Shown: positions 1 to 64,000 of the stretch, piece by piece
How positions within the stretch are numbered: the stretch's first letter is position 1
How the letters are laid out: every line of letters begins with the position of its first letter
Source of the DNA: an uncultured Bacteroidales bacterium
GTDB taxonomy: Bacteria; Bacteroidota; Bacteroidia; Bacteroidales; Barnesiellaceae
Direction of reading: 5' to 3'
NCBI GenBank assembly: GCA_949298955.1
Contig: CASFYQ010000002.1
Location: 62,001-126,000, forward strand
Length of the DNA: 64,000 nucleotides
Program-made: the position numbers and the translations under genes
The notes under the pieces: generated by a model
The model's input: the letters and a program-made list of their open reading frames with translations, nothing else
The model's database searches: none
What the model was told of the DNA's origin: nothing

Positions 1-1032
1 GAGGGCCAGTTTCACCATCATGTTGTTGATGGGGGCAATGTCGGTCGACAACCCCACCTGTACCATGGCATTGGCATCTTCGTCCGAAACATAGGCGGGG
101 ATAACGCCCAGCTCGCGAGCACGGCGCACATCGGTTATCTCGTCGTTCTGATGATAGATGGGGTTTCCCGTAAGGCAGGCATAACAGGGGCCTCCCGGCC
201 GCACCCGCAGGATGTCGCCTCCCTCGGCCCGAGTGACGGCCCGGCCGAACAGGCCCACCTTGCCGAGCTTTACCAAACGGGCGTTGATATTGTAACGACT
301 GGCATACTCGTCGGTAGCGACAATGGTAAGGTCGCTCTCGGCAATGCAACGCTCGAGTTCATCGAGGTGCCGATTGATATCGATGGCGAGAGTCTCGACC
401 TGCGCATAGGGGTTCTTCAACAATATGGCATCTTTCACGGCATGGACTTTGAGCCGCCCCAACTCGTTCACCCCGCAAATGTGGCGCGAGATATTGTGCA
501 ACTCAATGCGGTCGAAATCGATAAGAATGAAATGCCCTATCCCGGCCTTGGCCAGTTCGACGGCGATAGGCGCGCCGCCACTGCCCAACCCCACGACAAG
601 CACCTTCTTGGATTCAAGGGCTCCCACCTCGAGCAATCCTTTGCTGCGAGTATAGAGTTCGCTGTGCCGGGGTACATATTTCACCGTAGCCTCGACCTGT
701 TGCTCCCCGTCAATGATAAAAGCCCGAGAGTTGACCCGATTGTCCTCCTCGACAAAGATGCAGACAATCACCACCGGTACCCGCCGAGCTTCGGCAGGCA
801 AAGCGGCATACACAGCCGCGGCCTCCCGGTCGGCCTGCTCATATCCCGCCCGATCGACGACCCGGAATACACAAGGCATCGAGTAGCCCGTGGGAGCCAC
901 CTGCGGATATTTGAGGTAAACGTGGTAAACTTGCTCGCCTTTCCACTCGAAGGCAGCTCCGAAACACTGGGACTGCCCGCTGTTCCAGAACTCCTGCAAG
1001 TGATCTTGATAGAGATAAACGATAGATTCCAT
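1..1032 (-). CDS. E1-like ThiF-family adenylyltransferase of a ubiquitin-like operon (C-terminus beyond window)
   Basis: The 344 visible residues form an N-terminal region of about 135 residues without a recognised fold, then an E1/ThiF adenylation domain. Seen directly: nucleotide-binding loop GLGSGGAP (148-155), acidic motif DFDRIELHNISRH (172-184) with the Asn and Arg expected in E1 enzymes, Lys195, Asp241 in ATDEY, and a CYAC pair (283-286) that could bind zinc or hold a thioester cysteine. Such enzymes adenylate the C-terminus of a ubiquitin-like protein. The ATG lies 7 bp after the stop of the 67-residue gene, so this is the last visible gene of the operon starting at 2704. The N-terminal extension is unlike MoeB or ThiF and resembles the multidomain layout of bacterial E1s found next to E2 and JAMM genes. 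The stop codon is outside the window. Confidence 0.85.
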   Translation of the reverse strand, partial: MESIVYLYQDHLQEFWNSGQSQCFGAAFEWKGEQVYHVYLKYPQVAPTGYSMPCVFRVVDRAGYEQADREAAAVYAALPAEARRVPVVIVCIFVEEDNRVNSRAFIIDGEQQVEATVKYVPRHSELYTRSKGLLEVGALESKKVLVVGLGSGGAPIAVELAKAGIGHFILIDFDRIELHNISRHICGVNELGRLKVHAVKDAILLKNPYAQVETLAIDINRHLDELERCIAESDLTIVATDEYASRYNINARLVKLGKVGLFGRAVTRAEGGDILRVRPGGPCYACLTGNPIYHQNDEITDVRRARELGVIPAYVSDEDANAMVQVGLSTDIAPINNMMVKLAL

Positions 1033-1039
1033 AACCCGA

Positions 1040-1243
1040 TTATTTTACATAATAGGGTTTTGTACCGATGGTCGTTCCCACCTTTTCCTTTCCGCTGCGT
1101 TCGGCTTCGGCCGGAGTCATCGCCTCCAATTCGCCATCGTCGCCAATCACCAGTTCCACTTCACGGCGGCCGCTGTTGGTCTGTTCCAAAGCTTCGCCCA
1201 AATCGACACAATCGTCGGGTCTTTTTTTGTCAAATAGTCCCAT
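1040..1243 (-). CDS. 67-residue protein of the ubiquitin-like operon, candidate modifier
   Basis: This small acidic-then-basic protein sits between the E2-like and E1-like genes, where bacterial ubiquitin-like operons often place the modifier. It begins MGLFDKKRPDD, has a likely strand pair around residues 27-40 (REVELVIGDDGELE) and ends IGTKPYYVK. It does not end in Gly-Gly, and a complete beta-grasp fold is not obvious in 67 residues. Gly56 and Gly60 near the end could be exposed if the JAMM peptidase trimmed the tail, but that is speculation. The spacing to the E1 start (7 bp) supports a real, co-translated gene. Function is not established; an adaptor or substrate is equally possible. Confidence 0.7.
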   Translation of the reverse strand: MGLFDKKRPDDCVDLGEALEQTNSGRREVELVIGDDGELEAMTPAEAERSGKEKVGTTIGTKPYYVK

Positions 1244-1283
1244 AGTCTTCTATTTTTAAGGATTATAATTACACAATATCGCT

Positions 1284-1727
1284 TTAATAGTTGGCCCCTC
1301 TCAAAAACTCGTCGAGCGTGCGCCCCGTCTTCAAGTGGCACTCGTACATTTCGAGCCAAATGCGCACCTTGATAATAATCTGGTAAAGCGTGATACGATT
1401 GGGCGCCCAATCTTCATGGCCATAATGGCACACCCGCACACAGCCGTTTTCGCCAGGAAGCGTGTGCATGCTATGGCTGGCGCCGAGCATGCTTCCGCCC
1501 GAACGGGTCAACAGCGGTTTGGGGCTGGTAATGAAAACCTTGGGGATATTGTAGGGATAGTTATCCGAAAGGTCGATTTTTATCACATAGCACCGCAGCG
1601 AGTTGGTCTGGATAGCCACTGCCAAATAGGGGTGCGATGTATTCATGTCCATAAACTTGTATTGCTTGGGTTTGATGGTCGAGTTTTGCAGCACCCCCAA
1701 CTCTATTTGATACCTTTCATACGTCAT
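1284..1727 (-). CDS. E2-like (UBC-fold) conjugating protein
   Basis: The 147-residue length is right for a single UBC domain. A central LSDNYPYNIPKVFI segment (53-66) corresponds to the hydrophobic strand and Pro-rich turn of E2 enzymes. It is followed by a catalytic-type region with His88, Cys96 and Cys100 (GCVRVC) and then DWAPNRITLYQI, matching the tryptophan and helix that follow the E2 active-site cysteine. Either Cys96 or Cys100 could carry the thioester. The start codon overlaps the stop of the JAMM gene by 4 bp (ATGA), indicating translational coupling. Expected role: accept the activated modifier from the E1 encoded downstream. The assignment rests on motif order and context; a profile search was not possible. 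Confidence 0.8.
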   Translation of the reverse strand: MTYERYQIELGVLQNSTIKPKQYKFMDMNTSHPYLAVAIQTNSLRCYVIKIDLSDNYPYNIPKVFITSPKPLLTRSGGSMLGASHSMHTLPGENGCVRVCHYGHEDWAPNRITLYQIIIKVRIWLEMYECHLKTGRTLDEFLRGANY

Positions 1728-2704
1728 ATCGATAAATCTTTTAAACGGTTAATCACTAATGGTGCTATCCCATCGGACAGCGGGCTCCAATGAGAGCCTC
1801 CGGGACGGCCCAGCGCTCCCAGATTCCACGACGAGGTCTCTCCCTCTTGATAACGAACCACATAAGGAGCCCTCACCGGAAAATCCTTGTCAAAGACAAG
1901 TCGCCACGAGGCCCGGCCGGGTATACCGAAACGCACCTCGATGGTCACATCGTCGACTTTCAACAGTTTCGCATCGCTATACCGCGATTGGATATAGGCA
2001 ACAATTTGTTTCAGTTGCAGGCGGTTTGACTTGTCGTTGAGCCAAAAACCTCTATCGAATGTCACCTGCCCGGCAGATGGAGCCTGTTCGACACCCCGAG
2101 CCTCCATCTCTCCATACGCGGCCCAATCGGTATGCGGTCGAATCAAACTATCGCGACAACCCTCATCATAACGATTTCTCACCGATCCCTCACCCGGCAC
2201 AACGAGCCACGGGCGCTGTTCCATCACTATCTGCCCGTGCACACTCACAAACGAGAACGCGTTGGCCGAAGCCCCTTTGCGATTGCACACCCCGATAGAC
2301 AAGATACATCGCGACAACCCGTCGGCATACATACCTTCGTGAATCGACTGCACATCACCCCCGCTCGGGTGTGAAAGGCCCAACTGGTGATGCGAATGCC
2401 ACACCCCGATGTGCGAAAGCTTGTGCTCCCGAGACAAACGGTCGACATGGTATTGCAGATAGTCGGCATCCTGAGTAAAGCTGGTAAAGTGCCGCACCGA
2501 TTTAGGGCCCGGCCCCAGCACATACACTACCACGGCATCGCCCTCGGGAGTCCAGTAACCAAACAGGTTACCCCCCGTTTCCATTTGCGGCGAATCGAGT
2601 ATGAACCGCGCCATGAAATCCAGTTCTTGCCGGTAAATGTAAATATCCCCGTGAATCCTTCTATCAGCCTCCATACTCTTGTGCGTTTCCTTTTTCTTCA
2701 ACAA
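1724..2704 (-). CDS. JAMM/JAB (Mov34-MPN) peptidase with a C-terminal E2-like region
   Basis: Residues about 20-165 form a JAMM metalloprotease domain: Glu42 in METGG, then HSH (103-105), Ser114 and Asp117 supplying the zinc ligands. The spacing HxH-x8-S-x2-D is one residue longer than the canonical x7. Residues about 200-326 look like a degenerate UBC/RWD fold: FDKDFPVRAPYVV (271-283) resembles the E2 strand and Pro turn, and GGSHWSPLSDGIAPLVI resembles the post-active-site helix, but no catalytic cysteine is placed there. Likely role: process or remove the modifier. This is the first gene of the operon, with a promoter at 2750-2779. Translation may begin at codon 1 or at Met11 (2674). The peptidase call is firm; the C-terminal domain is inferred. 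Confidence 0.85.
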   Translation of the reverse strand: MLKKKETHKSMEADRRIHGDIYIYRQELDFMARFILDSPQMETGGNLFGYWTPEGDAVVVYVLGPGPKSVRHFTSFTQDADYLQYHVDRLSREHKLSHIGVWHSHHQLGLSHPSGGDVQSIHEGMYADGLSRCILSIGVCNRKGASANAFSFVSVHGQIVMEQRPWLVVPGEGSVRNRYDEGCRDSLIRPHTDWAAYGEMEARGVEQAPSAGQVTFDRGFWLNDKSNRLQLKQIVAYIQSRYSDAKLLKVDDVTIEVRFGIPGRASWRLVFDKDFPVRAPYVVRYQEGETSSWNLGALGRPGGSHWSPLSDGIAPLVINRLKDLSI

Positions 2705-2749
2705 GCATTTTTCTCATTACGCAATATAAGTAAAAATTATTGAGATTTA

Positions 2750-2779
2750 CAAACTTATAGTACAAAAAATACAAAACAA
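2750..2779 (-). promoter_or_regulatory. Bacteroidetes-type promoter of the ubiquitin-like operon
   Basis: On the minus strand a TAAGTTTG -7 box (2750-2757) follows a TTG (2777-2779) after 19 bp, matching the TTG/TAnnTTTG pattern of the Bacteroidetes primary sigma factor. Transcription would start near 2743, about 40 bases before the JAMM gene. Confidence 0.55.
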
Positions 2780-2834
2780 ATAATCCGGACAAAGTCTCGT
2801 ACACACGACAGTATTATAAAAAAGAATCTTTATT

Positions 2835-2864
2835 TTGTCGTTCCGCAAATAACTATTACCTTTG
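2835..2864 (+). promoter_or_regulatory. Promoter of psd-pssA
   Basis: A TTG (2835-2837), 19 bp and a TACCTTTG -7 box (2857-2864) fit the Bacteroidetes consensus. Transcription would begin about 20 bases before the psd start at 2891. It is divergent from the ubiquitin-like operon promoter. Confidence 0.6.
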
Positions 2865-2890
2865 CCTGCTGCATCTAAATCGAGAAAAAA

Positions 2891-3556
2891 ATGAATATGA
2901 AAATACACCGGGAAGGGAAAAACATACTGGTTCTCTTATTCATCGCCCTAATCATCTTGAATTTACCCGTCTATTTGTGGGTCAAGATAGCTTGGGTGGC
3001 TATTCCTATACATGTTATCTCGATTGTATTTTTCCTGCTGGTTGTCAATTTCTTCCGCTCACCCAAGCGGCATTTCAAAGGCGACCGTCAGAATGTCGTA
3101 GTAGCTCCGGCCGACGGTGTGGTGGTAGTACTCGAAGAGGTTCTCGAAGACGAATATTTTCACGACAAGCGCTTGCAAGTATCCATCTTCATGAACATCT
3201 TCAATGTTCATGCCAACTGGTTCCCCGTAGCCGGCAAGGTGCTTCATGTAAGCCACCAGCAAGGCCGTTTCATGGCTGCCTATCTACCCAAATCGAGTAC
3301 CGAGAACGAGCGCTCGACCATCGTCATCAAAGCCGAGAACGGTCAGGAGATTCTGGTACGACAGATTGCCGGCGCCATAGCGCGCCGCATCGTGACCTAT
3401 CCCGAGGTGGGCGACTCGTGCCAAATCGACGAACATATGGGATTCATCAAGTTCGGTTCACGTGTAGACCTCTACCTGCCGCTCGACTGCGACATCAAAG
3501 TGGCCTTGCACGACAAGACCATAGGCGATTTAACCGAAATTGCCCGTCTAAAATAA
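2891..3556 (+). CDS. psd: Phosphatidylserine decarboxylase family protein
   Basis: The enzyme makes phosphatidylethanolamine from phosphatidylserine. It is a short-form decarboxylase of 221 residues with two N-terminal hydrophobic segments (about 11-31 and 34-54), a conserved VAPADG strand (71-76), and the self-cleavage triad FGS (188-190), where Ser190 would become the pyruvoyl group. The precursor would split into a long beta and a short alpha chain of about 32 residues. pssA, which supplies its substrate, begins 6 bp downstream, so the two consecutive reactions are co-transcribed. The start is the first ATG after a well-placed promoter; Met3 is an alternative. Confidence 0.93.
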   Translation: MNMKIHREGKNILVLLFIALIILNLPVYLWVKIAWVAIPIHVISIVFFLLVVNFFRSPKRHFKGDRQNVVVAPADGVVVVLEEVLEDEYFHDKRLQVSIFMNIFNVHANWFPVAGKVLHVSHQQGRFMAAYLPKSSTENERSTIVIKAENGQEILVRQIAGAIARRIVTYPEVGDSCQIDEHMGFIKFGSRVDLYLPLDCDIKVALHDKTIGDLTEIARLK

Positions 3557-3562
3557 CACCAG

Positions 3563-4264
3563 ATGAACGTAATTGTAAAAAACATACCCAACACAATCAC
3601 CTGCCTGAACCTGCTCTCGGGGTGCTTTGCCTGCCTTTTTGCTTTTACGGGCGACTATGACCGGGTGGCTCTGTGTATCGGGCTGTCGGCCCTCTTCGAT
3701 TTTCTCGACGGCATGGCTGCTCGTCTGTTGCACGCCTATTCACCCCTGGGCAAAGAGCTCGATTCGCTGGCCGACCTCATCAGTTTCGGGTTGGCTCCGG
3801 GCTTGATGGTCATGTATTTCATGGCCCACGACAGTTTGTTTCACGGCATGAGCGAAGAGGCTCAAACGTGGTGGGCGTTGAGTGCGCTGTTAATACCGGT
3901 GTTTTCGGCTCTACGGCTGGCCAAATTCAACATCGACACCCGCCAAACCACCTCGTTCATCGGGTTGCCGGTACCGGCCAACGCCCTCTTTTGGATAGGC
4001 ATTTGTCAAGCCGGGCTGCTCATGGAACCCCGCGTCTGCGGCTATGCCATTGTGGTACTGGTCGTCATCTTCTCGCTGTTGCTGGTTTCGGAGATTCCCA
4101 TGTTTTCCCTCAAATTCAAAAGTCTGAAATTCAAAGGAAATTACCTGCGCTACCTCATACTCGTCGCAGCCGTGGTTTTCCTTATTCTCTTCGGCCTCTC
4201 GGGATTAGCAGCAACCATAGGCCTGTATATCGTCCTGTCGCTTCTGACAGCCCGCAAACATTAA
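3563..4264 (+). CDS. pssA: CDP-diacylglycerol-serine O-phosphatidyltransferase
   Basis: A membrane enzyme joining serine to CDP-diacylglycerol to give phosphatidylserine. The CDP-alcohol phosphotransferase motif D-G-x2-A-R-x8-G-x3-D-x3-D is complete at residues 49-71. The 233-residue protein has about seven hydrophobic segments, including a strongly hydrophobic C-terminus. It lies 6 bp after psd, which decarboxylates its product. Confidence 0.95.
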   Translation: MNVIVKNIPNTITCLNLLSGCFACLFAFTGDYDRVALCIGLSALFDFLDGMAARLLHAYSPLGKELDSLADLISFGLAPGLMVMYFMAHDSLFHGMSEEAQTWWALSALLIPVFSALRLAKFNIDTRQTTSFIGLPVPANALFWIGICQAGLLMEPRVCGYAIVVLVVIFSLLLVSEIPMFSLKFKSLKFKGNYLRYLILVAAVVFLILFGLSGLAATIGLYIVLSLLTARKH

Positions 4265-4322
4265 AAAACAAAAACGGAACGATTTTTGTTCCTACCGGGA
4301 TATAACCCTAATATAATCAATT

Positions 4323-4586
4323 ATGCACATTGCTCTTCTGCTTTTGCTCATCATCTTCATCATCTTCTTTGTCCCCATTCTGGCACTCGTCCAAATGGTC
4401 GTTCGCTTCATATCCCGCCTCTTATTCGGCCGGAGAGAGGGTGCGGCAGGCAGCGCTTTCGGGCGACAAGAGCAAAACAGTTCGCAGAGAGGGCGCACGA
4501 CGTGGTATACCAGTTCCAAAAAGAAGAAAAAGAAAATCGACAGTTCGGAAGGCGAATATATCGATTTCGAGGACATAAAAGAATAA
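4323..4586 (+). CDS. Small single-span membrane protein, DUF4834-like
   Basis: An 87-residue protein with one long N-terminal hydrophobic segment (residues 3-33) and then a basic, hydrophilic cytoplasmic-type tail containing a KKKKKK run and an acidic end (EYIDFEDIKE). Small proteins of this form are found after pssA in Bacteroidales and are called DUF4834; the family assignment is from memory and layout. Function is unknown. It follows pssA by 58 bp on the same strand, so it may share that transcript. Confidence 0.7.
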   Translation: MHIALLLLLIIFIIFFVPILALVQMVVRFISRLLFGRREGAAGSAFGRQEQNSSQRGRTTWYTSSKKKKKKIDSSEGEYIDFEDIKE

Positions 4587-4666
4587 GAGAGGGAACAGCG
4601 GCAACGCGCAAATGCACGCCATTCGAATACCTCTCTCACCCTGCACCGACTATACCGGGGCGAATG

Positions 4667-5095
4667 CTATTTTACCGATAAAATCTCGTCGACCACAAAA
4701 TTGCTGTATCCCCGCCAAGGCAGAGCACCCAAATACTCATTGTATCTCAGCTCGACCTGGCGTCCGCCCAGCCGCATGAGCGAATCTGCCAAATTGGCAT
4801 CATCGACCGAGAAGACAAACTGATTGGATTGCAGAGTCCCGGGGGTTGCCGTGCGAAATCCCTCCATGATGAGAACACCCTCGTAAGTCTTGAACACATA
4901 CCCCTTCTTGACTACATAGTTGAGGGTTCCCGCCTTCACACCCGAGCCGAAAACGAAATAATAACGCACATACACAAAAGCGCCGCCGGCCAGGACAAGC
5001 AAAGCAAGCATTATCCACAAAAAGCGGCGAAACGACCGGCGCAGCGCACTACCCCGTCCGCTACCCGTCTGATTCTCGTTGGTCTCACTATTCAT
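4667..5095 (-). CDS. Conserved hypothetical membrane-anchored protein
   Basis: From the ATG at 5095 this is a 142-residue protein with a hydrophilic Ser/Gly-rich head, a basic stretch RRSFRRF, one membrane span (about 25-45) and an extracytoplasmic domain of about 95 residues (FKTYEGVLIMEGF, WRGYSNFVVDEIL). A longer reading from 5176 adds 27 residues of poor character, so 5095 is preferred. No family function is recognised. It lies downstream of pepD on the same strand but a hairpin separates them. Confidence 0.7.
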   Translation of the reverse strand: MNSETNENQTGSGRGSALRRSFRRFLWIMLALLVLAGGAFVYVRYYFVFGSGVKAGTLNYVVKKGYVFKTYEGVLIMEGFRTATPGTLQSNQFVFSVDDANLADSLMRLGGRQVELRYNEYLGALPWRGYSNFVVDEILSVK

Positions 5096-5203
5096 GTTTT
5101 TCTCTTTTTTCGATATCTGCCCGTCAACCGGCCGGTGGCAATACCGCACCCGCACATAGGCAGAATCGCATTCCACATCAAAACTTATATCTCAAACAAA
5201 AAA

Positions 5204-5237
5204 GCAGCCGATACGAGTCTTCGCATCGACGGCTTTT
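5204..5237 (-). terminator. Possible terminator after pepD
   Basis: An imperfect inverted repeat (AGCCGAT with ATCGACGGCT) is followed on the minus strand by a T run. It lies just after the pepD stop, but the stem has bulges. Confidence 0.4.
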
Positions 5238-5253
5238 AGCAAATATTACAGGT

Positions 5254-6723
5254 TCAACCCTTCACCGGTATATTCTCGAGCGTAGCCACAAGGAGTTTCC
5301 AGAAGGTCTCGACCGTAGCAATTTCGACCTTTTCGTTGGGTGAATGCGGGTGCTTGATGGTGGGGCCGAACGAAATCATGTCGAGTCCCGGATAATTGGC
5401 ACCGATAATACCGCACTCGAGACCGGCGTGCATCATCTTTACCTCGGCCTCCCTGCCGGTTACCTGCGGATAAAGGCGCTTCATCAGGTTGAGAATATCC
5501 GACTTGAAATTGGGCTCCCACCCGGGATAGGCTCCGTCGAAATCGACCCGGGCCCCGGCCAGTGAGAAAGTGCTCTCCAACTCCGAAGCCAAGGCACGCT
5601 TCATGCTCTCGCTCGAGCTGCGCACCAGAATCTGTATCTCGATAAATCCCTCGGAGGTGCGCACAATCGAGAGGTTCGACGAGGTCTCTACCACCTCGGG
5701 AGCATCGGGAATCATGCGATACACACCGTTGTGACAAGCCACGACAGCATTGATAAGGTCGTCTTGTATCTCCTCGGGCAACAAAGTTTGCGGCAGTGTT
5801 GTCTCCTCGGCTTTGAAATAGAGATTTTCTTCGATAAATCCATACTCCCGTTTCAAGGTGGCGGCAAAATCGTCGACCGCATCGAAAAAATCGGCCTTGT
5901 CTTCGGCCAAAATCGTCACCACGGCCTCGGCCTCACGCGGTATGGCATTGCGCAGCGTACCGCCGCTGTAAGTTGCCAGACGGGCCTCATACTCCGACAC
6001 GGCCTCTTTCAAGAAGCGGAACATCTCCTTATTGGCATTCATACGCCCCAAATGAATATCCACACCCGAGTGGCCGCCATGCAGGCCGCCCAACGTCAGC
6101 TTCACGGCAATCTCGTTGGGAGCAGGCGTATAGGGTTCTTCCTTGTAGCGGAACTCGATATTCACATCGACACCTCCGGCACAACTCATATAAAGCTCAC
6201 CGTCCTGCTCCGAATCGGTATTCAGCAAAATCTCGCCCTGCAATTCGTCCGGTTGCAGGCCGATGGCACCATACATACCGGTTTCCTCGTCATAGGTAAA
6301 AAGAGCTTCGAGAGGGCCATGCTTAATCTCTTTCGACTCGAGAACGGCCAAAATCGACGAAACCCCGATACCGTTGTCGGCTCCCAGCGTGGTCTCGGTA
6401 GCCGTCACCCACCCGCCATCGATGCGGGGGAGTATGGGGTCGGTCTCGAAATTGTGTTTCACCGACTTGTTGGCCTGAGGGACCATATCCATGTGCCCTT
6501 GCAGAATTACCGGCTTGCGGTTCTCCATACCGGGGGTCGCGGGTTTGCGAATGACAACATTCCCGGCCTTGTCGCAAAAGGTCTCCAATCCCAGCGAACG
6601 GCCTACGCCCACAATGTACTCGGTAATCTTGTCGAGGTGCCCCGACGGACGGGGAATTTGACAAATTGCCTGAAAGTGTTTCCACACAGCCTGCGGCTGG
6701 AGAGATGTGATTTTGCTGTCCAT
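5254..6723 (-). CDS. pepD: Aminoacyl-histidine dipeptidase (peptidase D, M20 family)
   Basis: A cytosolic zinc dipeptidase cleaving Xaa-His and other dipeptides. At 489 residues it matches the PepD/M20C family length. The metal-site motifs appear in order: QGHMDMVP (His, Asp), TLGADNGIG (bridging Asp), DEETGMYG (catalytic Glu pair), NTDSE, the lid-domain GGHSGVDI, and the C-terminal KHPHSPNE histidine. The N-terminal PSGHLDKI segment is also typical. It lies 27 bp downstream of the flippase-like gene at 6751 and may be co-transcribed with it. Confidence 0.95.
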   Translation of the reverse strand: MDSKITSLQPQAVWKHFQAICQIPRPSGHLDKITEYIVGVGRSLGLETFCDKAGNVVIRKPATPGMENRKPVILQGHMDMVPQANKSVKHNFETDPILPRIDGGWVTATETTLGADNGIGVSSILAVLESKEIKHGPLEALFTYDEETGMYGAIGLQPDELQGEILLNTDSEQDGELYMSCAGGVDVNIEFRYKEEPYTPAPNEIAVKLTLGGLHGGHSGVDIHLGRMNANKEMFRFLKEAVSEYEARLATYSGGTLRNAIPREAEAVVTILAEDKADFFDAVDDFAATLKREYGFIEENLYFKAEETTLPQTLLPEEIQDDLINAVVACHNGVYRMIPDAPEVVETSSNLSIVRTSEGFIEIQILVRSSSESMKRALASELESTFSLAGARVDFDGAYPGWEPNFKSDILNLMKRLYPQVTGREAEVKMMHAGLECGIIGANYPGLDMISFGPTIKHPHSPNEKVEIATVETFWKLLVATLENIPVKG

Positions 6724-6750
6724 AGTAAGAAATTTTATTGTTCCATAAAT

Positions 6751-7791
6751 TCAAAGGCGTTCCGACTCGGGGATTTCGGCCATGATATCGGTCACAATCC
6801 GTTCGCCCTTGGGTTTCTTTTTATCGCATGCCATCGAAATGAAAGCATATATTCCTATCAACACAACCAGCACCATCTGCGATCCGTGCGCCACAAAGGC
6901 AAAGGCTCCGGCCTCGTTGCCGGTGATGCCATAGTAGGAGAGCCCGGCGATAACCGCCAGATGCCACGGGCCTATGCCCCCCTGCACAGGAAGCCCCATG
7001 CCCAAACTGCCCAACACATAGAGCAGCAGCACGGCTGCCACCGACAGGTGCGACGTACTGGGGAAGGCAAATATGCACAAATATAGCTGCATAAAATAAC
7101 AGAACCAAATAAACAAGGTATAAAACAAGAACCAAAATTTGCCCCGCATCGTCACAATCGATGCAAAACCGGCCCACACGTTGGCCATAAGCCCCCTTAT
7201 CCGCTGCACAAACCGGCTTTGGCTGTTGGTGCGGAAGAACCACACGACGGCCACAACACACACGGCAAGGCCCACATAAAGCCATACCGATGTGAGCACG
7301 CCCATTATCCCCGCCTCAATCGACGGATTTTCTTCGAGAAACCGGCGGAAAGGCCTCATCTGCATGAAAAAGACCAGGAGTGTAAGCAAAGCCACCATCA
7401 CCGTATCGGAGAGACGGTCGGAAACCATCGACCCCAGCACCTTGCTGAACGAAGCCTTCTCGCGCTGCGCCACATAACCGCAACGCCACACCTCGCCCAA
7501 ACGAGGGAATAGCAAATTCATGGCATACATGCCGAAGATGGCATTGGTCAAGACCCTCATCGAGGGATTTATCTGCAACGCCCGCAACTGCAACCGCCAG
7601 CGAAATGCCCGCGCAATGTGGCTGAAAACGGCGACTCCCATCGAAAGAATCACCCAAAAGTAATTGACATTGGTTTTAAGGATTTGGAATATGGTCTCTA
7701 TGTCCAGTTTTTGGTACACATACCAAAACAGCCATACGCCACAAAGCAGAGGAAACAGATATTTTGCAATATCGCGGATTATCCTTTTCAA
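6751..7791 (-). CDS. Flippase-like integral membrane protein (LPG synthase TM-domain/UPF0104 family)
   Basis: A polytopic protein of 346 residues with about eight hydrophobic segments, GEVWRCGYV after the second pair and GLPVQGGIGPWH in the C-terminal half, the conserved features of the lysylphosphatidylglycerol synthase transmembrane-domain family (YbhN/AglD-like). Members move or modify lipid-linked substrates; the substrate here is unknown. The C-terminus is short, basic and cytoplasmic. It starts next to a divergent promoter region shared with rsmA and precedes pepD on the same strand. Confidence 0.85.
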   Translation of the reverse strand: MKRIIRDIAKYLFPLLCGVWLFWYVYQKLDIETIFQILKTNVNYFWVILSMGVAVFSHIARAFRWRLQLRALQINPSMRVLTNAIFGMYAMNLLFPRLGEVWRCGYVAQREKASFSKVLGSMVSDRLSDTVMVALLTLLVFFMQMRPFRRFLEENPSIEAGIMGVLTSVWLYVGLAVCVVAVVWFFRTNSQSRFVQRIRGLMANVWAGFASIVTMRGKFWFLFYTLFIWFCYFMQLYLCIFAFPSTSHLSVAAVLLLYVLGSLGMGLPVQGGIGPWHLAVIAGLSYYGITGNEAGAFAFVAHGSQMVLVVLIGIYAFISMACDKKKPKGERIVTDIMAEIPESERL

Positions 7792-7815
7792 TTTTCCCGT
7801 TTTAAAAATTTATTA

Positions 7816-7838
7816 TACCTTTGTATGCTGCAAAGATA
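7816..7838. promoter_or_regulatory. Overlapping divergent -7 boxes for rsmA and the flippase-like gene
   Basis: A TACCTTTG box on the plus strand (7816-7823) and a TATCTTTG box on the minus strand (7831-7838) lie 7 bp apart, back to back. The second would drive the gene starting at 7791, the first rsmA at 7929. Their -33 elements are less clear. Confidence 0.45.
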
Positions 7839-7928
7839 AAGGTTTATCTCCAACTTTGTAGCGGGCGGAGGCATGAAAAATCGCCACCGCAAAAAATTTA
7901 TTGACCCACAACAGAAAACGGTATCGTC

Positions 7929-8714
7929 ATGAGCTATACGGTAAGACCCAAGAAATCGCTGGGACAGCATTTCCTCACCGACCTGAGCATCGCCGAGGCG
8001 ATTGCCGACACACTCGATGCCTATCGCGGAATGCCCGTTCTCGAAGTGGGTCCCGGCATGGGTGTGCTCACCCGTTTCCTCTTGGACAAAGGGCACGACC
8101 TCACGGTGGTCGAACTCGACCCCGAGTCGGTAGCCTACCTGCAAAACCATTTTCCCGGATTGCAAAACCGCATTTTGGAAAAAGACTTTCTCAAACTCGA
8201 CCTCGCACAGCTTTACAGCGGGCCTTTCTGCGTCATAGGCAACTACCCCTACAATATTTCGAGTCAAATCTTTTTCAAGATACTCGACTATAAAGAGAGC
8301 ATTCCCTGTTGCAGCGGCATGATTCAAAAAGAGGTTGCCGAGCGCATGGCCGCCCCTCCCGGCAGCAAGACCTACGGTATACTGAGCGTGCTGCTGCAAG
8401 CGTGGTACGATATAGAATACCTCTTTACTGTACCCGAGCATGTATTCAACCCTCCGCCAAAGGTCAAGTCGGCGGTCATCAAGATGACCCGCAACCAAGT
8501 CGAGCGACTGGGGTGCGACGAACGGCTGTTCAAACTGATAGTCAAGACAGCCTTCAACCAGCGGCGAAAGACCATGCGCAACTCGCTGAGAAGCCTGGTT
8601 GGGAAAGAGAACGGAATCCTCGCCGACCCCATCTTCGACGAACGTCCCGAGCGGCTGTCGGTCGAGCAGTTTATCGCCCTCACCAACCTGTTAGAGAGTT
8701 ATATCACCCAATAA
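7929..8714 (+). CDS. rsmA: 16S rRNA (adenine1518/1519-N6)-dimethyltransferase
   Basis: The KsgA methylase dimethylates two adjacent adenines in the 3' hairpin of 16S rRNA late in 30S assembly. The start PKKSLGQHFL is the family signature. Then come the SAM-binding LEVGPGMGVLT (38-48), an acidic VVELD and the catalytic NYPY (105-108), the usual variant of NLPY. The C-terminal helical domain contains FNQRRKTMRNSL. The length (261) is standard. Confidence 0.97.
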   Translation: MSYTVRPKKSLGQHFLTDLSIAEAIADTLDAYRGMPVLEVGPGMGVLTRFLLDKGHDLTVVELDPESVAYLQNHFPGLQNRILEKDFLKLDLAQLYSGPFCVIGNYPYNISSQIFFKILDYKESIPCCSGMIQKEVAERMAAPPGSKTYGILSVLLQAWYDIEYLFTVPEHVFNPPPKVKSAVIKMTRNQVERLGCDERLFKLIVKTAFNQRRKTMRNSLRSLVGKENGILADPIFDERPERLSVEQFIALTNLLESYITQ

Positions 8715-8780
8715 ACAACCTGCCGGAATACCATCGGCTGTTCTACTTTGTTCCGGCCATAAACCCAAGGAGAAAAAAAC

Positions 8781-10130
8781 ATGGAAAAGTTTACTCCTGA
8801 ATACATACAGAACGTCCAGCAAATCATCAACAACGACGATAAAGAGAAAGCTCGCGAGCTGCTCAAAGACCTGCACCCCGCCGACATTGCCGAGCTGTAC
8901 CAACAGCTCAATCTCGACGAGGCAGAGTATATCTACATGCTGCTCGACGGCGAAAAGGCGGCCGACGTACTGCTCGAACTCGACGAGGACGACCGCAAGA
9001 AGATGCTGAAACAGCTGCCCAGCGAGGTCATCGCCAAGCAGTTTATCGACTACATGGACTCGGACGACGCCGTAGACCTGATTCGCGAGATGGACGAGGA
9101 TGCCCAAGAAGAGATTCTTTCGCACATCGACGACGTGGAACAAGCCGGCGACATCGTAGACCTGTTGAAATACGACGAGGATACCGCCGGTGGTCTCATG
9201 GGTACCGAGATGGTGGTGGTAAACGAAAACTGGAGCATGCCCGAGTGTGTGAAGCAGATGCGCATACAGGCCGAAGAGTTGGGCGAACTCTACTACGTCT
9301 ACGTAGTCGACGACGACGACCGCCTCAAAGGGGTCTTTCCTCTCAAAAAGATGATTACCAACCCCTCGGCCTCCAAAATCAAGCATGTGATGCGCAAAGA
9401 CCCGGTCTCGGTCAAGACCGACACCCCTATCGAAGAGGTGGCTGTTACGTTCGAGAAATACGACCTGGTAGCCGTCCCCGTCATCGACAGCATCGGGCGG
9501 CTTGTGGGGCAGATTACCGTCGACGACGTGATGGACGAGGTGCGCGAACAGTCGGAACGTGAATATCAGTTGGCATCGGGTCTTTCGCAAGACGTCGAAT
9601 CGAACGACACCGTCTTCACCCAGACGGCCGCCCGGTTGCCGTGGCTGCTCATCGGCATGTTCGGCGGATTGGCCAACTCGGTGATTTTAGGAAATTTCGA
9701 AGCCAACATCGCTCGCAACCCCGCCACGGCCCTGTTCATTCCTCTCATCGGTGGTACCGGTGGGAATGTCGGCATACAATCGTCGGCCATCGTCGTGCAG
9801 GGATTGGCCAACGGCAAACTCGACCTGAAAACCGCCGGCCGGCAGTTGCTCAAAGAGCTGGGCGTTGCCCTCATTAACGCCTGCATGATTTCGCTGCTCG
9901 TTTTTGCCTACAACTGGTTCTTCCTCGACAACATGGCTACCACCGTATCGGTATCGCTATCGCTCTTTGCCGTCGTGATATTCGCCTCGATATTCGGCAC
10001 TCTCGTACCCCTCACGCTCGAGCGGTTCAAAATCGACCCGGCCATCGCCACCGGCCCTTTCATCACGATTACCAACGACATTATAGGCATGCTCATCTAT
10101 ATGAGCATCAGCTATACGCTCACGGTATAG
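8781..10130 (+). CDS. mgtE: Magnesium transporter MgtE
   Basis: A homodimeric Mg2+ channel gated by intracellular Mg2+. The domains appear in order: an acidic N-domain (about 1-130) rich in DD/DE pairs, two CBS domains (about 135-260, including DPVSVKTDTPIEEVA), a connecting helix, and five transmembrane helices in the last 170 residues. The pore motif IPLIGGTGGNVGIQSSA is present and precedes the selectivity region. The length of 449 is typical. It is 66 bp downstream of rsmA with no clear terminator between. Confidence 0.96.
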   Translation: MEKFTPEYIQNVQQIINNDDKEKARELLKDLHPADIAELYQQLNLDEAEYIYMLLDGEKAADVLLELDEDDRKKMLKQLPSEVIAKQFIDYMDSDDAVDLIREMDEDAQEEILSHIDDVEQAGDIVDLLKYDEDTAGGLMGTEMVVVNENWSMPECVKQMRIQAEELGELYYVYVVDDDDRLKGVFPLKKMITNPSASKIKHVMRKDPVSVKTDTPIEEVAVTFEKYDLVAVPVIDSIGRLVGQITVDDVMDEVREQSEREYQLASGLSQDVESNDTVFTQTAARLPWLLIGMFGGLANSVILGNFEANIARNPATALFIPLIGGTGGNVGIQSSAIVVQGLANGKLDLKTAGRQLLKELGVALINACMISLLVFAYNWFFLDNMATTVSVSLSLFAVVIFASIFGTLVPLTLERFKIDPAIATGPFITITNDIIGMLIYMSISYTLTV

Positions 10131-10231
10131 CAAGCCCGAGGTGAATTTTTCGAACACTTTTTGAGATTTCGATTGTTATTATTTTTACTTTTGTCTACGC
10201 GATTGAGACCTAAAACCTACATAATTCAAAA

Positions 10232-11062
10232 ATGAAAAGAAGCATATTAGATATATCGGATTTGCAAAACCTCGTACCACAATTAAACAACGAAAGAGGT
10301 GCTCGAATACTCAAACGACTTGCCAAAGTCTGCAAACTCGACGATATCAATGCACTATACGGACGCCATTGTGAACTACGGGGAACCGACTTTGTCAACG
10401 CCATTATCGACGATCTCGACATCACCTGCCAAATAGACAACGAGGAGGTGCTCGACCATCTGCCCGAAGGTGCGTTTGTCACCATATCCAACCACCCGTT
10501 CGGAGCCCTCGACGGTGTCATCATCATCAAACTGCTGGCCTCCCGCCGCCCCGACTACAAAGTCATGGTCAACTGGATTCTCAACTACATCAAGGCCATG
10601 TCCGACAATTTCATCGCCGTAGACCCCTACTCCAACCCCGATCGCCGCATCGTCTCGCTCAATGGAATACGTGAAGCTCTCACACAGGTCAAAAACGGGC
10701 ACCCGCTCGGATTCTTCCCCGCAGGGGCCGTGTCGCGGCTCAAATGGAATTTCAAAACCGAAGACCGCGAATGGCAGCCCAACATCATACGACTTATCCA
10801 ACAAATCAAAAAACCAGTGATTCCCGTCTTTTTTCACGGGCACAATTCGCTGTTTTACAACCTCCTGGGTCTGATAAGCTGGAAGCTGCGAGCCATGCGC
10901 CTGCCCGCCGAGGTGTTCAAGAAAGAACACAAGACCATACACATCACAATCGGCGACATCATCATGCCCGAGACATTGGCTCAATATCGCACGACCGAAG
11001 AACTGGGTGCTTTCTTGCGAAGCGAGACCGACAAGCTGAGAAACCAAAAAAGTCATCGCTAA
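10232..11062 (+). CDS. Lysophospholipid/glycerol acyltransferase (PlsC-like) family protein
   Basis: A 276-residue acyltransferase with motif I NHPFGALDG (90-98), the NHPFG form seen in the hemolysin-type PlsC branch of Bacteroidetes, and a PAG-containing motif (FFPAGAVS) in place of FPEGTR. The C-terminal part includes PVFFHGHNS and a basic tail. Relatives acylate lysophospholipids or amino-acid lipids such as glycine lipids (GlsA-type); which applies cannot be settled here. A TACTTTTG -7 box lies at 10186-10193. Confidence 0.8.
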   Translation: MKRSILDISDLQNLVPQLNNERGARILKRLAKVCKLDDINALYGRHCELRGTDFVNAIIDDLDITCQIDNEEVLDHLPEGAFVTISNHPFGALDGVIIIKLLASRRPDYKVMVNWILNYIKAMSDNFIAVDPYSNPDRRIVSLNGIREALTQVKNGHPLGFFPAGAVSRLKWNFKTEDREWQPNIIRLIQQIKKPVIPVFFHGHNSLFYNLLGLISWKLRAMRLPAEVFKKEHKTIHITIGDIIMPETLAQYRTTEELGAFLRSETDKLRNQKSHR

Positions 11063-11173
11063 AAGCGGGCAGGAAGCGCACACCCCCCTTCACTCCTCCG
11101 CCCCCTTTGCAAGCTATTTACAGCTCTTTACAAAACGGTCCGGGATAAAAATCGAGCGGACTTGATGTTTTTA

Positions 11174-11280
11174 TGCTCACCTTTGCGTATATTTGGGCAA
11201 TATGGGATGCGGCTCGGGATAAAAAATATCTGAAACGATGTTTCGATATTTTATTCTCCGCTCACCTTTTTGTATCTTTG
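11174..11280 (+). repeat. Duplicated-promoter element with hairpin, copy 1
   Basis: Two direct repeats with consensus GCTCACCTTT-N2-GTAT-N-TTTG end at 11195 and 11280, exactly 85 bp apart, each ending in a TAnnTTTG box (TATATTTG, TATCTTTG). Between them are GGATGCGGCTCGG (11205-11217) and a hairpin with arms AAAATATC-GAAAC and GTTTC-GATATTTT (11223-11252). A second copy with the same geometry is at 59390-59507. Confidence 0.75.
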
Positions 11281-11327
11281 ACGTATTAAATACAGCTCTT
11301 GAAGAGAGAAGCAGCTCGCAAACATGG

Positions 11328-11357
11328 TTGTGATTCGCTTTCAAATTTGTATCTTTG
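11328..11357 (+). promoter_or_regulatory. Promoter of the sigma-54 activator gene
   Basis: A TTG (11328-11330), 19 bp and TATCTTTG (11350-11357) form a good primary-sigma promoter. It places the start of transcription near 11364, which excludes upstream start codons and supports ATG 11377. Confidence 0.6.
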
Positions 11358-11376
11358 TAACATTGATTCAACGATT

Positions 11377-12639
11377 ATGATTCCCGCAGAAATACAGCAA
11401 ACCAAACAACGGTTCGGCATTATCGGTAACGCCCCGGGCCTGATACGGGCTATCACCCGAGCTTTGCAAATAGCACCCATTGATTTGGCCGTGCTCATCA
11501 CCGGCGAAAGCGGTGCCGGCAAAGAGTTCTTCCCACAGATAATCCATGCCAACAGTGCCCGCAAACACGGGAAATACATTGCCGTCAACTGTGGAGCCAT
11601 ACCCGAAGGCACCATCGACTCCGAGCTTTTCGGCCACGAAAAAGGAGCCTTCACAGGGGCTCTCTCGGCTCGTAAAGGCTATTTCGAAGAGGCCGACGGA
11701 GGCACCATCTTCCTCGACGAGGTAGGTGAACTGCCGCTTACTACTCAGGCCCGACTGCTGCGTGTTCTCGAAAGCGGCGAATTTCTCAAAGTGGGTTCGT
11801 CGACCGTGTTGAAAACCAACGTACGCATCGTAGCCGCCACCAACCTCGACATGGTCAAAGCCGTATCGGAGGGAAAATTCCGCGAAGACCTTTACTACCG
11901 GCTCAGCACCATACACATCGAAATCCCGCCCCTGCGCGAACGGGCCGAAGATATTCTGCTGCTTTTCCGCAAATTCTCTACCGACTTTGCCGAGCGCTAT
12001 CGCATGCCCGTAATCCAACTGACCGACGATGCCCGCAACGTGCTGCTCAACTACCGTTGGCCGGGCAACGTGCGCCAGTTGAAAAATATCACCGAGCAAA
12101 TCTCCATCTTCGAGACCAACCGCGACGTCGACGGAACCACCTTGCAGGGCTATCTGCCGCAATACAACATCGAAAAACTGCCGGTTCGCTCGTCGACATC
12201 GGGCGAACAAGATCACGCTTTCTTCGAAAAAGAGCGCAAAATGCTCTACAAGACACTCTTCGAGATGCAAAAAGAGCTGGCCGAATTGCACGCCAAAGTC
12301 GAAGAACTCACCAAAGGAACACAGGGACAAGGAGGATTCACCCCCTCGGCCCAGCCGGTAACCGTAGCCCGCTCGATGGCTCTTGCTCCGGTCACCACGG
12401 CCATGCCGGTTCACGTGCCGGCTGCCAAGACCAAAACCATCGAAGATACCGAGGGCGAGATAATCTCAAACGAAGCCGAGTATGTGGAAGAACAACCCAC
12501 CACTCTCGAAGACACCGAACGAGAAACGATTCGCAAAGCCCTTATCCGCAACCACGGGAAACGGAAAAAAACCGCCGAAGAGCTGAAAATCTCGGAACGC
12601 ACCCTGTACCGCAAAATCAAGGAATACAACTTAGAATAG
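11377..12639 (+). CDS. Sigma-54-dependent transcriptional activator without a receiver domain
   Basis: From ATG 11377 the product has 420 residues. The AAA+ domain begins almost at once: Walker A GESGAGKE (43-50), the sigma-54 contact loop GAFTGA (90-95), Walker B GGTIFLDE (108-115), and the sensor region WPGNVRQL. A linker with an ERKMLYKTLFEMQKELAELH coiled coil and a low-complexity Ala/Thr/Pro segment leads to a Fis-type helix-turn-helix at the C-terminus (AEELKISERTLYRKI). No receiver, PAS or GAF sensor domain exists, so activity must be set by expression or partners. It is followed within 14 bp by lptE, then a TPR-like gene and secG, which look co-transcribed. The earlier ATG at 11299 lies upstream of the promoter and is rejected. 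Confidence 0.93.
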   Translation: MIPAEIQQTKQRFGIIGNAPGLIRAITRALQIAPIDLAVLITGESGAGKEFFPQIIHANSARKHGKYIAVNCGAIPEGTIDSELFGHEKGAFTGALSARKGYFEEADGGTIFLDEVGELPLTTQARLLRVLESGEFLKVGSSTVLKTNVRIVAATNLDMVKAVSEGKFREDLYYRLSTIHIEIPPLRERAEDILLLFRKFSTDFAERYRMPVIQLTDDARNVLLNYRWPGNVRQLKNITEQISIFETNRDVDGTTLQGYLPQYNIEKLPVRSSTSGEQDHAFFEKERKMLYKTLFEMQKELAELHAKVEELTKGTQGQGGFTPSAQPVTVARSMALAPVTTAMPVHVPAAKTKTIEDTEGEIISNEAEYVEEQPTTLEDTERETIRKALIRNHGKRKKTAEELKISERTLYRKIKEYNLE

Positions 12640-12653
12640 AAATTGACATACCC

Positions 12654-13151
12654 ATGAAACGTCTTATCGCCATACTGCTCATAGCCCTAACCTCTTGCAG
12701 CATCTCCTACAAGTTCAACGGAGCCTCGATTAACTACGAGACCACCAAGACCATCTCGATTGCCAATTTCCCCATCAAGGCGGCATTGGTCTACCCGCCG
12801 TTGGAAGAACTGTTTACCAACTCGCTCAAAAATGCCTATACCCGACAAACCCGACTGCAAATGGTAAGCAGCGGCGGCGACCTGCAACTCGAAGGCGAGA
12901 TTACCAACTACGACCTCACGCCACAGGCTGTGACCGAAAATGCCTATGCCTCACAAACGCGGCTTACCATCTCTGTGAGAGTGAGATTTACCAATACCAA
13001 GGACCCCCAGTATGACCTCGACCAAACCTTCTCGGGCTACAAGGATTTCTCGAGTACCCAAATGCTGACCGACGTACAAGACCAACTTATCCAACAGATT
13101 ACCGATGAGCTGGTGGACCAGATTTTCAACGCAACCGTAGCCAACTGGTAG
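12654..13151 (+). CDS. lptE: LPS assembly lipoprotein LptE-like
   Basis: A 165-residue protein with a short signal peptide and lipobox (LIALTSC), giving a lipidated cysteine near residue 17. The following SISYKFNGASINYETTKTI and the LQLEGEITNYDLTPQAV segment match the secretin/LptE-like lipoproteins of Bacteroidetes. LptE plugs the LptD barrel that delivers LPS to the outer leaflet. It lies 14 bp after the sigma-54 activator and 4 bp before the next gene. The substrate-bridge protein lptC is also in this window, at 32589. Confidence 0.85.
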   Translation: MKRLIAILLIALTSCSISYKFNGASINYETTKTISIANFPIKAALVYPPLEELFTNSLKNAYTRQTRLQMVSSGGDLQLEGEITNYDLTPQAVTENAYASQTRLTISVRVRFTNTKDPQYDLDQTFSGYKDFSSTQMLTDVQDQLIQQITDELVDQIFNATVANW

Positions 13152-13155
13152 TGAC

Positions 13156-13863
13156 ATGATTACCCGCGAACAAATACGCAACTTGCTCGATGGCGTGTGC
13201 GACCGGCCCATCGCCCAGGCCGACGCCGACCAGATGGCGGCCGACTATCCCTACTTTGCCATTCCGCAACTGCTCTACCTGAAATACACGCCGGGAGCCC
13301 AGCCCGACGAACAACGCATACAACAGGCTTTGCTTCATGCCAGCCCCGGCCAGCATCTCGAAACGATACTCGGCATCGAAGGCGATTCGTTTGCCGACCT
13401 ATATCCCAAAGCGGCTCATACCGACACCACCATGCAGGCCATCGACCTCTTCCTGGGGACCTACCAAAAAAGCAACCTACCCACCGAAGAGAGCCTCGAC
13501 AAACTTATCTCGGGTAGCATCATCGCCCAAACCGACTACATGAGCCTGCTGAACGACTCCTCGCAAGAAGACGAGTCGCAACAAAGCAAGACCGCGGCAC
13601 AACCGGGAACCGCGGCACCGGCAGCCACCCGCAAAAACACGACCGATCACGAGAATATGACACCGGCAGCCACGACCGAACCGGCCACCGACGACACTTT
13701 CTTCACCGAAAGCCTGGCCAAAATCTACATCAAACAGCGGCGATATGAAAAAGCTTTGCAAATAATTAAAAATTTAAGTTTGAAATATCCAGAAAAAAAT
13801 ATTTACTTTGCAGACCAAATAAGATTTTTGGAAAAATTGATTATTAACACAAAAACAGAATAA
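13156..13863 (+). CDS. Hypothetical protein with C-terminal TPR-like helix pair
   Basis: A 235-residue protein in three parts: a helical N-terminal region (1-130), a low-complexity Ala/Thr/Pro linker (about 140-180) and a C-terminal TPR-like pair (LAKIYIKQRRYEKALQIIK, then LSLKYPEKN). No signal peptide is present, so it is probably cytoplasmic. It is fixed between lptE (4 bp upstream) and secG (6 bp downstream), suggesting a role in envelope biogenesis; the function is not known. The 3' end is much AT-richer than its middle. Confidence 0.8.
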   Translation: MITREQIRNLLDGVCDRPIAQADADQMAADYPYFAIPQLLYLKYTPGAQPDEQRIQQALLHASPGQHLETILGIEGDSFADLYPKAAHTDTTMQAIDLFLGTYQKSNLPTEESLDKLISGSIIAQTDYMSLLNDSSQEDESQQSKTAAQPGTAAPAATRKNTTDHENMTPAATTEPATDDTFFTESLAKIYIKQRRYEKALQIIKNLSLKYPEKNIYFADQIRFLEKLIINTKTE

Positions 13864-13869
13864 CAGAAA

Positions 13870-14250
13870 ATGTCAGTAGTATTAACCGTTTTTATCATCT
13901 TGGCCTCGTTGCTGATGATAGGCATCGTATTGGTACAAAAATCCAAAGGAGGAGGTTTGGCCTCTAATTTTGCTTCATCGAACCAGATTATGGGTGTTCG
14001 CAAAACAACCGATTTCGTAGAGAAAGCCACATGGACTCTCGCCGTTGTAATCATGGTTTTAAGTATAGCCACCGTATTCGTTTCGCACAACAACCAGACA
14101 GTTTCCGGTTCGGAAATCAAAGACATTGTAAATACCGAGGCACCTGCTGCCCTGCCTGGATTCGAGACTCCGGCTCCCGGCAACGAGGCTGCTCCCATTC
14201 AGCAAGCTCCGGCTCAGGAAACTCCCGCCCAGGAAGCTCCGGCAAAATAA
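13870..14250 (+). CDS. secG: Preprotein translocase subunit SecG
   Basis: The small SecYEG subunit stimulates SecA-driven export. Residues 1-22 and about 52-72 are membrane spans separated by the conserved KSKGGGLASNFASSNQIMG loop with GVRKTTDFVEKATW before the second helix. The C-terminal 40 residues are Pro/Ala/Glu-rich, a common Bacteroidetes extension. It is the last gene of the run and is followed by a terminator. Confidence 0.95.
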   Translation: MSVVLTVFIILASLLMIGIVLVQKSKGGGLASNFASSNQIMGVRKTTDFVEKATWTLAVVIMVLSIATVFVSHNNQTVSGSEIKDIVNTEAPAALPGFETPAPGNEAAPIQQAPAQETPAQEAPAK

Positions 14251-14278
14251 TTCGAAAAATTACAATCTCCTTCATACG

Positions 14279-14311
14279 ATGCCCGAACCTACCCTATGTA
14301 AGTTCGGGCAT
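14279..14311 (+). terminator. Terminator after secG
   Basis: A perfect 10-bp inverted repeat (ATGCCCGAAC / GTTCGGGCAT) with a 13-base loop lies 29 bp after the secG stop and is followed by TTTGTG. Confidence 0.7.
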
Positions 14312-14342
14312 TTGTGTCTCAAAACATAAACCTCTTCTTACC

Positions 14343-15221
14343 ATGGACGACACCAAAAATTTCTGGCACCTGTTCAAGCGCCATCACAGCAACAGCCCAT
14401 CTGTCGCAGAGACCGAGAAAGAACAGGCCTTGAAGGCTCAAATCGACCTGATGGCCTGCAACGGCATCGCTTTCGATTTCGACAAAGAGAAGGTATCGCC
14501 CCTGCAATCGAAATTCGGCGGCCGACCCGCCCTTCCCCCCGACTGGGAGTGGCCCCGCTATACCAACGAATACGGAAAAGAGAGGGCTGTACCCTTCCTC
14601 CTGCAAATCAACTGCGAGGAGTTGGCGCCCTACGACACCGACAACCTGCTGCCTCACGAAGGCATGTTTTACCTTTTCTACGACCTCATCAACCAGCCGT
14701 GGCGAAACAGCGAAGGAGCCCGACTGCTCTACACTCCAACCCCGGTATCGCAACTGGTTGCGACCGATTATCCCGACCAACCGGACAAGCACCGACAACT
14801 CTTCGAGATGGGACTCAAATTCTCAAACCACCCGTCGGCTCCCGACTGGGACGATTACAGCATGCTCACCGGCGGTGACGAAAACTCTCACGCCTACACC
14901 GACTGGGATCTCATCGAAAAACGATTGGACAGCTGGGGCTATCGCCACATCGAGTCGGCTGGACAGCTGTTGGGGTATGCCCGACTAATCCAAAACGGGA
15001 TTGCCGAGGTGTGCGAATCGAGAGCACGGGGCGACAAGCAGGACAGTTATACCACCGAATCGGCCCGCAAATGGACCCTGCTCCTGCAACTCAACTGCGT
15101 GGAAGAACCCGAAATCGATATACCTTTCGGCGACTGCGGCAGCCTCTATTTCTATATCCGGCGGGACGATTTGGAGCGCCGCGATTTCAGCCAGATACAG
15201 TTCGAAATGCAATGCTATTGA
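14343..15221 (+). CDS. DUF1963 (YwqG-like) protein
   Basis: From ATG 14343 the product has 292 residues and no signal peptide. Features of the DUF1963 family are visible: SKFGGRPALPPDWEWPR near the start of the domain, VPFLLQINCEEL, a GMFYLFYDL strand, and the C-terminal LLLQLNC with SLYFYIRRDDL. Proteins of this family have no settled function. It converges on recA across a strong bidirectional hairpin. Reading further upstream in frame would run through the secG terminator, so the start at 14343 is preferred. Confidence 0.85.
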   Translation: MDDTKNFWHLFKRHHSNSPSVAETEKEQALKAQIDLMACNGIAFDFDKEKVSPLQSKFGGRPALPPDWEWPRYTNEYGKERAVPFLLQINCEELAPYDTDNLLPHEGMFYLFYDLINQPWRNSEGARLLYTPTPVSQLVATDYPDQPDKHRQLFEMGLKFSNHPSAPDWDDYSMLTGGDENSHAYTDWDLIEKRLDSWGYRHIESAGQLLGYARLIQNGIAEVCESRARGDKQDSYTTESARKWTLLLQLNCVEEPEIDIPFGDCGSLYFYIRRDDLERRDFSQIQFEMQCY

Positions 15222-15245
15222 ACGACAGGCTGCTGCCGATAAAAA

Positions 15246-15282
15246 GCGTGCGGGCCGATGGAAATCGCCATCGGCCCGCGCT
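15246..15282. terminator. Bidirectional terminator between DUF1963 gene and recA
   Basis: CGGGCCGATGG and CCATCGGCCCG form a perfect 11-bp GC-rich stem with a 6-base loop, extended by GCG/CGC. It lies between convergent genes and can serve both. Confidence 0.75.
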
Positions 15283-15306
15283 CGTTCTGTCGTCGCTTTC
15301 GCACAA

Positions 15307-16365
15307 TTATTTCGTCGGTTTCAAAGCCTCCATGATAGCAGCTTCAAGCTCGTCGGCCAGTTCGGGATTGTCCTCGATACATTTCTTGGCCGCATCGCGT
15401 CCTTGTCCCAACTTGGTATCGCCGTAGCTGAACCACGAACCACTTTTCTTGATGATACCCTTGTCTACACCCAAATCGATAATCTCGCCCGAACGCGAAA
15501 TGCCTTCGCCAAACATGATATCGAACTCGGCTTTGCGGAAGGGAGGAGCCACCTTGTTCTTCACCACCTTTACCCGGGTTTGGTTACCGATTACCTCGTC
15601 ACCGTCTTTCAACTGGCTGATGCGACGAATATCGAGACGCACCGAAGCATAGAATTTCAGGGCATTACCACCCGTCGTCGTCTCGGGGTTGCCAAACATC
15701 ACCCCGATCTTATCGCGCAACTGGTTGATAAAGATACAGGTAGTATTGGTTTTACTGATGGTAGCCGTGAGTTTACGTAAAGCCTGCGACATGAGGCGGG
15801 CTTGCAAACCCATCTTCGAGTCGCCCATATCGCCTTCGAGTTCGGCTTTCGGCGTCAGAGCCGCTACCGAGTCGATAACCACGATGTCGACAGCCGACGA
15901 ACGAATCAACTGGTCGGCAATTTCGAGGGCCTGCTCACCACTGTCGGGTTGCGAAATCCACAGATTCTCCACATCGACACCCAACTTCTCGGCATAGAAA
16001 CGGTCGAAAGCATGTTCGGCATCGATAATGGCAGCGATACCGCCTGCCTTTTGGGCCTCGGCGATGGCATGAATGGCCAGCGTGGTTTTACCCGACGACT
16101 CGGGACCATAAATCTCGATGACACGTCCGCGCGGATAACCGCCCACTCCCAGCGCCGCATTCAGCGCAATAGAGCCGGTAGGAATCACGGCCACCTCTTC
16201 GACCGAGTCGTCGCCCAGTTTCATGATGGCACCACGCCCGTAACTCTTTTCAATCTTATCCATGGCCGCCTGCAAGGCTTTCAGTTTCTCCGACGGCACC
16301 GGCACCCGCTTTCCGGCACCGGCATTAGCTTGTTGTTCTTCCATAATCGTATCTGTTTTTTTCAT
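15307..16365 (-). CDS. recA: Recombinase RecA
   Basis: RecA forms filaments on single-stranded DNA, pairs homologous strands and triggers LexA cleavage. Visible features: the N-terminal [15 protein letters not shown], Walker [10 protein letters not shown] (87-95), the catalytic EAQK, Walker [10 protein letters not shown], loop 2 with [15 protein letters not shown], and the C-terminal [11 protein letters not shown] acidic tail. The length (352) is normal. It begins 2 bp after bcp, the bcp-recA order described in Porphyromonas gingivalis. Met8 (16344) is a plausible alternative start. Confidence 0.98.
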
Positions 16366-16366
16366 T

Positions 16367-16831
16367 TTACTTGTTCAAAATCTGGGCAGCGTGGTTCTTC
16401 GTGTCGACCTTTTCGATTACATCGCTTATCACACCATTCTCGTCGATGACAAAGGTCGTACGCACGGTACCCATGTAGGTACGACCCGCCATCTTCTTCT
16501 CACGCCACACCCCAAAGGCCTCGTTCAACGTCAGACCCGTGTCGGCAATCAGCGGAAAAGGCAGAGCCTGTTTCTCGATAAATTTCATGTGCGAAGCCTC
16601 GCTGTCTTTACTCACCCCCACCACGGCATACCCGGCAGCTTGCAGGTCGGCATAGTGGTCGCGCAAGTTACAGGCCTCGGCCGTGCAGCCGGGAGTATTA
16701 TCTTTGGGATAGAAATAAAGTACCAGCTTGCGACCGGCAAAGTCGCTCAATCGTATCTCTTTGCCCGATTGGTCCACACCCAATATCTCGGGGGCTTTGT
16801 CTCCTGGTTTCAGTGCCATAATCTTTTGCAT
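16367..16831 (-). CDS. bcp: Thioredoxin-dependent thiol peroxidase (peroxiredoxin Q/BCP)
   Basis: A cytoplasmic peroxiredoxin reducing H2O2 and organic peroxides. The peroxidatic Cys49 and resolving Cys54 appear in [12 protein letters not shown], the alpha2-type spacing of BCP. The thioredoxin-fold strand [12 protein letters not shown] is present, and the length (154) is standard. Translation may begin at Met5 (16819). It is the promoter-proximal gene of the bcp-recA pair. Confidence 0.96.
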
Positions 16832-16844
16832 TTAATTCGTTACA

Positions 16845-16873
16845 CAAAGATAACTATTTTTCCCCTCCGCCAA
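16845..16873 (-). promoter_or_regulatory. Promoter of bcp-recA
   Basis: On the minus strand TATCTTTG (16845-16852) follows TTG (16871-16873) after 18 bp. A second TATCTTTG lies further upstream at 16913-16920, so a tandem promoter is possible. Confidence 0.55.
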
Positions 16874-17276
16874 AAACCGATATCCAAATATCCGTTCCCG
16901 CTTCGGACAGTACAAAGATAATCCCGCACCTGCGCATATTTTATACACAGCCATGTTAATAAATATTTACTGCTTGATTCTTACATCTGATTTTTCAATG
17001 TTCAATTTTATTCATTACTCTTGGAATTGGAGCCGTTTATGCCGGAAAGGACTACACAGTCACCGTCACCTATGAATTGATGTTTCTGAAAAGACTATGC
17101 AACCCTTAGGAGAAAAATCCACAGACTGGAAAAAGGCGACCACCGAAAGCATAGATTTAATCAATCAATCGATGCAAACCGGTACTAACGAACAAAAATA
17201 ACAAAGTTTAATGTTATACCTCAAAAGAAGGGGGCAGTTCAGTTCTGCCTCCTCTTTTTTCACCTTCCCCCTCCCC
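16874..17276. other. Non-coding stretch with probable gene debris
   Basis: No complete gene is seen. On the plus strand two short coding-like runs in different frames are visible: one around 17020-17109 reading GAVYAGKDYTVTVTYELM before a stop, and an open frame 17097-17201 of 34 codons (MQPLGEKSTDW ... GTNEQK). Base composition is AT-rich. This looks like the decayed edge of an inserted region. Confidence 0.45.
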
Positions 17277-18386
17277 TCACGACTGCTTCTTGTAGGTGAG
17301 AGCCGCCACGGCATTGAACAGCCCGGCATAGCCCACCAGGGCGAGATACTGTGGCCACAACTCGACAAGCGAGGCTCCTTTGAGGTAGACCGATCGCATC
17401 ACCTCGACAAAGTAGCGGGGCGGCAACAGATAGGTGATGGCCCGCGCCCAGGCAGGCATCGACTCGATAGGGGTGAGCAAGCCGCTCATCAACACGAAAA
17501 TCATAATGAAGAAGAACATCACAAACATGGTCTGCTGCATGGTCGAGGAGCGGTTGGCAATGATAATGCCCAACCCCGACATGGTGAAAATGAAGAAGAG
17601 GGCGGCCAGATAGACCGAACCTATCGAACCGGCCGGAGTAAGTCCATAGACCCACCAGGCCAACAGCATGGAGATGGTGAGCACCACAAACCCGATAATC
17701 CAGTAGGGTATGAGTTTGGCCAGCGTGAAGAGGAAACGGCTCACCGGGGTGACGTTGATTTGCTCGATGGTGCCGAACTCCTTTTCACTTACGAGATTGA
17801 TACCCGGCAGAAAACCACAGATGAGCACCAACAGGATAATCATCAGCGCGGGCACCATGAAATGCTGATAGTTGAGTGTAGGGTTGTAACGATTCTGCAC
17901 CGCAAAAAAATCGGCTGTCACAACGGGAGCTTGCTCCTGTCGCAACTCGGTGAGGGCCTGCTGCACGATTTGGGTCATATACTGCGAGCCCAACCCTCCT
18001 TTGAGAGAGTTGGTTCCGTTCACATCGACACCTATTCGCTTGGGCGAACCACTGCCCAAGCCGAGTTCGAAATCTTGGGGAATCGTGAGTATCACATCGG
18101 CATCGCCTGTTTCGAGCGTGGCATAGGCGGCTTCGTAACTTTCGGTCACTCCTTTGAGGCTGAAATAGTCGGACGACCGTATTTTCTCGATAATACGGCG
18201 AGAGGCCTCGGAGTGGTCGTTGTCGACAATCGACACGCCCACATGGCGCACGTCCATCGTCGCTACCCAGGGAATGACCAGCATCACCAGCAGCGGGAAC
18301 ATAATCACCATCTTGGGCAAGAAAGCGTTCCGCACAAACTGCCGGAACTCTTTTTCGAGCAGTACACGCAAGGTTCTCATCGTCAT
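17277..18386 (-). CDS. ABC-2 type transporter permease (distal subunit)
   Basis: A 369-residue membrane protein of the YhhJ/YbhR type: an N-terminal span (FPLLVMLVIPWVA), a large extracytoplasmic domain (about 50-170) with DNDHSEASRRIIE, and five to six C-terminal spans with the conserved EKEFGTIEQINVTPV coupling segment. It is the last gene of the exporter operon and overlaps the preceding permease by 4 bp. The two permeases presumably form a heterodimer powered by the upstream ATPases. Confidence 0.9.
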   Translation of the reverse strand: MTMRTLRVLLEKEFRQFVRNAFLPKMVIMFPLLVMLVIPWVATMDVRHVGVSIVDNDHSEASRRIIEKIRSSDYFSLKGVTESYEAAYATLETGDADVILTIPQDFELGLGSGSPKRIGVDVNGTNSLKGGLGSQYMTQIVQQALTELRQEQAPVVTADFFAVQNRYNPTLNYQHFMVPALMIILLVLICGFLPGINLVSEKEFGTIEQINVTPVSRFLFTLAKLIPYWIIGFVVLTISMLLAWWVYGLTPAGSIGSVYLAALFFIFTMSGLGIIIANRSSTMQQTMFVMFFFIMIFVLMSGLLTPIESMPAWARAITYLLPPRYFVEVMRSVYLKGASLVELWPQYLALVGYAGLFNAVAALTYKKQS

Positions 18387-19480
18387 TCGAGTTTATCGTT
18401 AAACTTTTTGAGGGCCACGCCCACCAGCAGCACCGTCATGGCCAGCAAAATACAACTCTCCTGCCACACGGCAGGAAACGATTGCCCGCCAATCATCAAC
18501 TTGCGCACGGCCTCGATATACCATCGGGCAGGCACGATGCACGACAGGGCCTGCAAGACACCGGGCATATTCTCGACCGGGAAGAGCATACCCGAGAGCA
18601 TAATCACCGGCAGCATGAGCAACATGCCCGAAATGAGTATCGCCACCACCTGCGTGTGCGCAACTGTCGAGATGAAAAGGCCCAACGCCAGCGACAGCAA
18701 CAGGTAGAGCAGCGATAGCCCCACCAAACCGGCGACCGACCCCGACATGGGCACCCCCAGCACATAACGGGCCAGTAACAGAATTATCACGAGAGCCAGG
18801 CATGAAAGCAGGAAATAGGGTATCATCTTGGCCGAGATAATCCATATCGGACGCACCGGCGAAACCAACAATACCTCCATCGTGCCGCTCTCTTTCTCGC
18901 GCACAATCGAAACCGAGGTCATCATGGCACAGATGAGGATAAAGATTAGCCCCATGATGCCGGGCACGAAATTGTAAGAACTTTTCATCTGCGGATTGTA
19001 AAGGATGCGCACCGCCGGTGCCATACCGGCGGCCGCCGGGCCGCCGGGCAGGAAAGCCTGTTGCAGATAGCCCTGACTGGTACCGGCGTTGTTGGGGTTC
19101 GAGGCATCGAGAACAAACTGCACCGCCGCTTCGTCGAGAGCACCGGAAGCCGCCCTCTCGACAAGACGATCGTAATCGTTGGCAAAGACCACCACGGCAG
19201 CCGCCCGTCCGCTACGCAACACCGGGTCGATGTCAGGCTGATCGATATACCCTTTGAAGGTAAAATACGAATTGGCATTCATGCGCTCGATTTGCTGGCG
19301 CACCGCCTCGGTGCGATTGGGAGCCACGGCAAAAAAGGAGATTTCGTTCACCTCGGTCGAAATGGCAAATCCAAACAGCAGCACCTGCACCACGGGCATG
19401 AGCAACACGATGAGCATCGTGCGCCGATCGCGCAGAATGTGCAGTGCCTCTTTCTTGACAAAATAGAAAAAACCGTCCAT
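18383..19480 (-). CDS. ABC-2 type transporter permease (proximal subunit)
   Basis: A paralogue of the following gene, 365 residues, with the KKEALHILRDRRTM cytoplasmic start, a first span (IVLLMPVVQVLLFGF), an extracytoplasmic domain (about 45-175) and the coupling motif EKESGTMEVLLVSPV before five further spans. It begins 1 bp after the ATPase stop. The paired permeases recall E. coli YbhS/YbhR. Confidence 0.9.
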   Translation of the reverse strand: MDGFFYFVKKEALHILRDRRTMLIVLLMPVVQVLLFGFAISTEVNEISFFAVAPNRTEAVRQQIERMNANSYFTFKGYIDQPDIDPVLRSGRAAAVVVFANDYDRLVERAASGALDEAAVQFVLDASNPNNAGTSQGYLQQAFLPGGPAAAGMAPAVRILYNPQMKSSYNFVPGIMGLIFILICAMMTSVSIVREKESGTMEVLLVSPVRPIWIISAKMIPYFLLSCLALVIILLLARYVLGVPMSGSVAGLVGLSLLYLLLSLALGLFISTVAHTQVVAILISGMLLMLPVIMLSGMLFPVENMPGVLQALSCIVPARWYIEAVRKLMIGGQSFPAVWQESCILLAMTVLLVGVALKKFNDKLE

Positions 19481-19481
19481 A

Positions 19482-20222
19482 CTATTCCCTCCGTTTAGCT
19501 CCCCGAGCCAGAATCCTGAATACCTCGTCCATCGATTCGGCCCCGTATCGGTTCTTCAACTCGGCCGGAGCACCCAACGCTTCGATTTTGCCGTCGACCA
19601 TAATCGACACCCGCGAGCAATACTCCGCCTCGTCCATGTAGTGCGTGGTGACAAACACGGTGGTACCCCCCGAGGCCGACTCGTAAATCATCTCCCAGAA
19701 CTGCCGACGTGTCACCGGGTCGACCCCGCCCGTGGGCTCGTCGAGAAAGACCACCTCGGGCCGATGCAACGTAGCCACCGAAAAGGCCAGTTTCTGCTTC
19801 CACCCCAACGGGAGCGACCCCACCAGCGTGTCGGCCTCGCTCCTGAATCGCAATCGGTTCAGCACGGTCACCGTGCGCCGCATCGTCTCATACCGGCTCA
19901 AACCATAGATTCCGGCATAGAGGCGTATGTTCTCACGCACGGTAAGGTCGTCGTAGAGCGAGAACCGCTGACTCATATACCCGATGTGCCGCTTGATTTG
20001 CTCGCCTTGTGTCATCACGTCGAAACCCGCCACCGTGCCGCTGCCCGAGGTGGGATAGCTCAACCCGCACAACATGCGCATGGCGGTTGTCTTGCCGGCT
20101 CCGTTGGCTCCCAAAAAGCCAAATATTTCACCCCGCCTCACCTCGAAGGTGATGTGATCGACGGCCGTAAAGTTGCCGAAACACTTGCACAAATCCTTGA
20201 CCGATATGATTATGTCGTTCAT
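19482..20222 (-). CDS. ABC transporter ATP-binding protein (second ATPase)
   Basis: From the ATG at 20222 the product has 246 residues. Walker A GANGAGKTT and Walker B VVFLDEPTGGVDP are intact, and the H-loop is in VFVTTHYMDEAEYC. The signature region reads LPLGWKQKL instead of LSGGQ, as in YbhF-type ATPases. The longer open frame upstream is the shadow of the preceding gene. It overlaps that gene by 4 bp (ATGA). In E. coli the two ATPases are fused as YbhF; here they are separate. Confidence 0.93.
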   Translation of the reverse strand: MNDIIISVKDLCKCFGNFTAVDHITFEVRRGEIFGFLGANGAGKTTAMRMLCGLSYPTSGSGTVAGFDVMTQGEQIKRHIGYMSQRFSLYDDLTVRENIRLYAGIYGLSRYETMRRTVTVLNRLRFRSEADTLVGSLPLGWKQKLAFSVATLHRPEVVFLDEPTGGVDPVTRRQFWEMIYESASGGTTVFVTTHYMDEAEYCSRVSIMVDGKIEALGAPAELKNRYGAESMDEVFRILARGAKRRE

Positions 20223-21154
20223 TGCTGCATCAATTTCATAAATACATCTTCGATTCCGGCCTGCACCGGCTCTACCGCAACCGCCCCGAATCCCTGCTGC
20301 CGCAACTGCCGTTCGAGCGAAGCGGCATCGAAATCGGGAGTCACCACCAGATGGTGAGCCGCCCCGAAAGGATAGCACTCTTTTACCCCTTCGGCTTGCC
20401 GGGCGGCAAGCAACAACCCATACATGTCGTCGCCCGAAAGGGCATAGAGAGGCTCGTCGAAGCGGGCCACGATACCACCCGGCGTATCGATGCCCAGCAG
20501 ATGCCCGTTGTTGCACAGAGCGATGCGGTCGCACCGGCACGCCTCGTCCATATAAGGGGTCGATACCAGTATCGAGATTCCCTGTCGTTTCAAGTCGAAA
20601 AGCATGTCCCAAAACTCCCCGCGCGACACAGCGTCGACTCCTGTCGTAGGTTCGTCGAGAAAGAGTACCGAAGGGCGGTGTATGAGGGCACAGCACAAAG
20701 CGAGTTTCTGTTTCATACCACCCGACAGCTTCCCCGCCCGCCGTTTACGAAAAGGCTCTATCTGCCGGTAGATGGGGGCTATCATGTCGTAATTCTCGCG
20801 CACTTTCACCCCGAACAAAGCGGCAAAAAACTCGAGATTTTCGGCCACCGACAAGTCGGGATAAAGCGAGAATCGTCCCGGCATATAGCCTACCCGTTTG
20901 CGTATCTCGCGGTATTGGGCTACGATGTCAAACCCGTCGACCATCGCACGACCCTCGTCGGGGACAAGCAAGGTCGTGAGCAGCCGGAAGAGCGTCGTCT
21001 TGCCGGCACCGTCGGGCCCGATGAGGCCGAACAGCTCGCCCCGCCCCACCTCGAACGAAATGTTCTCGATGGCCGTGAGGCTGCCGTACCGCTTGGTGAG
21101 CCCGTGTATCTCTATGGCATGTTGTGCTGTCATCGCAATGGGATTGGAGTACAA
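20219..21154 (-). CDS. ABC transporter ATP-binding protein (first ATPase)
   Basis: A 311-residue ATPase with Walker A GPDGAGKTT, signature KLSGGMKQKL, Walker B VLFLDEPTTGVDA and a C-terminal extension of about 85 residues (ALSGDDMYGLLLAAR onward), as in drug- and lipid-export ATPases. Met8 (21133) is an alternative start. It follows the membrane fusion protein by 6 bp and overlaps the second ATPase. The two together would make an asymmetric ATPase dimer. Confidence 0.92.
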   Translation of the reverse strand: MYSNPIAMTAQHAIEIHGLTKRYGSLTAIENISFEVGRGELFGLIGPDGAGKTTLFRLLTTLLVPDEGRAMVDGFDIVAQYREIRKRVGYMPGRFSLYPDLSVAENLEFFAALFGVKVRENYDMIAPIYRQIEPFRKRRAGKLSGGMKQKLALCCALIHRPSVLFLDEPTTGVDAVSRGEFWDMLFDLKRQGISILVSTPYMDEACRCDRIALCNNGHLLGIDTPGGIVARFDEPLYALSGDDMYGLLLAARQAEGVKECYPFGAAHHLVVTPDFDAASLERQLRQQGFGAVAVEPVQAGIEDVFMKLMQQ

Positions 21155-21160
21155 TCGTTC

Positions 21161-22054
21161 CTATTCGTGCAGACGCACCTCGCCATACAGGCCTATCTTC
21201 AACAGGCCGTCGTTCTCGACCGCAATCTTCACGGCATAGACCAGATTGGCACGGGTATCGCGGGTCTGAATCGTTTTGGGAGTGAACTCGCTCTCCGAGG
21301 CTATCCAGGTGATGCGTCCGGGATATTCCCGCTGCTGGTCGTCGCCGAAATCGGCCACGACGGTCACCTCCTGCCCCACCTTCAATCGGGCCAGCTGGTC
21401 CGAGGTGAAATAGGCCCGCAGATAGAGGCGGTTCATATCGGCCACCTTCATGAGCGGACGCCCCGCCGAAGCCAGTTCGCCCGCCTCGCTATATTTCACC
21501 AGTACCGAACCGTCGATAGGTGAAGCGATGCGACACTTGGCCAGGCGGTCTGCAACCTGGGCTATCTGCAAATCGACGGCCGAGGCATTGGCATCGAGCG
21601 CCGACGTATTGTTCTCGAGATTGGAAATCAGCGCCTCCAACTGACCGTTCAGCACCCGTATCGAGGCATTGATGTCGTCGAGCTGTTTGGTCGTGGCAGC
21701 CCCGTCTTTCAACAGGTTCTCTACCCGACGGCGCTCCGTCTCCTGTTGGGCTATCTGACTGCGCAGAGCCGATGCCTGTTTGGCCACATCGGGGCGATTG
21801 CTGTGAATCGAGGCCCGCTGCTGTTCGAGTTGCAACCGCTGCAAATGCAGTTGCACGGTATCTATCGCACCCACCTGACGACCAGCCGTGAGAGTGTCGC
21901 CCTCCTCGACGTCGAAATAAAGGATACGGCCCGTCGCCTCGGCCGAAACCACCACTTCGGTAGCTTCGAAAGTGCCTGTCGCATCGAAATCACTCCGGTT
22001 GCCGCATGAGACCAGCAAGAGCGCCAGGGTGCTGTAAACTGCAATCTGTTTCAT
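21161..22054 (-). CDS. HlyD-family membrane fusion lipoprotein
   Basis: A 297-residue periplasmic adaptor with a signal peptide and lipobox (LALLLVSC), a biotinyl-lipoyl-like segment (GRILYFDVEEGDTLTAGRQVG), a long alpha-helical hairpin rich in Gln/Arg (about 75-155) and a C-terminal beta-barrel region with the conserved DGSVLVKYSEAGELASAG. It bridges the ABC permeases and the TolC-like channel encoded immediately upstream (13 bp). Confidence 0.92.
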   Translation of the reverse strand: MKQIAVYSTLALLLVSCGNRSDFDATGTFEATEVVVSAEATGRILYFDVEEGDTLTAGRQVGAIDTVQLHLQRLQLEQQRASIHSNRPDVAKQASALRSQIAQQETERRRVENLLKDGAATTKQLDDINASIRVLNGQLEALISNLENNTSALDANASAVDLQIAQVADRLAKCRIASPIDGSVLVKYSEAGELASAGRPLMKVADMNRLYLRAYFTSDQLARLKVGQEVTVVADFGDDQQREYPGRITWIASESEFTPKTIQTRDTRANLVYAVKIAVENDGLLKIGLYGEVRLHE

Positions 22055-22067
22055 CTTGTTCAGGATT

Positions 22068-23348
22068 TTATCGGTTCATCGTATGTTTGAGTTCATAAAG
22101 GGTTTTCAACAATTCGATTTCGCGCATGCTGCGTGCCATCGAGGCATTGGCTTCGTCGGTAATCTTCATGAGCAGGTCGTGCGTGTCGATTACACCGTTG
22201 CGCAGTTTCGACTCGGCGGCCTCGCGTACCGACCGCCGCAAGGCCACGATGCGGTCGTCGTCGGCCAAAGCCCGACGCAAGCGGGCTATGTTACCGTTGT
22301 CTTGCGTAGCCTGCAACGTCGTGTTGAAGAGGAATATGTCGCGCTGCACCTCAATCTGTTTCCGCGAGGTACGCAACTTGTCGAGATTGTTCTTTTGGGT
22401 ATAATAGGCTCCGAAATTCCACGACAGCTTCACCCCCAGCAAGGCATTCCAACTCCAATCGTTGTTCATCATGCCCTGCATGAAATCGAGTCCGGGATAA
22501 CCGTAATAGCCCTGCGCAAAGAACCCCAACCGAGGCATCGAGGCCGATTTCACCAGCCGTTCCTGAGCGGTGAGACGGTCGATTTTGGCGTCGAACAAAG
22601 CCAATTCGGGGCGCTCGCTACCTCCCATCGGCGGCTCTACGACAACCGGTCGCAACAGCGTGCGGTCGCCCAACTCCTCGCCGATGAACAGGCCCAACAT
22701 GTTCCGATAGCTCTCGCGCGATGCCTCGAATTGCCCCAGCTGCTGTCCTACGGAGAGCAACTCGGCTTCCAGCACATCGGCATCGCTCTGCATGGCCACG
22801 CCGTTGCGATGCAACGCTTCGACCTTAGCCAGATTGCTGCGCAGCAGCTCCTGCGTGAGCCGGGTTTGGGCAATGCGCTCGTCGAGTAACAGAATCCCGA
22901 AATAAAGGTCGTCGATGCGACCTTCGAGCGAATACATCTCGACATCGGCCGCCGAGCGCTGTTCGGCGGCTTCGGCCCGGGCCAAGCTGCGGTCGGCCGA
23001 CGACTTGCCCCCGTCCCAAATCGTTTGGTTCACCTCCAAAGCCACCTTGTACTGGTCTTTCCGAAGCCCGGGGATCTCCACCCCCTGCTGTGCCAGCATG
23101 CCGGTAAGTTGGTCGGGAAAGGCCGGCACATCGGTCTGCCAGGTCGCTTGGGCCGACAGAGCCACCTGCGGAATCCACGCCCGGGCGGCATTGGAGAGGC
23201 TGTACGACTCGGTTTTGCGTATCAAATCATATTGGCGTATCTCGGGATAGTGTTCCCGAGCCAGCTGCCGGCACGCATCGAGGGTAAGTTGAGCATACCC
23301 CGCAAGGCAGCCCCACAGCCCCAGAACTAAAACAACGACTCGTTTCAT
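22068..23348 (-). CDS. TolC-family outer membrane efflux protein
   Basis: A 426-residue protein with signal peptide (cleavage probably after GYA), N-terminal LTLDACRQLAREHYPEIRQ, two long helical repeats and the LEVNQTIWDGG strand typical of TolC trimers. It supplies the outer-membrane exit for the exporter. Its start overlaps the TetR stop by 4 bp, so regulator and channel are translated together. Confidence 0.93.
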   Translation of the reverse strand: MKRVVVLVLGLWGCLAGYAQLTLDACRQLAREHYPEIRQYDLIRKTESYSLSNAARAWIPQVALSAQATWQTDVPAFPDQLTGMLAQQGVEIPGLRKDQYKVALEVNQTIWDGGKSSADRSLARAEAAEQRSAADVEMYSLEGRIDDLYFGILLLDERIAQTRLTQELLRSNLAKVEALHRNGVAMQSDADVLEAELLSVGQQLGQFEASRESYRNMLGLFIGEELGDRTLLRPVVVEPPMGGSERPELALFDAKIDRLTAQERLVKSASMPRLGFFAQGYYGYPGLDFMQGMMNNDWSWNALLGVKLSWNFGAYYTQKNNLDKLRTSRKQIEVQRDIFLFNTTLQATQDNGNIARLRRALADDDRIVALRRSVREAAESKLRNGVIDTHDLLMKITDEANASMARSMREIELLKTLYELKHTMNR

Positions 23349-23968
23349 AACTTTTGTTTTTTTATTCTACGCATGATTACTTCGATATTCTCGGCCTTGC
23401 GCATCTCGAAGAAACGGGCCCGGTCGGCAGCTATGCTGCCGAATATCGGTTCGATTACAGGATAAGCGATGAAAGGGAATATATTGAGGCTGACCGCATC
23501 GAGCATGAGCATACGCACATCGACCGGCTCAATCTCACCCTCCTCGGCCAGTTTGTCCAACTCCTGCTGTACCCCCTGCATCAACCGGTCTACAACGCGG
23601 GAAATCTCGCTCCGCATAAGATCATACCGCTCGGGGCGAGAAAAGACCTCGTTGATGATGAAGCGGGGCAAATCGGGATTGGCCATGAGGAAATCGAAAT
23701 GGCGCGAAATACCATCTTTAAGCCGCTCCAGCGGCGGAAGCCCGGGATTGCCGAATGCCGTGAGTACCGACCGCCCCATCAGGCTCATCTTATTGGAGAG
23801 AATGCGCTCGAAAAGTTGCTCTTTGCTTCTGAAATAATAGTGCAGCATGGCATGGGTCACCCCTGCCGCCCGAGCTATCGACGCCGTCTTGGCTCCGTCG
23901 AATCCCCGAAGCATAAACTCCTGCTCGGCCGCCTTCAATATTTCAGCCTCGGTATCTTTGGATTTCAT
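23345..23968 (-). CDS. TetR/AcrR-family regulator of the exporter operon
   Basis: A 207-residue regulator: an N-terminal helix-turn-helix (ILKAAEQEFMLRGFDGAKT ... GVTHAMLHYYFRSKEQLF, about 9-52) and an all-helical ligand-binding domain. It is the first gene of a seven-gene operon, as in E. coli cecR-ybhGFSR. A palindrome at 24005-24020 just downstream of its promoter is the likely operator, implying self-repression relieved by an export substrate. Confidence 0.93.
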   Translation of the reverse strand: MKSKDTEAEILKAAEQEFMLRGFDGAKTASIARAAGVTHAMLHYYFRSKEQLFERILSNKMSLMGRSVLTAFGNPGLPPLERLKDGISRHFDFLMANPDLPRFIINEVFSRPERYDLMRSEISRVVDRLMQGVQQELDKLAEEGEIEPVDVRMLMLDAVSLNIFPFIAYPVIEPIFGSIAADRARFFEMRKAENIEVIMRRIKKQKL

Positions 23969-24004
23969 GGATTACACAAGCAAAAAATGGTTTAACAAAT
24001 TCGT

Positions 24005-24020
24005 CTAACAAAATTGTTAG
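24005..24020. promoter_or_regulatory. Probable TetR operator
   Basis: CTAACA-AAAT-TGTTAG is a perfect 6-bp inverted repeat with a 4-base spacer, placed between the -7 box (24023-24030) and the tetR start (23968), over the expected transcription start. Binding there would block the promoter. Confidence 0.6.
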
Positions 24021-24022
24021 CA

Positions 24023-24053
24023 CAAAACTAAACTATATCCCGAACAAAAGCAA
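24023..24053 (-). promoter_or_regulatory. Promoter of the tetR-exporter operon
   Basis: On the minus strand a TAGTTTTG -7 box (24023-24030) follows TTG (24051-24053) after 20 bp. Transcription would begin about 48 bases before the tetR start codon. Confidence 0.55.
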
Positions 24054-24085
24054 GCATTTGTCCAAAAATCTTATCGTTTCTGATT

Positions 24086-25150
24086 TTACCTTCCCCCAAT
24101 CCAACGGAGCAGACCAGGCAAATACCTATCCATCAAGGCATAAATACCTATACCGATTAGACTGACAACTATCGGGAGCAGAAAGAAAAGAAGAAGCAAT
24201 TCCCAAGAGGCATCGGGCTGGAAACAATAGACCGACAATTTGGCCAAAAAGAGCAGAGGCAGCGCATGATAGGCATAAACCAGGAACGAACTTTGTTCCA
24301 ACAGCCGATTTTCCAACGAGTGTCGCTCAAGCAGGCAGGCAGACCACGAAACGACCGCACACAGACCAAAGAGAATCCCGACTTTCTGCAAATAAATTCC
24401 GGCGGCCAACTCCCACCAACGCATAGCCACCCCCAGCAACATCACGCACACATAAAGACACAGAAAAAGTTTGCGCCAAGGGAGCATCTGCTTCACAAAA
24501 TCGATTCGCTTCACCCCCAGCCAAGCTCCTGCTACAAAGAAGAAGGGGGCCACAAAACCGTTGGTGGCCGTCCCCCACAAAAACCACAACAACGCCGTCA
24601 AACACACGCCCCAATGCCGGCCCCAACGCACGGCGAGATACACCAGCGGCGACAGCACCGAAAGCACAATCAAATCACGTAAGAACCACAGCGGCGGGTT
24701 GATAGGAAACCCATCATTGATGCCCCAAAAACACATCACCCACTCTTTCACACCAAACTCATCAAGATTTCCAAACCGCCTCGACATAAGCGAGGGCACG
24801 AAACTGTCCCCTAAATAATAGAGTAAAATAGCAAACAGATTCCAAAAGAGATAAGGCACCACCAGTGTGCGAAAACGGCGCTTCATCTTACTACAATAAA
24901 CGGAACGGCTGAAGTCGCTGTAATAAAAAAACAGAAATCCCGAGATAAAGAAAAAACAAGGGACAAAGATGCGGGAAATCGACTCAACAAAGAAGAAACG
25001 CACCCCCTCATAGCCCACAAAGTGACTCGCCTCCACGATACCGCCATCGCTCCATCCCCGAAGCGCCACATGGAGATAGAGTATGAAAAAAATCATCGGG
25101 AAACGCAAAAACGATATCGTCCTCGACAATAAACTGTTACGAATTTCCAT
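24086..25150 (-). CDS. Membrane acyltransferase (acyltransferase 3 family)
   Basis: A 354-residue polytopic protein with about ten hydrophobic segments. The first helix region carries RFPMIFFILYLHV, the FxRxxxxxxVxxxH-like start of the family, and the second FVPCFFFISGFLFFY matches its signature. The family transfers acyl groups to sugars, polysaccharides or lipids at the membrane; the acceptor is unknown. It is AT-richer than most neighbours and stands alone between the exporter operon and a gene remnant, so it may be acquired. Confidence 0.85.
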   Translation of the reverse strand: MEIRNSLLSRTISFLRFPMIFFILYLHVALRGWSDGGIVEASHFVGYEGVRFFFVESISRIFVPCFFFISGFLFFYYSDFSRSVYCSKMKRRFRTLVVPYLFWNLFAILLYYLGDSFVPSLMSRRFGNLDEFGVKEWVMCFWGINDGFPINPPLWFLRDLIVLSVLSPLVYLAVRWGRHWGVCLTALLWFLWGTATNGFVAPFFFVAGAWLGVKRIDFVKQMLPWRKLFLCLYVCVMLLGVAMRWWELAAGIYLQKVGILFGLCAVVSWSACLLERHSLENRLLEQSSFLVYAYHALPLLFLAKLSVYCFQPDASWELLLLFFLLPIVVSLIGIGIYALMDRYLPGLLRWIGGR

Positions 25151-25507
25151 AATACTCAGTTTAAGACATACGGGAGAAAAAATAATTCAACTGCATATTC
25201 TGTGCCCGACTCGAATCCGCATCTATTCAGATAGTAAAATCATCGGCCCTCCCTATAAAGAAGCCTCCACAAAATTCAACGTTACAGCCCGCAGGAAACA
25301 CCAATGGATTTGCCATTGCACCAAACGTCTGCTGATTACACGCTACTACACAAGTAGCATTATTCGGTACGTTAAATCGAGCTTGTAAAGAATCAAAAGA
25401 AGATGCTGATTCAATAACTATTCTCATGGCATAAGGATTAAGTCCTACAAAAATAATATTATTTAGATAGAAAACTATATAACCATACGAATTTCTTCAA
25501 AACAAAA
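25151..25507. other. Region without an intact gene
   Basis: AT-rich stretch holding only the doubtful minus-strand coding run described separately (25227-25427, open back to about 25495). Confidence 0.5.
25227..25427 (-). pseudogene. Possible 3' remnant of a gene
   Basis: A 66-codon open frame whose translation looks protein-like (FVGLNPYAM, then SSFDSLQARF, PLVFPAGCNVEF and FCGGFFIGRADDF). The same frame stays open upstream to about 25495 without a convincing start, so it resembles the C-terminal end of a lost gene rather than a complete one. No family is recognised. It lies at the edge of the block inserted between bcp-recA and the next core genes. Confidence 0.35.
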
Positions 25508-25544
25508 ATCGAGGCCGCCCCGGTACTCCCGAGACGGCCTCGAT
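25508..25544 (-). terminator. Terminator after the carboxynorspermidine-dehydrogenase-like gene
   Basis: A perfect 10-bp repeat (ATCGAGGCCG / CGGCCTCGAT) is followed on the minus strand by a T-rich tract (TTTTTGTTTTG). It lies 25 bp after the stop codon. Confidence 0.8.
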
Positions 25545-25568
25545 ATTGAATATCAATCAACTATGTGG

Positions 25569-26765
25569 TTACAGCTCGATGTCGCCATTGATAACCTCGT
25601 GCCAGGGCAACCCTTGCTTGTTGAGTTGCTCCATGAAGGGATCGGGATCGAACTCCTCGACGTTGTAGACACCCGGCTTTTTCCATTTGCCGGTGAGGAA
25701 CATCATGGCACCAATCATGGCGGGCACACCCGTGGTATAGCTTACACCCTGCGCACCGGTTTCGAGATAGGCGGCGTGATGGCTGCAATTATTGTAGACG
25801 TAGTAGGTCAACTCCTTGCCCTCCTTGTCGATACCGCGGATACGGCAACCAATCGAGGTTTCGCCGGTGTAGTTCTTGCCCAAATCGCCGGGATTGGGCA
25901 ACACGGCTTTGAGGAACTGAATGGGCACAATTTCCACGCCATTGTACATGATGGGGTCGATGCGCGCCATACCGATGTTTTGGATTACCCGCAGGTGAGT
26001 GAGATACTCTTGCCCGAAGGTCATCCAGAAACGGGCCCGCTTGATGGTGGGATAGTTTTTCACCAACGACTCCAACTCCTCGTGATAGATGAGGTACGAC
26101 TCCTTGGGACCGATGTTGGGATAGGTGAGCGGACGGTGTATTTCGTGCGGCTCGGTCTCGATCCATTGACCGTTCTCGTAGTATTTGCCTTTTTGGGTCA
26201 CCTCGCGGATATTGATTTCGGGGTTGAAATTGGTGGCGAATGCCATGCCGTGGTTACCGGCGTTGCAGTCGACGATGTCGAGGTAGTGTATCTCCTTGAA
26301 ATAGTGCTTGGCGGCATAGGCGGTATAGACGCCGCTCACGCCCGGGTCGAACCCGCAACCGAGGATAGCCGTGAGGCCGGCCTGCTCAAAACGTTCGCGA
26401 TAGGCCCATTGCCACTTGTATTCATACTTGGCCTCGTCGAGCGGCTCGTAGTTGGCCGTGTCGAGATAGTTGACACCGCAGTGCAGACAGGCGTCCATAA
26501 TGGTGAGGTCTTGATAAGGAAGAGCCACGTTGATGACAATATCGGGCTTGTGTTTTTTGAACAAAGCCACCAAGTCTTCCACCTTGTCGGCATCGACCCG
26601 GTCGGTCACGATGCGGTTTCCGCCTATGGCCTCGGCAATGGCATCGCATTTCGATTGCGTGCGGCTGGCCAAAACGATTTCGGTAAATACGTCGGGGTTC
26701 TGCGCCACCTTGTGCGCTACCACCGTTCCTACGCCACCGGCGCCGATAATAAGAACTTTTCCCAT
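25569..26765 (-). CDS. Saccharopine dehydrogenase-family protein, probable carboxynorspermidine dehydrogenase
   Basis: From ATG 26765 the product has 398 residues. The N-terminal Rossmann motif is GAGGVG (8-13), followed by VVAHKVAQN; the CGFDPGVSGVYTAYA segment and GNHGMAF loop are typical of carboxynorspermidine synthases (LYS9-like), which join aspartate semialdehyde to a diamine in the bacterial spermidine pathway. The partner decarboxylase (nspC) is not in this window. Lysine-pathway saccharopine dehydrogenase is the alternative, less likely in Bacteroidales. Further in-frame codons upstream lie in pdxA and are rejected. It follows pdxA by 22 bp. Confidence 0.82.
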   Translation of the reverse strand: MGKVLIIGAGGVGTVVAHKVAQNPDVFTEIVLASRTQSKCDAIAEAIGGNRIVTDRVDADKVEDLVALFKKHKPDIVINVALPYQDLTIMDACLHCGVNYLDTANYEPLDEAKYEYKWQWAYRERFEQAGLTAILGCGFDPGVSGVYTAYAAKHYFKEIHYLDIVDCNAGNHGMAFATNFNPEINIREVTQKGKYYENGQWIETEPHEIHRPLTYPNIGPKESYLIYHEELESLVKNYPTIKRARFWMTFGQEYLTHLRVIQNIGMARIDPIMYNGVEIVPIQFLKAVLPNPGDLGKNYTGETSIGCRIRGIDKEGKELTYYVYNNCSHHAAYLETGAQGVSYTTGVPAMIGAMMFLTGKWKKPGVYNVEEFDPDPFMEQLNKQGLPWHEVINGDIEL

Positions 26766-26787
26766 GTTATAATATATTGTTTTTGTG

Positions 26788-27888
26788 TTATTCGTCTTTG
26801 TCGGTATCGGCCGTGAGGTCGAGCACCTCTTTGTCGCCGCTCTTGTCGAAATACTGTTTGCGCAACGGCGATGCCGTAATCTCCTTGTGGAACCGGCGGT
26901 TGCGATAAACGTCGAGTGCCAGATAAAGGGCATGACGGAACGACTGCTCGTCGGCCTTGTTCTGCCCGGCAATGTCGTAGGCCGTACCGTGGTCGGGCGA
27001 GGTGCGTATCACCGGCAACCCGGCGGTAAAGTTCACACCGTCCTCCATGGCCAGAGCCTTGAAAGGTGCCAGCCCCTGGTCGTGATACATGGCCAGTACG
27101 CCGTCGAACTGGCGGAAATGACCGGTACCGAAGAAGCCATCGGCCGGATAGGGGCCGAAACAGAACATACCCTTGTCGTTGGCAGCCTGGATAGCCGGTT
27201 TGATAATGTCGTTCTCCTCATTCCCCAGCAGTCCGTCGTCGCCGGCATGAGGGTTGAGCGACAAGACGGCGATGCGGGGTTTGGTCACGCAGAAATCTTG
27301 TTTGAGCGATTGCTCGAATATACGCAATTTCTCGAGAATGGCCTCGCGGGTAATGGCTGCGGGAACCTTCGACAACGGCAGGTGTCCCGAGACCAAAGCC
27401 ACGCGCAACGTGTCGTTGAGCAGAATCATGAGCGATTTCTTGCCTAACCCCAAGCGTTTTTCCAAATACTCGGTGTGACCGGGGAAATCGAACTTGTCGG
27501 ACTGTATGGCATGCTTGTTGATAGGAGCCGTCACCAGCACATCGATTGTGCCGGCCTCGATATCGGCAGCAGCCCGCTCGAGCGCGGCATAAGCAGCCTC
27601 GCCACCCACGACGGTAGCCTTGCCTATCTCGACTTTCACCTCGTCGTCGACACAAGTAATGAGGTTCACCTTGTTGTCATCGGCCATCGATGCATCGGCA
27701 ATGATATTGAAATTGACAGCCGGCATATCGAGAGCCTTACGGTGATAAGCAGCCACCTTGGCCGAACCGTAGACTACCGGTGTGCATATCTCGAGCACAT
27801 GCGGGTCGGATAATGTTTTAAGAATCACCTCATACCCTACCCCGTTAATATCTCCTTGGGTAATACCCACTTTTATTTTATATTCCAT
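26788..27888 (-). CDS. pdxA: 4-hydroxythreonine-4-phosphate dehydrogenase
   Basis: PdxA oxidises 4-phosphohydroxy-L-threonine in vitamin B6 synthesis. The 366-residue protein has the family start VGITQGDINGVGYEVI, the metal-binding histidines in GHTEYLEKR, LNPHAGDDG and MYHDQGLAPFK, and the C-terminal TSPDHGTAYDIAG. It precedes the dehydrogenase-like gene at 25569 on the same strand by 22 bp. Confidence 0.96.
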   Translation of the reverse strand: MEYKIKVGITQGDINGVGYEVILKTLSDPHVLEICTPVVYGSAKVAAYHRKALDMPAVNFNIIADASMADDNKVNLITCVDDEVKVEIGKATVVGGEAAYAALERAAADIEAGTIDVLVTAPINKHAIQSDKFDFPGHTEYLEKRLGLGKKSLMILLNDTLRVALVSGHLPLSKVPAAITREAILEKLRIFEQSLKQDFCVTKPRIAVLSLNPHAGDDGLLGNEENDIIKPAIQAANDKGMFCFGPYPADGFFGTGHFRQFDGVLAMYHDQGLAPFKALAMEDGVNFTAGLPVIRTSPDHGTAYDIAGQNKADEQSFRHALYLALDVYRNRRFHKEITASPLRKQYFDKSGDKEVLDLTADTDKDE

Positions 27889-28002
27889 AATCTCAATCTT
27901 TTAATTTTTTCCCTTTCGAGCCGGGGGAATTTCGGCCCACTAAGATAAGAAAAATCCGGCGATATACAATCTTGCCCCGCTCTACTTTTACACCCCCGGC
28001 AC

Positions 28003-29028
28003 TTATTTGCGCTCTTTCTCGGCTGTCGACAACATGCCGCAGGCGGCAAATATGTCCTCGCCTCGTGAAGCCCGTATGGTGGCTATGACGCCGTGACGGT
28101 TGAGCCGGTCGCGGAAGGCTTCCATCGACCGGGGCTCGGAACTTTTGAGCCCGACCCCGGGAATGGCGTGGAAACGAATGAGGTTGACCCGGCAATCGAG
28201 ACCTTTGAGCAGGCGGGCCAGCGCATCGGCATGAGCCAAATCGTCGTTGTAACCGCTGAAAAGGATATACTCGAACGACAGCCGGCGCTGATGCGAGAAA
28301 TCGTACCGGCGCAGCAACGCCAAAATATCGTTCATGTGGAAAGCCTTCTCGACTGGCATTATCTGCAAACGCTCCTCGGGAAAGGGCGAATGCAAACTCA
28401 CGGCCAGATGACAATGGCTCTCGTCGAGGAAACGCCGTATGCCGGTGAGGTGACCGATGGTCGAGACGGTGATGCGCTTGGGGCTCCAGGCAAATCCCCA
28501 CTCGGCCGTGAGAATCGTGAGGGCCTTCATTACTTCATCGAGGTTGTCGAAAGGTTCGCCCATGCCCATGAATACCAGATTGGTGAGTTTGTCGCTATGC
28601 TCTACCGAAAGAATCTGATTGATGATTTCGGCCGAGGTGAGGCTGCGCTTGAATCCTTGCTTGCCTGTCATGCAAAAACTGCAATTCATCTTGCAACCCA
28701 CCTGCGACGACACACACAGGGTAGCCCGGTCGCGATCGGGTATGTAGACGGTCTCGACAAAGTCGTCGTCGCCCACCCGGAAAAGGTACTTGACAGTACC
28801 GTCGACCGACCGCTGCGACTGCACGGGAAGCGACCTCCCCACATCATAACGCTGTGCGAGCTGCTCGCGGTGACGCAGCGAAATATCGGTCATCTCGGCA
28901 ATATCGCACACCCGCTTTTCGTAGAGCCATGCGGCCATCTGCCTGGTTGCAAAACGAGGCATGCCCGCCTCGGCAACCGTCGCCTGCAACTCTGCCCAAG
29001 TTTTTCCCAACAAATGTTCTTTTTCCAT
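28003..29028 (-). CDS. rlmN: 23S rRNA (adenine2503-C2)-methyltransferase RlmN
   Basis: A radical-SAM enzyme that methylates A2503 of 23S rRNA and A37 of some tRNAs. The iron-sulfur motif CKMNCSFC has Cys112, Cys116 and Cys119. The N-terminal helical domain (1-95) and the VFMGMGEPFDN and SLHSPFPEER segments are family hallmarks. The C-terminal FAACGML carries the methyl-carrying cysteine. The length (341) is standard. Confidence 0.97.
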   Translation of the reverse strand: MEKEHLLGKTWAELQATVAEAGMPRFATRQMAAWLYEKRVCDIAEMTDISLRHREQLAQRYDVGRSLPVQSQRSVDGTVKYLFRVGDDDFVETVYIPDRDRATLCVSSQVGCKMNCSFCMTGKQGFKRSLTSAEIINQILSVEHSDKLTNLVFMGMGEPFDNLDEVMKALTILTAEWGFAWSPKRITVSTIGHLTGIRRFLDESHCHLAVSLHSPFPEERLQIMPVEKAFHMNDILALLRRYDFSHQRRLSFEYILFSGYNDDLAHADALARLLKGLDCRVNLIRFHAIPGVGLKSSEPRSMEAFRDRLNRHGVIATIRASRGEDIFAACGMLSTAEKERK

Positions 29029-29052
29029 AAACCTCGGTTTCCTATGTATATG

Positions 29053-29097
29053 CAGAGTGCGTGTATCGAGCCGCCAGCTACGATATACGCACTCTGT
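29053..29097. terminator. Strong inverted repeat between rlmN and the PpiD-like gene
   Basis: A 16-bp near-perfect stem (CAGAGTGCGTGTATCG / CGATATACGCACTCTG, one mismatch) lies 25 bp after the stop of the gene at 29122. The T tract is weak, so it could be a terminator or a processing structure. Confidence 0.55.
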
Positions 29098-29121
29098 GTT
29101 ATTTCAAACGATTCGTCGCAA

Positions 29122-31218
29122 TTAGAAGAAGCGAATCATCGTATTCTTGATGTCGGCTTTGTCGCGAAGCACCTCCATCAGACGGCTGTTGATGAGGTAC
29201 GTGTAGTTCTGCTGGAACTTGCGGGTCTCGGTCGGGGCATCGAAAGGTTGCTCCGAAACCGTTTTGTCGGTAACCGAGAATACATACACACCCCGCACAC
29301 CTTTCACGGGACCCACGAGCTTACCGTTTTCGGCCGTGGGTGCCAAGGCGCTCAATACCGGCTCATATCCCACCCCGGCAATCGAGGGCGACGAGAACGA
29401 CACGAACTTGGCGCTGTCGACCTGAGCCTTCATAGCCTCGGCATAACCGGCCAGCGAATTGAGGTTCTTGCCTTTGAGGTCGCCGATAATCTGCTCGGCT
29501 TTCTTGTCGTTGCGCACCTGCATGGCCAGCATGTCTTTGACTTGGTCAAACGGAGCATAACCCTCTTTGGTCACATTTTCGAGAGCGGCCAAGACAAAGG
29601 TGTCGTCGAGCGTGAAGATTTCGGAGACATCGCCTTTATCGGCATTGAAAGCCCAACGAATAGCCTGACGGGCATCGTTGACACCGGGCAGCGAGTAATC
29701 CTCGGCGCTGCACTCATAACTGTTTACCGTGTAACCGGCCTCTTTGGCAGCGGCGGCAAATTTCTCGGCCGTGTGGTTCAAAGCACTGTATGCCGACAGT
29801 TGGTTATAGAGAGCGGTGTGTGTCTCGGTGCTGGGGGTCACGGCCAGCACATAAGCTGCCACCTTGGCTTTCTTCACGGGAGCGGTGCGCGACAAGATTT
29901 GCACAATGTGTTCGCCGCCCAGGCTCTCGGCCTTGAAATAGCCCTTGCCGGTTTCGTCGAATACTTTGGCAATGAAGGGACGGCCCACGCTTACGGCCAT
30001 GTTCTCGGTAAGCCAAATTTCGTCGTTTCCGTTGAATTTGGGCGAAAGCTCGGCAAAGCTGCCGCCATTGTTGAGCACATTGAGCACACTGTCGATTTGG
30101 GTCGAGCGAGGTTGGAACGAAAGCAGACGCACCTTAATCGAGTCGGGGGCGACTTTGGTACCCATGAGGCGGTACATCGTATACGTGTCGTTCTCAAATT
30201 CGAGAGCCGACGATTCGCCTACGGCAGCCGTCTGGGCAAATTTTTTCATTTTCTCGGGCATCGACGAGACAGCTACAAAACAATCGTCATACGACTCGTC
30301 GGAGTTGTTGGCCACAAAGGCAGCCACATCGTCGGTCGTAGCAAACACCGACTGGTTCATCTCCACTTTCTCTTTAGCCTTGGCATAGTCGGCCTCGCTG
30401 GGAACAATATCGACCGTGATGTATTTGATGGCACGACGCTCGGGCATCTTGTAAAATTCCTTCACCTTGTCATACTCGGCTTTAAGCTCGCTGTCGCTGA
30501 TAGCGATGGTCGAGTCGGCAATCGAGGTATAGGGTTGCAAAGCGTAGGCGATGTTGGCCGAGGTCTTGCTCTCTTCGAACGAGTTTTCGAGGTCGAGTTT
30601 GTTGGGCGTAATCGAACGGTTCAGCAGGTTGGCGAATTTCTGGATAGCGCGCTCCTGTTTCACTTGTTGTTCGAGACGAAGCCACATCTGACGCTGCGGC
30701 TCGATTTGGGCCAGCATTTCGGGCGTGTTATAGCCGTGAGCCTCGGGGTCGAGAATCACCTGCATGAAATTAATCAGCCCCTGACGGTCGAACTCGCCGG
30801 TTTGGGGATTGGTGAAATACTGACGTACCATGGGCGAGATATTTTCGCCGGTAAGCAAGTCGGCCAATTCTTCTTTGCTCACCACGATACCCAGCTCGTC
30901 GAGCTCCTCGTTGAGCAGTATTTCGTTGACCATCTGGTCATAAACCTCTTGATTGATGCGCGACACGTATCCATCGGGCAAAGTCATTCCACGCTGGCTG
31001 TACATTTGTTGCAGCTCATCGGTACGCACTTTCACACGCTCCTGAAATTCCTCGACTCCGATATTTGTCCCGTTCACGACGGCGACTTTGTTTTGATTCA
31101 TGGCGTAGAAGGTATGCCCCGAATTGAGGAAATCCCCTACGATAAAAGCGAGCAAGGCAACACCGATAATCACCACGAGCAAGCCTGCTTTACTTCTGAT
31201 TTTGTTTAACGTAGCCAT
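29122..31218 (-). CDS. PpiD/SurA-type peptidyl-prolyl isomerase, membrane-anchored chaperone
   Basis: A 698-residue periplasmic foldase. One N-terminal span (LLVVIIGVALLAFIVGDFL) anchors it; a SurA_N-like helical region follows (VNGTNIGVEEFQERV onward), then rotamase-like segments in the middle (around VRLLSFQP and HIVQILSRTAPV) and a C-terminal helical part. Architecture and length match Bacteroidetes PpiD-like SurA_N_3 proteins, which help outer-membrane proteins fold after SecYEG. It lies 117 bp downstream of the CNNM gene on the same strand. Confidence 0.92.
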   Translation of the reverse strand: MATLNKIRSKAGLLVVIIGVALLAFIVGDFLNSGHTFYAMNQNKVAVVNGTNIGVEEFQERVKVRTDELQQMYSQRGMTLPDGYVSRINQEVYDQMVNEILLNEELDELGIVVSKEELADLLTGENISPMVRQYFTNPQTGEFDRQGLINFMQVILDPEAHGYNTPEMLAQIEPQRQMWLRLEQQVKQERAIQKFANLLNRSITPNKLDLENSFEESKTSANIAYALQPYTSIADSTIAISDSELKAEYDKVKEFYKMPERRAIKYITVDIVPSEADYAKAKEKVEMNQSVFATTDDVAAFVANNSDESYDDCFVAVSSMPEKMKKFAQTAAVGESSALEFENDTYTMYRLMGTKVAPDSIKVRLLSFQPRSTQIDSVLNVLNNGGSFAELSPKFNGNDEIWLTENMAVSVGRPFIAKVFDETGKGYFKAESLGGEHIVQILSRTAPVKKAKVAAYVLAVTPSTETHTALYNQLSAYSALNHTAEKFAAAAKEAGYTVNSYECSAEDYSLPGVNDARQAIRWAFNADKGDVSEIFTLDDTFVLAALENVTKEGYAPFDQVKDMLAMQVRNDKKAEQIIGDLKGKNLNSLAGYAEAMKAQVDSAKFVSFSSPSIAGVGYEPVLSALAPTAENGKLVGPVKGVRGVYVFSVTDKTVSEQPFDAPTETRKFQQNYTYLINSRLMEVLRDKADIKNTMIRFF

Positions 31219-31335
31219 TTGTTACTTTGTATGAATTTTAGTTTTATATTTTATTATTTTTTATCCTCTTTCACTAAGGGCACGAAGATACAAAAATTTG
31301 AATTTATCTCGGCACACAATACGCAAAAAAATATC

Positions 31336-32592
31336 TTATTCCCCTATTTTCATGCGCACAAGTTCTATTTTCGTAGCCTTGCGGCGCAAAATCGTAAACC
31401 GATAGTTTTTTATCTCTACCGTCTCGCCCTGGCGAGGCAGGGTTTGATAATGATAGAGAATGAAGCCGGCCACGGTCTGGTAGTCGTCCGATTCGGGGAT
31501 ACCGATTCCGAACTCCTCGTTGATGCGCCCGATTTCCATGCGCCCCGAGAACTCGTATTCGTCTTCGCCCACCCGACGGGCCACGAGATTCCGGGTGTCG
31601 TGCTCGTCCTCGATGTCGCCGAAGATTTCCTCGACCAGGTCTTCGAGCGTCACCAGCCCGGCCGTACCTCCAAACTCGTCGACTACGATGGCCAGGCTCT
31701 TCTTCTGCTGCATGAGGCTGCGCATCAACTTGTTGGCCAACATGCTCTCGGGAGCGAATACCGCCGGACGAATGCGCTTGCGCCAGTCGTTGTGCCGGAG
31801 AAACATCTCCGACGAGTGGATATAGCCCAGTATGTTGTCGATGTTCTCGCGATAGACCACGACCTTCGAGATGCCGGTATTCACAAAAGTGTCGAGCAGC
31901 TCCTCGTCGGTTACCTCGTCGATGTCGACCGCCACGAGTTCGGTGCGGGGTATCATGCAGTCGCGCAGGTGTATGTTGGAGAAATCGAGGGCATTCTGGA
32001 AAATCTTCATCTCGGGTTCTACCGGGTCCTCCGAGTTGCTCGCCTCGATGCTCTTCTGGATAAACGAATCAAGCTCGACCTTGCTCATCATCGTGTCGGT
32101 GCGAGGCTCGATTTTCACGCCGCCCAGCCGCATGACGGCTTTCGAGACTGCCGAGGTGAATTTCGAGATGGGATAGAGCACCACATAGACAAGCCACACG
32201 AGGGGTGCAAAGAAGCGCATCGTGGCATTAGGGTCGATGCGGAAGATGGTCTTGGGCATGAACTCGCCCACAAACAGAATGAGCAGCGTAGAGATGAGGG
32301 TCTGCATGAGCAGCACAAAACCCTCCTGCGCCCACACCAGCGCAATGACGGGCTCGAGCAGGGCGGCCATGCCCATACCGTAGATGACCAGCGCGATGTT
32401 GTTGCCCACCAGCATGGTCGAGATAAACTGCTCTTCGTTGCCGTAGAAAAGGCCCAGCATTTTCGAGAGCAACCCTTTTTGCTTCATATCGAGCTCGGCC
32501 CGCACCTTGTTCGACGACACGAAAGCGATTTCCATGCCCGAGAAAAAGGCCGAGAAAAGCAAGGCTATGACGATGATTACAATCCAATTCAT
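31336..32592 (-). CDS. CNNM/CorC (hemolysin family) membrane protein with CBS domains
   Basis: A 418-residue protein with an N-terminal DUF21/CNNM membrane domain of four spans (SAFFSGMEIAFVSSNKVR is the family signature), a CBS pair (about 200-325, with RDCMIPRTELVAVDI and IVVDEFGGTAGLVTLEDL), and a CorC_HlyC domain at the C-terminus. Such proteins act in Mg2+/Co2+ efflux; in Bacteroidetes gliding species the relative is GldE. Its ATG overlaps the lptC stop by 4 bp. Confidence 0.93.
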   Translation of the reverse strand: MNWIVIIVIALLFSAFFSGMEIAFVSSNKVRAELDMKQKGLLSKMLGLFYGNEEQFISTMLVGNNIALVIYGMGMAALLEPVIALVWAQEGFVLLMQTLISTLLILFVGEFMPKTIFRIDPNATMRFFAPLVWLVYVVLYPISKFTSAVSKAVMRLGGVKIEPRTDTMMSKVELDSFIQKSIEASNSEDPVEPEMKIFQNALDFSNIHLRDCMIPRTELVAVDIDEVTDEELLDTFVNTGISKVVVYRENIDNILGYIHSSEMFLRHNDWRKRIRPAVFAPESMLANKLMRSLMQQKKSLAIVVDEFGGTAGLVTLEDLVEEIFGDIEDEHDTRNLVARRVGEDEYEFSGRMEIGRINEEFGIGIPESDDYQTVAGFILYHYQTLPRQGETVEIKNYRFTILRRKATKIELVRMKIGE

Positions 32593-33260
32593 GATTTTCT
32601 TCTTTGTTTGGCTCGCACGGCGGGCTCGCCGGGAGGCGGCACGCTGTCGACCGCAGCCGAATCGGCCGCCACGGTATCGCGCCTAATCGGGAATATGCCG
32701 CTGGTGCGGCGTATGCGATAACGGGTCATCTGCTCGTTCGAGGTGAAGCCATACCCTTCGATTACCTCGTCGGGGGTCTCGATGTGGATAAACGAGTCGG
32801 AATAGATTTCGCGCTTGCGCTGGTCCCAAAATATCTGCGAGGTGAGAAACACCTCCTCTTTGGTATTCTCGATGCGCACATTCTTGTCGAGGCGCCACAG
32901 CTGCCTGTTCTTGAAATAGGTAGCCGTATCGCCCTGAATAAGGGCCTCGGGGACAAATACCGAGTCGAATTTCTCGACATACAGCCCCTGCGGGAAAAAC
33001 CAATAAGGCTCCTGGGCATTCTCGTAGATGAGCCATTCGTCCGCCTCGATGCGATAGCGGGTTACCCCCGAGTCGGAGATAAGCGTCTTGACGCCGAGCG
33101 TGCGTAACGTGGGCACCTCGGCTACGTTGTCAAACCCCTCGACCACCTCGTTTTTCGAGCCCGAGCAGGCACTCCACAAGACGGGAAAGGCGACAAAGAG
33201 CACGACACCCCAACGCGAAACGCGCATAAACCTCCGGTCGGTATTTCCTTTTGTTGTCAT
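32589..33260 (-). CDS. lptC: LPS export ABC transporter periplasmic protein LptC
   Basis: From ATG 33260 the protein has 223 residues with a signal anchor and lipobox-like LWSAC. The OstA/LptC-like beta-jellyroll follows (SDSGVTRYRIEADEW, LTSQIFWDQRKREIYSD, then EVIEGYGFTSNEQMTRYRI). The C-terminus is a short Ala/Pro/Arg-rich tail. LptC links the inner-membrane LptBFG to LptA. The ATG at 33281 lies within the promoter -7 box, so 33260 is chosen. Confidence 0.9.
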   Translation of the reverse strand: MTTKGNTDRRFMRVSRWGVVLFVAFPVLWSACSGSKNEVVEGFDNVAEVPTLRTLGVKTLISDSGVTRYRIEADEWLIYENAQEPYWFFPQGLYVEKFDSVFVPEALIQGDTATYFKNRQLWRLDKNVRIENTKEEVFLTSQIFWDQRKREIYSDSFIHIETPDEVIEGYGFTSNEQMTRYRIRRTSGIFPIRRDTVAADSAAVDSVPPPGEPAVRAKQRRKS

Positions 33261-33278
33261 TCGGCTGAAACTATGATG

Positions 33279-33309
33279 CAAAATTATAAATAGTTGCAGG
33301 GCACTCCAA
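33279..33309 (-). promoter_or_regulatory. Promoter of lptC operon
   Basis: On the minus strand a TAATTTTG box (33279-33286) follows TTG (33307-33309) after 20 bp. It decides the lptC start at 33260. Confidence 0.55.
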
Positions 33310-33353
33310 ATATTCCCGCAAAAATTATGCCCGCCGGCAAGCGGCCGACCGGC

Positions 33354-33392
33354 AAAAAAAAGAGCCGCACCCGAATCCCGGTACGGCCCTTA
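33354..33392 (-). terminator. Terminator after the C10 protease gene
   Basis: Read on the minus strand, AAGGGCCGTACC and GGGTGCGGCTCTT form a stem followed by eight T residues, directly after the stop at 33414. Confidence 0.7.
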
Positions 33393-33413
33393 GGGTAACT
33401 ATGGTCAATTATT

Positions 33414-35072
33414 TCATTTCACGATAAAGGCTTTGTTCACCACGCCTTGGGTGGTCGAATATTGCAACATGTAGCTGCCCTTCGAGAGTCCCGACACGTC
33501 GATTGTGGTCACACTGCCGGCCACGTTGCCGCGCAGCAGCTGCATACCGGCCACGTTGTAGATGGCATACCGGCCTTCGGCCTCGGGAGTCTCCAGCGTG
33601 AGCACGTCGTCGGCAGGCACGGGATAGAGCTTCACATTCTCGGCCAGCACCTCGTCGATGCCCGAGGTGGTCAGTTGCAGGTCGAATTTCTTCTCGAACG
33701 AATTACCGCTCTCGGGGTGGATAGCCTTGATATACACGGTTTTGTGAACAGCCTTATCCTCTATCAATTTGGTCGTATAGAGCTTGCCGTCGCGCACCTC
33801 GTAGCTGGCCTCGGCAAAACCGCCGCCAAACTGCTGCTGACCTTTTGTTTCAAAGTTATAGGGGGTATCGGCTATATCGCTATATACCGTCACATCGGCT
33901 ACGGCCGTACCGGCAGGGGTACCGATTTTCACACGCGTCGTGCTCAGGCGAATGTCATACGGAGTCTCCGACAGAGGAGCCACGCCTACCACGGCCCGAT
34001 GGTTGTCGGGATAAGAGCCCTGCACACCGTCGCCCAGGTTATCGAGGGTATAGAAACCGTTGTTCATTCCGCCCCAGCCCCAGTTGATGTGATACTGGTT
34101 GAAGCCGTCCCAACCGTCGAGGTTGAAGCAGTGCCCTACGTTGTTGCCTTGGTTACCGGCATAGATTACGCAGCGGCCACGTCTCAACTCGTTTCGCAGC
34201 AATTCATGCCAGGCGTCATCGCCACCCTGATAACGGTCACGGCTATAACATACACAAGTCTCGGGGAAACCGTAATATTGCTTGAAATAGCCCGGGATAT
34301 TGTCGGTAATGGCACCCGAACCATCTGCACCATACTCCATGTCGATGAGCACACCGCAGTGGTAGAGCAAACGAGCCACCTCGGCATAGTTGTTGGCACC
34401 CGAGAGGATAGCGTCCCAATCATAATCGGCCTCTTCATCGAAATTCACACTCAAACGGCCTGCCAAAGTCGAATTATACGACTTTGTACCAGTTCCACGC
34501 AAAGGATAGCGCACCACCGAGAGGGCCTGACCCATAGCCACAGCCACGCAACCTACATAGGCACGGCCACCGGGACCACCGTCAACAGTCGGGCACAAAG
34601 AGTTATAAGGCACACCCTGATCCCAGGTAACCGAAACCAGTGCGTCGATGCGGTCTTCGGTAGCGCGAGTTGCCAACTCGCCGGCCCAACGGTAATGGCG
34701 TTGCAAGGCCGGGGTTTCACGGGCTATCTTTATTTGGTCGGTATACTCTTTCAACCAACCTGTTATCCATTCGGGCTGACCTTCCGACACATACCGGCTG
34801 TCGAAAGAGTAACCCAACAAGGGGTCTACCGTATCTTCGGCCGAAATCAATGCCCAGCCGCCTTTCTCAAAACGCACGATATAATACATGGGGGTGCCGT
34901 CTTGCGACACAGCCTCTACGGTGGCAGGGCCACCTTTGAACAACGTTCCGCCTCGTTGGTTCAACAACAGGGTTGCGGTCTCTACTGCGGTCTTCTCAGA
35001 CACTACGGCTGCAAAACTTTCTCCCAGAAACGAGAAGAGCAGCATCACAAAAGCTAATAATCTATATTTCAT
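33414..35072 (-). CDS. Secreted C10 (streptopain-like) cysteine protease with T9SS sorting domain
   Basis: From ATG 35072 the product has 552 residues: a signal peptide (1-21), a Spi-type inhibitory prodomain (about 25-110), a C10 peptidase domain (about 140-365) with Cys175 in YVGCVAVAMGQ, His314 in GHCFNLDG and the NWGWGG loop (330-335), a beta-rich linker, and a C-terminal type A sorting domain (about 475-552; LYPVPADD, GRYAIYNVAG, LSKGSYMLQY, ending KAFIVK). It would be secreted through the type IX system and held on the surface or released. An upstream in-frame extension lies before the promoter and is rejected. It sits downstream of a SusCD locus but behind a terminator and with its own promoter. 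Confidence 0.94.
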   Translation of the reverse strand: MKYRLLAFVMLLFSFLGESFAAVVSEKTAVETATLLLNQRGGTLFKGGPATVEAVSQDGTPMYYIVRFEKGGWALISAEDTVDPLLGYSFDSRYVSEGQPEWITGWLKEYTDQIKIARETPALQRHYRWAGELATRATEDRIDALVSVTWDQGVPYNSLCPTVDGGPGGRAYVGCVAVAMGQALSVVRYPLRGTGTKSYNSTLAGRLSVNFDEEADYDWDAILSGANNYAEVARLLYHCGVLIDMEYGADGSGAITDNIPGYFKQYYGFPETCVCYSRDRYQGGDDAWHELLRNELRRGRCVIYAGNQGNNVGHCFNLDGWDGFNQYHINWGWGGMNNGFYTLDNLGDGVQGSYPDNHRAVVGVAPLSETPYDIRLSTTRVKIGTPAGTAVADVTVYSDIADTPYNFETKGQQQFGGGFAEASYEVRDGKLYTTKLIEDKAVHKTVYIKAIHPESGNSFEKKFDLQLTTSGIDEVLAENVKLYPVPADDVLTLETPEAEGRYAIYNVAGMQLLRGNVAGSVTTIDVSGLSKGSYMLQYSTTQGVVNKAFIVK

Positions 35073-35119
35073 AATCGGTTTTTGGTTTCGTTTTACAGAT
35101 ACACTTGTACAACGGCTGA

Positions 35120-35150
35120 CAAAAATAGACATTTTCCCCGAAATCTGCAA
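35120..35150 (-). promoter_or_regulatory. Promoter of the C10 protease gene
   Basis: On the minus strand TATTTTTG (35120-35127) follows TTG (35148-35150) after 20 bp, about 48 bp before the start codon. The terminator at 35226-35262 lies just upstream, so the gene appears to be its own transcription unit. Confidence 0.55.
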
Positions 35151-35225
35151 CACTTTAACAATTTCTATGTTTTTAAACATACAAAAAGAAAGAATACACC
35201 GGTATCTTAGCAACCAGGCAACAAA

Positions 35226-35262
35226 AAAAATAGCCGATTCCCCAAAAGAACCGGCTATTTTT
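35226..35262 (-). terminator. Terminator of the SusCD-lipoprotein operon
   Basis: AAAAATAGCCGATTC and GAACCGGCTATTTTT form a 15-base stem with one mismatch and a 7-base loop, A-rich on one side and T-rich on the other. It lies 18 bp after the last lipoprotein stop. Confidence 0.8.
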
Positions 35263-35279
35263 ACCATTAGGTGGGATTA

Positions 35280-36731
35280 TTATTTTTCAAAAAGACTTAC
35301 AACAGGCAGCCCTTTCATGGCATCGAACTGTTTCTTAATGGCATGCTTCTTCACGACTTTGTTAATAGTCGGTTCAAGCGAGAAGGGACGCATTGCCATA
35401 GAAGCATTGGCCTGAACCAGTCTATAAGGCATGATGTAGGGATCGGTAATAATTTCAAGGTAGCCCTCAATCTCTGTGGAACTTGCAATCAAGAGAGCAA
35501 TCACTTTGTCTGTATTCAGTTTCAAAGGCTCCGAAGCATCGGGAGTGAACGGAATGCTCGTATCAGTTTTAATAGAGAGACGTCCCGTTTCTGCGTCATA
35601 TGTGCCTACAACGAAAATAATATACGCTCTCGAGCCATCGGGCAAAGGTACATCGCAACTAAAATACATATTACCATCGGCGCCGACACTCGTGGCCACA
35701 GAGAAAGTTTGACCATCTTCCGAAATATTTCCCTCGAAGAAACTAAATCGCGAAGATTCATCGGCATATGCGCTACCAAAGCCCGATACTCCATAGTCTG
35801 CTGTAAAATCTTCAATCCTCTCTCCCGGATAAATAGTCAGATAATCAGCATACAGGGGATAAGTCTGGTCGACCACAGGGGTTCCCATAAATACATACAT
35901 ACCATAGTTTGCGGTCTCATCGATCTCGATAACGATACCACTGGGGGTACTACCGGGCTCATATTCCCAGTAGGGAGCACCTACAACCTGAGTTTCCTCG
36001 TCTACACCACCTGCCAAGGCAGCCGACAGGTTACCGGCAGCATCGGCAAATGCACCGGCAGCGAAATCGAGGAATACATACGATTTAGCCTCGTTCTCAT
36101 CGAAAGCAACCGTTTCGGGCAAGGTGATAATAACCGACTCGCCGTTGATGACAACCGATTCGATTGTACCGCTGGCATACGAGGTAAGGTCGCTCTTCGT
36201 CACATTATAGGTAATGGCACCTTCGCCACGCACTACGGTCTCGTTGAAAGTGAGCGTCACGCTACGGCCACCGTTGGTAGCTTGGTAGAGGTAACCGTCG
36301 GGGATACTTACCAAGTGGGGAGCCTCTTCGTCGGGCAATTCGAGGGTAGCCGATGCAATGGCACCGCAAAGGCCATTATTGTCGGCAGCTACGGCATACA
36401 CATAGTAGGTAGTAGCAATCTCTTGGTTGGTAAACGATTTGGACACACTGGCAGTTTCGGCAGCCTTCAACAGTTCTGCACCTTCGTATTTGGCTTGCAG
36501 CAGATTGTCGGCATCGACACTCATGGCCTCGTTGGTTACCCAATAAGCATAGTACACCGTACCTTCGGCAGGAGTTACCGTCAGGTTGAAGGCATCGACT
36601 GCGGTCTTTTCGAGAGCTACCGTCACCGAGGGACCTTCGCCCATATCGACCGGCTCAAAATCTTCAAATTCGGTGCAACCTGCCCCCATGAGGCAGATTG
36701 CAGAGAATAATCCTATAATATACTTTTTCAT
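35280..36731 (-). CDS. Surface lipoprotein with Ig-like repeats, last gene of the SusCD operon
   Basis: A 483-residue lipoprotein: signal peptide with lipobox (SAICLMGAGC), then a fibronectin/Ig-like module (about 35-130), a second Ig-like module with SVTLTFNETVV (about 140-225), and a larger C-terminal beta-rich domain (about 240-440). No catalytic motif is recognised. It follows the 291-residue lipoprotein by 19 bp. Position and build suggest a surface binding protein that helps the SusCD pair capture substrate. Confidence 0.8.
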   Translation of the reverse strand: MKKYIIGLFSAICLMGAGCTEFEDFEPVDMGEGPSVTVALEKTAVDAFNLTVTPAEGTVYYAYWVTNEAMSVDADNLLQAKYEGAELLKAAETASVSKSFTNQEIATTYYVYAVAADNNGLCGAIASATLELPDEEAPHLVSIPDGYLYQATNGGRSVTLTFNETVVRGEGAITYNVTKSDLTSYASGTIESVVINGESVIITLPETVAFDENEAKSYVFLDFAAGAFADAAGNLSAALAGGVDEETQVVGAPYWEYEPGSTPSGIVIEIDETANYGMYVFMGTPVVDQTYPLYADYLTIYPGERIEDFTADYGVSGFGSAYADESSRFSFFEGNISEDGQTFSVATSVGADGNMYFSCDVPLPDGSRAYIIFVVGTYDAETGRLSIKTDTSIPFTPDASEPLKLNTDKVIALLIASSTEIEGYLEIITDPYIMPYRLVQANASMAMRPFSLEPTINKVVKKHAIKKQFDAMKGLPVVSLFEK

Positions 36732-36750
36732 CGTTCTATGTTTTTATTTG

Positions 36751-37626
36751 TTATTCAACTTTGGTGAAAGTAGCAGTCTTGACACCGGTCAGGTAACCAG
36801 CTCGCGTACCATCTTGATAAGCTGCGGCCAATACAGGCGAGGTGATTACAATCTGGCCCGTCGAAACTTGTGCGGTAGCAGAAGTCGCTCCACCGAAATC
36901 GAGCAACAAGTCGTAAACACCGCCATAAGAGCCCAAACTTTGCCCGCTTTTGATAGTGATAGTTCTGAAATCAGCATCTATTTCACCCATTACCGACTGA
37001 TACTCGACACCACTTTCCGTAGGAACAATCTGGGTAAACCATACGCGATCGACAAAATCGGGGTCTTTTTGGAGTTCGCAAGTCCACTCGTAGTAAACAC
37101 CCTCTTCTCCTTGGAAAGGCGATTCACCTCTTACCGAATAAGTACCCAGGATACCGGCGGCAGCCAGCGGGTGGTCATTGTCGGCAATCGTCACCGTGGT
37201 GGTATAGTTGGCCCCCAGGTTGCAACCGCTGGGCGTCGAGAGCTTGATATCCATCTTCACATCGCCGTCGTAAGCGTCGTTGTCGATCGGTTCGATGGTG
37301 ATATAGGTAACCAATTCGCCATCGCTGGTATAAGAGAGCGTCGACGAGGTATTTTTCAAATTGTAGTGCACACCGGGCTTGGCGGCATTTTTACCGGCAT
37401 AGGCAGTGGTATCGATTTCGAAATTTACCGATACATCGAGCGCTTTCGAGGCTACCAAAGAAACAGGAATCTGGATTTCCTTATTTGCATTCTCATCGAT
37501 AGTGGTAGTCTTGCTGTCAAACGCTACAAAAGCGTCTTTGTCGCTAAACATAGGGGTCTCTACCGATTGGCACGAAGCAAACAGCGCCCCTACGACAGCT
37601 GCATATATAAATTTGTTGATTTTCAT
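36751..37626 (-). CDS. Surface lipoprotein with Calx-beta-like domain
   Basis: A 291-residue lipoprotein with lipobox (ALFASC) and a Calx-beta-like N-terminal domain (about 30-150: AFDSKTTTIDENANKEIQIPV, then TITIEPIDNDAYDGDVKMDIKL and VTIADND), followed by a DUF1735-like or BT_3987-like beta domain (about 155-290). Such proteins sit downstream of susD and bind ligand at the surface. It lies 20 bp after susD and 19 bp before the next lipoprotein. Confidence 0.8.
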   Translation of the reverse strand: MKINKFIYAAVVGALFASCQSVETPMFSDKDAFVAFDSKTTTIDENANKEIQIPVSLVASKALDVSVNFEIDTTAYAGKNAAKPGVHYNLKNTSSTLSYTSDGELVTYITIEPIDNDAYDGDVKMDIKLSTPSGCNLGANYTTTVTIADNDHPLAAAGILGTYSVRGESPFQGEEGVYYEWTCELQKDPDFVDRVWFTQIVPTESGVEYQSVMGEIDADFRTITIKSGQSLGSYGGVYDLLLDFGGATSATAQVSTGQIVITSPVLAAAYQDGTRAGYLTGVKTATFTKVE

Positions 37627-37646
37627 AATTCTTCTCTAATTAAAAT

Positions 37647-39119
37647 TTATTTGCTCTGATATCCGGGGTTTTGAACCATATTCCTGTTGTTCAGGATATC
37701 GTTCTCGGGAATCGGGAATGCCCAACGGTAGCTGGGGAAAGGAATATCCTTCGTCAAGGGGTCGAGGTCGTAGTCGGTACGAGTCAACGACAGTTGCAGA
37801 CGCTTCATATCGAAATAGACATGACCCTCGAAGAGAAACTCTTTGCGACGCTCGTTGAAGAGGTTTTCGATATTTATCTGAGAGTAAGCTTCGGCACCCC
37901 GGCTGGTAGCTACCTGGTTGAGGTCGTCAAGGCCATTACCCAGACCGCTCAACGAAGCACCTTGATAGAGAGCCTCGGCACGAATCAGATACATCTCGGA
38001 GATACGAATGACAGGCACATTGTTGTAGGCCAACTGACCGTTCTTACCGGGATACTTGGTCGACCAACGGTAACCGGGATACTGAGGATTGGTTTTCGTC
38101 AAATTGGTGAGACGCACGTCGTTCGCGTCGTAGAGAGCAATCAGGTCGTTCGACACACGCACGTCGCCATAACCGGCGCCACCGGCAGCCTCGGGAGCGG
38201 TGAGGTAGTCGCCCAGGTCACTGCTCGAACCGTCGCTTTGCGAAACATATACCTCGAAGATAACCTCGCTGCCCGATTGGGGAGCTACATCGACGCTACC
38301 GTTCCACATGTTCACATAATTGGTACCCGAGAGGAGTCTGAAACGGCCGTTGCGGATTACCTTGTTGGCATAGTCGGCAGCCAGCTGCCAATCTTCGTGT
38401 GTGAGATATACACGAGCCATGAGGGCCTGGATAACCGGGGTCGTTACCGTAGCTACCATATCTTTTACACCGGCACGCACATACGAGGGACTCATCAGGC
38501 GTTCGGCCTCTTGCAGGTCGGGGATAATGAGCTGTTCATACACCTCGGCCACCGTATTGCGGGCAGGACGCAAAGAAAGGTCGTCGACCAGAACCAGGGG
38601 CACACCCAAAGCTTCGATTCCGGTAATGCCGTTTGCCTTGATATATCCATAAGGTTGGGCGTAAGCACGCACCAGGTCGAAATAGGCCAAAGCACGCAAG
38701 AAGAGGTTCTCGGCCTTGACATTGTTGATTTGCTCGTCGGTTACACCGTCGCGAGAGAAATCACCGGCCTCGATAGCTGACAACACTTTGTTACAACCCA
38801 AAATGGCGTTGTAGGCCGCCGACCACAAGCCCAGCGTGTTGGTCGACGAGTAGTTCCATGCCGGCTCCGAGCGCATACGACCCGTGTTTACAGGGCCCAC
38901 CATACCGTTGCCGCACATCACATCGAAAGTAAGGGGGAAGGTAGAACCATACCACGAGATAACGGCCCGGTAGTTACCGGCAGTAGCGCCGTCGATGCCG
39001 TCGAATGTCGAGAGAGCCAGTTCGTCCGATTGATCCATGGGCGGCTCTTTGGTCAGAAAATCTTCGCAGGAAGAGAGAGCCAGCGCCAAAACTGCTATCG
39101 ATAAAAATATTTTTTTCAT
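37647..39119 (-). CDS. SusD/RagB-family nutrient-binding lipoprotein
   Basis: A 490-residue surface lipoprotein (lipobox LALSSC) with the helical TPR core and loop motifs of the family: ALAYFDLVRAYAQPYGYI, VYEQLIIPDLQEAERLM, ALMARVYLTHEDW, IRISEMYLIRAEALYQ, NERRKEFLFEGHVYFDMKR and the C-terminal FPIPENDILNN. SusD proteins cap the SusC barrel and bind the nutrient. It follows susC by 22 bp. Confidence 0.95.
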   Translation of the reverse strand: MKKIFLSIAVLALALSSCEDFLTKEPPMDQSDELALSTFDGIDGATAGNYRAVISWYGSTFPLTFDVMCGNGMVGPVNTGRMRSEPAWNYSSTNTLGLWSAAYNAILGCNKVLSAIEAGDFSRDGVTDEQINNVKAENLFLRALAYFDLVRAYAQPYGYIKANGITGIEALGVPLVLVDDLSLRPARNTVAEVYEQLIIPDLQEAERLMSPSYVRAGVKDMVATVTTPVIQALMARVYLTHEDWQLAADYANKVIRNGRFRLLSGTNYVNMWNGSVDVAPQSGSEVIFEVYVSQSDGSSSDLGDYLTAPEAAGGAGYGDVRVSNDLIALYDANDVRLTNLTKTNPQYPGYRWSTKYPGKNGQLAYNNVPVIRISEMYLIRAEALYQGASLSGLGNGLDDLNQVATSRGAEAYSQINIENLFNERRKEFLFEGHVYFDMKRLQLSLTRTDYDLDPLTKDIPFPSYRWAFPIPENDILNNRNMVQNPGYQSK

Positions 39120-39141
39120 TGTAACAATCTTTTTTTAATGG

Positions 39142-42126
39142 TTAGAAAGTAATATCCACACCCACGATCATCGAACGGGTCATCGGGTAGCTGATGATGG
39201 TAGCACCGGAGGTACCGTGTTCGGGATCCCAGTAGTTCATATTGTGGAACGTATAGAGATTCAATGCGCTGGCATAGATGCGCACACCGCTCATGAGCGC
39301 TTTTTTGGTCCATTTCGAGGGCAAGTTGTAGGCCAGGGTTATGTCTTTGATACGCAGGTAGCTGCCATCTTCGAGATAACGGGTCGAAATCTGCATACTG
39401 TTGCTCGTGTTGTTGTAAACCGGTTTCGGCAATACGTTCATGTCGCCCGGTTGTTTCCAGTAGTTCAACGCGCCTTTCCATACGTTTTGGTCGCCATAAG
39501 CGCCATCAGACTCCCACAAAGAACGGTCTTGGTTCAATACCTTGTTACCGTAGCGGGCTTCGAGCTGGATACCCAGCGAGAGACCTTTCCAAGAGAGCTC
39601 GGTATTGAAACCACCGGTCCACAGAGGTTCGGGCGAGCCGGCGTTGATACGACGGGCATCGGCATAGTTCTCGGTCAACAGACCCTCTTCGTTACGCCAC
39701 AGAGCGTTACCGTTCTGGGGGTTCACACCGGCGTAGTCGTACAACCAATAGGTGTAGAGTTGCTCACCTACTACATAGCGCAGCGAGGTACCGATGAAAT
39801 CCTGACCCGGAGCCAAGGCAAGCACTTTCGAGCGGTTGGCGGCAAAGTTCACACCGGCGGTCCATTTGAAGTCGTTGGTGTTGAAGATGTCGGCATCCAA
39901 CTGAATCTCAATACCGCTGTTACGGATTTGACCTACGTTTTGGGCCTGCGAAGAGAATCCGGTGGTATAGGGCAGCGGCGAGGCAATCAACATATCCTCG
40001 GTGCGGCGGGTATACCAGTCGATGGTACCGTTCAAGCGGTCGAACAGACGGAAATCGATACCGATGTTGTGGGTTTTGTTGGTCTCCCAGGTAAGTTTGC
40101 GGTTCTGCAACTGCGAGGGGAGCTGACCAGTAATGCCGTTGTAAACGATATCGGAGTAGAGACCATAGTGAGCATAAGCACCGATATTGTCGTTACCGTT
40201 CACACCATAGCTGTAACGCAGTTTCAACACGTTGAGCACATCTTTAATATCTTGCATGAAGGCCTCGTTGTGGATATTCCACGATGCACTGGCGGCCCAG
40301 AAGGTACCCCAGCGGCGGTCGGGACCGAACTTGGAGCTACCGTCGGTACGGAGCGAACCTTTGATGTAGTAGCGTCCGTCGTAGCTATACTCGGCTACTC
40401 CGAAGAACGAAACCATAGAAGATTGGGTGAGGCCGTCGGCAGCCCGCTGATCTTCGACCGAAACACCTACCGAGTGATAGGGACGTTGCTCGTTCACGTG
40501 GTACGATATAGCCTGGTTGAAAGAGTATTCATACGTATTGGCCTCTTGACCTACCAGGACGTTCACCGAGTGAACATCGTTGAACACGTCGTCGTAGGTA
40601 ATCGTATTCGAGGTCGTCAACAAGCGATATTGTATATCGGCCGTGTTGAGCGAAGCTCCGTAAGAAGCGGTATTGATGAATGACGGAGAGTATTGACGGC
40701 TGTTGGTATAGGCATACTCAACCGAGTTGTTGGTACGGAAAGTCAACTGTTTGATGGGTTTCCATTCCAAATAGGCCGTACCGTTGAACTTGTACTGCTT
40801 GTCATATTTATCCGAGCCTTTGATAGCGGCAATCGGGTTCACATTGAATACGAAGGGGAGGTCGAAGTTGTAGCTGCCGTCCTCGTTGTAAGCCGGCATC
40901 GTCGGGGCCAGAGCCATACCCGAATAGAAGGGGTTCGAGGGAGCCAGACCGTTATCGCTGGTCAAACTGTTCTGTACGTCCGAAACTTTCATGTAACCAC
41001 CGTTGATACGGGTACCTACTTTCAACCATTTGTTGAGTTCGGTGTCGAGGTTGGCACGAATCTGCATCTTCTCGAAACCTACGGTGGGCACGATACCCTC
41101 GGTCTTGTTGTAGGACAACGAGGTGTAGTAAGTCGTCTTACCGGCACCACCCGAAGCAATCAACTCATATTCTTGCAGGTTACCGTTGCGGGTCAGCTCT
41201 TTCATCCAGTTCGTTCCGCCTTTGGTAGCGAGCGACTCGGGGAAATAATATTCCGATGCAGGGTTGTCTACGTCGTAACCGGCGTTGCGGCGGGCATCGC
41301 GTTGATATTGAATATATTCTTGCAGGTTGGCCATACCGAAATCGTTGTCGTTGGCCAAGGTCGAGATACCGTAGCGGGCACGAGCCGTGATTTTCGATTT
41401 GCCGGCTTCACCCGACTTGGTGGTAATCAAGATCACACCGTTGGCAGCACGCGAACCGTAGATAGATGCTGCGGCAGCATCTTTCAACACGGTTACCGAG
41501 GCAATATCGCTGGCGTTGATCATGGCAATGGCGTTCATGCTGTTCGACAAGCCGCTCACATCACCACTCTCAACAGGGATACCGTCGACCACATACAAGG
41601 GGTCACTACCGGCACCAATCGAACTGGTACCACGCACACGAATCGTGGCCACCGAACCCGGCTGACCGTTGGTCGACGACACCGACACACCGGCCATCTT
41701 ACCCGAGAGCATCTTATCGACAGAGGTCTCGGGGATCGAAGCCAGGTCGTCGCCCTCGACTGTCGCGATAGAACCGGTCTTGGCCTCCTTGCGAATGGTC
41801 TGGTAACCTACCACAACCACATCGTCGAGAGCCTGATCGGCCGAAGTTAATTTTACTACCATGCCGTTGCGGGCAAACACTTCTTGTCTCTCCATACCGA
41901 TATAGGTAATCACCAGGGTTCGCCCGGCACCTTCGGGTATTTTGATTGAAAACTTACCGTTTGTATCGGTAATAGTAGAAGAGTTCGTGCCCTTCACCAA
42001 GATAGACGCACCGATAATCGGCTCGTCGTTCTCTGCCGACAATACCGTACCGGTAATGCTCGTTTGAGCTACCGCCAACGAAATGCCAGCCAACAGAGCG
42101 CACAATAACAATGTTAATTTTCTCAT
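39142..42126 (-). CDS. SusC/RagA-family TonB-linked outer membrane transporter
   Basis: A 994-residue transporter: signal peptide (1-20), carboxypeptidase-like beta-sandwich (about 22-105, ITGTVLSAENDEPIIGASI), TonB plug (about 112-225, with SVDKMLSGKMAGVSV and DPLYVVDGIPVE) and a 22-strand barrel ending DITF. It imports oligomers captured by SusD, powered by TonB-ExbBD. No FecI/FecR-type regulator or N-terminal signalling extension is present, so the locus is not of the sigma/anti-sigma type. The protease nearby suggests peptides as substrate. Confidence 0.96.
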   Translation of the reverse strand: MRKLTLLLCALLAGISLAVAQTSITGTVLSAENDEPIIGASILVKGTNSSTITDTNGKFSIKIPEGAGRTLVITYIGMERQEVFARNGMVVKLTSADQALDDVVVVGYQTIRKEAKTGSIATVEGDDLASIPETSVDKMLSGKMAGVSVSSTNGQPGSVATIRVRGTSSIGAGSDPLYVVDGIPVESGDVSGLSNSMNAIAMINASDIASVTVLKDAAAASIYGSRAANGVILITTKSGEAGKSKITARARYGISTLANDNDFGMANLQEYIQYQRDARRNAGYDVDNPASEYYFPESLATKGGTNWMKELTRNGNLQEYELIASGGAGKTTYYTSLSYNKTEGIVPTVGFEKMQIRANLDTELNKWLKVGTRINGGYMKVSDVQNSLTSDNGLAPSNPFYSGMALAPTMPAYNEDGSYNFDLPFVFNVNPIAAIKGSDKYDKQYKFNGTAYLEWKPIKQLTFRTNNSVEYAYTNSRQYSPSFINTASYGASLNTADIQYRLLTTSNTITYDDVFNDVHSVNVLVGQEANTYEYSFNQAISYHVNEQRPYHSVGVSVEDQRAADGLTQSSMVSFFGVAEYSYDGRYYIKGSLRTDGSSKFGPDRRWGTFWAASASWNIHNEAFMQDIKDVLNVLKLRYSYGVNGNDNIGAYAHYGLYSDIVYNGITGQLPSQLQNRKLTWETNKTHNIGIDFRLFDRLNGTIDWYTRRTEDMLIASPLPYTTGFSSQAQNVGQIRNSGIEIQLDADIFNTNDFKWTAGVNFAANRSKVLALAPGQDFIGTSLRYVVGEQLYTYWLYDYAGVNPQNGNALWRNEEGLLTENYADARRINAGSPEPLWTGGFNTELSWKGLSLGIQLEARYGNKVLNQDRSLWESDGAYGDQNVWKGALNYWKQPGDMNVLPKPVYNNTSNSMQISTRYLEDGSYLRIKDITLAYNLPSKWTKKALMSGVRIYASALNLYTFHNMNYWDPEHGTSGATIISYPMTRSMIVGVDITF

Positions 42127-42812
42127 ACGACTGAAATTAAATTTAAATAAACGATTTATTCCTTCTTCTTTCTTTTACTTACATTACACACCCGGCTTGT
42201 CAAGGCCGGACTTTCACATTACATTTTACACGCAATTCAATAAACTTTCAAAACTCCTCTTTTTTAAACCTTATTATATTATAAACCTTAAATAAAAACC
42301 TGTGAGAATAACTCTCAACCACACCTCTACCGAGGTATTCAGCATGCAAAGATAGCAAAAAAAAGATAATATGAAATTCAAATTGAAAGAAAATTACCCG
42401 CATAGCCTTTCTTTTTGATAATTTCATCGGGCATGCTCCCGGGATTCCCAAATATACATTTTTTCACAGCACAACTAACTTATTAAGATACAACCATATA
42501 GAAAGAACCCCTTTGAAACCCGGAATACAGGAGAAAAAACAGCCCCCACATCAGTTAATAAACATTAAACGTATCGTTATACAACCGTTTTATCACGAAG
42601 CCGAGCTAATATAGTCGAAAATTTAACGCAAAAAGTTCTTTCAATTAACAATTTTCAATCGCGCATCCTCCGCCACATGCCCGGCCGGTAGAGGCATAAA
42701 AAACAATAGGCGATAGACAAAATCGCCCCATTGGTATAATTCTGCGAAAAAAAAGCCCGACAAATGTGTGCATACGCATTCTCTTTTGTATTTTTGTCTA
42801 AAATTTCGAGCC
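42127..42812. other. Long AT-rich intergenic region between susC and coaX
   Basis: No gene was found. It holds the leader and promoter of susC on the minus strand (a TATCTTTG box at 42347-42354 without a well-spaced -33 element), a small inverted repeat CCGGC/GCCGG at 42192-42209 within that leader, and a TATTTTTG box at 42789-42796 for coaX on the plus strand. A leader of about 210 bases before susC leaves room for post-transcriptional control. Confidence 0.6.
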
Positions 42813-43541
42813 GTGAATCTTATCATCGATCAAGGGAATACAGCAACCAAAATAGCACTTTTTCGGGCCGAAGAGTTACAAAATGTCGACATCTTCCCCC
42901 AATGGGACGCCACAACCGTTGCCCGCTACCTGGACAGGCGGCCGGTCGAGGCGGCGATATTCTCGACGGTGACCGAGCCGGATGCCGGGGCCTTGTCGGT
43001 TTTGCGCCAACGGGTGCCCCGCTTCGTACAGTTCGACCACACCTCGCGCATACCGGTACGCATCGATTACCATACCCCCCACACGCTGGGGCTCGACCGC
43101 ATCGCGGCCGTGGTGGGAGCCTCGATGCAATGCCCGGGACGGCCGGTGCTTGTCGTCGACGCCGGCACCTGTGTCACCTACGACCTGCTCACGGCCGACG
43201 GCGCCTTTGTCGGCGGCAACATAGCCCCCGGTGTGAGGCTGCGGCTGCTCGCCATGCACGAACACACCGGCAAACTGCCCCTGGTCGACGACTCGGGCGA
43301 CATGCCCGAGATAGGATTCAGCACCGAGACCGCTCTTCGCATGGGTGCTATCCTGGGCGTGGTCTATGAGATTGAAGGCTACATCGCCCGCCTCGGCGAG
43401 GTCTACCCCGACCTTTTCGTTTTTTTAACAGGGGGAGATGCCTTAAAATTGGCTGCGAAAATAAAAAGTCGCATCTTTGTGGACGAAAATTTGGTACTAA
43501 CCGGCTTAAATAGAATTTTACAGGAAAATGCGAAGATATAA
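42813..43541 (+). CDS. coaX: Type III pantothenate kinase
   Basis: CoaX phosphorylates pantothenate, the first step of coenzyme A synthesis. The protein has 242 residues from a GTG start (42813): NLIIDQGNTATKIALF carries the phosphate-binding DxGNT motif, HTLGLDRIAAVVGA and VVDAGTCVTYDLL are the second and third family motifs, and GGNIAPGVRLRL the fourth. The ATG-initiated frame from 42768 starts upstream of the TATTTTTG -7 box at 42789-42796, so GTG is preferred. The following gene overlaps by 14 bp. Confidence 0.93.
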   Translation: MNLIIDQGNTATKIALFRAEELQNVDIFPQWDATTVARYLDRRPVEAAIFSTVTEPDAGALSVLRQRVPRFVQFDHTSRIPVRIDYHTPHTLGLDRIAAVVGASMQCPGRPVLVVDAGTCVTYDLLTADGAFVGGNIAPGVRLRLLAMHEHTGKLPLVDDSGDMPEIGFSTETALRMGAILGVVYEIEGYIARLGEVYPDLFVFLTGGDALKLAAKIKSRIFVDENLVLTGLNRILQENAKI

Positions 43542-44769
43542 AATGCTCTTGATAGGGCTGTCGATCGGGCTCGCGGCATGGGCTCAAAACGGCACGACAT
43601 CGCCCTACTCCCGATTTGGCTACGGCATTCTCGGCGACAACGCCATAGGTGCACAACGGGCCATGGGCGGCGTGGGATACGCCCTGCACAACAACCGACA
43701 GATAAACGTGATGAACCCGGCTTCATATGCCAGTATGGACTCGCTCACTTTCCTGTTTGACATCGGCCTCACCTACCAAAACACCACGACCCGCGAGGGA
43801 ACGCTGAAAGAGAACAAGCAAAGCGGGTCGATCGACTATATCGTCATGCAGTTTCCCCTGGGGCGCCACATGGCCGGAAGCGTCGGGTTGCTCCCCTACT
43901 CCAACGTGGGCTACTCCTTTGCCAACGCCATCGACAACGGCACGGACAGCCGCTCGGGCGAGGGCAACATCTCGCAAGCCTACGTGGGCGTGAGCGGCAA
44001 TCTGTTCAAAGGCTTCTCGATAGGTGCCAACATCAGCTACCTGTTCGGTACCCTCACCAATGCCAATACCGTCGTCCCCGCAAGCGGCAGCAGCGGTATA
44101 TTCGAGACCGACTTGAAAGTGAGAGATTTCCACCTGCAATTCGGCGCACAATATGCCATCGAATGGAACAAGAAGCACACCCTCACGCTCGGTGTCGTCT
44201 ACTCCCCGTGCAAAGCCCTGCTGGGAAAAGCCTACACCAGCACCTACGACGTAGGGTCGAGCACCGTCACCGATGCCGACACCCTCAACATGAAGAACCA
44301 CTACTCGCTGGCCTCGACCTATGGCGGGGGTATCAGCTACAACTATGACAAGCGGCTCACCGTAGCGGCCGACGTCACTTATCAAAACTGGGCCGATGCC
44401 AAGTTTACCAACCTCAACGCCGGAAAGTTGCAAACCTCCACGGGACAGTTTAACAACCGGCTGAAAGTGGCCGTAGGCGCCGAGTTCCGGCCCAAGACCA
44501 TGGGTAACTATTTCGAACGAATCAACTACCGGGCCGGCCTGTTCTACAACCGCTCCTACCTGAAAATCAACGGAAACGACATGAACGAGATTGGAGCTAC
44601 CTGTGGGTTCGGATTCCCCCTCGCCACCGACAAGTCGGTCGTAAACGTGGCTTTCGAATACATCAACCGCCGGTGCTCGCCCGTAAAACTCATTACCGAA
44701 GACCATTTCAGGATTTCGGTCAGCCTCACCTTCAACGAAATGTGGTTCTGGCAACGCAAGTTCGAATAA
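43528..44769 (+). CDS. Outer membrane beta-barrel protein, FadL/OmpP1-like
   Basis: A 413-residue protein with a signal peptide (cleavage probably after AWA) and the pattern GTTSPYSRFGYGILGDNA-MGGVGYAL-NPASYASMD, common to a Bacteroidetes barrel family related to FadL/PorV. Many alternating strands follow to a C-terminal strand (FRISVSLTFNEMWFWQRKFE). The cargo is unknown. Its ATG lies inside the end of coaX, so the two are coupled. A strong terminator follows. Confidence 0.8.
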   Translation: MRRYKMLLIGLSIGLAAWAQNGTTSPYSRFGYGILGDNAIGAQRAMGGVGYALHNNRQINVMNPASYASMDSLTFLFDIGLTYQNTTTREGTLKENKQSGSIDYIVMQFPLGRHMAGSVGLLPYSNVGYSFANAIDNGTDSRSGEGNISQAYVGVSGNLFKGFSIGANISYLFGTLTNANTVVPASGSSGIFETDLKVRDFHLQFGAQYAIEWNKKHTLTLGVVYSPCKALLGKAYTSTYDVGSSTVTDADTLNMKNHYSLASTYGGGISYNYDKRLTVAADVTYQNWADAKFTNLNAGKLQTSTGQFNNRLKVAVGAEFRPKTMGNYFERINYRAGLFYNRSYLKINGNDMNEIGATCGFGFPLATDKSVVNVAFEYINRRCSPVKLITEDHFRISVSLTFNEMWFWQRKFE

Positions 44770-44784
44770 AATCCATTTCCATAT

Positions 44785-44830
44785 AAACCGAAAGCGGAGC
44801 GAGGGAAAATCCTCACTCCGCTTTCGGTTT
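44785..44830 (+). terminator. Terminator after the outer membrane protein gene
   Basis: AAACCGAAAGCGGAG and CTCCGCTTTCGGTTT form a 15-bp stem, extended by GAGG/CCTC around a short loop. Being symmetrical with A and T tails, it may also stop the minus-strand gene at 44950. Confidence 0.85.
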
Positions 44831-44949
44831 ATGCAGGCTTACTCACCGTTTTATCCTCCCGGCACCGGCCCGAGGGGCAACAGAATACCCCCTCTCCCGC
44901 CGATGATTCCGGCCCAAGAACACGGGCACTATCGGGAACCGGCCGGCAG

Positions 44950-45657
44950 CTACCGGCCGCCACCCTGTTCAGCCAGCAAAGGCGAAATATACTCGAGCAC
45001 CTGCTGCAAGCCCTCCACCCGGTTCCATTTTACCTTGTTCTTTTTCAAGAAAGCATTAAACTCTTTCCGGTCTTCCTTGGGCAACAGCTTGGAAATGGTG
45101 CGTTTGTTGGCATTGTAGATCGTCCCGTCGATGACAAAACAAAAGCGCACCGAGAGCGGCAACGTCTCGCTGTTCTCCCGCTCCACCCGAATCAAATCGT
45201 AGTTGAGGTTGGAAACGCCCCCTATCTGTAAACTCGACAGGTTATCGACCGCCGAGGTCGACGAGGAGGTACCATAAGCCCCGGGCTTCTGCAACAGCCG
45301 GTCGAAATCGCCATTCGTCCGCCGGCCCACAATCGCCTGAGCAGTCTCGCCCAACACCTCGACAAAGTAATTCTCACAACGCACGAAAGTCGTGCTGTCC
45401 GACAACAGCACGATGCGCGACACCTCGTTCTGATTGTCGGGAGTATAGATTTTCGACCCGTTCAAATAATGCAAATCGTTGCGCAACAGATGTATATTAA
45501 CCCGAGCCTTGCCCGTATCGCCCGAGGTAAAACAGAGAGAAGCGTCGGTAAAGTCCTCGAACAGATAGGGCCACATCGTTGTCGGCTCCCAGGCATGAGC
45601 ACAGAGGCAACACGAGGCAAACATACCCAGCAACCCGGCAAATAAAAACTTTTTCAT
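44950..45657 (-). CDS. Secreted hypothetical protein
   Basis: A 235-residue protein with a signal peptide (cleavage probably after AHA), then a mixed beta/alpha domain with no recognised motif: RVNIHLLRNDLHYLNGSKIY, RIVLLSDSTTFVRCENYFVEV and a C-terminal KEDRKEFNAFLKKNKVKW. Conserved-hypothetical proteins of this kind occur in Bacteroidales, but the function is unknown. It is transcribed alone and divergently from the M16 protease gene. Confidence 0.75.
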   Translation of the reverse strand: MKKFLFAGLLGMFASCCLCAHAWEPTTMWPYLFEDFTDASLCFTSGDTGKARVNIHLLRNDLHYLNGSKIYTPDNQNEVSRIVLLSDSTTFVRCENYFVEVLGETAQAIVGRRTNGDFDRLLQKPGAYGTSSSTSAVDNLSSLQIGGVSNLNYDLIRVERENSETLPLSVRFCFVIDGTIYNANKRTISKLLPKEDRKEFNAFLKKNKVKWNRVEGLQQVLEYISPLLAEQGGGR

Positions 45658-45725
45658 ACGATAAAATTTATAAACATTAAAATTAAATTTGTCACAAAAC
45701 CGTCCACAAGTTAGTAATTTTATAC

Positions 45726-45733
45726 TACTTTTG
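45726..45733 (+). promoter_or_regulatory. -7 box of the M16 protease gene
   Basis: TACTTTTG matches the TAnnTTTG consensus and lies 52 bp before the start codon; no clear TTG at the -33 position. Confidence 0.4.
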
Positions 45734-45785
45734 CTCTACAGGTCAGGATTATTTTGACATTTTAATCACACAAAAACTTAACAAT

Positions 45786-48683
45786 ATGAAAATCAAACAT
45801 CTATTGTGCCTTATCGCCTTATGCCTGCTATGGCTGCCCGGTAAAGCACAGCAACTAAGTGTAATGACCCTGCGCAACGGTGCCACAGTTTACATCTGGG
45901 AGGACAAGAGCAAACCCGATGTATTCGGTATGGTTGCCTTCAAAGTGGGCTCGGTCGATGACCCGGTACAATACACCGGTCTGGCTCACTATCTGGAACA
46001 CGTCATGTTTAAAGGCACCCAGACCATCGACGCCCTCAATTGGGAAAAAGAGAAGCCCATCTATGAACAGATCATCGCCAAATATGACGAACGCGCCGCT
46101 ACGACCGACCAGGCTCGCCGCGATGCCATAGACCTGGAAATCAACGAGCTTACCCGCGAAGCCGCCCAATATGCCGCCGGGAACGAGTTTTCGCTCCTCA
46201 TCGACCACATGGGAGGCAAAGGGCTGAACGCCAGCACCGGCTTTGACCAGACCGAATATCACAACTCATTCCCCCCCTCGCAACTCGAAAAGTGGCTCGA
46301 GGTCTATTCCGAGCGCCTGATTGACCCCGTATTCCGCGGCTTCCAAACCGAGCTCGAGGCCGTTTACGAAGAGTACAACATGTATAACGACAACCTCGGC
46401 TCACGCCTGGGCGAGTTTATCAACGAACAGGCATTCGGCTCTCACCCCTATGCCCGCCCCATCATCGGTCTGCCCGAGCACTTGAAAAACCCCCAGTTGA
46501 GCAAACTCATCGAGTTCTACAACACCTGGTACGGTCCCCAAAACATGTCGATTATCCTCGTGGGTAATATCGACACCAAGACGGCTATACCCCTGATTCG
46601 CGAGAAATTCGAACGTATCCCCCGCCGGGCCGAGATACACCGCGAGAAACAACCCGTGCCCCAATTCAAAGGCCGCACCGAAAAGAGTGCCAAGATATTC
46701 TACTATCCCATGCTGGCCCTTGTCTACAACGGTGTGCCCTCGAACGACAAAGACGAAATTCCCTTGCAAATCTGCTGCGAGCTGCTCTCCAACTCGCAAA
46801 AGACCGGTATTCTCGACAAGCTGGAACTCGACGGCGACATCATGAGTGTAGGTACCGGGCAGAACTCCATGCGCGACGCCGGTGTGATTATGATTAACGC
46901 TATCCCCTCGTTCGACGCCAACCAAAACCGCTGGGACAGCCACAAGTCGGTAGAAAAGATTCTGCTCTCGTCGCTGCAACAACTGCAAAACGGAGAGTTC
47001 GACGAGACGATTCTCAACTCTATCAAACAAAACATGATACGCGAGTATGAGCTGCAACTCGAATCGAACGAGACCAAAGCCTATATCCTCGCCTCGCTCT
47101 TCAACACGGGCGCCGACCCCTCGGATATTCTCAACTACAAAGACCGGGTAAACGCCGTAACCCTCGACGAGGTAAAGGCCATCGCAAAAAAATACTTTAC
47201 CGACAACTACCTGGCCCTCAATATCCAAGAAACCAAGAATCACGCCAGCAAAGGCAAGAAACTGAAAAAACCGGCCTACAAGCCCATCGAAACCAAGAAA
47301 GGCGAAATGTCGGAGTATGCCAAGTGGATTGAAAGCATTCCTGCCCCGCTGCCCGAGGTAGAATATTGCGATTTCAACTCGATACAACAGCGGCAAATCA
47401 ACACGCGCAGCAAGCTGTTCTACAATTTCAACCCCGAGAACGACGTCTTCACCATGACCTTGAAATACGGTATCGGTACCCACCGCATGCCTAAACTCGA
47501 ATATGCCGTTTCTCTCATGAACAACGCCGGTATGTTGCCCGACATCGAGCCGCTGGCCATCAAACGGGCCATGGGCGAACTCAACGTCAACTGCACCTAT
47601 GCCGTCGACGCCAATTACATGTATGTGATGATGAGCGGTTATGAAAAAGACCTCGTGAAAGCCTGTCAACTGCTCTCGAAGCAAATCCTCTTCCCCAAAC
47701 TCGACGACAAGCAGTTGCAAAGCCTCATCGGTAGCGCATTCGGTTCGCGCCAAATGGAGAACAGCGACATCAGTACCCTCGAAAGAGCCCTCACCTCGTA
47801 TGTCCTCTACAAAGACAGCTCGGACTATCTGCAACGCATTCCCACCCGCGACTTGATAGACCTCACGATTACCGACCTCACCACTCAGTTCCAGGCCGCT
47901 ACCAACTACGAGTGCGAAATCTACTACACGGGTACCGCTCCCTTCGACGAAGTTTACGATGTATTGAGCAAAAACCTGCCGCTGAAAGCTCAGGAAATGC
48001 CCTCCACGTCGCCCGAACTGCGCACCCGCGAACAATACACCGAGAACACCATTTTCTTCCTCCCCAACAACAAGGCTACCCAAAGCAAGATTTATTTCTT
48101 CATCGAGGGTAAACCCTTCGACGTGAAAGACGACATTGCCATCGAGGCCTTCTCCAACTATTTCGGTGGCGGCTTCGGCAGCCTTGTCATGGACGAGATT
48201 CGCGAGAAACGAGCCATGGCTTACAGTGCCTACGGCGTTATCTCCACCCCTGCGGTTGCCGGCCGCAACTCGCTCTTCCAGGGATTTGTCGGAACTCAGG
48301 GCGACAAGACCCTCGATGCCATCGACATCTACATGAACCTGCTCACCGATATGCCTTCGATGCCCGAACATTTCGATGTCGTAAAGACCAACATCAAAGA
48401 GTCTATCCTCAGTGCCAAACCCGGATTCCGCTCGGCCAGCGCCGTGTATGAGGCCTGGAAACGCATGGGCTACACCCAAGATCCCGCCATCGACAAGATG
48501 AAAAAAATCGAAGCCCTCAAATTTGAAGACATCATTACCTTCTACAACGAGAACATCAAGGGTAAACCCATCGTGATGGCCATCGTGGGCAATCCCAAGG
48601 ATTTCGATGCCAAAGCCCTCGAAAAATACGGCAAAGTCATCAAGGTGTCCGATTCGAAACTCTTCTCCGACTCGGGCTTCTAA
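45786..48683 (+). CDS. M16-family zinc metalloprotease (insulinase/pitrilysin type)
   Basis: A 965-residue periplasmic protease with signal peptide (1-21) and two M16 halves. The active half has the inverted zinc motif HYLEH (His68, Glu71, His72) and a distal ELEAVYEEYNM acidic segment that supplies the third ligand. The second half (about 490-965) is the non-catalytic partner, containing RTREQYTENTIFFLPNN and an R/Y-type substrate groove (SYFGGGFGSLVMDEIREKRAMAYS, split here by a break in the match). The length fits a full two-domain enzyme that degrades peptides in a closed chamber. It is a single-gene unit followed by a terminator. Confidence 0.93.
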   Translation: MKIKHLLCLIALCLLWLPGKAQQLSVMTLRNGATVYIWEDKSKPDVFGMVAFKVGSVDDPVQYTGLAHYLEHVMFKGTQTIDALNWEKEKPIYEQIIAKYDERAATTDQARRDAIDLEINELTREAAQYAAGNEFSLLIDHMGGKGLNASTGFDQTEYHNSFPPSQLEKWLEVYSERLIDPVFRGFQTELEAVYEEYNMYNDNLGSRLGEFINEQAFGSHPYARPIIGLPEHLKNPQLSKLIEFYNTWYGPQNMSIILVGNIDTKTAIPLIREKFERIPRRAEIHREKQPVPQFKGRTEKSAKIFYYPMLALVYNGVPSNDKDEIPLQICCELLSNSQKTGILDKLELDGDIMSVGTGQNSMRDAGVIMINAIPSFDANQNRWDSHKSVEKILLSSLQQLQNGEFDETILNSIKQNMIREYELQLESNETKAYILASLFNTGADPSDILNYKDRVNAVTLDEVKAIAKKYFTDNYLALNIQETKNHASKGKKLKKPAYKPIETKKGEMSEYAKWIESIPAPLPEVEYCDFNSIQQRQINTRSKLFYNFNPENDVFTMTLKYGIGTHRMPKLEYAVSLMNNAGMLPDIEPLAIKRAMGELNVNCTYAVDANYMYVMMSGYEKDLVKACQLLSKQILFPKLDDKQLQSLIGSAFGSRQMENSDISTLERALTSYVLYKDSSDYLQRIPTRDLIDLTITDLTTQFQAATNYECEIYYTGTAPFDEVYDVLSKNLPLKAQEMPSTSPELRTREQYTENTIFFLPNNKATQSKIYFFIEGKPFDVKDDIAIEAFSNYFGGGFGSLVMDEIREKRAMAYSAYGVISTPAVAGRNSLFQGFVGTQGDKTLDAIDIYMNLLTDMPSMPEHFDVVKTNIKESILSAKPGFRSASAVYEAWKRMGYTQDPAIDKMKKIEALKFEDIITFYNENIKGKPIVMAIVGNPKDFDAKALEKYGKVIKVSDSKLFSDSGF

Positions 48684-48714
48684 CCTCAGCCCTGTCGAGA
48701 ATACCTCACAAACA

Positions 48715-48745
48715 AAGGCTCCCGCCACAGGCGCGGGGGCCTTTG
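48715..48745 (+). terminator. Terminator after the M16 protease gene
   Basis: AAAGGCTCCCGCC and GGCGCGGGGGCCTTT form a GC-rich stem with a 3-base loop, ending in TTTG. It lies 32 bp after the stop codon. Confidence 0.7.
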
Positions 48746-48905
48746 CCTTTATCAGGCTCTTCTTCCCGGCCATGCACCCGCCGGCCCTTCACGCTCCCCC
48801 TCAAAGCAACACCGTTTCTTTCACACAGCAACACCGCAATCGATTGGACGAACAAAAAATTTTTTGTACTTTTACCCGAAAATTGGTCACAATCCTTTCG
48901 ATTCG

Positions 48906-49217
48906 ATGATACCGGACAAAAATAAAATACTCGAATACGCCCGCAAACATTTCTCCTGGGGGAAAACCGTGCTTGTCGTGTTCGTAATCTTCATCGTCTT
49001 CATCGACGAAAACAGCTGTATCCAACGCATACGGTACGATGCCGAAATCAACGACCTGCGCCGGCAAATCGCAGCACAAAACGACACGACCGACTATTAC
49101 AACCGCCAAATCGAAAGGATTAAAACCGACAGACACACGGTCGAACAAATTGCCCGTGAACAATATTATATGAGTAAACCCAACGAAGACATCTACATCA
49201 TCGAGCCTAAAAAATAA
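48906..49217 (+). CDS. FtsB/DivIC-like septum formation initiator
   Basis: From ATG 48906 the product has 103 residues: a short cytoplasmic head, one membrane span (VLVVFVIFIVFID), and a periplasmic coiled coil (about 37-78: RYDAEINDLRRQIAAQND, then YYNRQIERIKTDR) ending in EQIAREQYYMSKPNEDIYII, the conserved tail of FtsB/DivIC. These proteins join FtsL and FtsQ in the divisome. The upstream in-frame ATG at 48864 adds an unlikely leader. A TACTTTTA box at 48865-48872 resembles a -7 element. Confidence 0.9.
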   Translation: MIPDKNKILEYARKHFSWGKTVLVVFVIFIVFIDENSCIQRIRYDAEINDLRRQIAAQNDTTDYYNRQIERIKTDRHTVEQIAREQYYMSKPNEDIYIIEPKK

Positions 49218-49236
49218 CCCCTAAAAACCTACCGTC

Positions 49237-49581
49237 ATGAAAACAAGAACTCGCGACATGCTCTTCATGGTATCCTCCATCGCTGTCATCATTGGGGCCG
49301 CCCTGCCTCTGTTCATGATCAAACTGCCGTGGGTACCCTATCTCTACGCTTGCGGAGCCGTCGGCATGACCATTTGCCGGCTCACTTTCCGCTACAAAGG
49401 GAAAAATTTCAGGCTCAGAAGGCTGTTCCACATCGAGACCTTCTCGTCACTCTTTTTGGTCGCCTCTTCCTATTTCATGTTCCGTGACGACCCCGACTGG
49501 ATTATGTTGCTCACCATCGGAGCCGCCCTGCAACTCTACACCGCTATCCTTATCCCTCGGGTGGCCAAGAAAGACAACTGA
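49237..49581 (+). CDS. Small four-span membrane protein of unknown function
   Basis: A 114-residue hydrophobic protein with probably four spans (about 8-27, 30-48, 65-82 and 87-105), separated by a basic loop (RFRYKGKNFRLRR). No family is recognised. It follows the FtsB-like gene by 19 bp and is likely co-transcribed with it. No catalytic residue is apparent. Confidence 0.75.
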   Translation: MKTRTRDMLFMVSSIAVIIGAALPLFMIKLPWVPYLYACGAVGMTICRLTFRYKGKNFRLRRLFHIETFSSLFLVASSYFMFRDDPDWIMLLTIGAALQLYTAILIPRVAKKDN

Positions 49582-49672
49582 CCCACGCACATCGGCCGCT
49601 CTATTCCCCGGGAAAAACAAGGGAGCCGCCCTATCGGACAGCTCCCCGGCATAGAATCATTCTGATAATTTT

Positions 49673-50152
49673 TTACTTGTTGATGAGGAACCAGGCATCG
49701 GTAAATTGCGGATACCGGGCTTGCAAGGCCTGACGAGCCTGCACGGCAGCAGGACGATTGTCGAACGAGCAAGCTACGACCCGATACCACCCCTCGGCAT
49801 TCTGTGCCAGGACGGCAGGATAACCGTCGTTACGCAGACGCTCGCAAAGGCTTTGGGCATTGAGCCGCTGGCGGAAACTCCCCACAATCACGTTGTACTC
49901 TTTGAGCAAAGCGTCATTACCGTCAACAGCACTGATGCGCTCGCTCTGTTCGCGCACGGGAGTGGTTTCCGTCGTGGTCGTCGAGGGTGTCGTTACAACA
50001 GGTTGCTCAACTACGGGAGCCGGTGCAGGCTCTTCAATTTTTTTCTCCTGGGCTTTTTCATAAGCAGCCTTGTAAGCGCTTTGGCTCGATTTACACGAAG
50101 CCATACCGCCTATCAACAAAAGGGATAAACCCCAAATCCAATTCTTTCTCAT
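49673..50152 (-). CDS. SPOR-domain lipoprotein
   Basis: A 159-residue lipoprotein with lipobox (LIGGMASC), a Lys/Glu-rich helix, a Pro/Val/Thr linker (about 42-66) and a C-terminal SPOR domain (about 82-157: YNVIVGSFRQRLNAQSLCERL ... YRVVACSFDNRPAAVQARQAL). SPOR domains bind denuded glycan strands of septal peptidoglycan, suggesting a cell division or envelope role. It has its own -7 box at 50220-50227. Confidence 0.92.
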   Translation of the reverse strand: MRKNWIWGLSLLLIGGMASCKSSQSAYKAAYEKAQEKKIEEPAPAPVVEQPVVTTPSTTTTETTPVREQSERISAVDGNDALLKEYNVIVGSFRQRLNAQSLCERLRNDGYPAVLAQNAEGWYRVVACSFDNRPAAVQARQALQARYPQFTDAWFLINK

Positions 50153-50219
50153 GAGCTTTTATACAAGTTTTTAATATTTGTTCTTTTCCCCGATTTCACT
50201 TTACGGTGCGAATATAATG

Positions 50220-50227
50220 CAAAAGTA
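50220..50227 (-). promoter_or_regulatory. -7 box of the SPOR lipoprotein gene
   Basis: On the minus strand this reads TACTTTTG (TAnnTTTG), 68 bp before the start codon; the nearest upstream TTG is 24 bp away. Confidence 0.4.
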
Positions 50228-50314
50228 ACAAATAAACTACATTACCCGTCTCAATCTTTTCGAATTAAAAAGATATTCTACGATTCTTGCTTCCCCGTTT
50301 CTCCGGAACCTACA

Positions 50315-51424
50315 TCACAACACGCCTTTGGTGGAAGGTAACCGGTCATCGGTAAAATCGCGTCGTATCGCCATCTTCAAGGCTCGGGCCAACGCTTTGA
50401 AAATGCCTTCGATTTTATGATGTTCGTTGGTACCTTCGGCCTCGATATGCAGATTGATGCGGGCGGCATCGCTAAACGACTTGAAAAAGTGGAAAAACAT
50501 TTCGGTGGGCATATCGCCTATTTTCTCGCGGTGGAAATCGGCTTTCCACACCAACCACGAACGCCCGCCCAAGTCGAGGACTACGCGGCACAAGGCATCG
50601 TCCATGGGCAAAGAAAATCCATAACGGGCCAGTCCTCGCTTGTCGCCCAACGCCCGGCCAAATGCCTCGCCCAGCACAAGAGCCGTATCTTCGATGGTGT
50701 GATGCTCGTCGACTTGTAAATCGCCCTTTACCGTCACCGAGAGGTCTATCCCGGCATGACGTCCCAACTGGTCGAGCATATGGTCGAAGAACCCGAGACC
50801 GGTATGTATGTCGGTGCGGCCCGTCCCGTCGAGATTGAGCGAAAGTTGTATATCGGTCTCGGCTGTGCGACGTTCGAGAGAGACCCGACGGGTACCGGCA
50901 CATATGATTTCGGCCACTTTCCACCAATCGTCGGTAACCGCATCGCACACCGAAGCGAGTCCGGCAGCTTCGACCTCGGCCACCCCCCGCTCGGTCGAAG
51001 CAAAATAGATAGCCCGACACCCTATATTGGCAGCCAGTCGCACATCGGCAAGACAATCACCTATGACGTAGGAATGTGCCAGGTCATACTCCCCCGTGGT
51101 ATAGCGGGAAAGCTTGCAGGAACGGGACTCTTGCAGGGATAACATGTCGATGCAGACCGGCTCGAAACCGATTCCCTCATTTGCCAACATCTGCATAATC
51201 TTCGACTGTACAGGGCAAACGGACTCGGCCGGGAACGACAAGCCACCCTTGTTCTCCCCATCGACCACCATCACCCACTCGAAATCGAGCCGGGCCGCCA
51301 CATAAGCCAAACTTTGGAAAACTCGGGGACGGAACTCCAACGACTCCAACCTATCGATTGACAAGCCGATCGACGGCTCCACCAACAGTGCACCGTCGCG
51401 GTCGATAAAAATCACTCGTTTCAT
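50315..51424 (-). CDS. hisB: Bifunctional HisB: diverged phosphatase half plus imidazoleglycerol-phosphate dehydratase
   Basis: A 369-residue fusion. The C-terminal half (about 180-369) is a normal dehydratase, with FFDHMLDQLGRHAG, DEHHTIEDTAL and EGTNEHHKIEG binding the metals. The N-terminal HAD phosphatase half retains Asp8 and Asp10 (DRDGA) and a GDCLAD acidic motif (122-127), but the expected NQDGLGT motif reads VVDGENKGG (53-61) and no CRKP zinc loop is found; the region reads SCKLSRYTTG. Motif I ends in Ala where Thr is usual. Histidinol phosphatase activity may be reduced or lost. Gene order is hisG-hisD-hisC-hisB. Confidence 0.93.
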   Translation of the reverse strand: MKRVIFIDRDGALLVEPSIGLSIDRLESLEFRPRVFQSLAYVAARLDFEWVMVVDGENKGGLSFPAESVCPVQSKIMQMLANEGIGFEPVCIDMLSLQESRSCKLSRYTTGEYDLAHSYVIGDCLADVRLAANIGCRAIYFASTERGVAEVEAAGLASVCDAVTDDWWKVAEIICAGTRRVSLERRTAETDIQLSLNLDGTGRTDIHTGLGFFDHMLDQLGRHAGIDLSVTVKGDLQVDEHHTIEDTALVLGEAFGRALGDKRGLARYGFSLPMDDALCRVVLDLGGRSWLVWKADFHREKIGDMPTEMFFHFFKSFSDAARINLHIEAEGTNEHHKIEGIFKALARALKMAIRRDFTDDRLPSTKGVL

Positions 51425-51425
51425 C

Positions 51426-52493
51426 TCAATCGGTTTTATGGTAACGGCGCAAGGCCTCCATCAAAATATCCATCTCACGGGCCGTCCCGATAGTGATGCG
51501 CAGGCAGTCGCCGCACAACATCACCGACGAGCGGTTGCGCACCACGATACCCTCGCCCACCAGCCAACGATAGAGTCTTTCGGCATCGTCGATTCGTGCC
51601 AGCACAAAATTGGCATCACTGGGATAGACCCGGTGCACCGAAGGCAAAGCACCCAGTTGTGCGGAAAAACGGCTCCGCTCGGCCAATATATCGGTGACCC
51701 AACGGCGCACCTCATCGGCCCTATCGAGCATCGCGAGGGCATAGCGTTGCACCGGTTCGCTTATGTTGTAGGGGTATTTCACCCGATTATAATAGCCGAT
51801 TATCGTCGGTGAGGCAAAAGCCATGCCCAGCCGCACTCCGGCACTCCCCCACGCTTTCGAAAAGGTTTGCAGCACGACTAAATTGGGAAAATCGTCCAGC
51901 CGCCCGAGCCAAGAAGGCTGCGACGAGAAATCGATATAGGCCTCGTCGATTACCACGATACCTTCGAAATCGGCAACAAGCCGCTCAAGCTCGGCCGCCG
52001 GAAAAGCATTTCCCGTAGGGTTATTGGGCGAGCAGACAAAGAGCAACCGGCTGTCGGCATCGGCTGCCGCCAGGAGTGCATCGGCCCGGAGAGCGAAATC
52101 GTTGCTCAAAGGCACCTCGCGATACTCCACACCGTTGATGTCGGCACACACCCGATACATGCCATAGGTAGGAGTTATCGCCACGGCATTGTGGCGGCCG
52201 GGTTCGCAAAAAATACGATAGAGCAGGTCTATCGCCTCGTCGCTCCCCACGCCGAGGAAAATCTGCTCGGGGCGTACCCCCCGCTGTTCGGCCAACCGTT
52301 GTTTCACGCCCCATTGCAACGGATCGGGATAACGGTTATAAGGCTCATTGAAAGGGCTCTCGTTGGCATCGAGCCACACCGAGGCTTCGCCCGAAAACTC
52401 GTTTCGAGCCGAGGAGTAGGGACGCAACTGCCGGATATTGGGGCGCACCCATCGGTCTATCGGTTCACTCGACTGTATCATTGTCGTTTCCAT
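51426..52493 (-). CDS. hisC: Histidinol-phosphate aminotransferase
   Basis: A PLP enzyme of fold type I, 355 residues. Visible: WLDANESPFN and RYPDP in the N-terminal arm, GVGSDEAIDLLYRIFCEPG, VCSPNNPTGN, VVIDEAYIDF with the PLP-contacting Asp and Tyr, TFSKAWGSAGVRLG with the Schiff-base Lys, and RITIGTAREM near the end. It starts inside the end of hisD (29-bp overlap, or 17 bp from Met5) and is 1 bp from hisB. Confidence 0.97.
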   Translation of the reverse strand: METTMIQSSEPIDRWVRPNIRQLRPYSSARNEFSGEASVWLDANESPFNEPYNRYPDPLQWGVKQRLAEQRGVRPEQIFLGVGSDEAIDLLYRIFCEPGRHNAVAITPTYGMYRVCADINGVEYREVPLSNDFALRADALLAAADADSRLLFVCSPNNPTGNAFPAAELERLVADFEGIVVIDEAYIDFSSQPSWLGRLDDFPNLVVLQTFSKAWGSAGVRLGMAFASPTIIGYYNRVKYPYNISEPVQRYALAMLDRADEVRRWVTDILAERSRFSAQLGALPSVHRVYPSDANFVLARIDDAERLYRWLVGEGIVVRNRSSVMLCGDCLRITIGTAREMDILMEALRRYHKTD

Positions 52494-53784
52494 TATTCAA
52501 GGTTTGCAATCGCACGGCAACCGCTTGCCGGTGTGCCTCCAACTGTTCGGCCGTAGCCATTGTTTCGATGACGGGGCCAAGGCCTCTCAACCCCTCGGGC
52601 GAAATGTGCTGAAAAGTAATCTTGCGAGTAAAGCTGTCGAGATTGACCCCGCTGTAAGCCCGGGCATATCCGCTCGTGGGGAGGGTATGATTGGTACCCG
52701 AGGCGTAATCGCCCGCACTCTCGGGAGTATAATAGCCCAAAAAGACCGAGCCTGCATTAACGACCCTCTCGGCCCAAGCCTCGGCATCGGCCCGATGAAC
52801 AATCAAGTGTTCGGGGGCATAGGCATTGACCAGGTCGAGTTGCGCGTCATCGTCCTCAATCACGACAATCGAGCTATGAGCGAGCGACCGCTCTATCCAT
52901 TCGCGACGGGGCAAGAGAGCCGCCTGTCGCTCAATCTCGGCCGGCAAACGGCGAGCCAGGTCGCGGCAGCCCGTTACCAGTATCGACTGGCTGTCGGCCC
53001 CGTGTTCGGCTTGCGAGAGGAAATCGGCCGCCAGGAAACGCAGGTCGGCCTCCGCATCGGCGACCAGCATCACCTCCGAAGGGCCCGCCGGCATATCGAT
53101 AGCCACCCCGCAGAGCTGAACCTGTTGCTTGGCCTCCATGACATAGCGGTTACCCGGCCCGAAAATTTTTCCCACAGACGGCACACTCGCCGTACCGAAC
53201 GCCATCGCTCCCACGGCTTGCACCCCACCGAGTTTAAAAATGCGGTCGACCCCGGCCTCACGAGCGGCATAGAGAATAGCCGGGGCTATCTGCCCCTCCC
53301 GATTGGGCGGAGTACACATCACCACCTCGCGGCATCCGGCCAACCGGGCCGGGACAGCCAACATCAGCACCGTCGAAAAAAGCGGAGCCGTACCGCCTGG
53401 TACATAAAGCCCCACCCGCTCGATACCCACGGCTTTCTGCCAGCACCACACACCAGGCGAGGTCTGCACTCGCTTGACTCCGATTGCCTGCGAGGCATGA
53501 AATTTGCCGATATTCTCCATGGCCAGCCCGATAGCTCGTTTCAACGCATTGGGCACAGCGGCCGCAGCGGCTTCGATTTCGGCAGGAGTCACTTGAATAT
53601 CGGACAGTTCCACCCCGTCGAATTGACGCTCGTATCGCCGCAAAGCCTCATCGCCTTCGCGCCGCACCGCCTCCAAAATATCGGCTACGACACGCGACAA
53701 ATCGCCCGAGTCGATTCGAGGCCGAGCCAATATATCCGCCCATTCCCCGCGGGGCGGAGTGTCGTATATCTTTATCTTCACCAT
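52465..53784 (-). CDS. hisD: Histidinol dehydrogenase
   Basis: A zinc-dependent NAD enzyme that oxidises histidinol to histidine in the last two steps. The 439-residue protein has the family signatures RVGLYVPGGTAPLFSTV, IDMPAGPSEVMLVADA, AEHGADSQSILV and the C-terminal TLPTSGYARAYSGV. hisG ends 2 bp upstream of its start. Confidence 0.97.
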   Translation of the reverse strand: MVKIKIYDTPPRGEWADILARPRIDSGDLSRVVADILEAVRREGDEALRRYERQFDGVELSDIQVTPAEIEAAAAAVPNALKRAIGLAMENIGKFHASQAIGVKRVQTSPGVWCWQKAVGIERVGLYVPGGTAPLFSTVLMLAVPARLAGCREVVMCTPPNREGQIAPAILYAAREAGVDRIFKLGGVQAVGAMAFGTASVPSVGKIFGPGNRYVMEAKQQVQLCGVAIDMPAGPSEVMLVADAEADLRFLAADFLSQAEHGADSQSILVTGCRDLARRLPAEIERQAALLPRREWIERSLAHSSIVVIEDDDAQLDLVNAYAPEHLIVHRADAEAWAERVVNAGSVFLGYYTPESAGDYASGTNHTLPTSGYARAYSGVNLDSFTRKITFQHISPEGLRGLGPVIETMATAEQLEAHRQAVAVRLQTLNNGNDNDTVE

Positions 53785-53786
53785 CG

Positions 53787-54638
53787 TTACAAAATCATCT
53801 TTTCAATATCGAGCACCACGATGCCCTCGGCTCCGGCACCCTTCAACCGATTGATTATCTCCCAAAAACGTGTTTCGCCGAGCACCGTATGCACCGAACA
53901 CCAGGCCGGATCGGCCAGAGGCATCACCGTGGGGCTCTTGATTCCCGGCAACACAGCAAGCACCTCGCCCAGTTTCGTCTGTGGCACATTCATGAGAATG
54001 TATTTCTTGTCGTCGGCCGCCTGCACCGACTCGAAGCGAAAGAGCAATTCATCGAGAATCTCCTGCTTCGCAGCCGATAACGAGTCGGTACCGATGAGTA
54101 CAGCTTGCGAATCGACCACCTGCTCAACCTCTTTCAACCGATTGCTCACCAACGTACTGCCCGAGCTAACAATATCAAAAATTGCATCGGCCAACCGAAT
54201 GCCGGGAGCAATCTCGACCGAACCGGTAATGACGTGAATATCGGCCTCTATACCGTTTCGATGGAGGAAATCGGAAAGAATCCCGGGATAGGAGGTAGCA
54301 ATCTTGCGACCCGCAAACCAGCTTAACCCCGGATAATCGATATCCTGCGGTATCGCCAGCGACAGGCGGCATCGGCCGAAACCCAGTTTTTTGAGTACTC
54401 CCACGGGGCAACGCTTTTCCAACACCTCATTCAGCCCCACGATACCCACATCGGCCACTCCCGAAGCTACCGACTCGGGTATGTCGTCGTCACGCAAAAA
54501 CAAAACCTCGACCGGGAAATTCCGGGCCGGGACCAGCAGGATACGCTTTCCGCCCGGCAACTTGATTCCGGACTCTTCCAACAAGGCTACCGACTCATCA
54601 TAGAGCCGACCTTTCGACTGAATGGCAATTCTCAACAT
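53787..54638 (-). CDS. hisG: ATP phosphoribosyltransferase (long form)
   Basis: The first, feedback-inhibited step of histidine synthesis. From ATG 54638 the product has 283 residues, the long HisG with a C-terminal ACT-like regulatory domain (about 212-283: YILMNVPQTKLGEVLAVLPG). The catalytic core shows IAIQSKGRLYDES, ARNFPVEVLFLRDDDI and the phosphate-binding DIVSSGSTL. ATG 54659 would add MKKSKAI and is less likely. It is preceded by the his attenuator. Confidence 0.96.
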   Translation of the reverse strand: MLRIAIQSKGRLYDESVALLEESGIKLPGGKRILLVPARNFPVEVLFLRDDDIPESVASGVADVGIVGLNEVLEKRCPVGVLKKLGFGRCRLSLAIPQDIDYPGLSWFAGRKIATSYPGILSDFLHRNGIEADIHVITGSVEIAPGIRLADAIFDIVSSGSTLVSNRLKEVEQVVDSQAVLIGTDSLSAAKQEILDELLFRFESVQAADDKKYILMNVPQTKLGEVLAVLPGIKSPTVMPLADPAWCSVHTVLGETRFWEIINRLKGAGAEGIVVLDIEKMIL

Positions 54639-54678
54639 AATCGCTTTACTCTTTTTCATTTATTCCCGACAAAATAAA

Positions 54679-54711
54679 GGAGGGCTTGCCGTTCATTCCG
54701 GCAAGCCCTCC
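54679..54711 (-). terminator. Attenuator terminator of the his operon
   Basis: A perfect 13-bp GC-rich stem (GGAGGGCTTGCCG / CGGCAAGCCCTCC) with a 7-base loop is followed on the minus strand by TTTATTTT. It lies between the his promoter and hisG, so it can stop transcription before the structural genes. Confidence 0.85.
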
Positions 54712-54749
54712 ATATATGATTCCCTATGCAATTTCCATACATGCACCAC

Positions 54750-54809
54750 TCACCGTATTCCTTCACAAGGAATATGCAAATGGTAGCGATGGAACGACAG
54801 GAACAGCAT
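54750..54809 (-). CDS. hisL: Histidine leader peptide of the his attenuator
   Basis: A 19-residue open frame in the leader transcript, MLFLSFHRYHLHIPCEGIR, has three histidine codons among residues 7-12 and an adjacent Arg and Tyr. It starts about 15 bases after the predicted transcription start. A 7-bp hairpin (ATTCCTT/AAGGAAT, 54757-54773) lies directly after the histidine codons, and the terminator follows at 54711. This is the classic arrangement in which ribosome stalling at His codons prevents the terminator. The name is functional by position; no homologue was searched. Confidence 0.78.
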   Translation of the reverse strand: MLFLSFHRYHLHIPCEGIR

Positions 54810-54831
54810 AAGTATCGGTTTTAATTTTCGA

Positions 54832-54861
54832 CAAATATAATGCAATAAAAACGAAATGCAA
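54832..54861 (-). promoter_or_regulatory. Promoter of the his operon
   Basis: On the minus strand TATATTTG (54832-54839) follows TTG (54859-54861) after 19 bp. Transcription would begin near 54824, giving a leader of about 185 bases to hisG that contains the leader peptide and terminator. Confidence 0.65.
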
Positions 54862-54935
54862 ATATTTTTACCGATTTTTATTTCAATTATTTATCCATAT
54901 CCGACTTATTGCAACAATATGCTATTTCATGTCCA

Positions 54936-55952
54936 TTACATAAATATATTTACTATCCAATAAATACCGGCGGCCAGCAAGGCGCTCACGGGAATCGTAA
55001 GAATCCAGGCAAGCAGCAGGTCTTTGGTTACACCCCAGCGCACTGCCGAGAGCCGTTTGGTAGCTCCCACGCCGATAATGGCACCCGTAATGGTGTGGGT
55101 CGTGCTCACCGGGATTTTCAAGATTTCGGTCAGATAAAGCGTAAATGCCCCGGCCGTTTCGGCGACAACCCCTTCGAGCGGAGTCACCTTCGTAATTTTG
55201 GTACCCATTGTCCTGACAATCTTCCAGCCGCCCGACATCGTACCCAAAGAGATAGCGGTAAAACACGAGAACGCTACCCAGTCGGGCAAGTCGGCAATGC
55301 TGTTGATACCCATGCCCAATCCCATCGAATGGGCAGCAATCATGGCCGCAGCGATAATACCCATTACCTTTTGCGAGTCGTTCAATCCATGGCCTATGCT
55401 AAAAAGAGCCGACGACACCAACTGTAATTTCTTGAACCACACCTCGGCCTTATGCGGACGCACCTTGCGGCAAATATACAGCACCAGTATCGTGAACCCG
55501 AAGGCAATCACCATGCCGATAAACGGGGCCAAAAAGATAAAAGCGGCTATTTTGAGGATAATATTGAGCTGTATCGCACCGAACCCGCTCGCCATGATAG
55601 CGGCACCGGCAAAACCGCCGATGAGAGTATGCGACGACGACGAGGGTATGCCCTTCCACCAAGTGATAAGATTCCAGATGATAGCGGCAATGACACCCGA
55701 CAGAATGATGGGCAGAGTGATAAACTCCTCGACCACCGTTTTGGATACGGTATTGGCAATACCGAATCCGCCGATGATGTATTTTGCAATAAAGAAAGCT
55801 ACAAAGTTGAAGAAGGCTGCCCACAAAACCGCCTGAAAGGGGGTGAGAACCTTGGTCGAAACAATGGTCGCAATCGAATTGGCAGCGTCGTGAAATCCGT
55901 TGATAAAGTCAAACAACAGTGCCAAAATAATGATAACTATCAATAACTCCAT
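54936..55952 (-). CDS. Inorganic phosphate transporter (PiT family)
   Basis: A 338-residue membrane protein with about ten spans. The repeated PiT signatures are present: FINGFHDAANSIATIVSTKV near the N-terminus and PVSTTHTITGAIIGVGATKR near the C-terminus. It moves phosphate with protons or sodium, at low affinity. It lies 15 bp downstream of the PhoU-like gene, the common pairing for Pit transporters. Confidence 0.94.
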   Translation of the reverse strand: MELLIVIIILALLFDFINGFHDAANSIATIVSTKVLTPFQAVLWAAFFNFVAFFIAKYIIGGFGIANTVSKTVVEEFITLPIILSGVIAAIIWNLITWWKGIPSSSSHTLIGGFAGAAIMASGFGAIQLNIILKIAAFIFLAPFIGMVIAFGFTILVLYICRKVRPHKAEVWFKKLQLVSSALFSIGHGLNDSQKVMGIIAAAMIAAHSMGLGMGINSIADLPDWVAFSCFTAISLGTMSGGWKIVRTMGTKITKVTPLEGVVAETAGAFTLYLTEILKIPVSTTHTITGAIIGVGATKRLSAVRWGVTKDLLLAWILTIPVSALLAAGIYWIVNIFM

Positions 55953-55967
55953 ATATCCAGCACGAGT

Positions 55968-56633
55968 TTATGCATACTTCACAATCAATGTTCTCAATAC
56001 CTTGCCCACGTACTCGGCCGAATCGGTGGTCTTCTCCAAGACCTGCATGATTTCCTTGATTTTGATAATCTCGATGCAATCTTTCTCTTCCTCGAAAAGA
56101 CGGGTGATAAACAGTTCATACACATCGTCGGCCTGGTTCTCTATATCGTGCAACCGGGTGCAGTATTCGCGCAACCGGGTGGGGTTCTTGCGGAATCGCT
56201 CGAGTTCATCCATCGCCTTGCAGATGTAGTCGGCCTCCTGCTGAACCAGTAAACTCAACTCCTTGCCGCTCTCGCCAATGGGATGCGGATTGTAAATGGA
56301 GATGCGCTTGGCACAGCTGTTTATACCATCGATTACATCGTCCATACGAGAAGCCAGAGCCTGAATATCCTCACGGTCAAACGGGGTAATGAAAGTCGTA
56401 CCCAGCTCGTCGAAAATACGGTGCGACAAGCTGTCGCCCTCTCGCTCCAAATCTTTGATACGTTTGTAATAGTCGGCCCGTTCCTCGGCTTTTTCGTAGT
56501 TCATGCTCTCCACCAAAACGGCCGAAGCTTCGACCAACACTTCAGAAAGTTGTTTCAACAGCGGAAAGAATTTAGGCTCTTTGGGGGTAAATCGGCTAAA
56601 AAACGAATTTTTCATTGTTGTATATATAAACAT
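55968..56633 (-). CDS. PhoU-like DUF47 protein
   Basis: A 221-residue all-helical cytoplasmic protein (Met7 at 56615 is a likelier start) of the DUF47 family: FFSRFTPKEPKFFPLLKQL at the start, ERADYYKRIKDLEREGDSLSHRIFDEL, the metal-binding DREDIQALASRMDDVIDGI and EYVGKVLRTLIVKYA at the end. These proteins pair with Pit transporters and may regulate them. A TATCTTTG -7 box lies at 56719-56726. Confidence 0.92.
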   Translation of the reverse strand: MFIYTTMKNSFFSRFTPKEPKFFPLLKQLSEVLVEASAVLVESMNYEKAEERADYYKRIKDLEREGDSLSHRIFDELGTTFITPFDREDIQALASRMDDVIDGINSCAKRISIYNPHPIGESGKELSLLVQQEADYICKAMDELERFRKNPTRLREYCTRLHDIENQADDVYELFITRLFEEEKDCIEIIKIKEIMQVLEKTTDSAEYVGKVLRTLIVKYA

Positions 56634-56718
56634 TTAACATAATCCTCTTCTTTAAGGAGGCTATCCAAGCTTTTTTCGCTATAAATCAAAAACAATAATA
56701 CTATATATTTGACGGGTG

Positions 56719-56726
56719 CAAAGATA
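56719..56726 (-). promoter_or_regulatory. -7 box of the PhoU-like/pit operon
   Basis: On the minus strand this reads TATCTTTG; a TTG at 56743-56745 is 16 bp away, a short spacing. Confidence 0.45.
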
Positions 56727-56820
56727 GCCCGCAAGGAAAAATCAACATATTACATTTATTTTAAATTTTCACCCCTCTAAAAAAATTTTCCCTCCCGGCT
56801 CCCGGGCAAAAAGAATATCT

Positions 56821-56828
56821 TACTTTTG
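56821..56828 (+). promoter_or_regulatory. -7 box of mnmD
   Basis: TACTTTTG matches the TAnnTTTG consensus and lies 23 bp before the mnmD start; the -33 element is not clear. Confidence 0.45.
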
Positions 56829-56851
56829 CCAACAAAACAGACACCCCTGCA

Positions 56852-57550
56852 ATGAACGACACCTTTGTGATAGAAACCACCGACGACGGTGCCCCCACCC
56901 TCTACCTGCCCGGCTTGGACGAGCACTACCACTCGACCAAAGGGGCTCTTACCGAAGCGCGTCATGTCTATATCGATATGGCTCTGCGGGCCCGGGCCAA
57001 GCCTGAAATCAACCTGCTCGAAATAGGATTCGGCACCGGACTGAATGCCTGGCTCACCCTGCTCGCGGCCCGGGAACAGGGATTAAACATACACTACACC
57101 GCCTTCGAACTTTACCCGCTCGCACCCGAGGTGGCCGACCGTCTCGACTATCCGGCTCTCACTGCACCGCAACAGGCATCCTTATTTGCCAGGCTGCACC
57201 GCTGCGAATGGGACAGGCCGGTAGCCATCGACCCGCAATTCACCCTGCTCAAACGACACGCCAATCTCACCAACACGCCGGTCGAGGGACTCTACGATGT
57301 CATCTATTTCGACGCCTTTGCCCCCGAGAAACAGCCCGAAATGTGGAGCGAAGCCATATTCCGTAACCTCTACGGGCACCTCGCCCCCGGCGGAATACTC
57401 ACCACCTACTGCGCCAAAGGCGAAATAAGGCGACGGTTGCAGCATATCGGCTTTACCGTCGAACGACTGCCCGGCCCGCCCCACGGCAAGCGGGAAATTC
57501 TGCGGGCTACCAAGGTTACTCCCGATTCTCAAAATATAGCGAGCTTTTGA
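56852..57550 (+). CDS. mnmD: tRNA 5-methylaminomethyl-2-thiouridine methyltransferase MnmD
   Basis: A SAM-dependent methylase for the last step at wobble uridine 34 (nm5 to mnm5). The 232-residue protein has the DUF752 signatures YHSTKGALTEARHVYID, EIGFGTGLNAWL (SAM loop), YDVIYFDAFAPEKQPEMW and TYCAKGEIRRRL. It is the stand-alone methyltransferase without the FAD oxidase half found in enterobacterial MnmC. Confidence 0.92.
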   Translation: MNDTFVIETTDDGAPTLYLPGLDEHYHSTKGALTEARHVYIDMALRARAKPEINLLEIGFGTGLNAWLTLLAAREQGLNIHYTAFELYPLAPEVADRLDYPALTAPQQASLFARLHRCEWDRPVAIDPQFTLLKRHANLTNTPVEGLYDVIYFDAFAPEKQPEMWSEAIFRNLYGHLAPGGILTTYCAKGEIRRRLQHIGFTVERLPGPPHGKREILRATKVTPDSQNIASF

Positions 57551-57617
57551 GCGGTCGATAAAAAAAATTGTGTAAATTAGCTCCCCGATTCATAACCCAT
57601 TTTTATTCATCACTCCT

Positions 57618-58460
57618 ATGAGAACAAGACATGCTTTTCTGATTATTTTCGGCTTGCTGAATTTCCTTACAATCCAAGCTCAAAACGACACGGTAAAAAT
57701 ACTTGCTATCGGCAACAGCTTTGCCGACGACGGTATCGAATACCTCGACGAGATAGCCCGCTCGGCCGGCAAACACATCATTGTCGCCAACACTTACATA
57801 GGCGGCTGCTCTATCGAGCGTCATCTCAATAACGCACGACACGACAAGCACGATTACAGCTATCGCAAAAATGTCGATGGTCAATATACCCAAGAAAAGG
57901 GAAAAAGCCTGCTCGAAGCTCTCAAAGACGAGGATTGGGACTACATCGTGTTCCAGCAGGTAAGCTCCCTGGCCGGACAATACAGCACCTATTTCCCCGA
58001 CTTGGACGAACTCATGGATTATGTACAGAAGAATGTCACCAATCCTCACGTACAATACGCTTTGCAACAAACCTGGGCCTATGCCAAAGACTCGAAACAC
58101 CCGGGATTCTTCCGCTACGGCAAAGACCAGCTGGCCATGTATGAAGATGTGGTATTCACGTACAGCCAGGTTGCCCGCAAGAAGAATATCACAATTATCA
58201 TACCCACCGGCACCGCCATACAAAACGCACGCAGCAGCAGTCTGGGCGACACGCTGTGCCGCGACGGCTACCATCTGAACCTGCAATACGGACGCTATAC
58301 CGCCTCCTGCACCTGGTTCGAAATCCTCTTCGGCGAACCCTCGACCGGCATCTCCTACCGCCCCGACGGAGTCACCGAGCAACAAGCCACGATAGCCCGG
58401 CAGGCTGCCCACGCCGCCGTAATCTGCCCCAACGAAATAACCGACCTGTCTCACCTCTAA
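57618..58460 (+). CDS. Secreted DUF4886 (SGNH-hydrolase-like) protein
   Basis: A 280-residue protein with a signal peptide (cleavage after IQA). The DUF4886 signature follows: KILAIGNSFADDGIEYLDEIA with the candidate nucleophile Ser, NTYIGGCSIERHL, WDYIVFQQVSSLAG, and a C-terminal DGYHLNLQYGRYTASCTWFE with the Asp-x-x-His of SGNH enzymes. Probably an esterase acting on glycans or cell-surface material; the substrate is unknown. The next gene starts 13 bp downstream. Confidence 0.85.
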   Translation: MRTRHAFLIIFGLLNFLTIQAQNDTVKILAIGNSFADDGIEYLDEIARSAGKHIIVANTYIGGCSIERHLNNARHDKHDYSYRKNVDGQYTQEKGKSLLEALKDEDWDYIVFQQVSSLAGQYSTYFPDLDELMDYVQKNVTNPHVQYALQQTWAYAKDSKHPGFFRYGKDQLAMYEDVVFTYSQVARKKNITIIIPTGTAIQNARSSSLGDTLCRDGYHLNLQYGRYTASCTWFEILFGEPSTGISYRPDGVTEQQATIARQAAHAAVICPNEITDLSHL

Positions 58461-58473
58461 ACCCCGGACAACC

Positions 58474-59304
58474 ATGAAAAATATCATTTCCCGAACGGTT
58501 TTTCTGCTCTCTCTCCTGAGCCTGCCGACCCTATGCTTTTGCAAGACACAGAATACACCGGTTTCCACCACCTATCCCAAAGCCGAACACGCCATCAGGC
58601 TCGTCAGCTACAACGTCGGGACATTCTCGAAATACGTCCCGGGCTGCTACCCTTTGATAGCCGACCTGATGAAAGAGTTGAATGCCGACGTCGTGGCCAT
58701 GCAGGAACTCGACAGCTGCACCACCCGCAACGGTCAAGTATTTCAAATCGACAGCATAGCCAAACTCATGGACTGGTCGTATGTCTATGCTCCGGCCATG
58801 CCCTACCAGGGCGGAGTCTACGGAGAGGGACTGATATGCCGCAGCCCAATCTTACGGAAATTCCACATCGCCCTCCCCGCCGGTGTCGAACCCCGCACCG
58901 TAGCCGTGGCCGAATTTGACAACTACATCGTCGCCTGTACTCACCTCGACCACGTGATGAGCGACGCCCAAATACAGGAAGTCGAGGTGATAAACCAACG
59001 CTTCACCGAACTATACGGACAATGCAACAAACCCGTATTCCTGCTGGGCGACATGAATGCCACCCCCGACTCGCCTACCCTGCAAGCTCTCAAAAAGCAC
59101 TGGAAGATACTCTCCATCGAAGGCTACACCTACTCATCGCACGAACCTTCCATGTGTATCGATTATGTGTTGCAACTGAAAAACGGGGCGAAATGCCAGG
59201 TCACCGACACTCAAATTCCTACCCGGTTCGTTTCGGGCAGTGTCACTCAGGCATCGGATCACCTACCCATCTATGTCGATGTGATTCTGCAACCCGGCCA
59301 ATAA
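58474..59304 (+). CDS. Secreted endonuclease/exonuclease/phosphatase-family protein
   Basis: A 276-residue protein with a signal peptide and the EEP fold motifs: RLVSYNVGTF, VVAMQELDSC (catalytic Glu), HLDHV, LLGDMNATPDSP and SDHLPIYVDV at the end. Members hydrolyse phosphodiesters or phosphomonoesters, including sphingomyelin- or inositol-phosphate-type substrates. It is likely co-transcribed with the DUF4886 gene. Confidence 0.88.
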   Translation: MKNIISRTVFLLSLLSLPTLCFCKTQNTPVSTTYPKAEHAIRLVSYNVGTFSKYVPGCYPLIADLMKELNADVVAMQELDSCTTRNGQVFQIDSIAKLMDWSYVYAPAMPYQGGVYGEGLICRSPILRKFHIALPAGVEPRTVAVAEFDNYIVACTHLDHVMSDAQIQEVEVINQRFTELYGQCNKPVFLLGDMNATPDSPTLQALKKHWKILSIEGYTYSSHEPSMCIDYVLQLKNGAKCQVTDTQIPTRFVSGSVTQASDHLPIYVDVILQPGQ

Positions 59305-59389
59305 AACCGCATCAGGCCTCATCGGTACATTTCGTCCACCCCAACAGGCATTTCTCACTCCTCTTCCCGACAAGATGAGATGACTCTTC

Positions 59390-59507
59390 TTTTGTCTCTG
59401 CGCTTGCCTTTCACTATATTTGAACAATATAGGATGCGGCTCGGCAAAGTCAAAATTTGAAAACATGGTTTTCATTTTGTCTCTGCGCTCGCCTTTCACT
59501 ATATTTG
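59390..59507 (+). repeat. Duplicated-promoter element with hairpin, copy 2
   Basis: Two 33-bp direct repeats (59390-59422 and 59475-59507, one mismatch), exactly 85 bp apart, each end in TATATTTG. Between them are GGATGCGGCTCGG (59432-59444) and a hairpin of CAAAAT/TGAAAAC with GTTTTCA/TTTTG (59451-59479). The offsets match copy 1 at 11174-11280, although the hairpin arms differ in sequence. The second -7 box would drive aroA. Confidence 0.8.
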
Positions 59508-59531
59508 CATACCAAATTCATGGCAAACGAT

Positions 59532-60779
59532 ATGAACTATCAAGTTTTCGCTCCCGCCGACTGTTCGGCCTGCATCGCACTGCCCACCTCCAAAAGCATC
59601 AGCAACAGAGCATTGGTCATCAATGCCTTGTGCGACGGAAACATCTCCGTCGAAAACCTCTCGGAGTGTGACGACACGCGAGTCATGCAGCAGGCTTTTG
59701 CCGGCAGCGACAGCACCGTCGACATACACGGTGCGGGGACGGCTATGCGATTCCTCACCGCCTATTATGCCCAGAAAGAGGGAACTCGCGTCACCCTCAC
59801 CGGGTCTGAACGCATGAAACAACGTCCCATCAAGCTCTTGGTCGAAGCGCTGCGCTCCCTCGGGGCCGACATCAGCTACACCAGCCGCGAGGGATTTCCC
59901 CCGCTCGACATCTGCGGCCACGAGTTGAAAGGCGGCACACTCACCTTGCCGGGCAACGTGAGTTCCCAATACATATCGGCCCTGCTCATGATAGCCCCAT
60001 GTATGCGCAACGGACTCACCCTTACCCTCACCGGCGACATCGTATCGGTGCCCTACATCGAGATGACGCTCGACATGATGGCCCACTACGGCATCGAGGC
60101 CCGGCGCACGGGGCACACCATACACGTGCCACACGGCTCCTACCGTCCTGCCCGCTTCCATGTAGAGCCCGACTGGTCGGCGGCCTCTTACTGGTACGAA
60201 ATCGCAGCCCTCGCCCCGGCGGGCACGATTTTCTTACCCCGACTTACTCGGGAAAGCCTGCAAGGCGATGCCCGCATCGCAGCCCTGTTCGAACCGCTGG
60301 GCGTCAAAACCCTATTTTCTTCGGACGGAGCGAAACTAATAAAATCGGATATTCATACAACCTCCTATTCTTGCAATCTCTCTGAACAGCCCGACTTGGC
60401 TCAAACCCTCGTCGTAACCTGCTGTTTGCTGGGAATCCCGTTCCATTTCACCGGACTGCAAACCCTGCGCATCAAAGAAACCGACCGCATCGCAGCCCTC
60501 TGCAACGAACTTATTAAATTAGGATATAAACTATTATCTTCGGACAACACACTCACTTGGAACGGCGAGACCGTAACCACAACCGAGCATCCGATTATCG
60601 ACACCTACGACGACCACCGCATGGCAATGGCATTCGCCCCGGCAGCCTTTCGCTTTCCGGGCATCGAAATCGCCGATACGACTGTGGTCGACAAATCATA
60701 CCCCCGTTACTGGGACGACCTCGGGCTGGCCGGTTTCTCGCTCCGCTCCACAAAACAGAAAGGAGACATTCCACTATGA
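59532..60779 (+). CDS. aroA: 3-phosphoshikimate 1-carboxyvinyltransferase (EPSP synthase)
   Basis: The sixth shikimate-pathway enzyme. From ATG 59532 it has 415 residues: LPTSKSISNRALVINAL, the catalytic GAGTAMRFLTAYYA, GSERMKQRPI, LPGNVSSQYISALLM, LRIKETDRIAAL and the C-terminal DDHRMAMAFAPA. The -7 box TATATTTG at 59500-59507 puts the transcription start near 59513; ATG 59520 is also possible but would leave only a 7-base leader. The next gene overlaps by 4 bp. Confidence 0.95.
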   Translation: MNYQVFAPADCSACIALPTSKSISNRALVINALCDGNISVENLSECDDTRVMQQAFAGSDSTVDIHGAGTAMRFLTAYYAQKEGTRVTLTGSERMKQRPIKLLVEALRSLGADISYTSREGFPPLDICGHELKGGTLTLPGNVSSQYISALLMIAPCMRNGLTLTLTGDIVSVPYIEMTLDMMAHYGIEARRTGHTIHVPHGSYRPARFHVEPDWSAASYWYEIAALAPAGTIFLPRLTRESLQGDARIAALFEPLGVKTLFSSDGAKLIKSDIHTTSYSCNLSEQPDLAQTLVVTCCLLGIPFHFTGLQTLRIKETDRIAALCNELIKLGYKLLSSDNTLTWNGETVTTTEHPIIDTYDDHRMAMAFAPAAFRFPGIEIADTTVVDKSYPRYWDDLGLAGFSLRSTKQKGDIPL

Positions 60780-61192
60780 CCATACTCATCACCGCCATCA
60801 TACTGCTGGGCCTCGTAACCTATTATTTTCACCGCCGAGACCAAAAAAGACAAGCGGCTACCGGTAATTCGGCGAAGCCCGCAGAAACTCCCGCTCCTCC
60901 CCAAGAGTGCTGCGGGCAACACCTCGTGTGCGAGCGCGACAGCCTGCTGGCCGGCGTGAGCAAGAGCATCGAATACTACGACGACGAAGAACTCGACGAG
61001 TGGAAGGGAACCCCGGCCGACCAATACACGCCCGAGCAGACAGACCATTTCAGAGAGATATTCTACACCCTCCTGCCCACCGACGTGCCGGGTTGGGTGC
61101 GCAGTCTGCAACTGCGGCAAATCGAAGTGCCCGAAGCCCTGCGCGATGAAATCCTGCTCGTAATCAACGAGCAACGACACACCGACAAATAA
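60776..61192 (+). CDS. Small membrane-anchored hypothetical protein
   Basis: A 138-residue protein with one N-terminal span (residues 1-18), a basic and Ala/Pro-rich linker, an ECCGQH motif (about 43-48) with a nearby Cys, and an acidic C-terminal helical part (DDEELDEWKG, then HFREIFYTLLPTDVPGWV). The ATG overlaps the aroA stop (ATGA), so it is translationally coupled. No function is known. Confidence 0.8.
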   Translation: MTILITAIILLGLVTYYFHRRDQKRQAATGNSAKPAETPAPPQECCGQHLVCERDSLLAGVSKSIEYYDDEELDEWKGTPADQYTPEQTDHFREIFYTLLPTDVPGWVRSLQLRQIEVPEALRDEILLVINEQRHTDK

Positions 61193-61204
61193 CGACCGTT
61201 TACA

Positions 61205-62026
61205 ATGGACATTCTCAACTATACGTTTTTCCAAAATGCCCTGTGGGCAATACTCCTCATCTCGATTATCAGCGCAATCATAGGCACCTATATCGTGGCC
61301 CGTCGCATGCTTTTCATCACGGGCGGAATCACCCACGCCTCGTTCGGCGGACTGGGTATCGGCTATTTTCTGGGAATAAACCCTACCCTTTCGGCCCTCT
61401 TCTTCGCCATCCTCTCGGCTTTGGGCGTCGATTGGCTTTCACGAGGGAAGACCGTACGGGAAGACTCGGCCATCGCAGTCATTTGGACGCTGGGCATGGC
61501 CGTCGGTATCATCTTCATCTTCATGACTCCCGGCTATACCCCGGGCCTCACCGAATTTCTGTTCGGTAATATTCTCACCATCACCCATACCGACATACTC
61601 GTCTTTGCCACCTTTGCCGCCCTGCTGATAATCTATACCGCCCTGCAATACCGCCGCATCGTCTACACCGCCTTCGACACCGACTTTGCCGCCACCCGAC
61701 GAGTCAACACCCGTCTCGTCAACACCATTATGACCATCTTCGTCGCCACGGCCGTGGTCCTCTCCATACGCCTGGTGGGCATCATGCTGCTCATCTCCAT
61801 ACTTTCCCTGCCGCAGATGATGGCCGAGCTATTCTGCCACAAATTCCGCTCCATCATCTGGCTGTCGGGCATCATCAACCTGCTGGCCGGCATCGGCGGA
61901 CTGATGCTCTCCTACTGGCTCGACGTACCGGCAGGAGCCACCATCGTCTTCACCCTCATCGTCGCCTACCTTGTGGCGAAAATTCTCGCCTCACGCATGC
62001 AGCGAGTTGTCGCTACCAGACAATAA
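61205..62026 (+). CDS. Metal ABC transporter permease (ZnuB/MntB type)
   Basis: A 273-residue membrane protein with about eight spans and the metal-permease signatures GTYIVARRMLFITGGITHASFGGLGIG and SIRLVGIMLLISILSLPQMMAEL. It would pair with a metal-binding lipoprotein and an ATPase for zinc or manganese uptake, neither of which is in this window. It lies 12 bp after the hypothetical gene, in the aroA run. Confidence 0.92.
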   Translation: MDILNYTFFQNALWAILLISIISAIIGTYIVARRMLFITGGITHASFGGLGIGYFLGINPTLSALFFAILSALGVDWLSRGKTVREDSAIAVIWTLGMAVGIIFIFMTPGYTPGLTEFLFGNILTITHTDILVFATFAALLIIYTALQYRRIVYTAFDTDFAATRRVNTRLVNTIMTIFVATAVVLSIRLVGIMLLISILSLPQMMAELFCHKFRSIIWLSGIINLLAGIGGLMLSYWLDVPAGATIVFTLIVAYLVAKILASRMQRVVATRQ

Positions 62027-62073
62027 AACACCCGAATATCAGTTTAAAAATAAGGTTGCTTATCCCATAACAC

Positions 62074-64000
62074 TTGAAGAAAAGAGTCATACATATCGCC
62101 GTCCTGCTGGTCATTCTTGCCCTCGTATCCTGCTCTCCCAAAAAGAATACGGCGTTCACCCGGTTTTACCACAGCTTCACCACTCGCTACAACGTCTATT
62201 TCAACGGGATAGAGAACTACAAGGAACAAATCAAAAAAATGGAAGGTGAGTATGAAGACAATTTCACCGACCTCCTCTACATGCACCCGGCACAAGCCTA
62301 TGCCAACTCGAAAGACCCCCAACCCTCGGGAAGCTTCGACCGCACCATAGAAAAATGCCAAAAGGCCATACAGCTGCATTCCATCAAAAAGAAGCCCAAG
62401 CGCGATTCAAAAAAAATGAGCGACCCCAAATATCGCGACTACCTCAAACGCGACGAGTACAACCCCTATATCCACAATGCCTGGCGATTGATGGGGCAAG
62501 CCCAATACTACAAGGGCGAGTTTCTCGAAGCCGCGGCTACCTTTCTCTATATCTCGCGCCACTTCACCTGGATGCCCGACCTCGTAGCCGAATCGCGCCT
62601 CTGGCAAGCCCGCTGTTATATCGCTTTGGGCTGGCTCTACGAGGCCGAAGACATACTCCAAAAAATCAATACAGACAAACTGCCCGAGTCGCAAACCTCT
62701 TGGTTTGCCACGGTCAATGCCGACTATCTCATACATCGGGGCGAATATAAAAAGGCTATTCCCTTCCTCGAAACCGCCATCAAGTCGGCCCCCAGCAAAC
62801 AGCAGCGCATACGCCTCACGTTCCTGCTGGGACAACTCTATGAAAAGACCGAAGACCCCGCCAAGGCCTACCAGACTTTCGGCAAGGTCATCGCCATGAA
62901 CCCGTCCTACCGTACCGAGTTCAATGCCCGCATCAAACAAACCGAAGTATTCTCGGGCAAAGACATATCCAAAGAGGTAAAGAAACTCACCCGCATGGCC
63001 TCACGCGACCGCAACAAAGAGTTCCTCGACCAGATATACTACGCCATAGGCAACCTTTATCTCTCCCGCAACGACACCCTCAAAGCGATGGAGAACTACC
63101 GACTTGCCAACCAGAAGAGTACCCGCAACGGAATCGAAAAAGCCATCTGTCAGGTAACCCTCGGCGACCTCTATTTCGACCGCCGCGAATATGTCGACGC
63201 ACAACCTTGCTATGCCGAGGCACTACCCCTGCTGAAAGAAAATTTTCCTCGATACGACCTGCTCGAGCGCCGCTCGACCGTACTCGACGAGTTGGTGATT
63301 TACGCCCAAAACGTCGAGTTGCAGGACAGCCTACAAGACCTGGCCGCCATGAGCGAGGAGGAGCGCAACAAAGCCATACAAAAAATCATTGACGACCTCA
63401 TCGAGAAAGAGAAGGAAGAAGCCGAAGCGTTGCAACGCGAGGAGTACCTCGCCCAGCAGCAGGGTCCCCAGTTCAACAGCGACAACGCCGCCAAAAACAA
63501 CGCCATGATGCTCTCGGGCGACAAGTCGTGGTATTTCTACAACAAAACGATGGTAGCGGCCGGTAAAACCGAGTTCCAACGCACTTGGGGAAGCCGTAAG
63601 CTCGAAGACGACTGGCGCCGCCGCAACAAGTCGGGATTCTCGATGAGCGACTTTGCCGAAAATACCGGCGGGGAAGACGGAAACGACGAAATCCCGGAAC
63701 TCGACGAGAACGGTATGCCCATCGAAGAAAGCCCCGACAGTGCACAACTGGCCGATGCCGAAGATCCCCATAAACCCGCATTCTACATCAAGCAGATTCC
63801 CCTCACCCCCGAGGCTCTCCAAACCTCGAACGAAATAGTGGCCGAGGGTCTCTTCAACATGGGTATCATTCTCAAAAACAAGCTCGAAGACTATCCGGCA
63901 GCCATTGCCAATTTCAACCTGCTCGAAGAGCGCTTCCCCGAGAACCCCTATCGGCTCGACGTCTACTACAACATGTACCTCATGTATATGCGCAACGGCG
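62074..64000 (+). CDS. PorW/SprE-like TPR lipoprotein, cut by the window end
   Basis: 642 codons are visible from a TTG start (62074); an in-frame stop lies 6 bp upstream and no ATG precedes the signal peptide, so TTG is the only fitting start. A signal peptide with lipobox (ILALVSC) is followed by TAFTRFYHSFTTRYNVYFNG, the conserved start of PorW/SprE lipoproteins, and then TPR repeats (for example GEFLEAAATFLYISRHF, GEYKKAIPFLETAIKS and EDPAKAYQTFGKVIAMN). A long charged coiled coil (about 420-460) and acidic linker precede more TPRs. PorW/SprE is needed for type IX secretion, consistent with the T9SS sorting domain on the C10 protease. The 3' end is outside the window. Confidence 0.85.
   Translation, partial: MKKRVIHIAVLLVILALVSCSPKKNTAFTRFYHSFTTRYNVYFNGIENYKEQIKKMEGEYEDNFTDLLYMHPAQAYANSKDPQPSGSFDRTIEKCQKAIQLHSIKKKPKRDSKKMSDPKYRDYLKRDEYNPYIHNAWRLMGQAQYYKGEFLEAAATFLYISRHFTWMPDLVAESRLWQARCYIALGWLYEAEDILQKINTDKLPESQTSWFATVNADYLIHRGEYKKAIPFLETAIKSAPSKQQRIRLTFLLGQLYEKTEDPAKAYQTFGKVIAMNPSYRTEFNARIKQTEVFSGKDISKEVKKLTRMASRDRNKEFLDQIYYAIGNLYLSRNDTLKAMENYRLANQKSTRNGIEKAICQVTLGDLYFDRREYVDAQPCYAEALPLLKENFPRYDLLERRSTVLDELVIYAQNVELQDSLQDLAAMSEEERNKAIQKIIDDLIEKEKEEAEALQREEYLAQQQGPQFNSDNAAKNNAMMLSGDKSWYFYNKTMVAAGKTEFQRTWGSRKLEDDWRRRNKSGFSMSDFAENTGGEDGNDEIPELDENGMPIEESPDSAQLADAEDPHKPAFYIKQIPLTPEALQTSNEIVAEGLFNMGIILKNKLEDYPAAIANFNLLEERFPENPYRLDVYYNMYLMYMRNG

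What the first reader, a model, noticed from the sequence alone, without database searches (positions are those of the whole stretch)
1..2704. Compact ubiquitin-like conjugation operon (JAMM, E2-like, small protein, E1-like)
Four same-strand genes, two of them overlapping, encode the parts expected for activating, conjugating and removing a protein modifier. E1 motifs (GLGSGGAP, DFDRIELHNISRH), an E2-type cysteine region and a JAMM zinc site are read directly. Operons combining such genes in bacteria are known (type II CBASS, Bil and Bub systems), several with antiviral roles. This arrangement differs in having an E2-like tail on the JAMM protein and an atypical 67-residue protein in place of a clear ubiquitin-like gene. 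No effector such as a cyclase or nuclease is visible, so the role is open; the operon sits beside core lipid genes rather than in an evident defence island.
Basis: partly seen in the sequence, partly recalled or inferred. Interest (0 to 1): 0.85.

Follow-up and report, generated by a model that had tools for sequence, protein, structure and literature searches.

The report
Ubiquitin-like conjugation operon with unusual modifier
Some species of the gut bacterium Barnesiella carry a five-gene unit that looks like a self-contained ubiquitin-type tagging machine (activator, carrier, remover, an odd 67-residue candidate tag and a membrane protein); rare relatives elsewhere sit directly before known anti-phage effectors, so it is probably an immune module with an unfamiliar tag.

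Summary
Four minus-strand genes encode a JAMM protease, an E2 with an invariant Cys, a 67-aa protein and an E1/ThiF enzyme. All five genes occur together between rluD and psd in five Barnesiella genomes, and that site is empty in three others. The 67-aa protein is under purifying selection as strong as the E1 (dN/dS 0.05); its C-terminus is invariant up to TKPYY, then varies. The same gene order occurs rarely elsewhere in Bacteroidota: once immediately before a Septu-like PtuA/PtuB pair, once with two E2s and a tandemly repeated small protein. A Bradyrhizobium plasmid carries the cassette inside a CBASS operon. Best reading: a defence-type ubiquitin-like conjugation cassette, distinct from type II CBASS (no cyclase in this genome) and from Bil (no Cys domain, no double ubiquitin), with swappable effectors. 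That the small protein is the modifier, and is not a beta-grasp, is plausible but unproven: no fold match, modest AlphaFold confidence. The E2-like tail on the JAMM protein is only weakly supported. New variant of a known kind.

The parts
1724..2674 (-).
   Evidence: PADLOC JAB 7.7e-13; zinc-site residues invariant in nine relatives; tail: hhalign to the E2 profile E 0.0015, probability 17%, AF2 pLDDT 42
1284..1727 (-). E2 (UBC-like) conjugating enzyme, 147 aa, catalytic Cys100
   Evidence: PADLOC E2 2.3e-5; PDB profile search: listed hits are UBC E2s; C100, H88, W107, H131 invariant; dN/dS 0.03
1040..1243 (-). 67-aa small protein, candidate modifier; C-terminus invariant to TKPYY, then a variable 2-4 residue end
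   Evidence: dN/dS 0.05 over five species; same slot between E2 and E1 in G035, G495 and G682; no family or significant solved-structure match; AF2 core beta-beta-alpha-beta, mean pLDDT 65
1..1032 (-). E1/ThiF-type adenylating enzyme (344 of 411 aa lie in the window; ends 203 bp before position 1). The fifth gene, a 125-aa membrane protein, follows outside the window (L002:15408-15785 = G000:C2:61408-61785)
   Evidence: Pfam ThiF 3.8e-30; full ORF and fifth gene; zinc Cys283/286/407/410 invariant, no other invariant Cys
2721..2753 (-). Putative Bacteroidota-type promoter of the operon (TTTG-N21-TATATTGC)
   Evidence: same motif (spacing 20-21, one base different in G005) upstream of the JAMM gene in all five occupied genomes; not seen in the three empty sites

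Best explanation
A self-contained, reversible ubiquitin-like conjugation cassette that most likely serves anti-phage defence. Proposed mechanism: (1) the E1 binds ATP and adenylates the C-terminus of the modifier (inferred from the ThiF fold); (2) because no transthiolation Cys is conserved in this E1, the activated modifier passes directly to Cys100 of the E2 (inferred); (3) the E2 attaches it to a target, possibly the fifth gene's membrane protein or a phage or host protein (inferred); (4) the JAMM protein trims the modifier's variable end and/or removes it from targets (inferred from the intact zinc site). The 67-aa protein is the most likely modifier. The variable last gene (three-helix membrane protein here, a PtuA/PtuB-like pair in G495, an Ig-like protein in G682) would be the effector or regulated target. 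Shown: gene identities, conserved order, joint presence/absence, selection, and defence neighbours in relatives. Not shown: any conjugation, the modifier's identity, any anti-phage effect.
For: E1, E2 and JAMM domains with active-site residues. Five genes present or absent as one block between rluD and psd in eight Barnesiella genomes. Small protein as constrained as the E1. Same order in G035, G495 and G682. In G682 the small protein is a tandem repeat and the E2 is doubled. Small-protein C-termini are conserved to TKPYY or KDGF, then vary in length, as expected of a trimmed precursor. In G495 a PtuA-like ATPase (PADLOC 2.2e-66) and a PtuB/HNH-like gene start 20 bp after the E1. The Bradyrhizobium cassette sits in a CBASS operon on a conjugative plasmid. 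A related cassette lies on a virus-classified contig. Rare, patchy spread.
Against: The Barnesiella small protein has no terminal Gly-Gly and no detectable ubiquitin-family match. Its homology to the small proteins of the other families is not significant (hhalign E 0.45). In Bradyrhizobium a similar stretch appears fused to the N-terminus of the E1 (weak: E 0.022; shuffle P 0.0002), which would suit an E1 accessory as well as a modifier. The Barnesiella copy itself has no known defence gene next to it, and the fifth gene has no family match over cut-off.
Confidence: 0.5

Rival explanations
1. The enzymes do conjugate protein, but the 67-aa protein is an E1/E2 accessory or regulator and the true modifier is something else: host ThiS, or the C-terminus of another protein, as the cyclase is in type II CBASS.
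For: A similar stretch seems fused to the E1 N-terminus in Bradyrhizobium and L035, where in Bradyrhizobium a cyclase whose sequence ends in Gly-Ala, the kind of terminus that Cap2 systems use (PMC10097602), is encoded next door. The Barnesiella genomes carry a ThiS. The Barnesiella small protein lacks a terminal Gly.
Against: No cyclase in this genome. The small protein is repeated in tandem in G682. Its conserved-then-variable C-terminus recurs. The fusion homology is weak.
Confidence: 0.3
2. Peptide-modification pathway rather than protein tagging: the small protein is a precursor peptide activated by the E1 as MccB activates a peptide, with the JAMM protein as maturation protease.
For: MccB and PaaA are among the closest solved relatives of the E1 (7e-20 and 2e-15), and the E1 has an extra N-terminal region of about 125 aa ahead of its ThiF domain, about as long as MccB's. 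No E1 transthiolation Cys is conserved.
Against: A full E2 with an invariant Cys is always present. No exporter or tailoring enzyme was identified nearby. The relatives pair with defence effectors.
Confidence: 0.1
3. A sulfur-transfer or other housekeeping pathway using an E1-like enzyme.
For: ThiF and MoeB are the nearest solved E1 relatives.
Against: Present in only some species of the genus, at one site. No rhodanese or sulfur genes in the operon. An E2 is present. Relatives sit with defence genes.
Confidence: 0.05

Closest known systems
Type II CBASS Cap2 (E2-E1 fusion) and Cap3 (JAB)
   Same: ThiF-type E1, E2 with catalytic Cys and JAB protease; defence effectors beside the relatives; activation of a protein with no ubiquitin fold is precedented there (PMC10097602, PMC12355090)
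   Different: E1 and E2 are separate genes; no CD-NTase in this genome; a 62-67 aa protein (tandem in G682) lies between E2 and E1; no conserved E1 Cys beyond the zinc ligands
Bil (BilABCD)
   Same: four genes of matching roles: modifier candidate, E2, JAB, E1
   Different: 67-aa single protein instead of a double ubiquitin-like BilA; E1 lacks BilD's roughly 80-aa Cys domain; the E2 does not fit the CEHH spacing quoted for BilB (PMC11354881)
Predicted operon types 6a-6e of Iyer et al. 2006 (PMC1779556)
   Same: E1 + E2 + JAB + small protein operons, sporadic and mobile; type 6d also has a small protein, an E2, a JAB and an E1; type 6e includes RWD-like inactive E2 domains
   Different: in 6d the small protein is a predicted beta-grasp with a highly conserved C-terminal Gly, the JAB has an N-terminal domain and a helical protein is present; none of the types as described has this set and order
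Septu (PtuA/PtuB)
   Same: a PtuA/PtuB-like pair follows the cassette 20 bp downstream in G495
   Different: Barnesiella has a membrane protein in that slot instead

Membership tests
Type II CBASS | CD-NTase (cyclase) | tested here: not met
   Pfam SMODS search of the whole genome finds none; none among the operon genes
Type II CBASS | E1 and E2 fused as Cap2 | tested here: not met
   separate genes of 147 and 411 aa
Type II CBASS | JAB protease (Cap3) | tested here: met
   JAMM motif and PADLOC JAB 7.7e-13
Type II CBASS | known cyclic-nucleotide-activated effector | tested here: inconclusive
   the fifth gene is a membrane protein with no Pfam match over cut-off and no PADLOC match
Bil (BilABCD) | BilA with two ubiquitin-like domains | tested here: not met
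   the only small protein is 67 aa, too short for two domains, with no family match
Bil (BilABCD) | E1 with inactive and active adenylation domains and a Cys domain of about 80 aa | tested here: not met
   411 aa, a single ThiF domain, no conserved Cys besides the four zinc ligands
Bil (BilABCD) | E2 CEHH motif (Cys, +6 Glu, +8 His, +13 His, as given in PMC11354881) | tested here: not met
   Cys100 is followed by D106, A108 and T113 at those spacings; H88, W107 and H131 are the invariant companions
Bil (BilABCD) | JAB-family protease | tested here: met
6A-MBL (E2-E1-JAB fusion plus metallo-beta-lactamase) | triple fusion protein | tested here: not met
   three separate genes; the 6A-MBL model scores 40-51 bits against a cut-off of 320
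Ubiquitin-like proteins | beta-grasp fold of the small protein | tested here: inconclusive
   no family match; AF2 mean pLDDT 65; best Foldseek match E 0.33
Ubiquitin-like proteins | covalent attachment to targets | not testable with these tools
   needs experiment

The most novel reading that the evidence does not exclude
A new class of bacterial ubiquitin-like immune module whose tag is a 60-67 aa protein without the beta-grasp fold, processed by a JAMM protease, activated by an E1 that lacks a transthiolation cysteine, and joined to interchangeable effectors (membrane protein, PtuA/PtuB-like pair, CBASS).
Probability: 0.3. Interest if true: 0.85.

Novelty: new variant of a known kind. Interest (0 to 1): 0.68.

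Why it matters
[quoted passage not shown] This operon is a concrete, compact and testable candidate, with a natural empty site in sister species and relatives that plug the same enzymes into different anti-phage effectors.

Tried and rejected
Fold searches with the small-protein model: Foldseek best E 0.33, VIA best Z 3.6, nothing usable; beta-grasp neither found nor excluded. E2 and E1 profiles in viral contigs: no relatives; phage records: none. The genome-contig scan with the E2 gave only three Barnesiella contigs. The resemblance between the N-termini of the fifth-gene proteins of Barnesiella and G682 is not significant (shuffle P 0.08). Host ThiS as modifier is kept only within a rival. 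Homology of the Barnesiella small protein to those of G035/G495/G682 is not significant, so their equivalence rests on position, size and pattern. Two literature searches for a paper describing this arrangement with Septu or as a bacterial ubiquitination operon found none in the open-licence library; subscription papers and preprints are not covered, so prior description cannot be excluded.

Full report
Observation. The four ORFs read by the first stage are present on the minus strand. JAMM and E2 share a 4-bp ATGA overlap; E2 to the small protein is 40 bp, and the small protein to the E1 is 7 bp. The window starts inside the E1. The genome contig shows that the E1 has 411 codons and that 11 bp after it comes a fifth gene on the same strand, a 125-aa protein with a soluble N-terminus of about 40 residues and roughly three hydrophobic segments. 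After that comes rluD, the flanking gene. Contigs of the same kind are from Barnesiella.

Identities. E1: Pfam ThiF 3.8e-30; nearest solved relatives are ThiF, MoeB, MccB, UBA5, PaaA and Uba4, then Cap2. Across eight relatives the four zinc cysteines (283, 286, 407, 410) are invariant and no other Cys is; C186 is missing in Bradyrhizobium. E2: weak to Pfam RWD/UQ_con, PADLOC E2 2.3e-5; the family profile finds UBC-fold E2s in the PDB, best 5e-4; C100, H88, W107 and H131 are invariant. JAMM: PADLOC JAB 7.7e-13 with E42, H103, H105, S114 and D117 invariant (numbering from the TTG at 2704). Its last 100 residues align to the E2 profile in the expected register, including the (F/Y)P-x-x-x-P stretch, with hhalign E 0.0015 but probability only 17%; the AlphaFold secondary-structure order (helix, strands, helix) fits, but pLDDT is 42. 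The E2-like tail is therefore possible, not established.

The block. In five Barnesiella genomes all five genes lie between rluD and psd; in three others the same flanks are adjacent with a few hundred bases between them and none of the five genes. A promoter-like site (TTTG-N20/21-TAnATTGC) stands before the JAMM gene in all five occupied genomes and was not seen in the empty sites. The membrane gene is thus part of the unit. Mean dN/dS: E2 0.03, E1 0.05, small protein 0.05, membrane protein 0.13, JAMM 0.14, with psd 0.05 and rluD 0.08 for comparison; dS is near saturation, so the ratios are rough.

The small protein. Within the genus residues 50-65 are invariant (ending TKPYY) and the last two to four residues vary in sequence and length. 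In G035, G495 and G682 the protein in the same slot ends in an invariant KDGF followed by a variable end; in G682 it is a tandem repeat and the E2 is also doubled. This is the pattern expected of a precursor trimmed at the C-terminus and echoes poly-ubiquitin, but it is inference. If the cut is at Gly, Barnesiella would end at G60 and the others at the G of KDG; if it is at the edge of conservation, they would end in an aromatic residue. Statistically the Barnesiella protein is not demonstrably homologous to the others (hhalign E 0.45). AlphaFold gives helix 9-23 and a beta-beta-alpha-beta core (26-61, about 80 pLDDT in its better part) with a loose tail, mean 65; no structure matches.

Relatives and context. 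Profile searches of about 1,500 Bacteroidota genomes found the cassette only in Barnesiella, G035, G495 and G682, plus a JAMM gene at a contig end in G096. In G495 the E1 is followed after 20 bp by a PtuA-like ATPase (PADLOC 2.2e-66) and a PtuB/HNH-like gene. In Bradyrhizobium barranii a conjugative plasmid carries JAMM-E2-E1 with a cyclase (frameshifted in this record, its C-terminus ending in Gly-Ala), a SAVED-Cap4 nuclease and a TIR protein, that is, a CBASS operon. A virus-classified contig carries the same cassette beside terminase and recombinase genes. Jenson et al. (PMC10097602) report that cyclases of Cap2/Cap3 operons end in Gly or Ala and are conjugated through that residue.

Comparison and verdict. 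It works like the ubiquitin-type conjugation arms of type II CBASS and Bil but fails their defining features: no cyclase in the genome, no Cap2 fusion, no double ubiquitin-like protein, no E1 Cys domain. It is best described as a new variant of bacterial ubiquitin-like defence operons with separate enzymes, an unfamiliar small protein and interchangeable effectors. Conjugation, the identity of the modifier and any anti-phage activity remain untested.

Noticed in passing
L030:406-3705: In G495 a PtuA-like ATPase and a PtuB/HNH-like gene follow the E1 by 20 bp, suggesting a ubiquitin-like arm attached to a Septu-type system.
   Followed up: partly
L028:6077-12447: Bradyrhizobium plasmid CBASS operon with separate JAMM, E2 and E1 genes; the cyclase reading frame is interrupted by a frameshift in this record.
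   Followed up: partly
L031:3219-5613: Two adjacent E2 genes and a tandemly repeated small protein in one cassette (G682).
   Followed up: partly
L029:4778-9684: Mesorhizobium plasmid operon: 58-aa protein ending LGGEY, E2, an E2-like protein without the Cys, ThiF, JAB, MBL-like and patatin genes; a related but different system.
   Followed up: partly
L035:5448-7879: HTH-JAMM, E2 and E1 cassette on a virus-classified contig next to terminase and recombinase genes.
   Followed up: partly
L002:15408-15785: The fifth-gene N-terminus (GTRVDMSTGEII) resembles the G495 small protein's FDPATGELIL stretch (shuffle P 0.001 in one of 11 comparisons); could be chance.
   Followed up: partly

Follow-up and report, generated by a model that had tools for sequence, protein, structure and literature searches.

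Hairpin units upstream of a sigma-54 activator gene and aroA

The window analysed here is a stretch of 64,000 nucleotides (positions 62,001 to 126,000) on contig CASFYQ010000002.1 of an uncultured Bacteroidales bacterium of the Barnesiellaceae (source genome G000). Two of its loci share one unit of about 80 bp, AAnATA-GGATGCGGCTCGG-hairpin-CTCGCCTTTCAC-TAnnTTTG, with a second TAnnTTTG box before it. Older degraded units lie upstream at both loci (11136-11195 and 59372-59422). The features are as follows.

11136..11187, + strand: degraded older unit of locus 1 (CGGTCCGGGATAAAAA...CTCACCTTTGCG), recognized by direct repeat with the intact unit and by sequence
11188..11195, + strand: left -7 box of locus 1, TATATTTG, which fits TAnnTTTG, the Bacteroidota -7 consensus (PMC7366714)
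11199..11280, + strand: hairpin unit 1, type III arms GATAAAAAATATCTGAAAC/GTTTCGATATTTTATTC (covariance model R1, 55.1 bits)
11205..11217, + strand: conserved motif GGATGCGGCTCGG in the 5′ arm of unit 1, exact match
11273-11280, + strand: right -7 box TATCTTTG, the 3′ end of unit 1
11377..12639, + strand: gene downstream of unit 1 for an activator with a sigma-54 interaction domain and a Fis-type HTH (Pfam PF00158, PF02954)
59372..59414, + strand: truncated older unit of the aroA locus (sequence; weak R1 match at 59372-59422, 14.9 bits)
59415..59422, + strand: left -7 box of the aroA locus, TATATTTG (sequence, direct repeats)
59426..59507, + strand: hairpin unit 2, type I arms CAAAATTTGAAAAC/GTTTTCATTTTG (R1, 94.1 bits)
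59432..59444, + strand: conserved motif GGATGCGGCTCGG in the 5′ arm of unit 2, exact match
59500-59507, + strand: right -7 box TATATTTG, the 3′ end of unit 2
59520..60779, + strand: aroA (EPSP synthase), downstream of unit 2 (Pfam PF00275)

Over the window, the R1 scores correspond to E values of 1e-25 for unit 2 and 8e-14 for unit 1. The Pfam matches bear out both downstream genes named in a preliminary description of this DNA. That description had also reported promoter-like direct repeats 85 bp apart, and these were found at locus 1 (11175-11195/11260-11280, 86% over 21 nt) and at locus 2 (59390-59422/59475-59507, 97% over 33 nt). The spacing is not peculiar to these repeats; it equals the unit length of a tandem-repeat family and ranges from 73 to about 88 bp, 73 bp going with short hairpins. 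GGATGCGGCTCGG is indeed exact at both loci and at an identical offset from the left box (TATATTTG plus 9 nt). It is, however, no fixed motif apart from the hairpin, as had been thought, but belongs to its 5′ arm; the hairpin placed at about +28 to +57 is present and spans the whole unit.

Between hairpin unit 1 and the ATG of the sigma-54 activator gene (11377) lies a single CRISPR-repeat-like sequence (11327-11372). It matches Rfam CRISPR-DR49 at 39.2 bits, below the gathering score of 41 (E 2.9e-5 in 301 bp), and contains the promoter-like box closest to the gene, TATCTTTG at 11350-11357. The whole repeat was found only once in the source genome and is absent from orthologous sigma-54 activator promoters. 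It is possibly a solo CRISPR repeat turned promoter.

The whole unit folds as one hairpin

Copies follow a common plan: TAnnTTTG, short spacer, AAnATA, GGATGCGGCTCGG, stem-loop, CTCGCCTTTCAC, TAnnTTTG, gene. The element proper measures 70-85 bp (AAnATAGGATGCGGCTCGG, variable stem-loop, CTCGCCTTTCAC) and has AAnATAGGATGCGG and CTCGCCTTTCAC as its ends; its stem-loop comes in at least three unrelated arm types. The entire unit, both ends included, forms one imperfect hairpin, in whose outer stem AAnATA pairs with TATnTT of the second box. From the ends inward, AAnATAG pairs with CTATnTT and GCG with CGC, followed by the stem-loop.

A consensus fold of a mixed-type MAFFT alignment gave no structure, since short and long arms misalign; the covariation test was restricted to type I units. 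In the 30 diverse units of type I that were used, pairing held in 92.4% of cells, against 40-56% for control structures slid by 1-3 columns, and double-changed pairs numbered 14 versus 4.9 in shuffles. In the outer stem (AAnATA with TATnTT), GC was seen 17 times, UA 10 times, and AU once. This covariation supports the earlier suggestion of selection on structure, and quasi-palindrome repair could have added to the signal.

Units also stand in arrays of two to four, and arm types may be mixed within one array (L025). Five arrays (L060, L095, L117, L128, and L164) have internal boxes one base short (TACTTTG, TATTTTG, TTCTTTG) and an intact gene-proximal box, as if the last promoter alone were kept. 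In three loci of rumen-type Bacteroidales (L132, L155, and L168), the right box is followed by CGAAGATA and then tactgcactcgg or caccgcactcgg. This sequence resembles a variant 5′ motif, which would suggest additional subfamilies, under-counted by model R1.

Copy number and range

The preliminary description knew of two loci and made its reading depend on further copies. In fact there are dozens per genome, and many were found in the source genome and its relatives. The exact 13-mer GGATGCGGCTCGG occurs seven times in G000 (reversed control, 0). With a box at the fixed distance it is found in 8 of 41 relatives, and the 13-mer occurs in more than 119 stretches of GTDB genomes, nearly all of them Bacteroidales. 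Model R1 detected at least 98 units in the 2.54-Mb genome G000 (15-17 in a 400-kb sample of it) and at least 38-121 units in each of nine Barnesiella species; these counts are minima, as scoring covered 150 candidates.

Under stricter filters, R1 matched 16 of 198 sampled Bacteroidales genomes, a patchy distribution; seven of these 16 hold at least 23 matches. In a class-wide sample, which doubles as negative control of the model, R1 found nothing outside Bacteroidales, its matches falling in G000 and one other Bacteroidales genome only. Loose-pattern matches in unrelated phyla (L090, L105, L112, L113, L122, L130, and others) are without the unit ends and were discarded as chance.

Units occupy promoters and carry the -7 box on both sides

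At 114 of 129 places, the 250 bp downstream include the start of a same-strand ORF of 80 codons or more, as compared with 52% for random positions and 42% in the mirror direction. The median distance from right box to ORF start is 28 nt. Bacteroidota primary promoters have TTTG at -33 and TAnnTTTG at -7 (PMC7366714), and the boxes flanking each unit on both sides fit this scheme. Exactly 20 nt before the right box, 61 of 127 units have TTTG, any other spacing tested giving at most 4; this spacing reproduces the -33/-7 arrangement described in Bacteroides (PMC7366714). In unit 2, the -33 TTTG (59476-59479) lies in the 3′ arm, 20 nt from the right box, and the -33 TTTG for the left box of the aroA locus (59391-59394) comes from the truncated older unit. 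The rebuilt right box would thus be expected, from its layout, to act as a promoter. In contrast to an ordinary Bacteroidota promoter, the promoter here is the target plus part of the repeat, not all of the repeat.

The two variable bases of the left box equal those of the right box in 133 of 153 units (shuffles: mean 69, maximum 86), and the left box agrees with the AAnATA arm in 116 of 153 (shuffles: 56, maximum 74). The agreement holds for the 48 units whose left flank is unlike the element, with left equal to right in 36 versus 21 (maximum 31) and left equal to the AAnATA arm in 35 versus 18.5 (maximum 28). It also holds in within-genome shuffles with one unit per array (77/84 versus 58.6, maximum 71; 69/84 versus 49.5, maximum 62). 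Insertion duplicating the box would explain why left and right boxes agree, and the hairpin explains why the AAnATA arm agrees with the right box. A target-site duplication longer than the 8-bp box was considered but is not proposed, as the three bases preceding the left and right boxes show only weak agreement.

Empty and filled sites among relatives

The comparison was made between species representatives, not strains; the closest pair, G001 and G008, has 92-94% DNA identity, and 19 of its promoters were compared. At one of them (L268/L288), G001 has 'aaatattatTATCTTTGcata' with one TATCTTTG box, whereas G008 has 'aaatatcccTATCTTTGgagAAGACAGG...CCTTTtatTATCTTTGcata' (to CTCGCCTTTtatTATCTTTGcata), with TATCTTTG on both sides of a unit. 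The site is empty in G000, G002, G005, G006, and G007, and holds other units in G003 and G004. At this site, the cleanest of the empty ones, the three bases before the left box differ from those of the empty allele (ccc versus tat) and those before the right box agree. The sigma-54 activator gene provides a second empty/filled pair, G005 having a native promoter without a unit and G002 a promoter with one.

Arrays differ by one unit in L262/L272 and by two in L264/L278 (three units versus one). Orthologous promoters vary in the number and type of units: sigma-54 activator orthologues have 0-3 units of different types, and for aroA there is a unit in G000, a related one in G001, and none in most other species.

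A second, unrelated-looking repeat is present in promoters of sigma-54 activator orthologues, as AAAGATAG...ACACTATCTTTA in G005 (L044) and as AAAGGTAG...ACACTACCTTTA in G002 (L048). Its ends again covary with the box, by the same logic.

Discussion

Taken together, the sequence comparisons suggest that these units are probably mobile hairpin elements of a MITE-like kind, miniature and non-coding, that form one family and insert at the -7 box. Among the three readings offered previously, a mobile promoter cassette is favored by the dispersed family, the empty and filled sites in relatives, the duplicated promoter box, and the orthologous promoters differing in unit number and type; a nucleoid or recombination site gained no specific support. 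At the level of sequence, the hairpin covarying over its whole length, the position and orientation at promoters, and the expansion of arrays complete this picture. Transposition would be the mode by which units spread, presumably through a trans-acting enzyme recognizing the conserved internal loops of the unit.

In the proposed scheme, the element would insert in one orientation at the TAnnTTTG box of a gene's promoter, leaving the box on both sides, with the right copy staying beside the gene. The 3′ arm of the element would bring a -33-like TTTG to 20 nt from this right box. Since the right box is kept and the element supplies its own -33-like TTTG, a working promoter would be rebuilt and the insertion tolerated. 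Later, tandem arrays of units would grow or contract, and units would decay. The arm sequences count against a MITE in that they are more diverse than usual for MITE copies, and they fit a functional structure too. No autonomous long form, in which the two ends would stand far apart and enclose an ORF, was seen in the DNA examined, and the search for a mobilizing enzyme, made in the family Y1_Tnp (PF01797), found none in G000.

The main rival is a selected cis-regulatory RNA or DNA module, in which the left promoter yields a hairpin-bearing 5′ leader subject to binding or processing, the right one serves as internal restart, and the module is spread by recombination and kept for regulation. 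The strong compensatory pairing and the strict position and orientation at gene starts fit such a role. Furthermore, the geometry of the -7 box implies that the n3 spacer would put the RNA start of the left box near AAnATA, at the hairpin's first base. But orthologous genes do not retain the units, as seen for aroA and the sigma-54 activator gene, and this poor conservation at given genes weakens an RNA-regulator role. The patchy distribution across the order, the unrelated functions of the few downstream genes examined, and the lack of an Rfam family also speak against it, and we regard it as unlikely.

A more specific version of mobility is that the element moves as a single-stranded hairpin, its AAnATA arm pairing with the -7 box on the non-template strand, as exposed in open promoter complexes, and a non-Y1 enzyme making the insertion. 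We consider this quite improbable; if true, the choice of target would depend on base pairing between nucleic acids and on transcription itself.

Alternatively, nothing transposes: slippage duplicates promoter segments, gene conversion copies them between loci, and quasi-palindrome repair homogenizes the arms, mimicking covariation. Tandem duplications are directly seen (L264 versus L278, L262 versus L272), and direct and inverted repeats are prone to such events. However, these processes sit poorly with single units that have unrelated left flanks, in about 100 unlinked places, where donor and site share only the 8-bp box, and with the empty site that gained a whole unit. As a full account, they are therefore very unlikely.

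The units are hairpins, stand in one orientation, and have a target box that is complementary to AAnATA and covaries with this arm. These traits would also suit a REP/REPIN-type element, moved on single-stranded hairpins by an IS200/IS605-like Y1 (RAYT) transposase and guided to its target box by pairing of AAnATA. Yet seven of the eight motif-rich genomes, G000 (99.9% complete) among them, lack Y1_Tnp (PF01797), which 24 of 33 other sampled genomes possess, and the unit alignments show neither a GTAG nor a CGTC tag at the foot of the hairpin. Mobilization by a Y1 enzyme in Barnesiella is thus largely refuted, and this origin is extremely unlikely. Phages or plasmids were rejected as the main vehicle, with two IMG/VR contigs found by pattern and eight short unannotated 'phage' scaffolds plus one plasmid by BLAST.

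In its workings, the Barnesiella unit most resembles the Correia elements (NEMIS) of Neisseria, short TIR-bearing MITEs with more than 100 copies, mostly right upstream of genes and providing promoters for their neighbors (PMC10969869). It differs in host phylum and sequence, in having the -7 box itself as the duplicated target, and in its tandem arrays, whole-length covarying hairpin, and several arm types. BrickBuilt of Porphyromonas gingivalis, with 23-nt minisatellites between leader and tail, 19 copies, and lengths up to 991 nt (PMC4596501), is likewise an intergenic Bacteroidales MITE with promoter activity and internal repeats (PMC4596501), but the Barnesiella units have no 23-nt tandem minisatellite. 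REP/REPIN elements with their RAYTs also consist of small intergenic hairpins in high copy number, in some cases arrayed (PMC3733652), whereas our units are without the GTAG tag, bound to promoters, and in one orientation, in hosts from which Y1 is mostly absent.

In Rfam, no family exceeded its gathering score for the hairpin unit in the window, and six loci gave nothing relevant even when E values up to 5 were admitted. Literature searches by sequence (GGATGCGGCTCGG, CTCGCCTTTCACTA, and similar) returned no relevant paper; their coverage is incomplete, which makes them weak evidence of novelty. With neither a literature match by sequence nor an Rfam family, the hairpin repeat family is likely new.

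The units also matter for annotation: work on transcription starts and promoters in these genomes will run into their arrays. A promoter core box as target, with the damage mended by the element itself, would be an unusual route to tolerance for a selfish element. Moreover, a repeat lying in about 100 promoters of a gut bacterium, where it swaps, multiplies, or removes boxes from one sister species to another, would give Bacteroidales a direct and recurrent source of expression change.

Follow-up and report, generated by a model that had tools for sequence, protein, structure and literature searches.

The leader of the hisGDCB operon in the window, that is, the whole 64,000-nucleotide stretch of a Barnesiellaceae genome analysed here, very probably acts as a histidine-responsive, ribosome-mediated transcription attenuator (probability about 0.92). 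On the minus strand the leader and the operon follow the order promoter, leader frame, hairpin, terminator and hisG-hisD-hisC-hisB, with these features:

54832 to 54862, minus strand: promoter, read directly, with TTTG (54862-54859), a 19-nt spacer and TATATTTG (54839-54832)
54750 to 54809, minus strand: leader frame MLFLSFHRYHLHIPCEGIR, 19 codons and the stop codon TGA (54752-54750), from direct reading and relatives
54717 to 54817, minus strand: possible long-range helix between the leader ATG region (54817-54793) and the post-stop spacer (54743-54717)
54756 to 54774, minus strand: hairpin directly after the His codons, 8 bp (TATTCCTT/GTG/AAGGAATA), from the fold and compensatory changes
54748 to 54755, minus strand: predicted 5' strand of the antiterminator, CGGTGAGT, which includes the leader stop codon; from folds and relatives
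54699 to 54706, minus strand: predicted 3' strand of the antiterminator, GCTTGCCG, the inner part of the 5' arm of the terminator; from folds and relatives
54679 to 54711, minus strand: intrinsic terminator hairpin, 13 bp with a 7-nt loop, followed by TTTATTTT (54678-54671)
53787 to 54659, minus strand: hisG, ATP phosphoribosyltransferase (PF01634 and PF08029)
52465 to 53784, minus strand: hisD, histidinol dehydrogenase (PF00815)
51426 to 52493, minus strand: hisC, class I/II aminotransferase, hisC-like (PF00155 and operon context)
50315 to 51424, minus strand: hisB, imidazoleglycerol-phosphate dehydratase domain (PF00475)

The closest hisG genes belong to records named Barnesiella. Translation of hisG probably starts at 54638 (ATGTTGAGAATTGCC) and not at 54659, since the upstream in-frame ATG is absent from close relatives; at one of these loci (L002) TAA occupies its place. 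The promoter fits the Bacteroidetes consensus TTTG / TAnnTTTG (cited in PMC7366714), and transcripts are expected to begin about 5-8 nt past TATATTTG. At 37 of 44 loci the −7 element TAnnTTTG lies at most 80 nt from the leader ATG, compared to 4.7 expected.

A 19-codon frame with three His in six codons (HRYHLH) had been pointed out in the initial annotation, strand unstated; it is present on the minus strand and is probably translated. Its His codons are numbers 7, 10 and 12 (54791-54789, 54782-54780 and 54776-54774). Of the dinucleotide-shuffled versions of the 260-nt upstream region, 0.13 % contain a short ATG frame in which three or more of six codons are His (p 0.0013). The comparison with relatives, likewise suggested at the outset, revealed such ATG frames in 57 of 80 distinct hisG upstream regions (shuffle mean 0.54, maximum 3, in 100 rounds) and frames with at least four His in six codons in 48 of the 80 (shuffle mean 0.02); these statistics ignore kinship. 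The motifs vary, with HHHHLH, HHSHVH, HLHHH, HHGHHH and others, and since the leader sequences differ among relatives it is the His content that is kept, not one inherited peptide. With its three separated His codons the window leader has fewer than most relatives, and its close relatives L002-L009 carry runs of the HHHH type. Relatives lacking a His-rich frame or a terminator before hisG were looked for as well, and most relatives are not of this kind. Some Prevotella-type loci and others have no His frame before hisG, so that the frame is, as judged from these loci, lost or replaced at places.

An intrinsic terminator stands between the leader frame and the first structural gene, which is where an attenuator has it. 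The perfect 13-bp stem with T tract that had been described from the letters alone is indeed found at 54711-54679 on the minus strand, with a predicted energy of −28.5 kcal/mol. In an alignment of 30 leaders, compensatory changes occur at 9 of the 13 pairs and 94.6 % of the cells are paired. The stem of the window is longer than those of L002-L009.

For read-through the terminator would have to be excluded by another structure, and pairing of CGGTGAGT with GCTTGCCG is supported as the antiterminator by folds and relatives. At 45 loci the segment from the last His codon to the terminator was compared with the 5' arm of the terminator. It pairs with the arm more strongly than dinucleotide shuffles do (mean z −2.3), with p≤0.05 at 31 and p≤0.01 at 19 of the loci, again with kinship ignored. 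A locus's own terminator arm pairs better than foreign arms (−13.3 vs. −10.4 kcal/mol; permutation p 0.0002, kinship ignored). Segment and arm also change together: GGTGAGC is found with GCTTACC or GCTTGCC, GGAAGCC with GGCTTCC, GCAGTAGGC with GCTTACTG and CGGCGGGC with GCTTGCCG. In the nine Barnesiella leaders, GGTGAGT of the 5' strand is identical throughout (9/9). The case for the proposed antiterminator is made by the relatives and the conserved position, not by the window's own complementarity, which does not exceed that of shuffles (z −0.59, p 0.26). On the plain MAFFT alignment of the 30 leaders compensatory changes in the antiterminator are few (3 of 8 pairs), because this set was chosen with similar terminators. 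Folding of the leader in search of mutually exclusive structures had been recommended in the initial annotation; an antiterminator that excludes the terminator is supported across relatives. The alternative pairing named there, CCAT...ATTCC with GGAAT...ATGG, is not the antiterminator and lies partly inside a hairpin of the open reading frame in the ribosome-free leader.

The hairpin noted directly after the His codons is present too; in the nine Barnesiella leaders it is kept by compensatory changes, with 93 % of the cells paired and two-sided changes at 6 of 8 pairs. Since only one base separates it from the antiterminator strand, one might conjecture that it stacks on the antiterminator or acts as a polymerase pause hairpin. 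The possible long-range helix is weakly to moderately supported by the sequences (p≤0.05 in 14 of 45 loci, mean z −1.19; window p = 0.21) and could disfavour the antiterminator on a leader without a ribosome. Two further helices were tried and rejected: pairing of the His codons downstream as a general protector helix gave no signal (mean z 0.07), and a hairpin of the post-stop spacer with the bases just before the terminator gave no clear one (mean z −0.28).

Across relatives the antiterminator strand begins a median of 16 nt (quartiles 15-18) past the last His codon. It usually overlaps or adjoins the stop codon, with overlap of the stop-codon zone in 84 % of their leaders. Downstream of the codon that it is reading, a ribosome occludes about 12 nt (PMC4833913). 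With this spacing the strand would therefore stay accessible while a ribosome is stalled at the last His codon, and be hidden once a ribosome has reached the stop codon. Constrained folds of the window leader, with the RNA ending at the 5' arm of the terminator, are consistent with this: CGGTGAGT pairs with the arm if the ribosome sits on the His codons, but not if it sits on the stop codon. Once the whole leader is available, the terminator wins in every constrained fold, that with the stalled ribosome included, so the choice must fall during transcription. The modelled antiterminator region (−20.1 kcal/mol) is far weaker than the terminator of the window (−28.5 kcal/mol), and antitermination would therefore have to be kinetic; the models thus suggest a kinetic order of folding while the RNA is made.

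The anatomy of the leader, its conservation, its complementarity and its spacing were observed, and from these the operon may be expected to respond to histidine as follows. A ribosome would load on the leader frame while the RNA emerges. If charged His-tRNA were scarce, it would stall at the His codons, which lie about 18 nt upstream of CGGTGAGT, and the free strand would pair with GCTTGCCG before the 3' arm of the terminator is made, resulting in read-through into hisG. If histidine were plentiful, the ribosome would reach the UGA inside CGGTGAGT and cover the strand; the terminator would form and transcription would end before hisG. Ribosome-mediated attenuation had been the initial reading of this leader, and it is supported by the conservation of the His frames and the terminator and by an antiterminator that excludes the terminator and lies at a suitable distance from the His codons.

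A covariance model (R1) was derived from 30 his leaders, the terminator being its sole structure. It matches 57 of 395 Bacteroidota genomes at E≤1e-4. At E≤0.01 it matches 213 of 393 Bacteroidales genomes, a tally that is not a count of his leaders because some of the weaker matches are other leaders or simply terminators. At 53 of the 54 best-match loci checked hisG is present, and in the genome of the window the only strong match is the hisG leader. Three loci (L138, L139 and L140) carry tandem His-rich leaders, each with its own terminator, before one hisG.

Judging from the sequences of relatives, the architecture of the his leader also precedes trp and ilv genes and, rarely, asn genes. 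Trp-rich frames (YWW, WWW, WWWHW) precede trpB or trpE at six loci (L124, L125, L129, L130, L141 and L142), with the layout of a stop-codon antiterminator and a terminator as in the his leader; in each locus the match lies around base 100, counted in the direction of transcription. One of these loci, L142, appears to have two Trp leaders in tandem. Before ilvD, an Ile-rich frame MLSKVTNIILIVIIILIDSM with a terminator was found at bases 99-161 of L126. Asn-rich leader frames stand before the asparagine synthetase genes asnB or asnA at three loci: MYLLNNNNLFNYNPFQW at bases 110-163 of L127, MFRNLNNNLTNNNANNHLL... and MNNLNNNFNNNNFSP in tandem on the reverse strand of L131, and MFILNNFNLLINNNPFER in L244; the tandem frames precede asnA. 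As a general feature Asn-rich leaders were rejected as rare, since only one of 20 further asnB genes has one; the counterpart for asnA was a sample of only two genes, and upstream of asnA in the window's own genome no Asn-rich frame was found. On balance we lean slightly towards a Bacteroidota-wide, uncatalogued class of compact attenuators in which the stop codon lies inside the antiterminator strand and the control codons are swapped for his, trp, ilv and occasionally asn operons, sometimes in tandem.

Other explanations of the leader have to be weighed against this evidence. The same-strand phosphate transporter gene upstream ends at 54936, and intergenic intrinsic terminators are common, so the terminator could serve that gene or be constitutive, with the His-rich frame being incidental. 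We consider this very improbable, as a conserved promoter and the His-rich frame intervene between the gene and the terminator, His-rich frames occur at 57 of 80 loci compared to 0.5 expected, and changes in the terminator arm go along with changes in the segment at the leader stop. The choice between terminator and antiterminator might instead be made by a ligand-binding riboswitch, a T-box or an RNA-binding protein rather than by a translating ribosome, and the extra conserved hairpins of the leader, which attenuation does not strictly need, could be taken as a hint in this direction. Against it, the sole feature common to divergent relatives is a run of His codons at a fixed distance from the antiterminator. 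A search of the leader against Rfam, at the gathering score and with E values up to 10, gave no relevant family: neither the enterobacterial His_leader model nor the T-box model matched, and up to E 10 there were no hits save three at chance level. A decision by ligand or protein is accordingly given the same very small weight as a terminator of the transporter gene.

Least credible to us is that the same architecture is controlled mainly by the general state of translation, through slow initiation, Rho or mRNA decay, and not by the level of His-tRNA. It is true that many bacterial leader frames act without codon-specific sensing (PMC4833913). Before hisG, however, the codons are specifically those for His, and in relatives with this architecture they are those for Trp or Ile before trp or ilv genes.

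Attenuation by a leader peptide, as we propose it for the window, is textbook knowledge for the his operons of enterobacteria, whose his leader is a set of six pairing segments. The his attenuator of Escherichia coli and Salmonella, which we take to be the Rfam family His_leader (RF00514), resembles the window in having a His-rich leader before hisG, an intrinsic terminator and an antiterminator chosen by the position of the ribosome. The window leader, however, is more compact and would use one antiterminator helix, the 5' strand of which holds the stop codon. Candidate attenuators in Bacteroidetes/Chlorobi are reportedly mentioned in the abstract of Vitreschak et al. from 2004. The catalogued cis-regulatory motif of Bacteroidetes, Bacteroid-trp (RF01692), is a separate family and has no match in the leader or in the whole genome of the window. 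The mechanism is of a known kind, and its Bacteroidota-wide version is without a matching Rfam family; the compact antiterminator with an internal stop codon seems to be unrecorded, as does an RNA-family entry for it.

This provides a probable attenuator whose predictions are testable at the level of single bases, in a major gut phylum where mRNAs have no classical Shine-Dalgarno sequences and few studies deal with amino acid control or the coupling of transcription and translation. The alignment of the comparative model might serve as the seed of an RNA family, and the model suggests that other amino acid operons are preceded by this design too. Outside the phylum, his attenuators described as separately acquired were predicted in the Bacillus cereus group, Eubacteriales and Erysipelotrichales (PMC9413887). 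They are similar in combining 3-5 His codons in a row with a terminator and an alternative antiterminator before his operons, but belong to another phylum, the Firmicutes. Within the phylum, a conserved structured 5' element of hisG without an Rfam hit was described in Flavobacterium psychrophilum and other Flavobacteriaceae, in a study that also sees strong clues that operons for amino acid biosynthesis are preceded by leader-peptide attenuators (PMC9723704). Both are structured regions before hisG in the same phylum, and the main text of that study contains no structure for comparison. Compared to the Flavobacteriaceae treated there, R1 reaches further and also matches hisG leaders from other classes or orders of the phylum.
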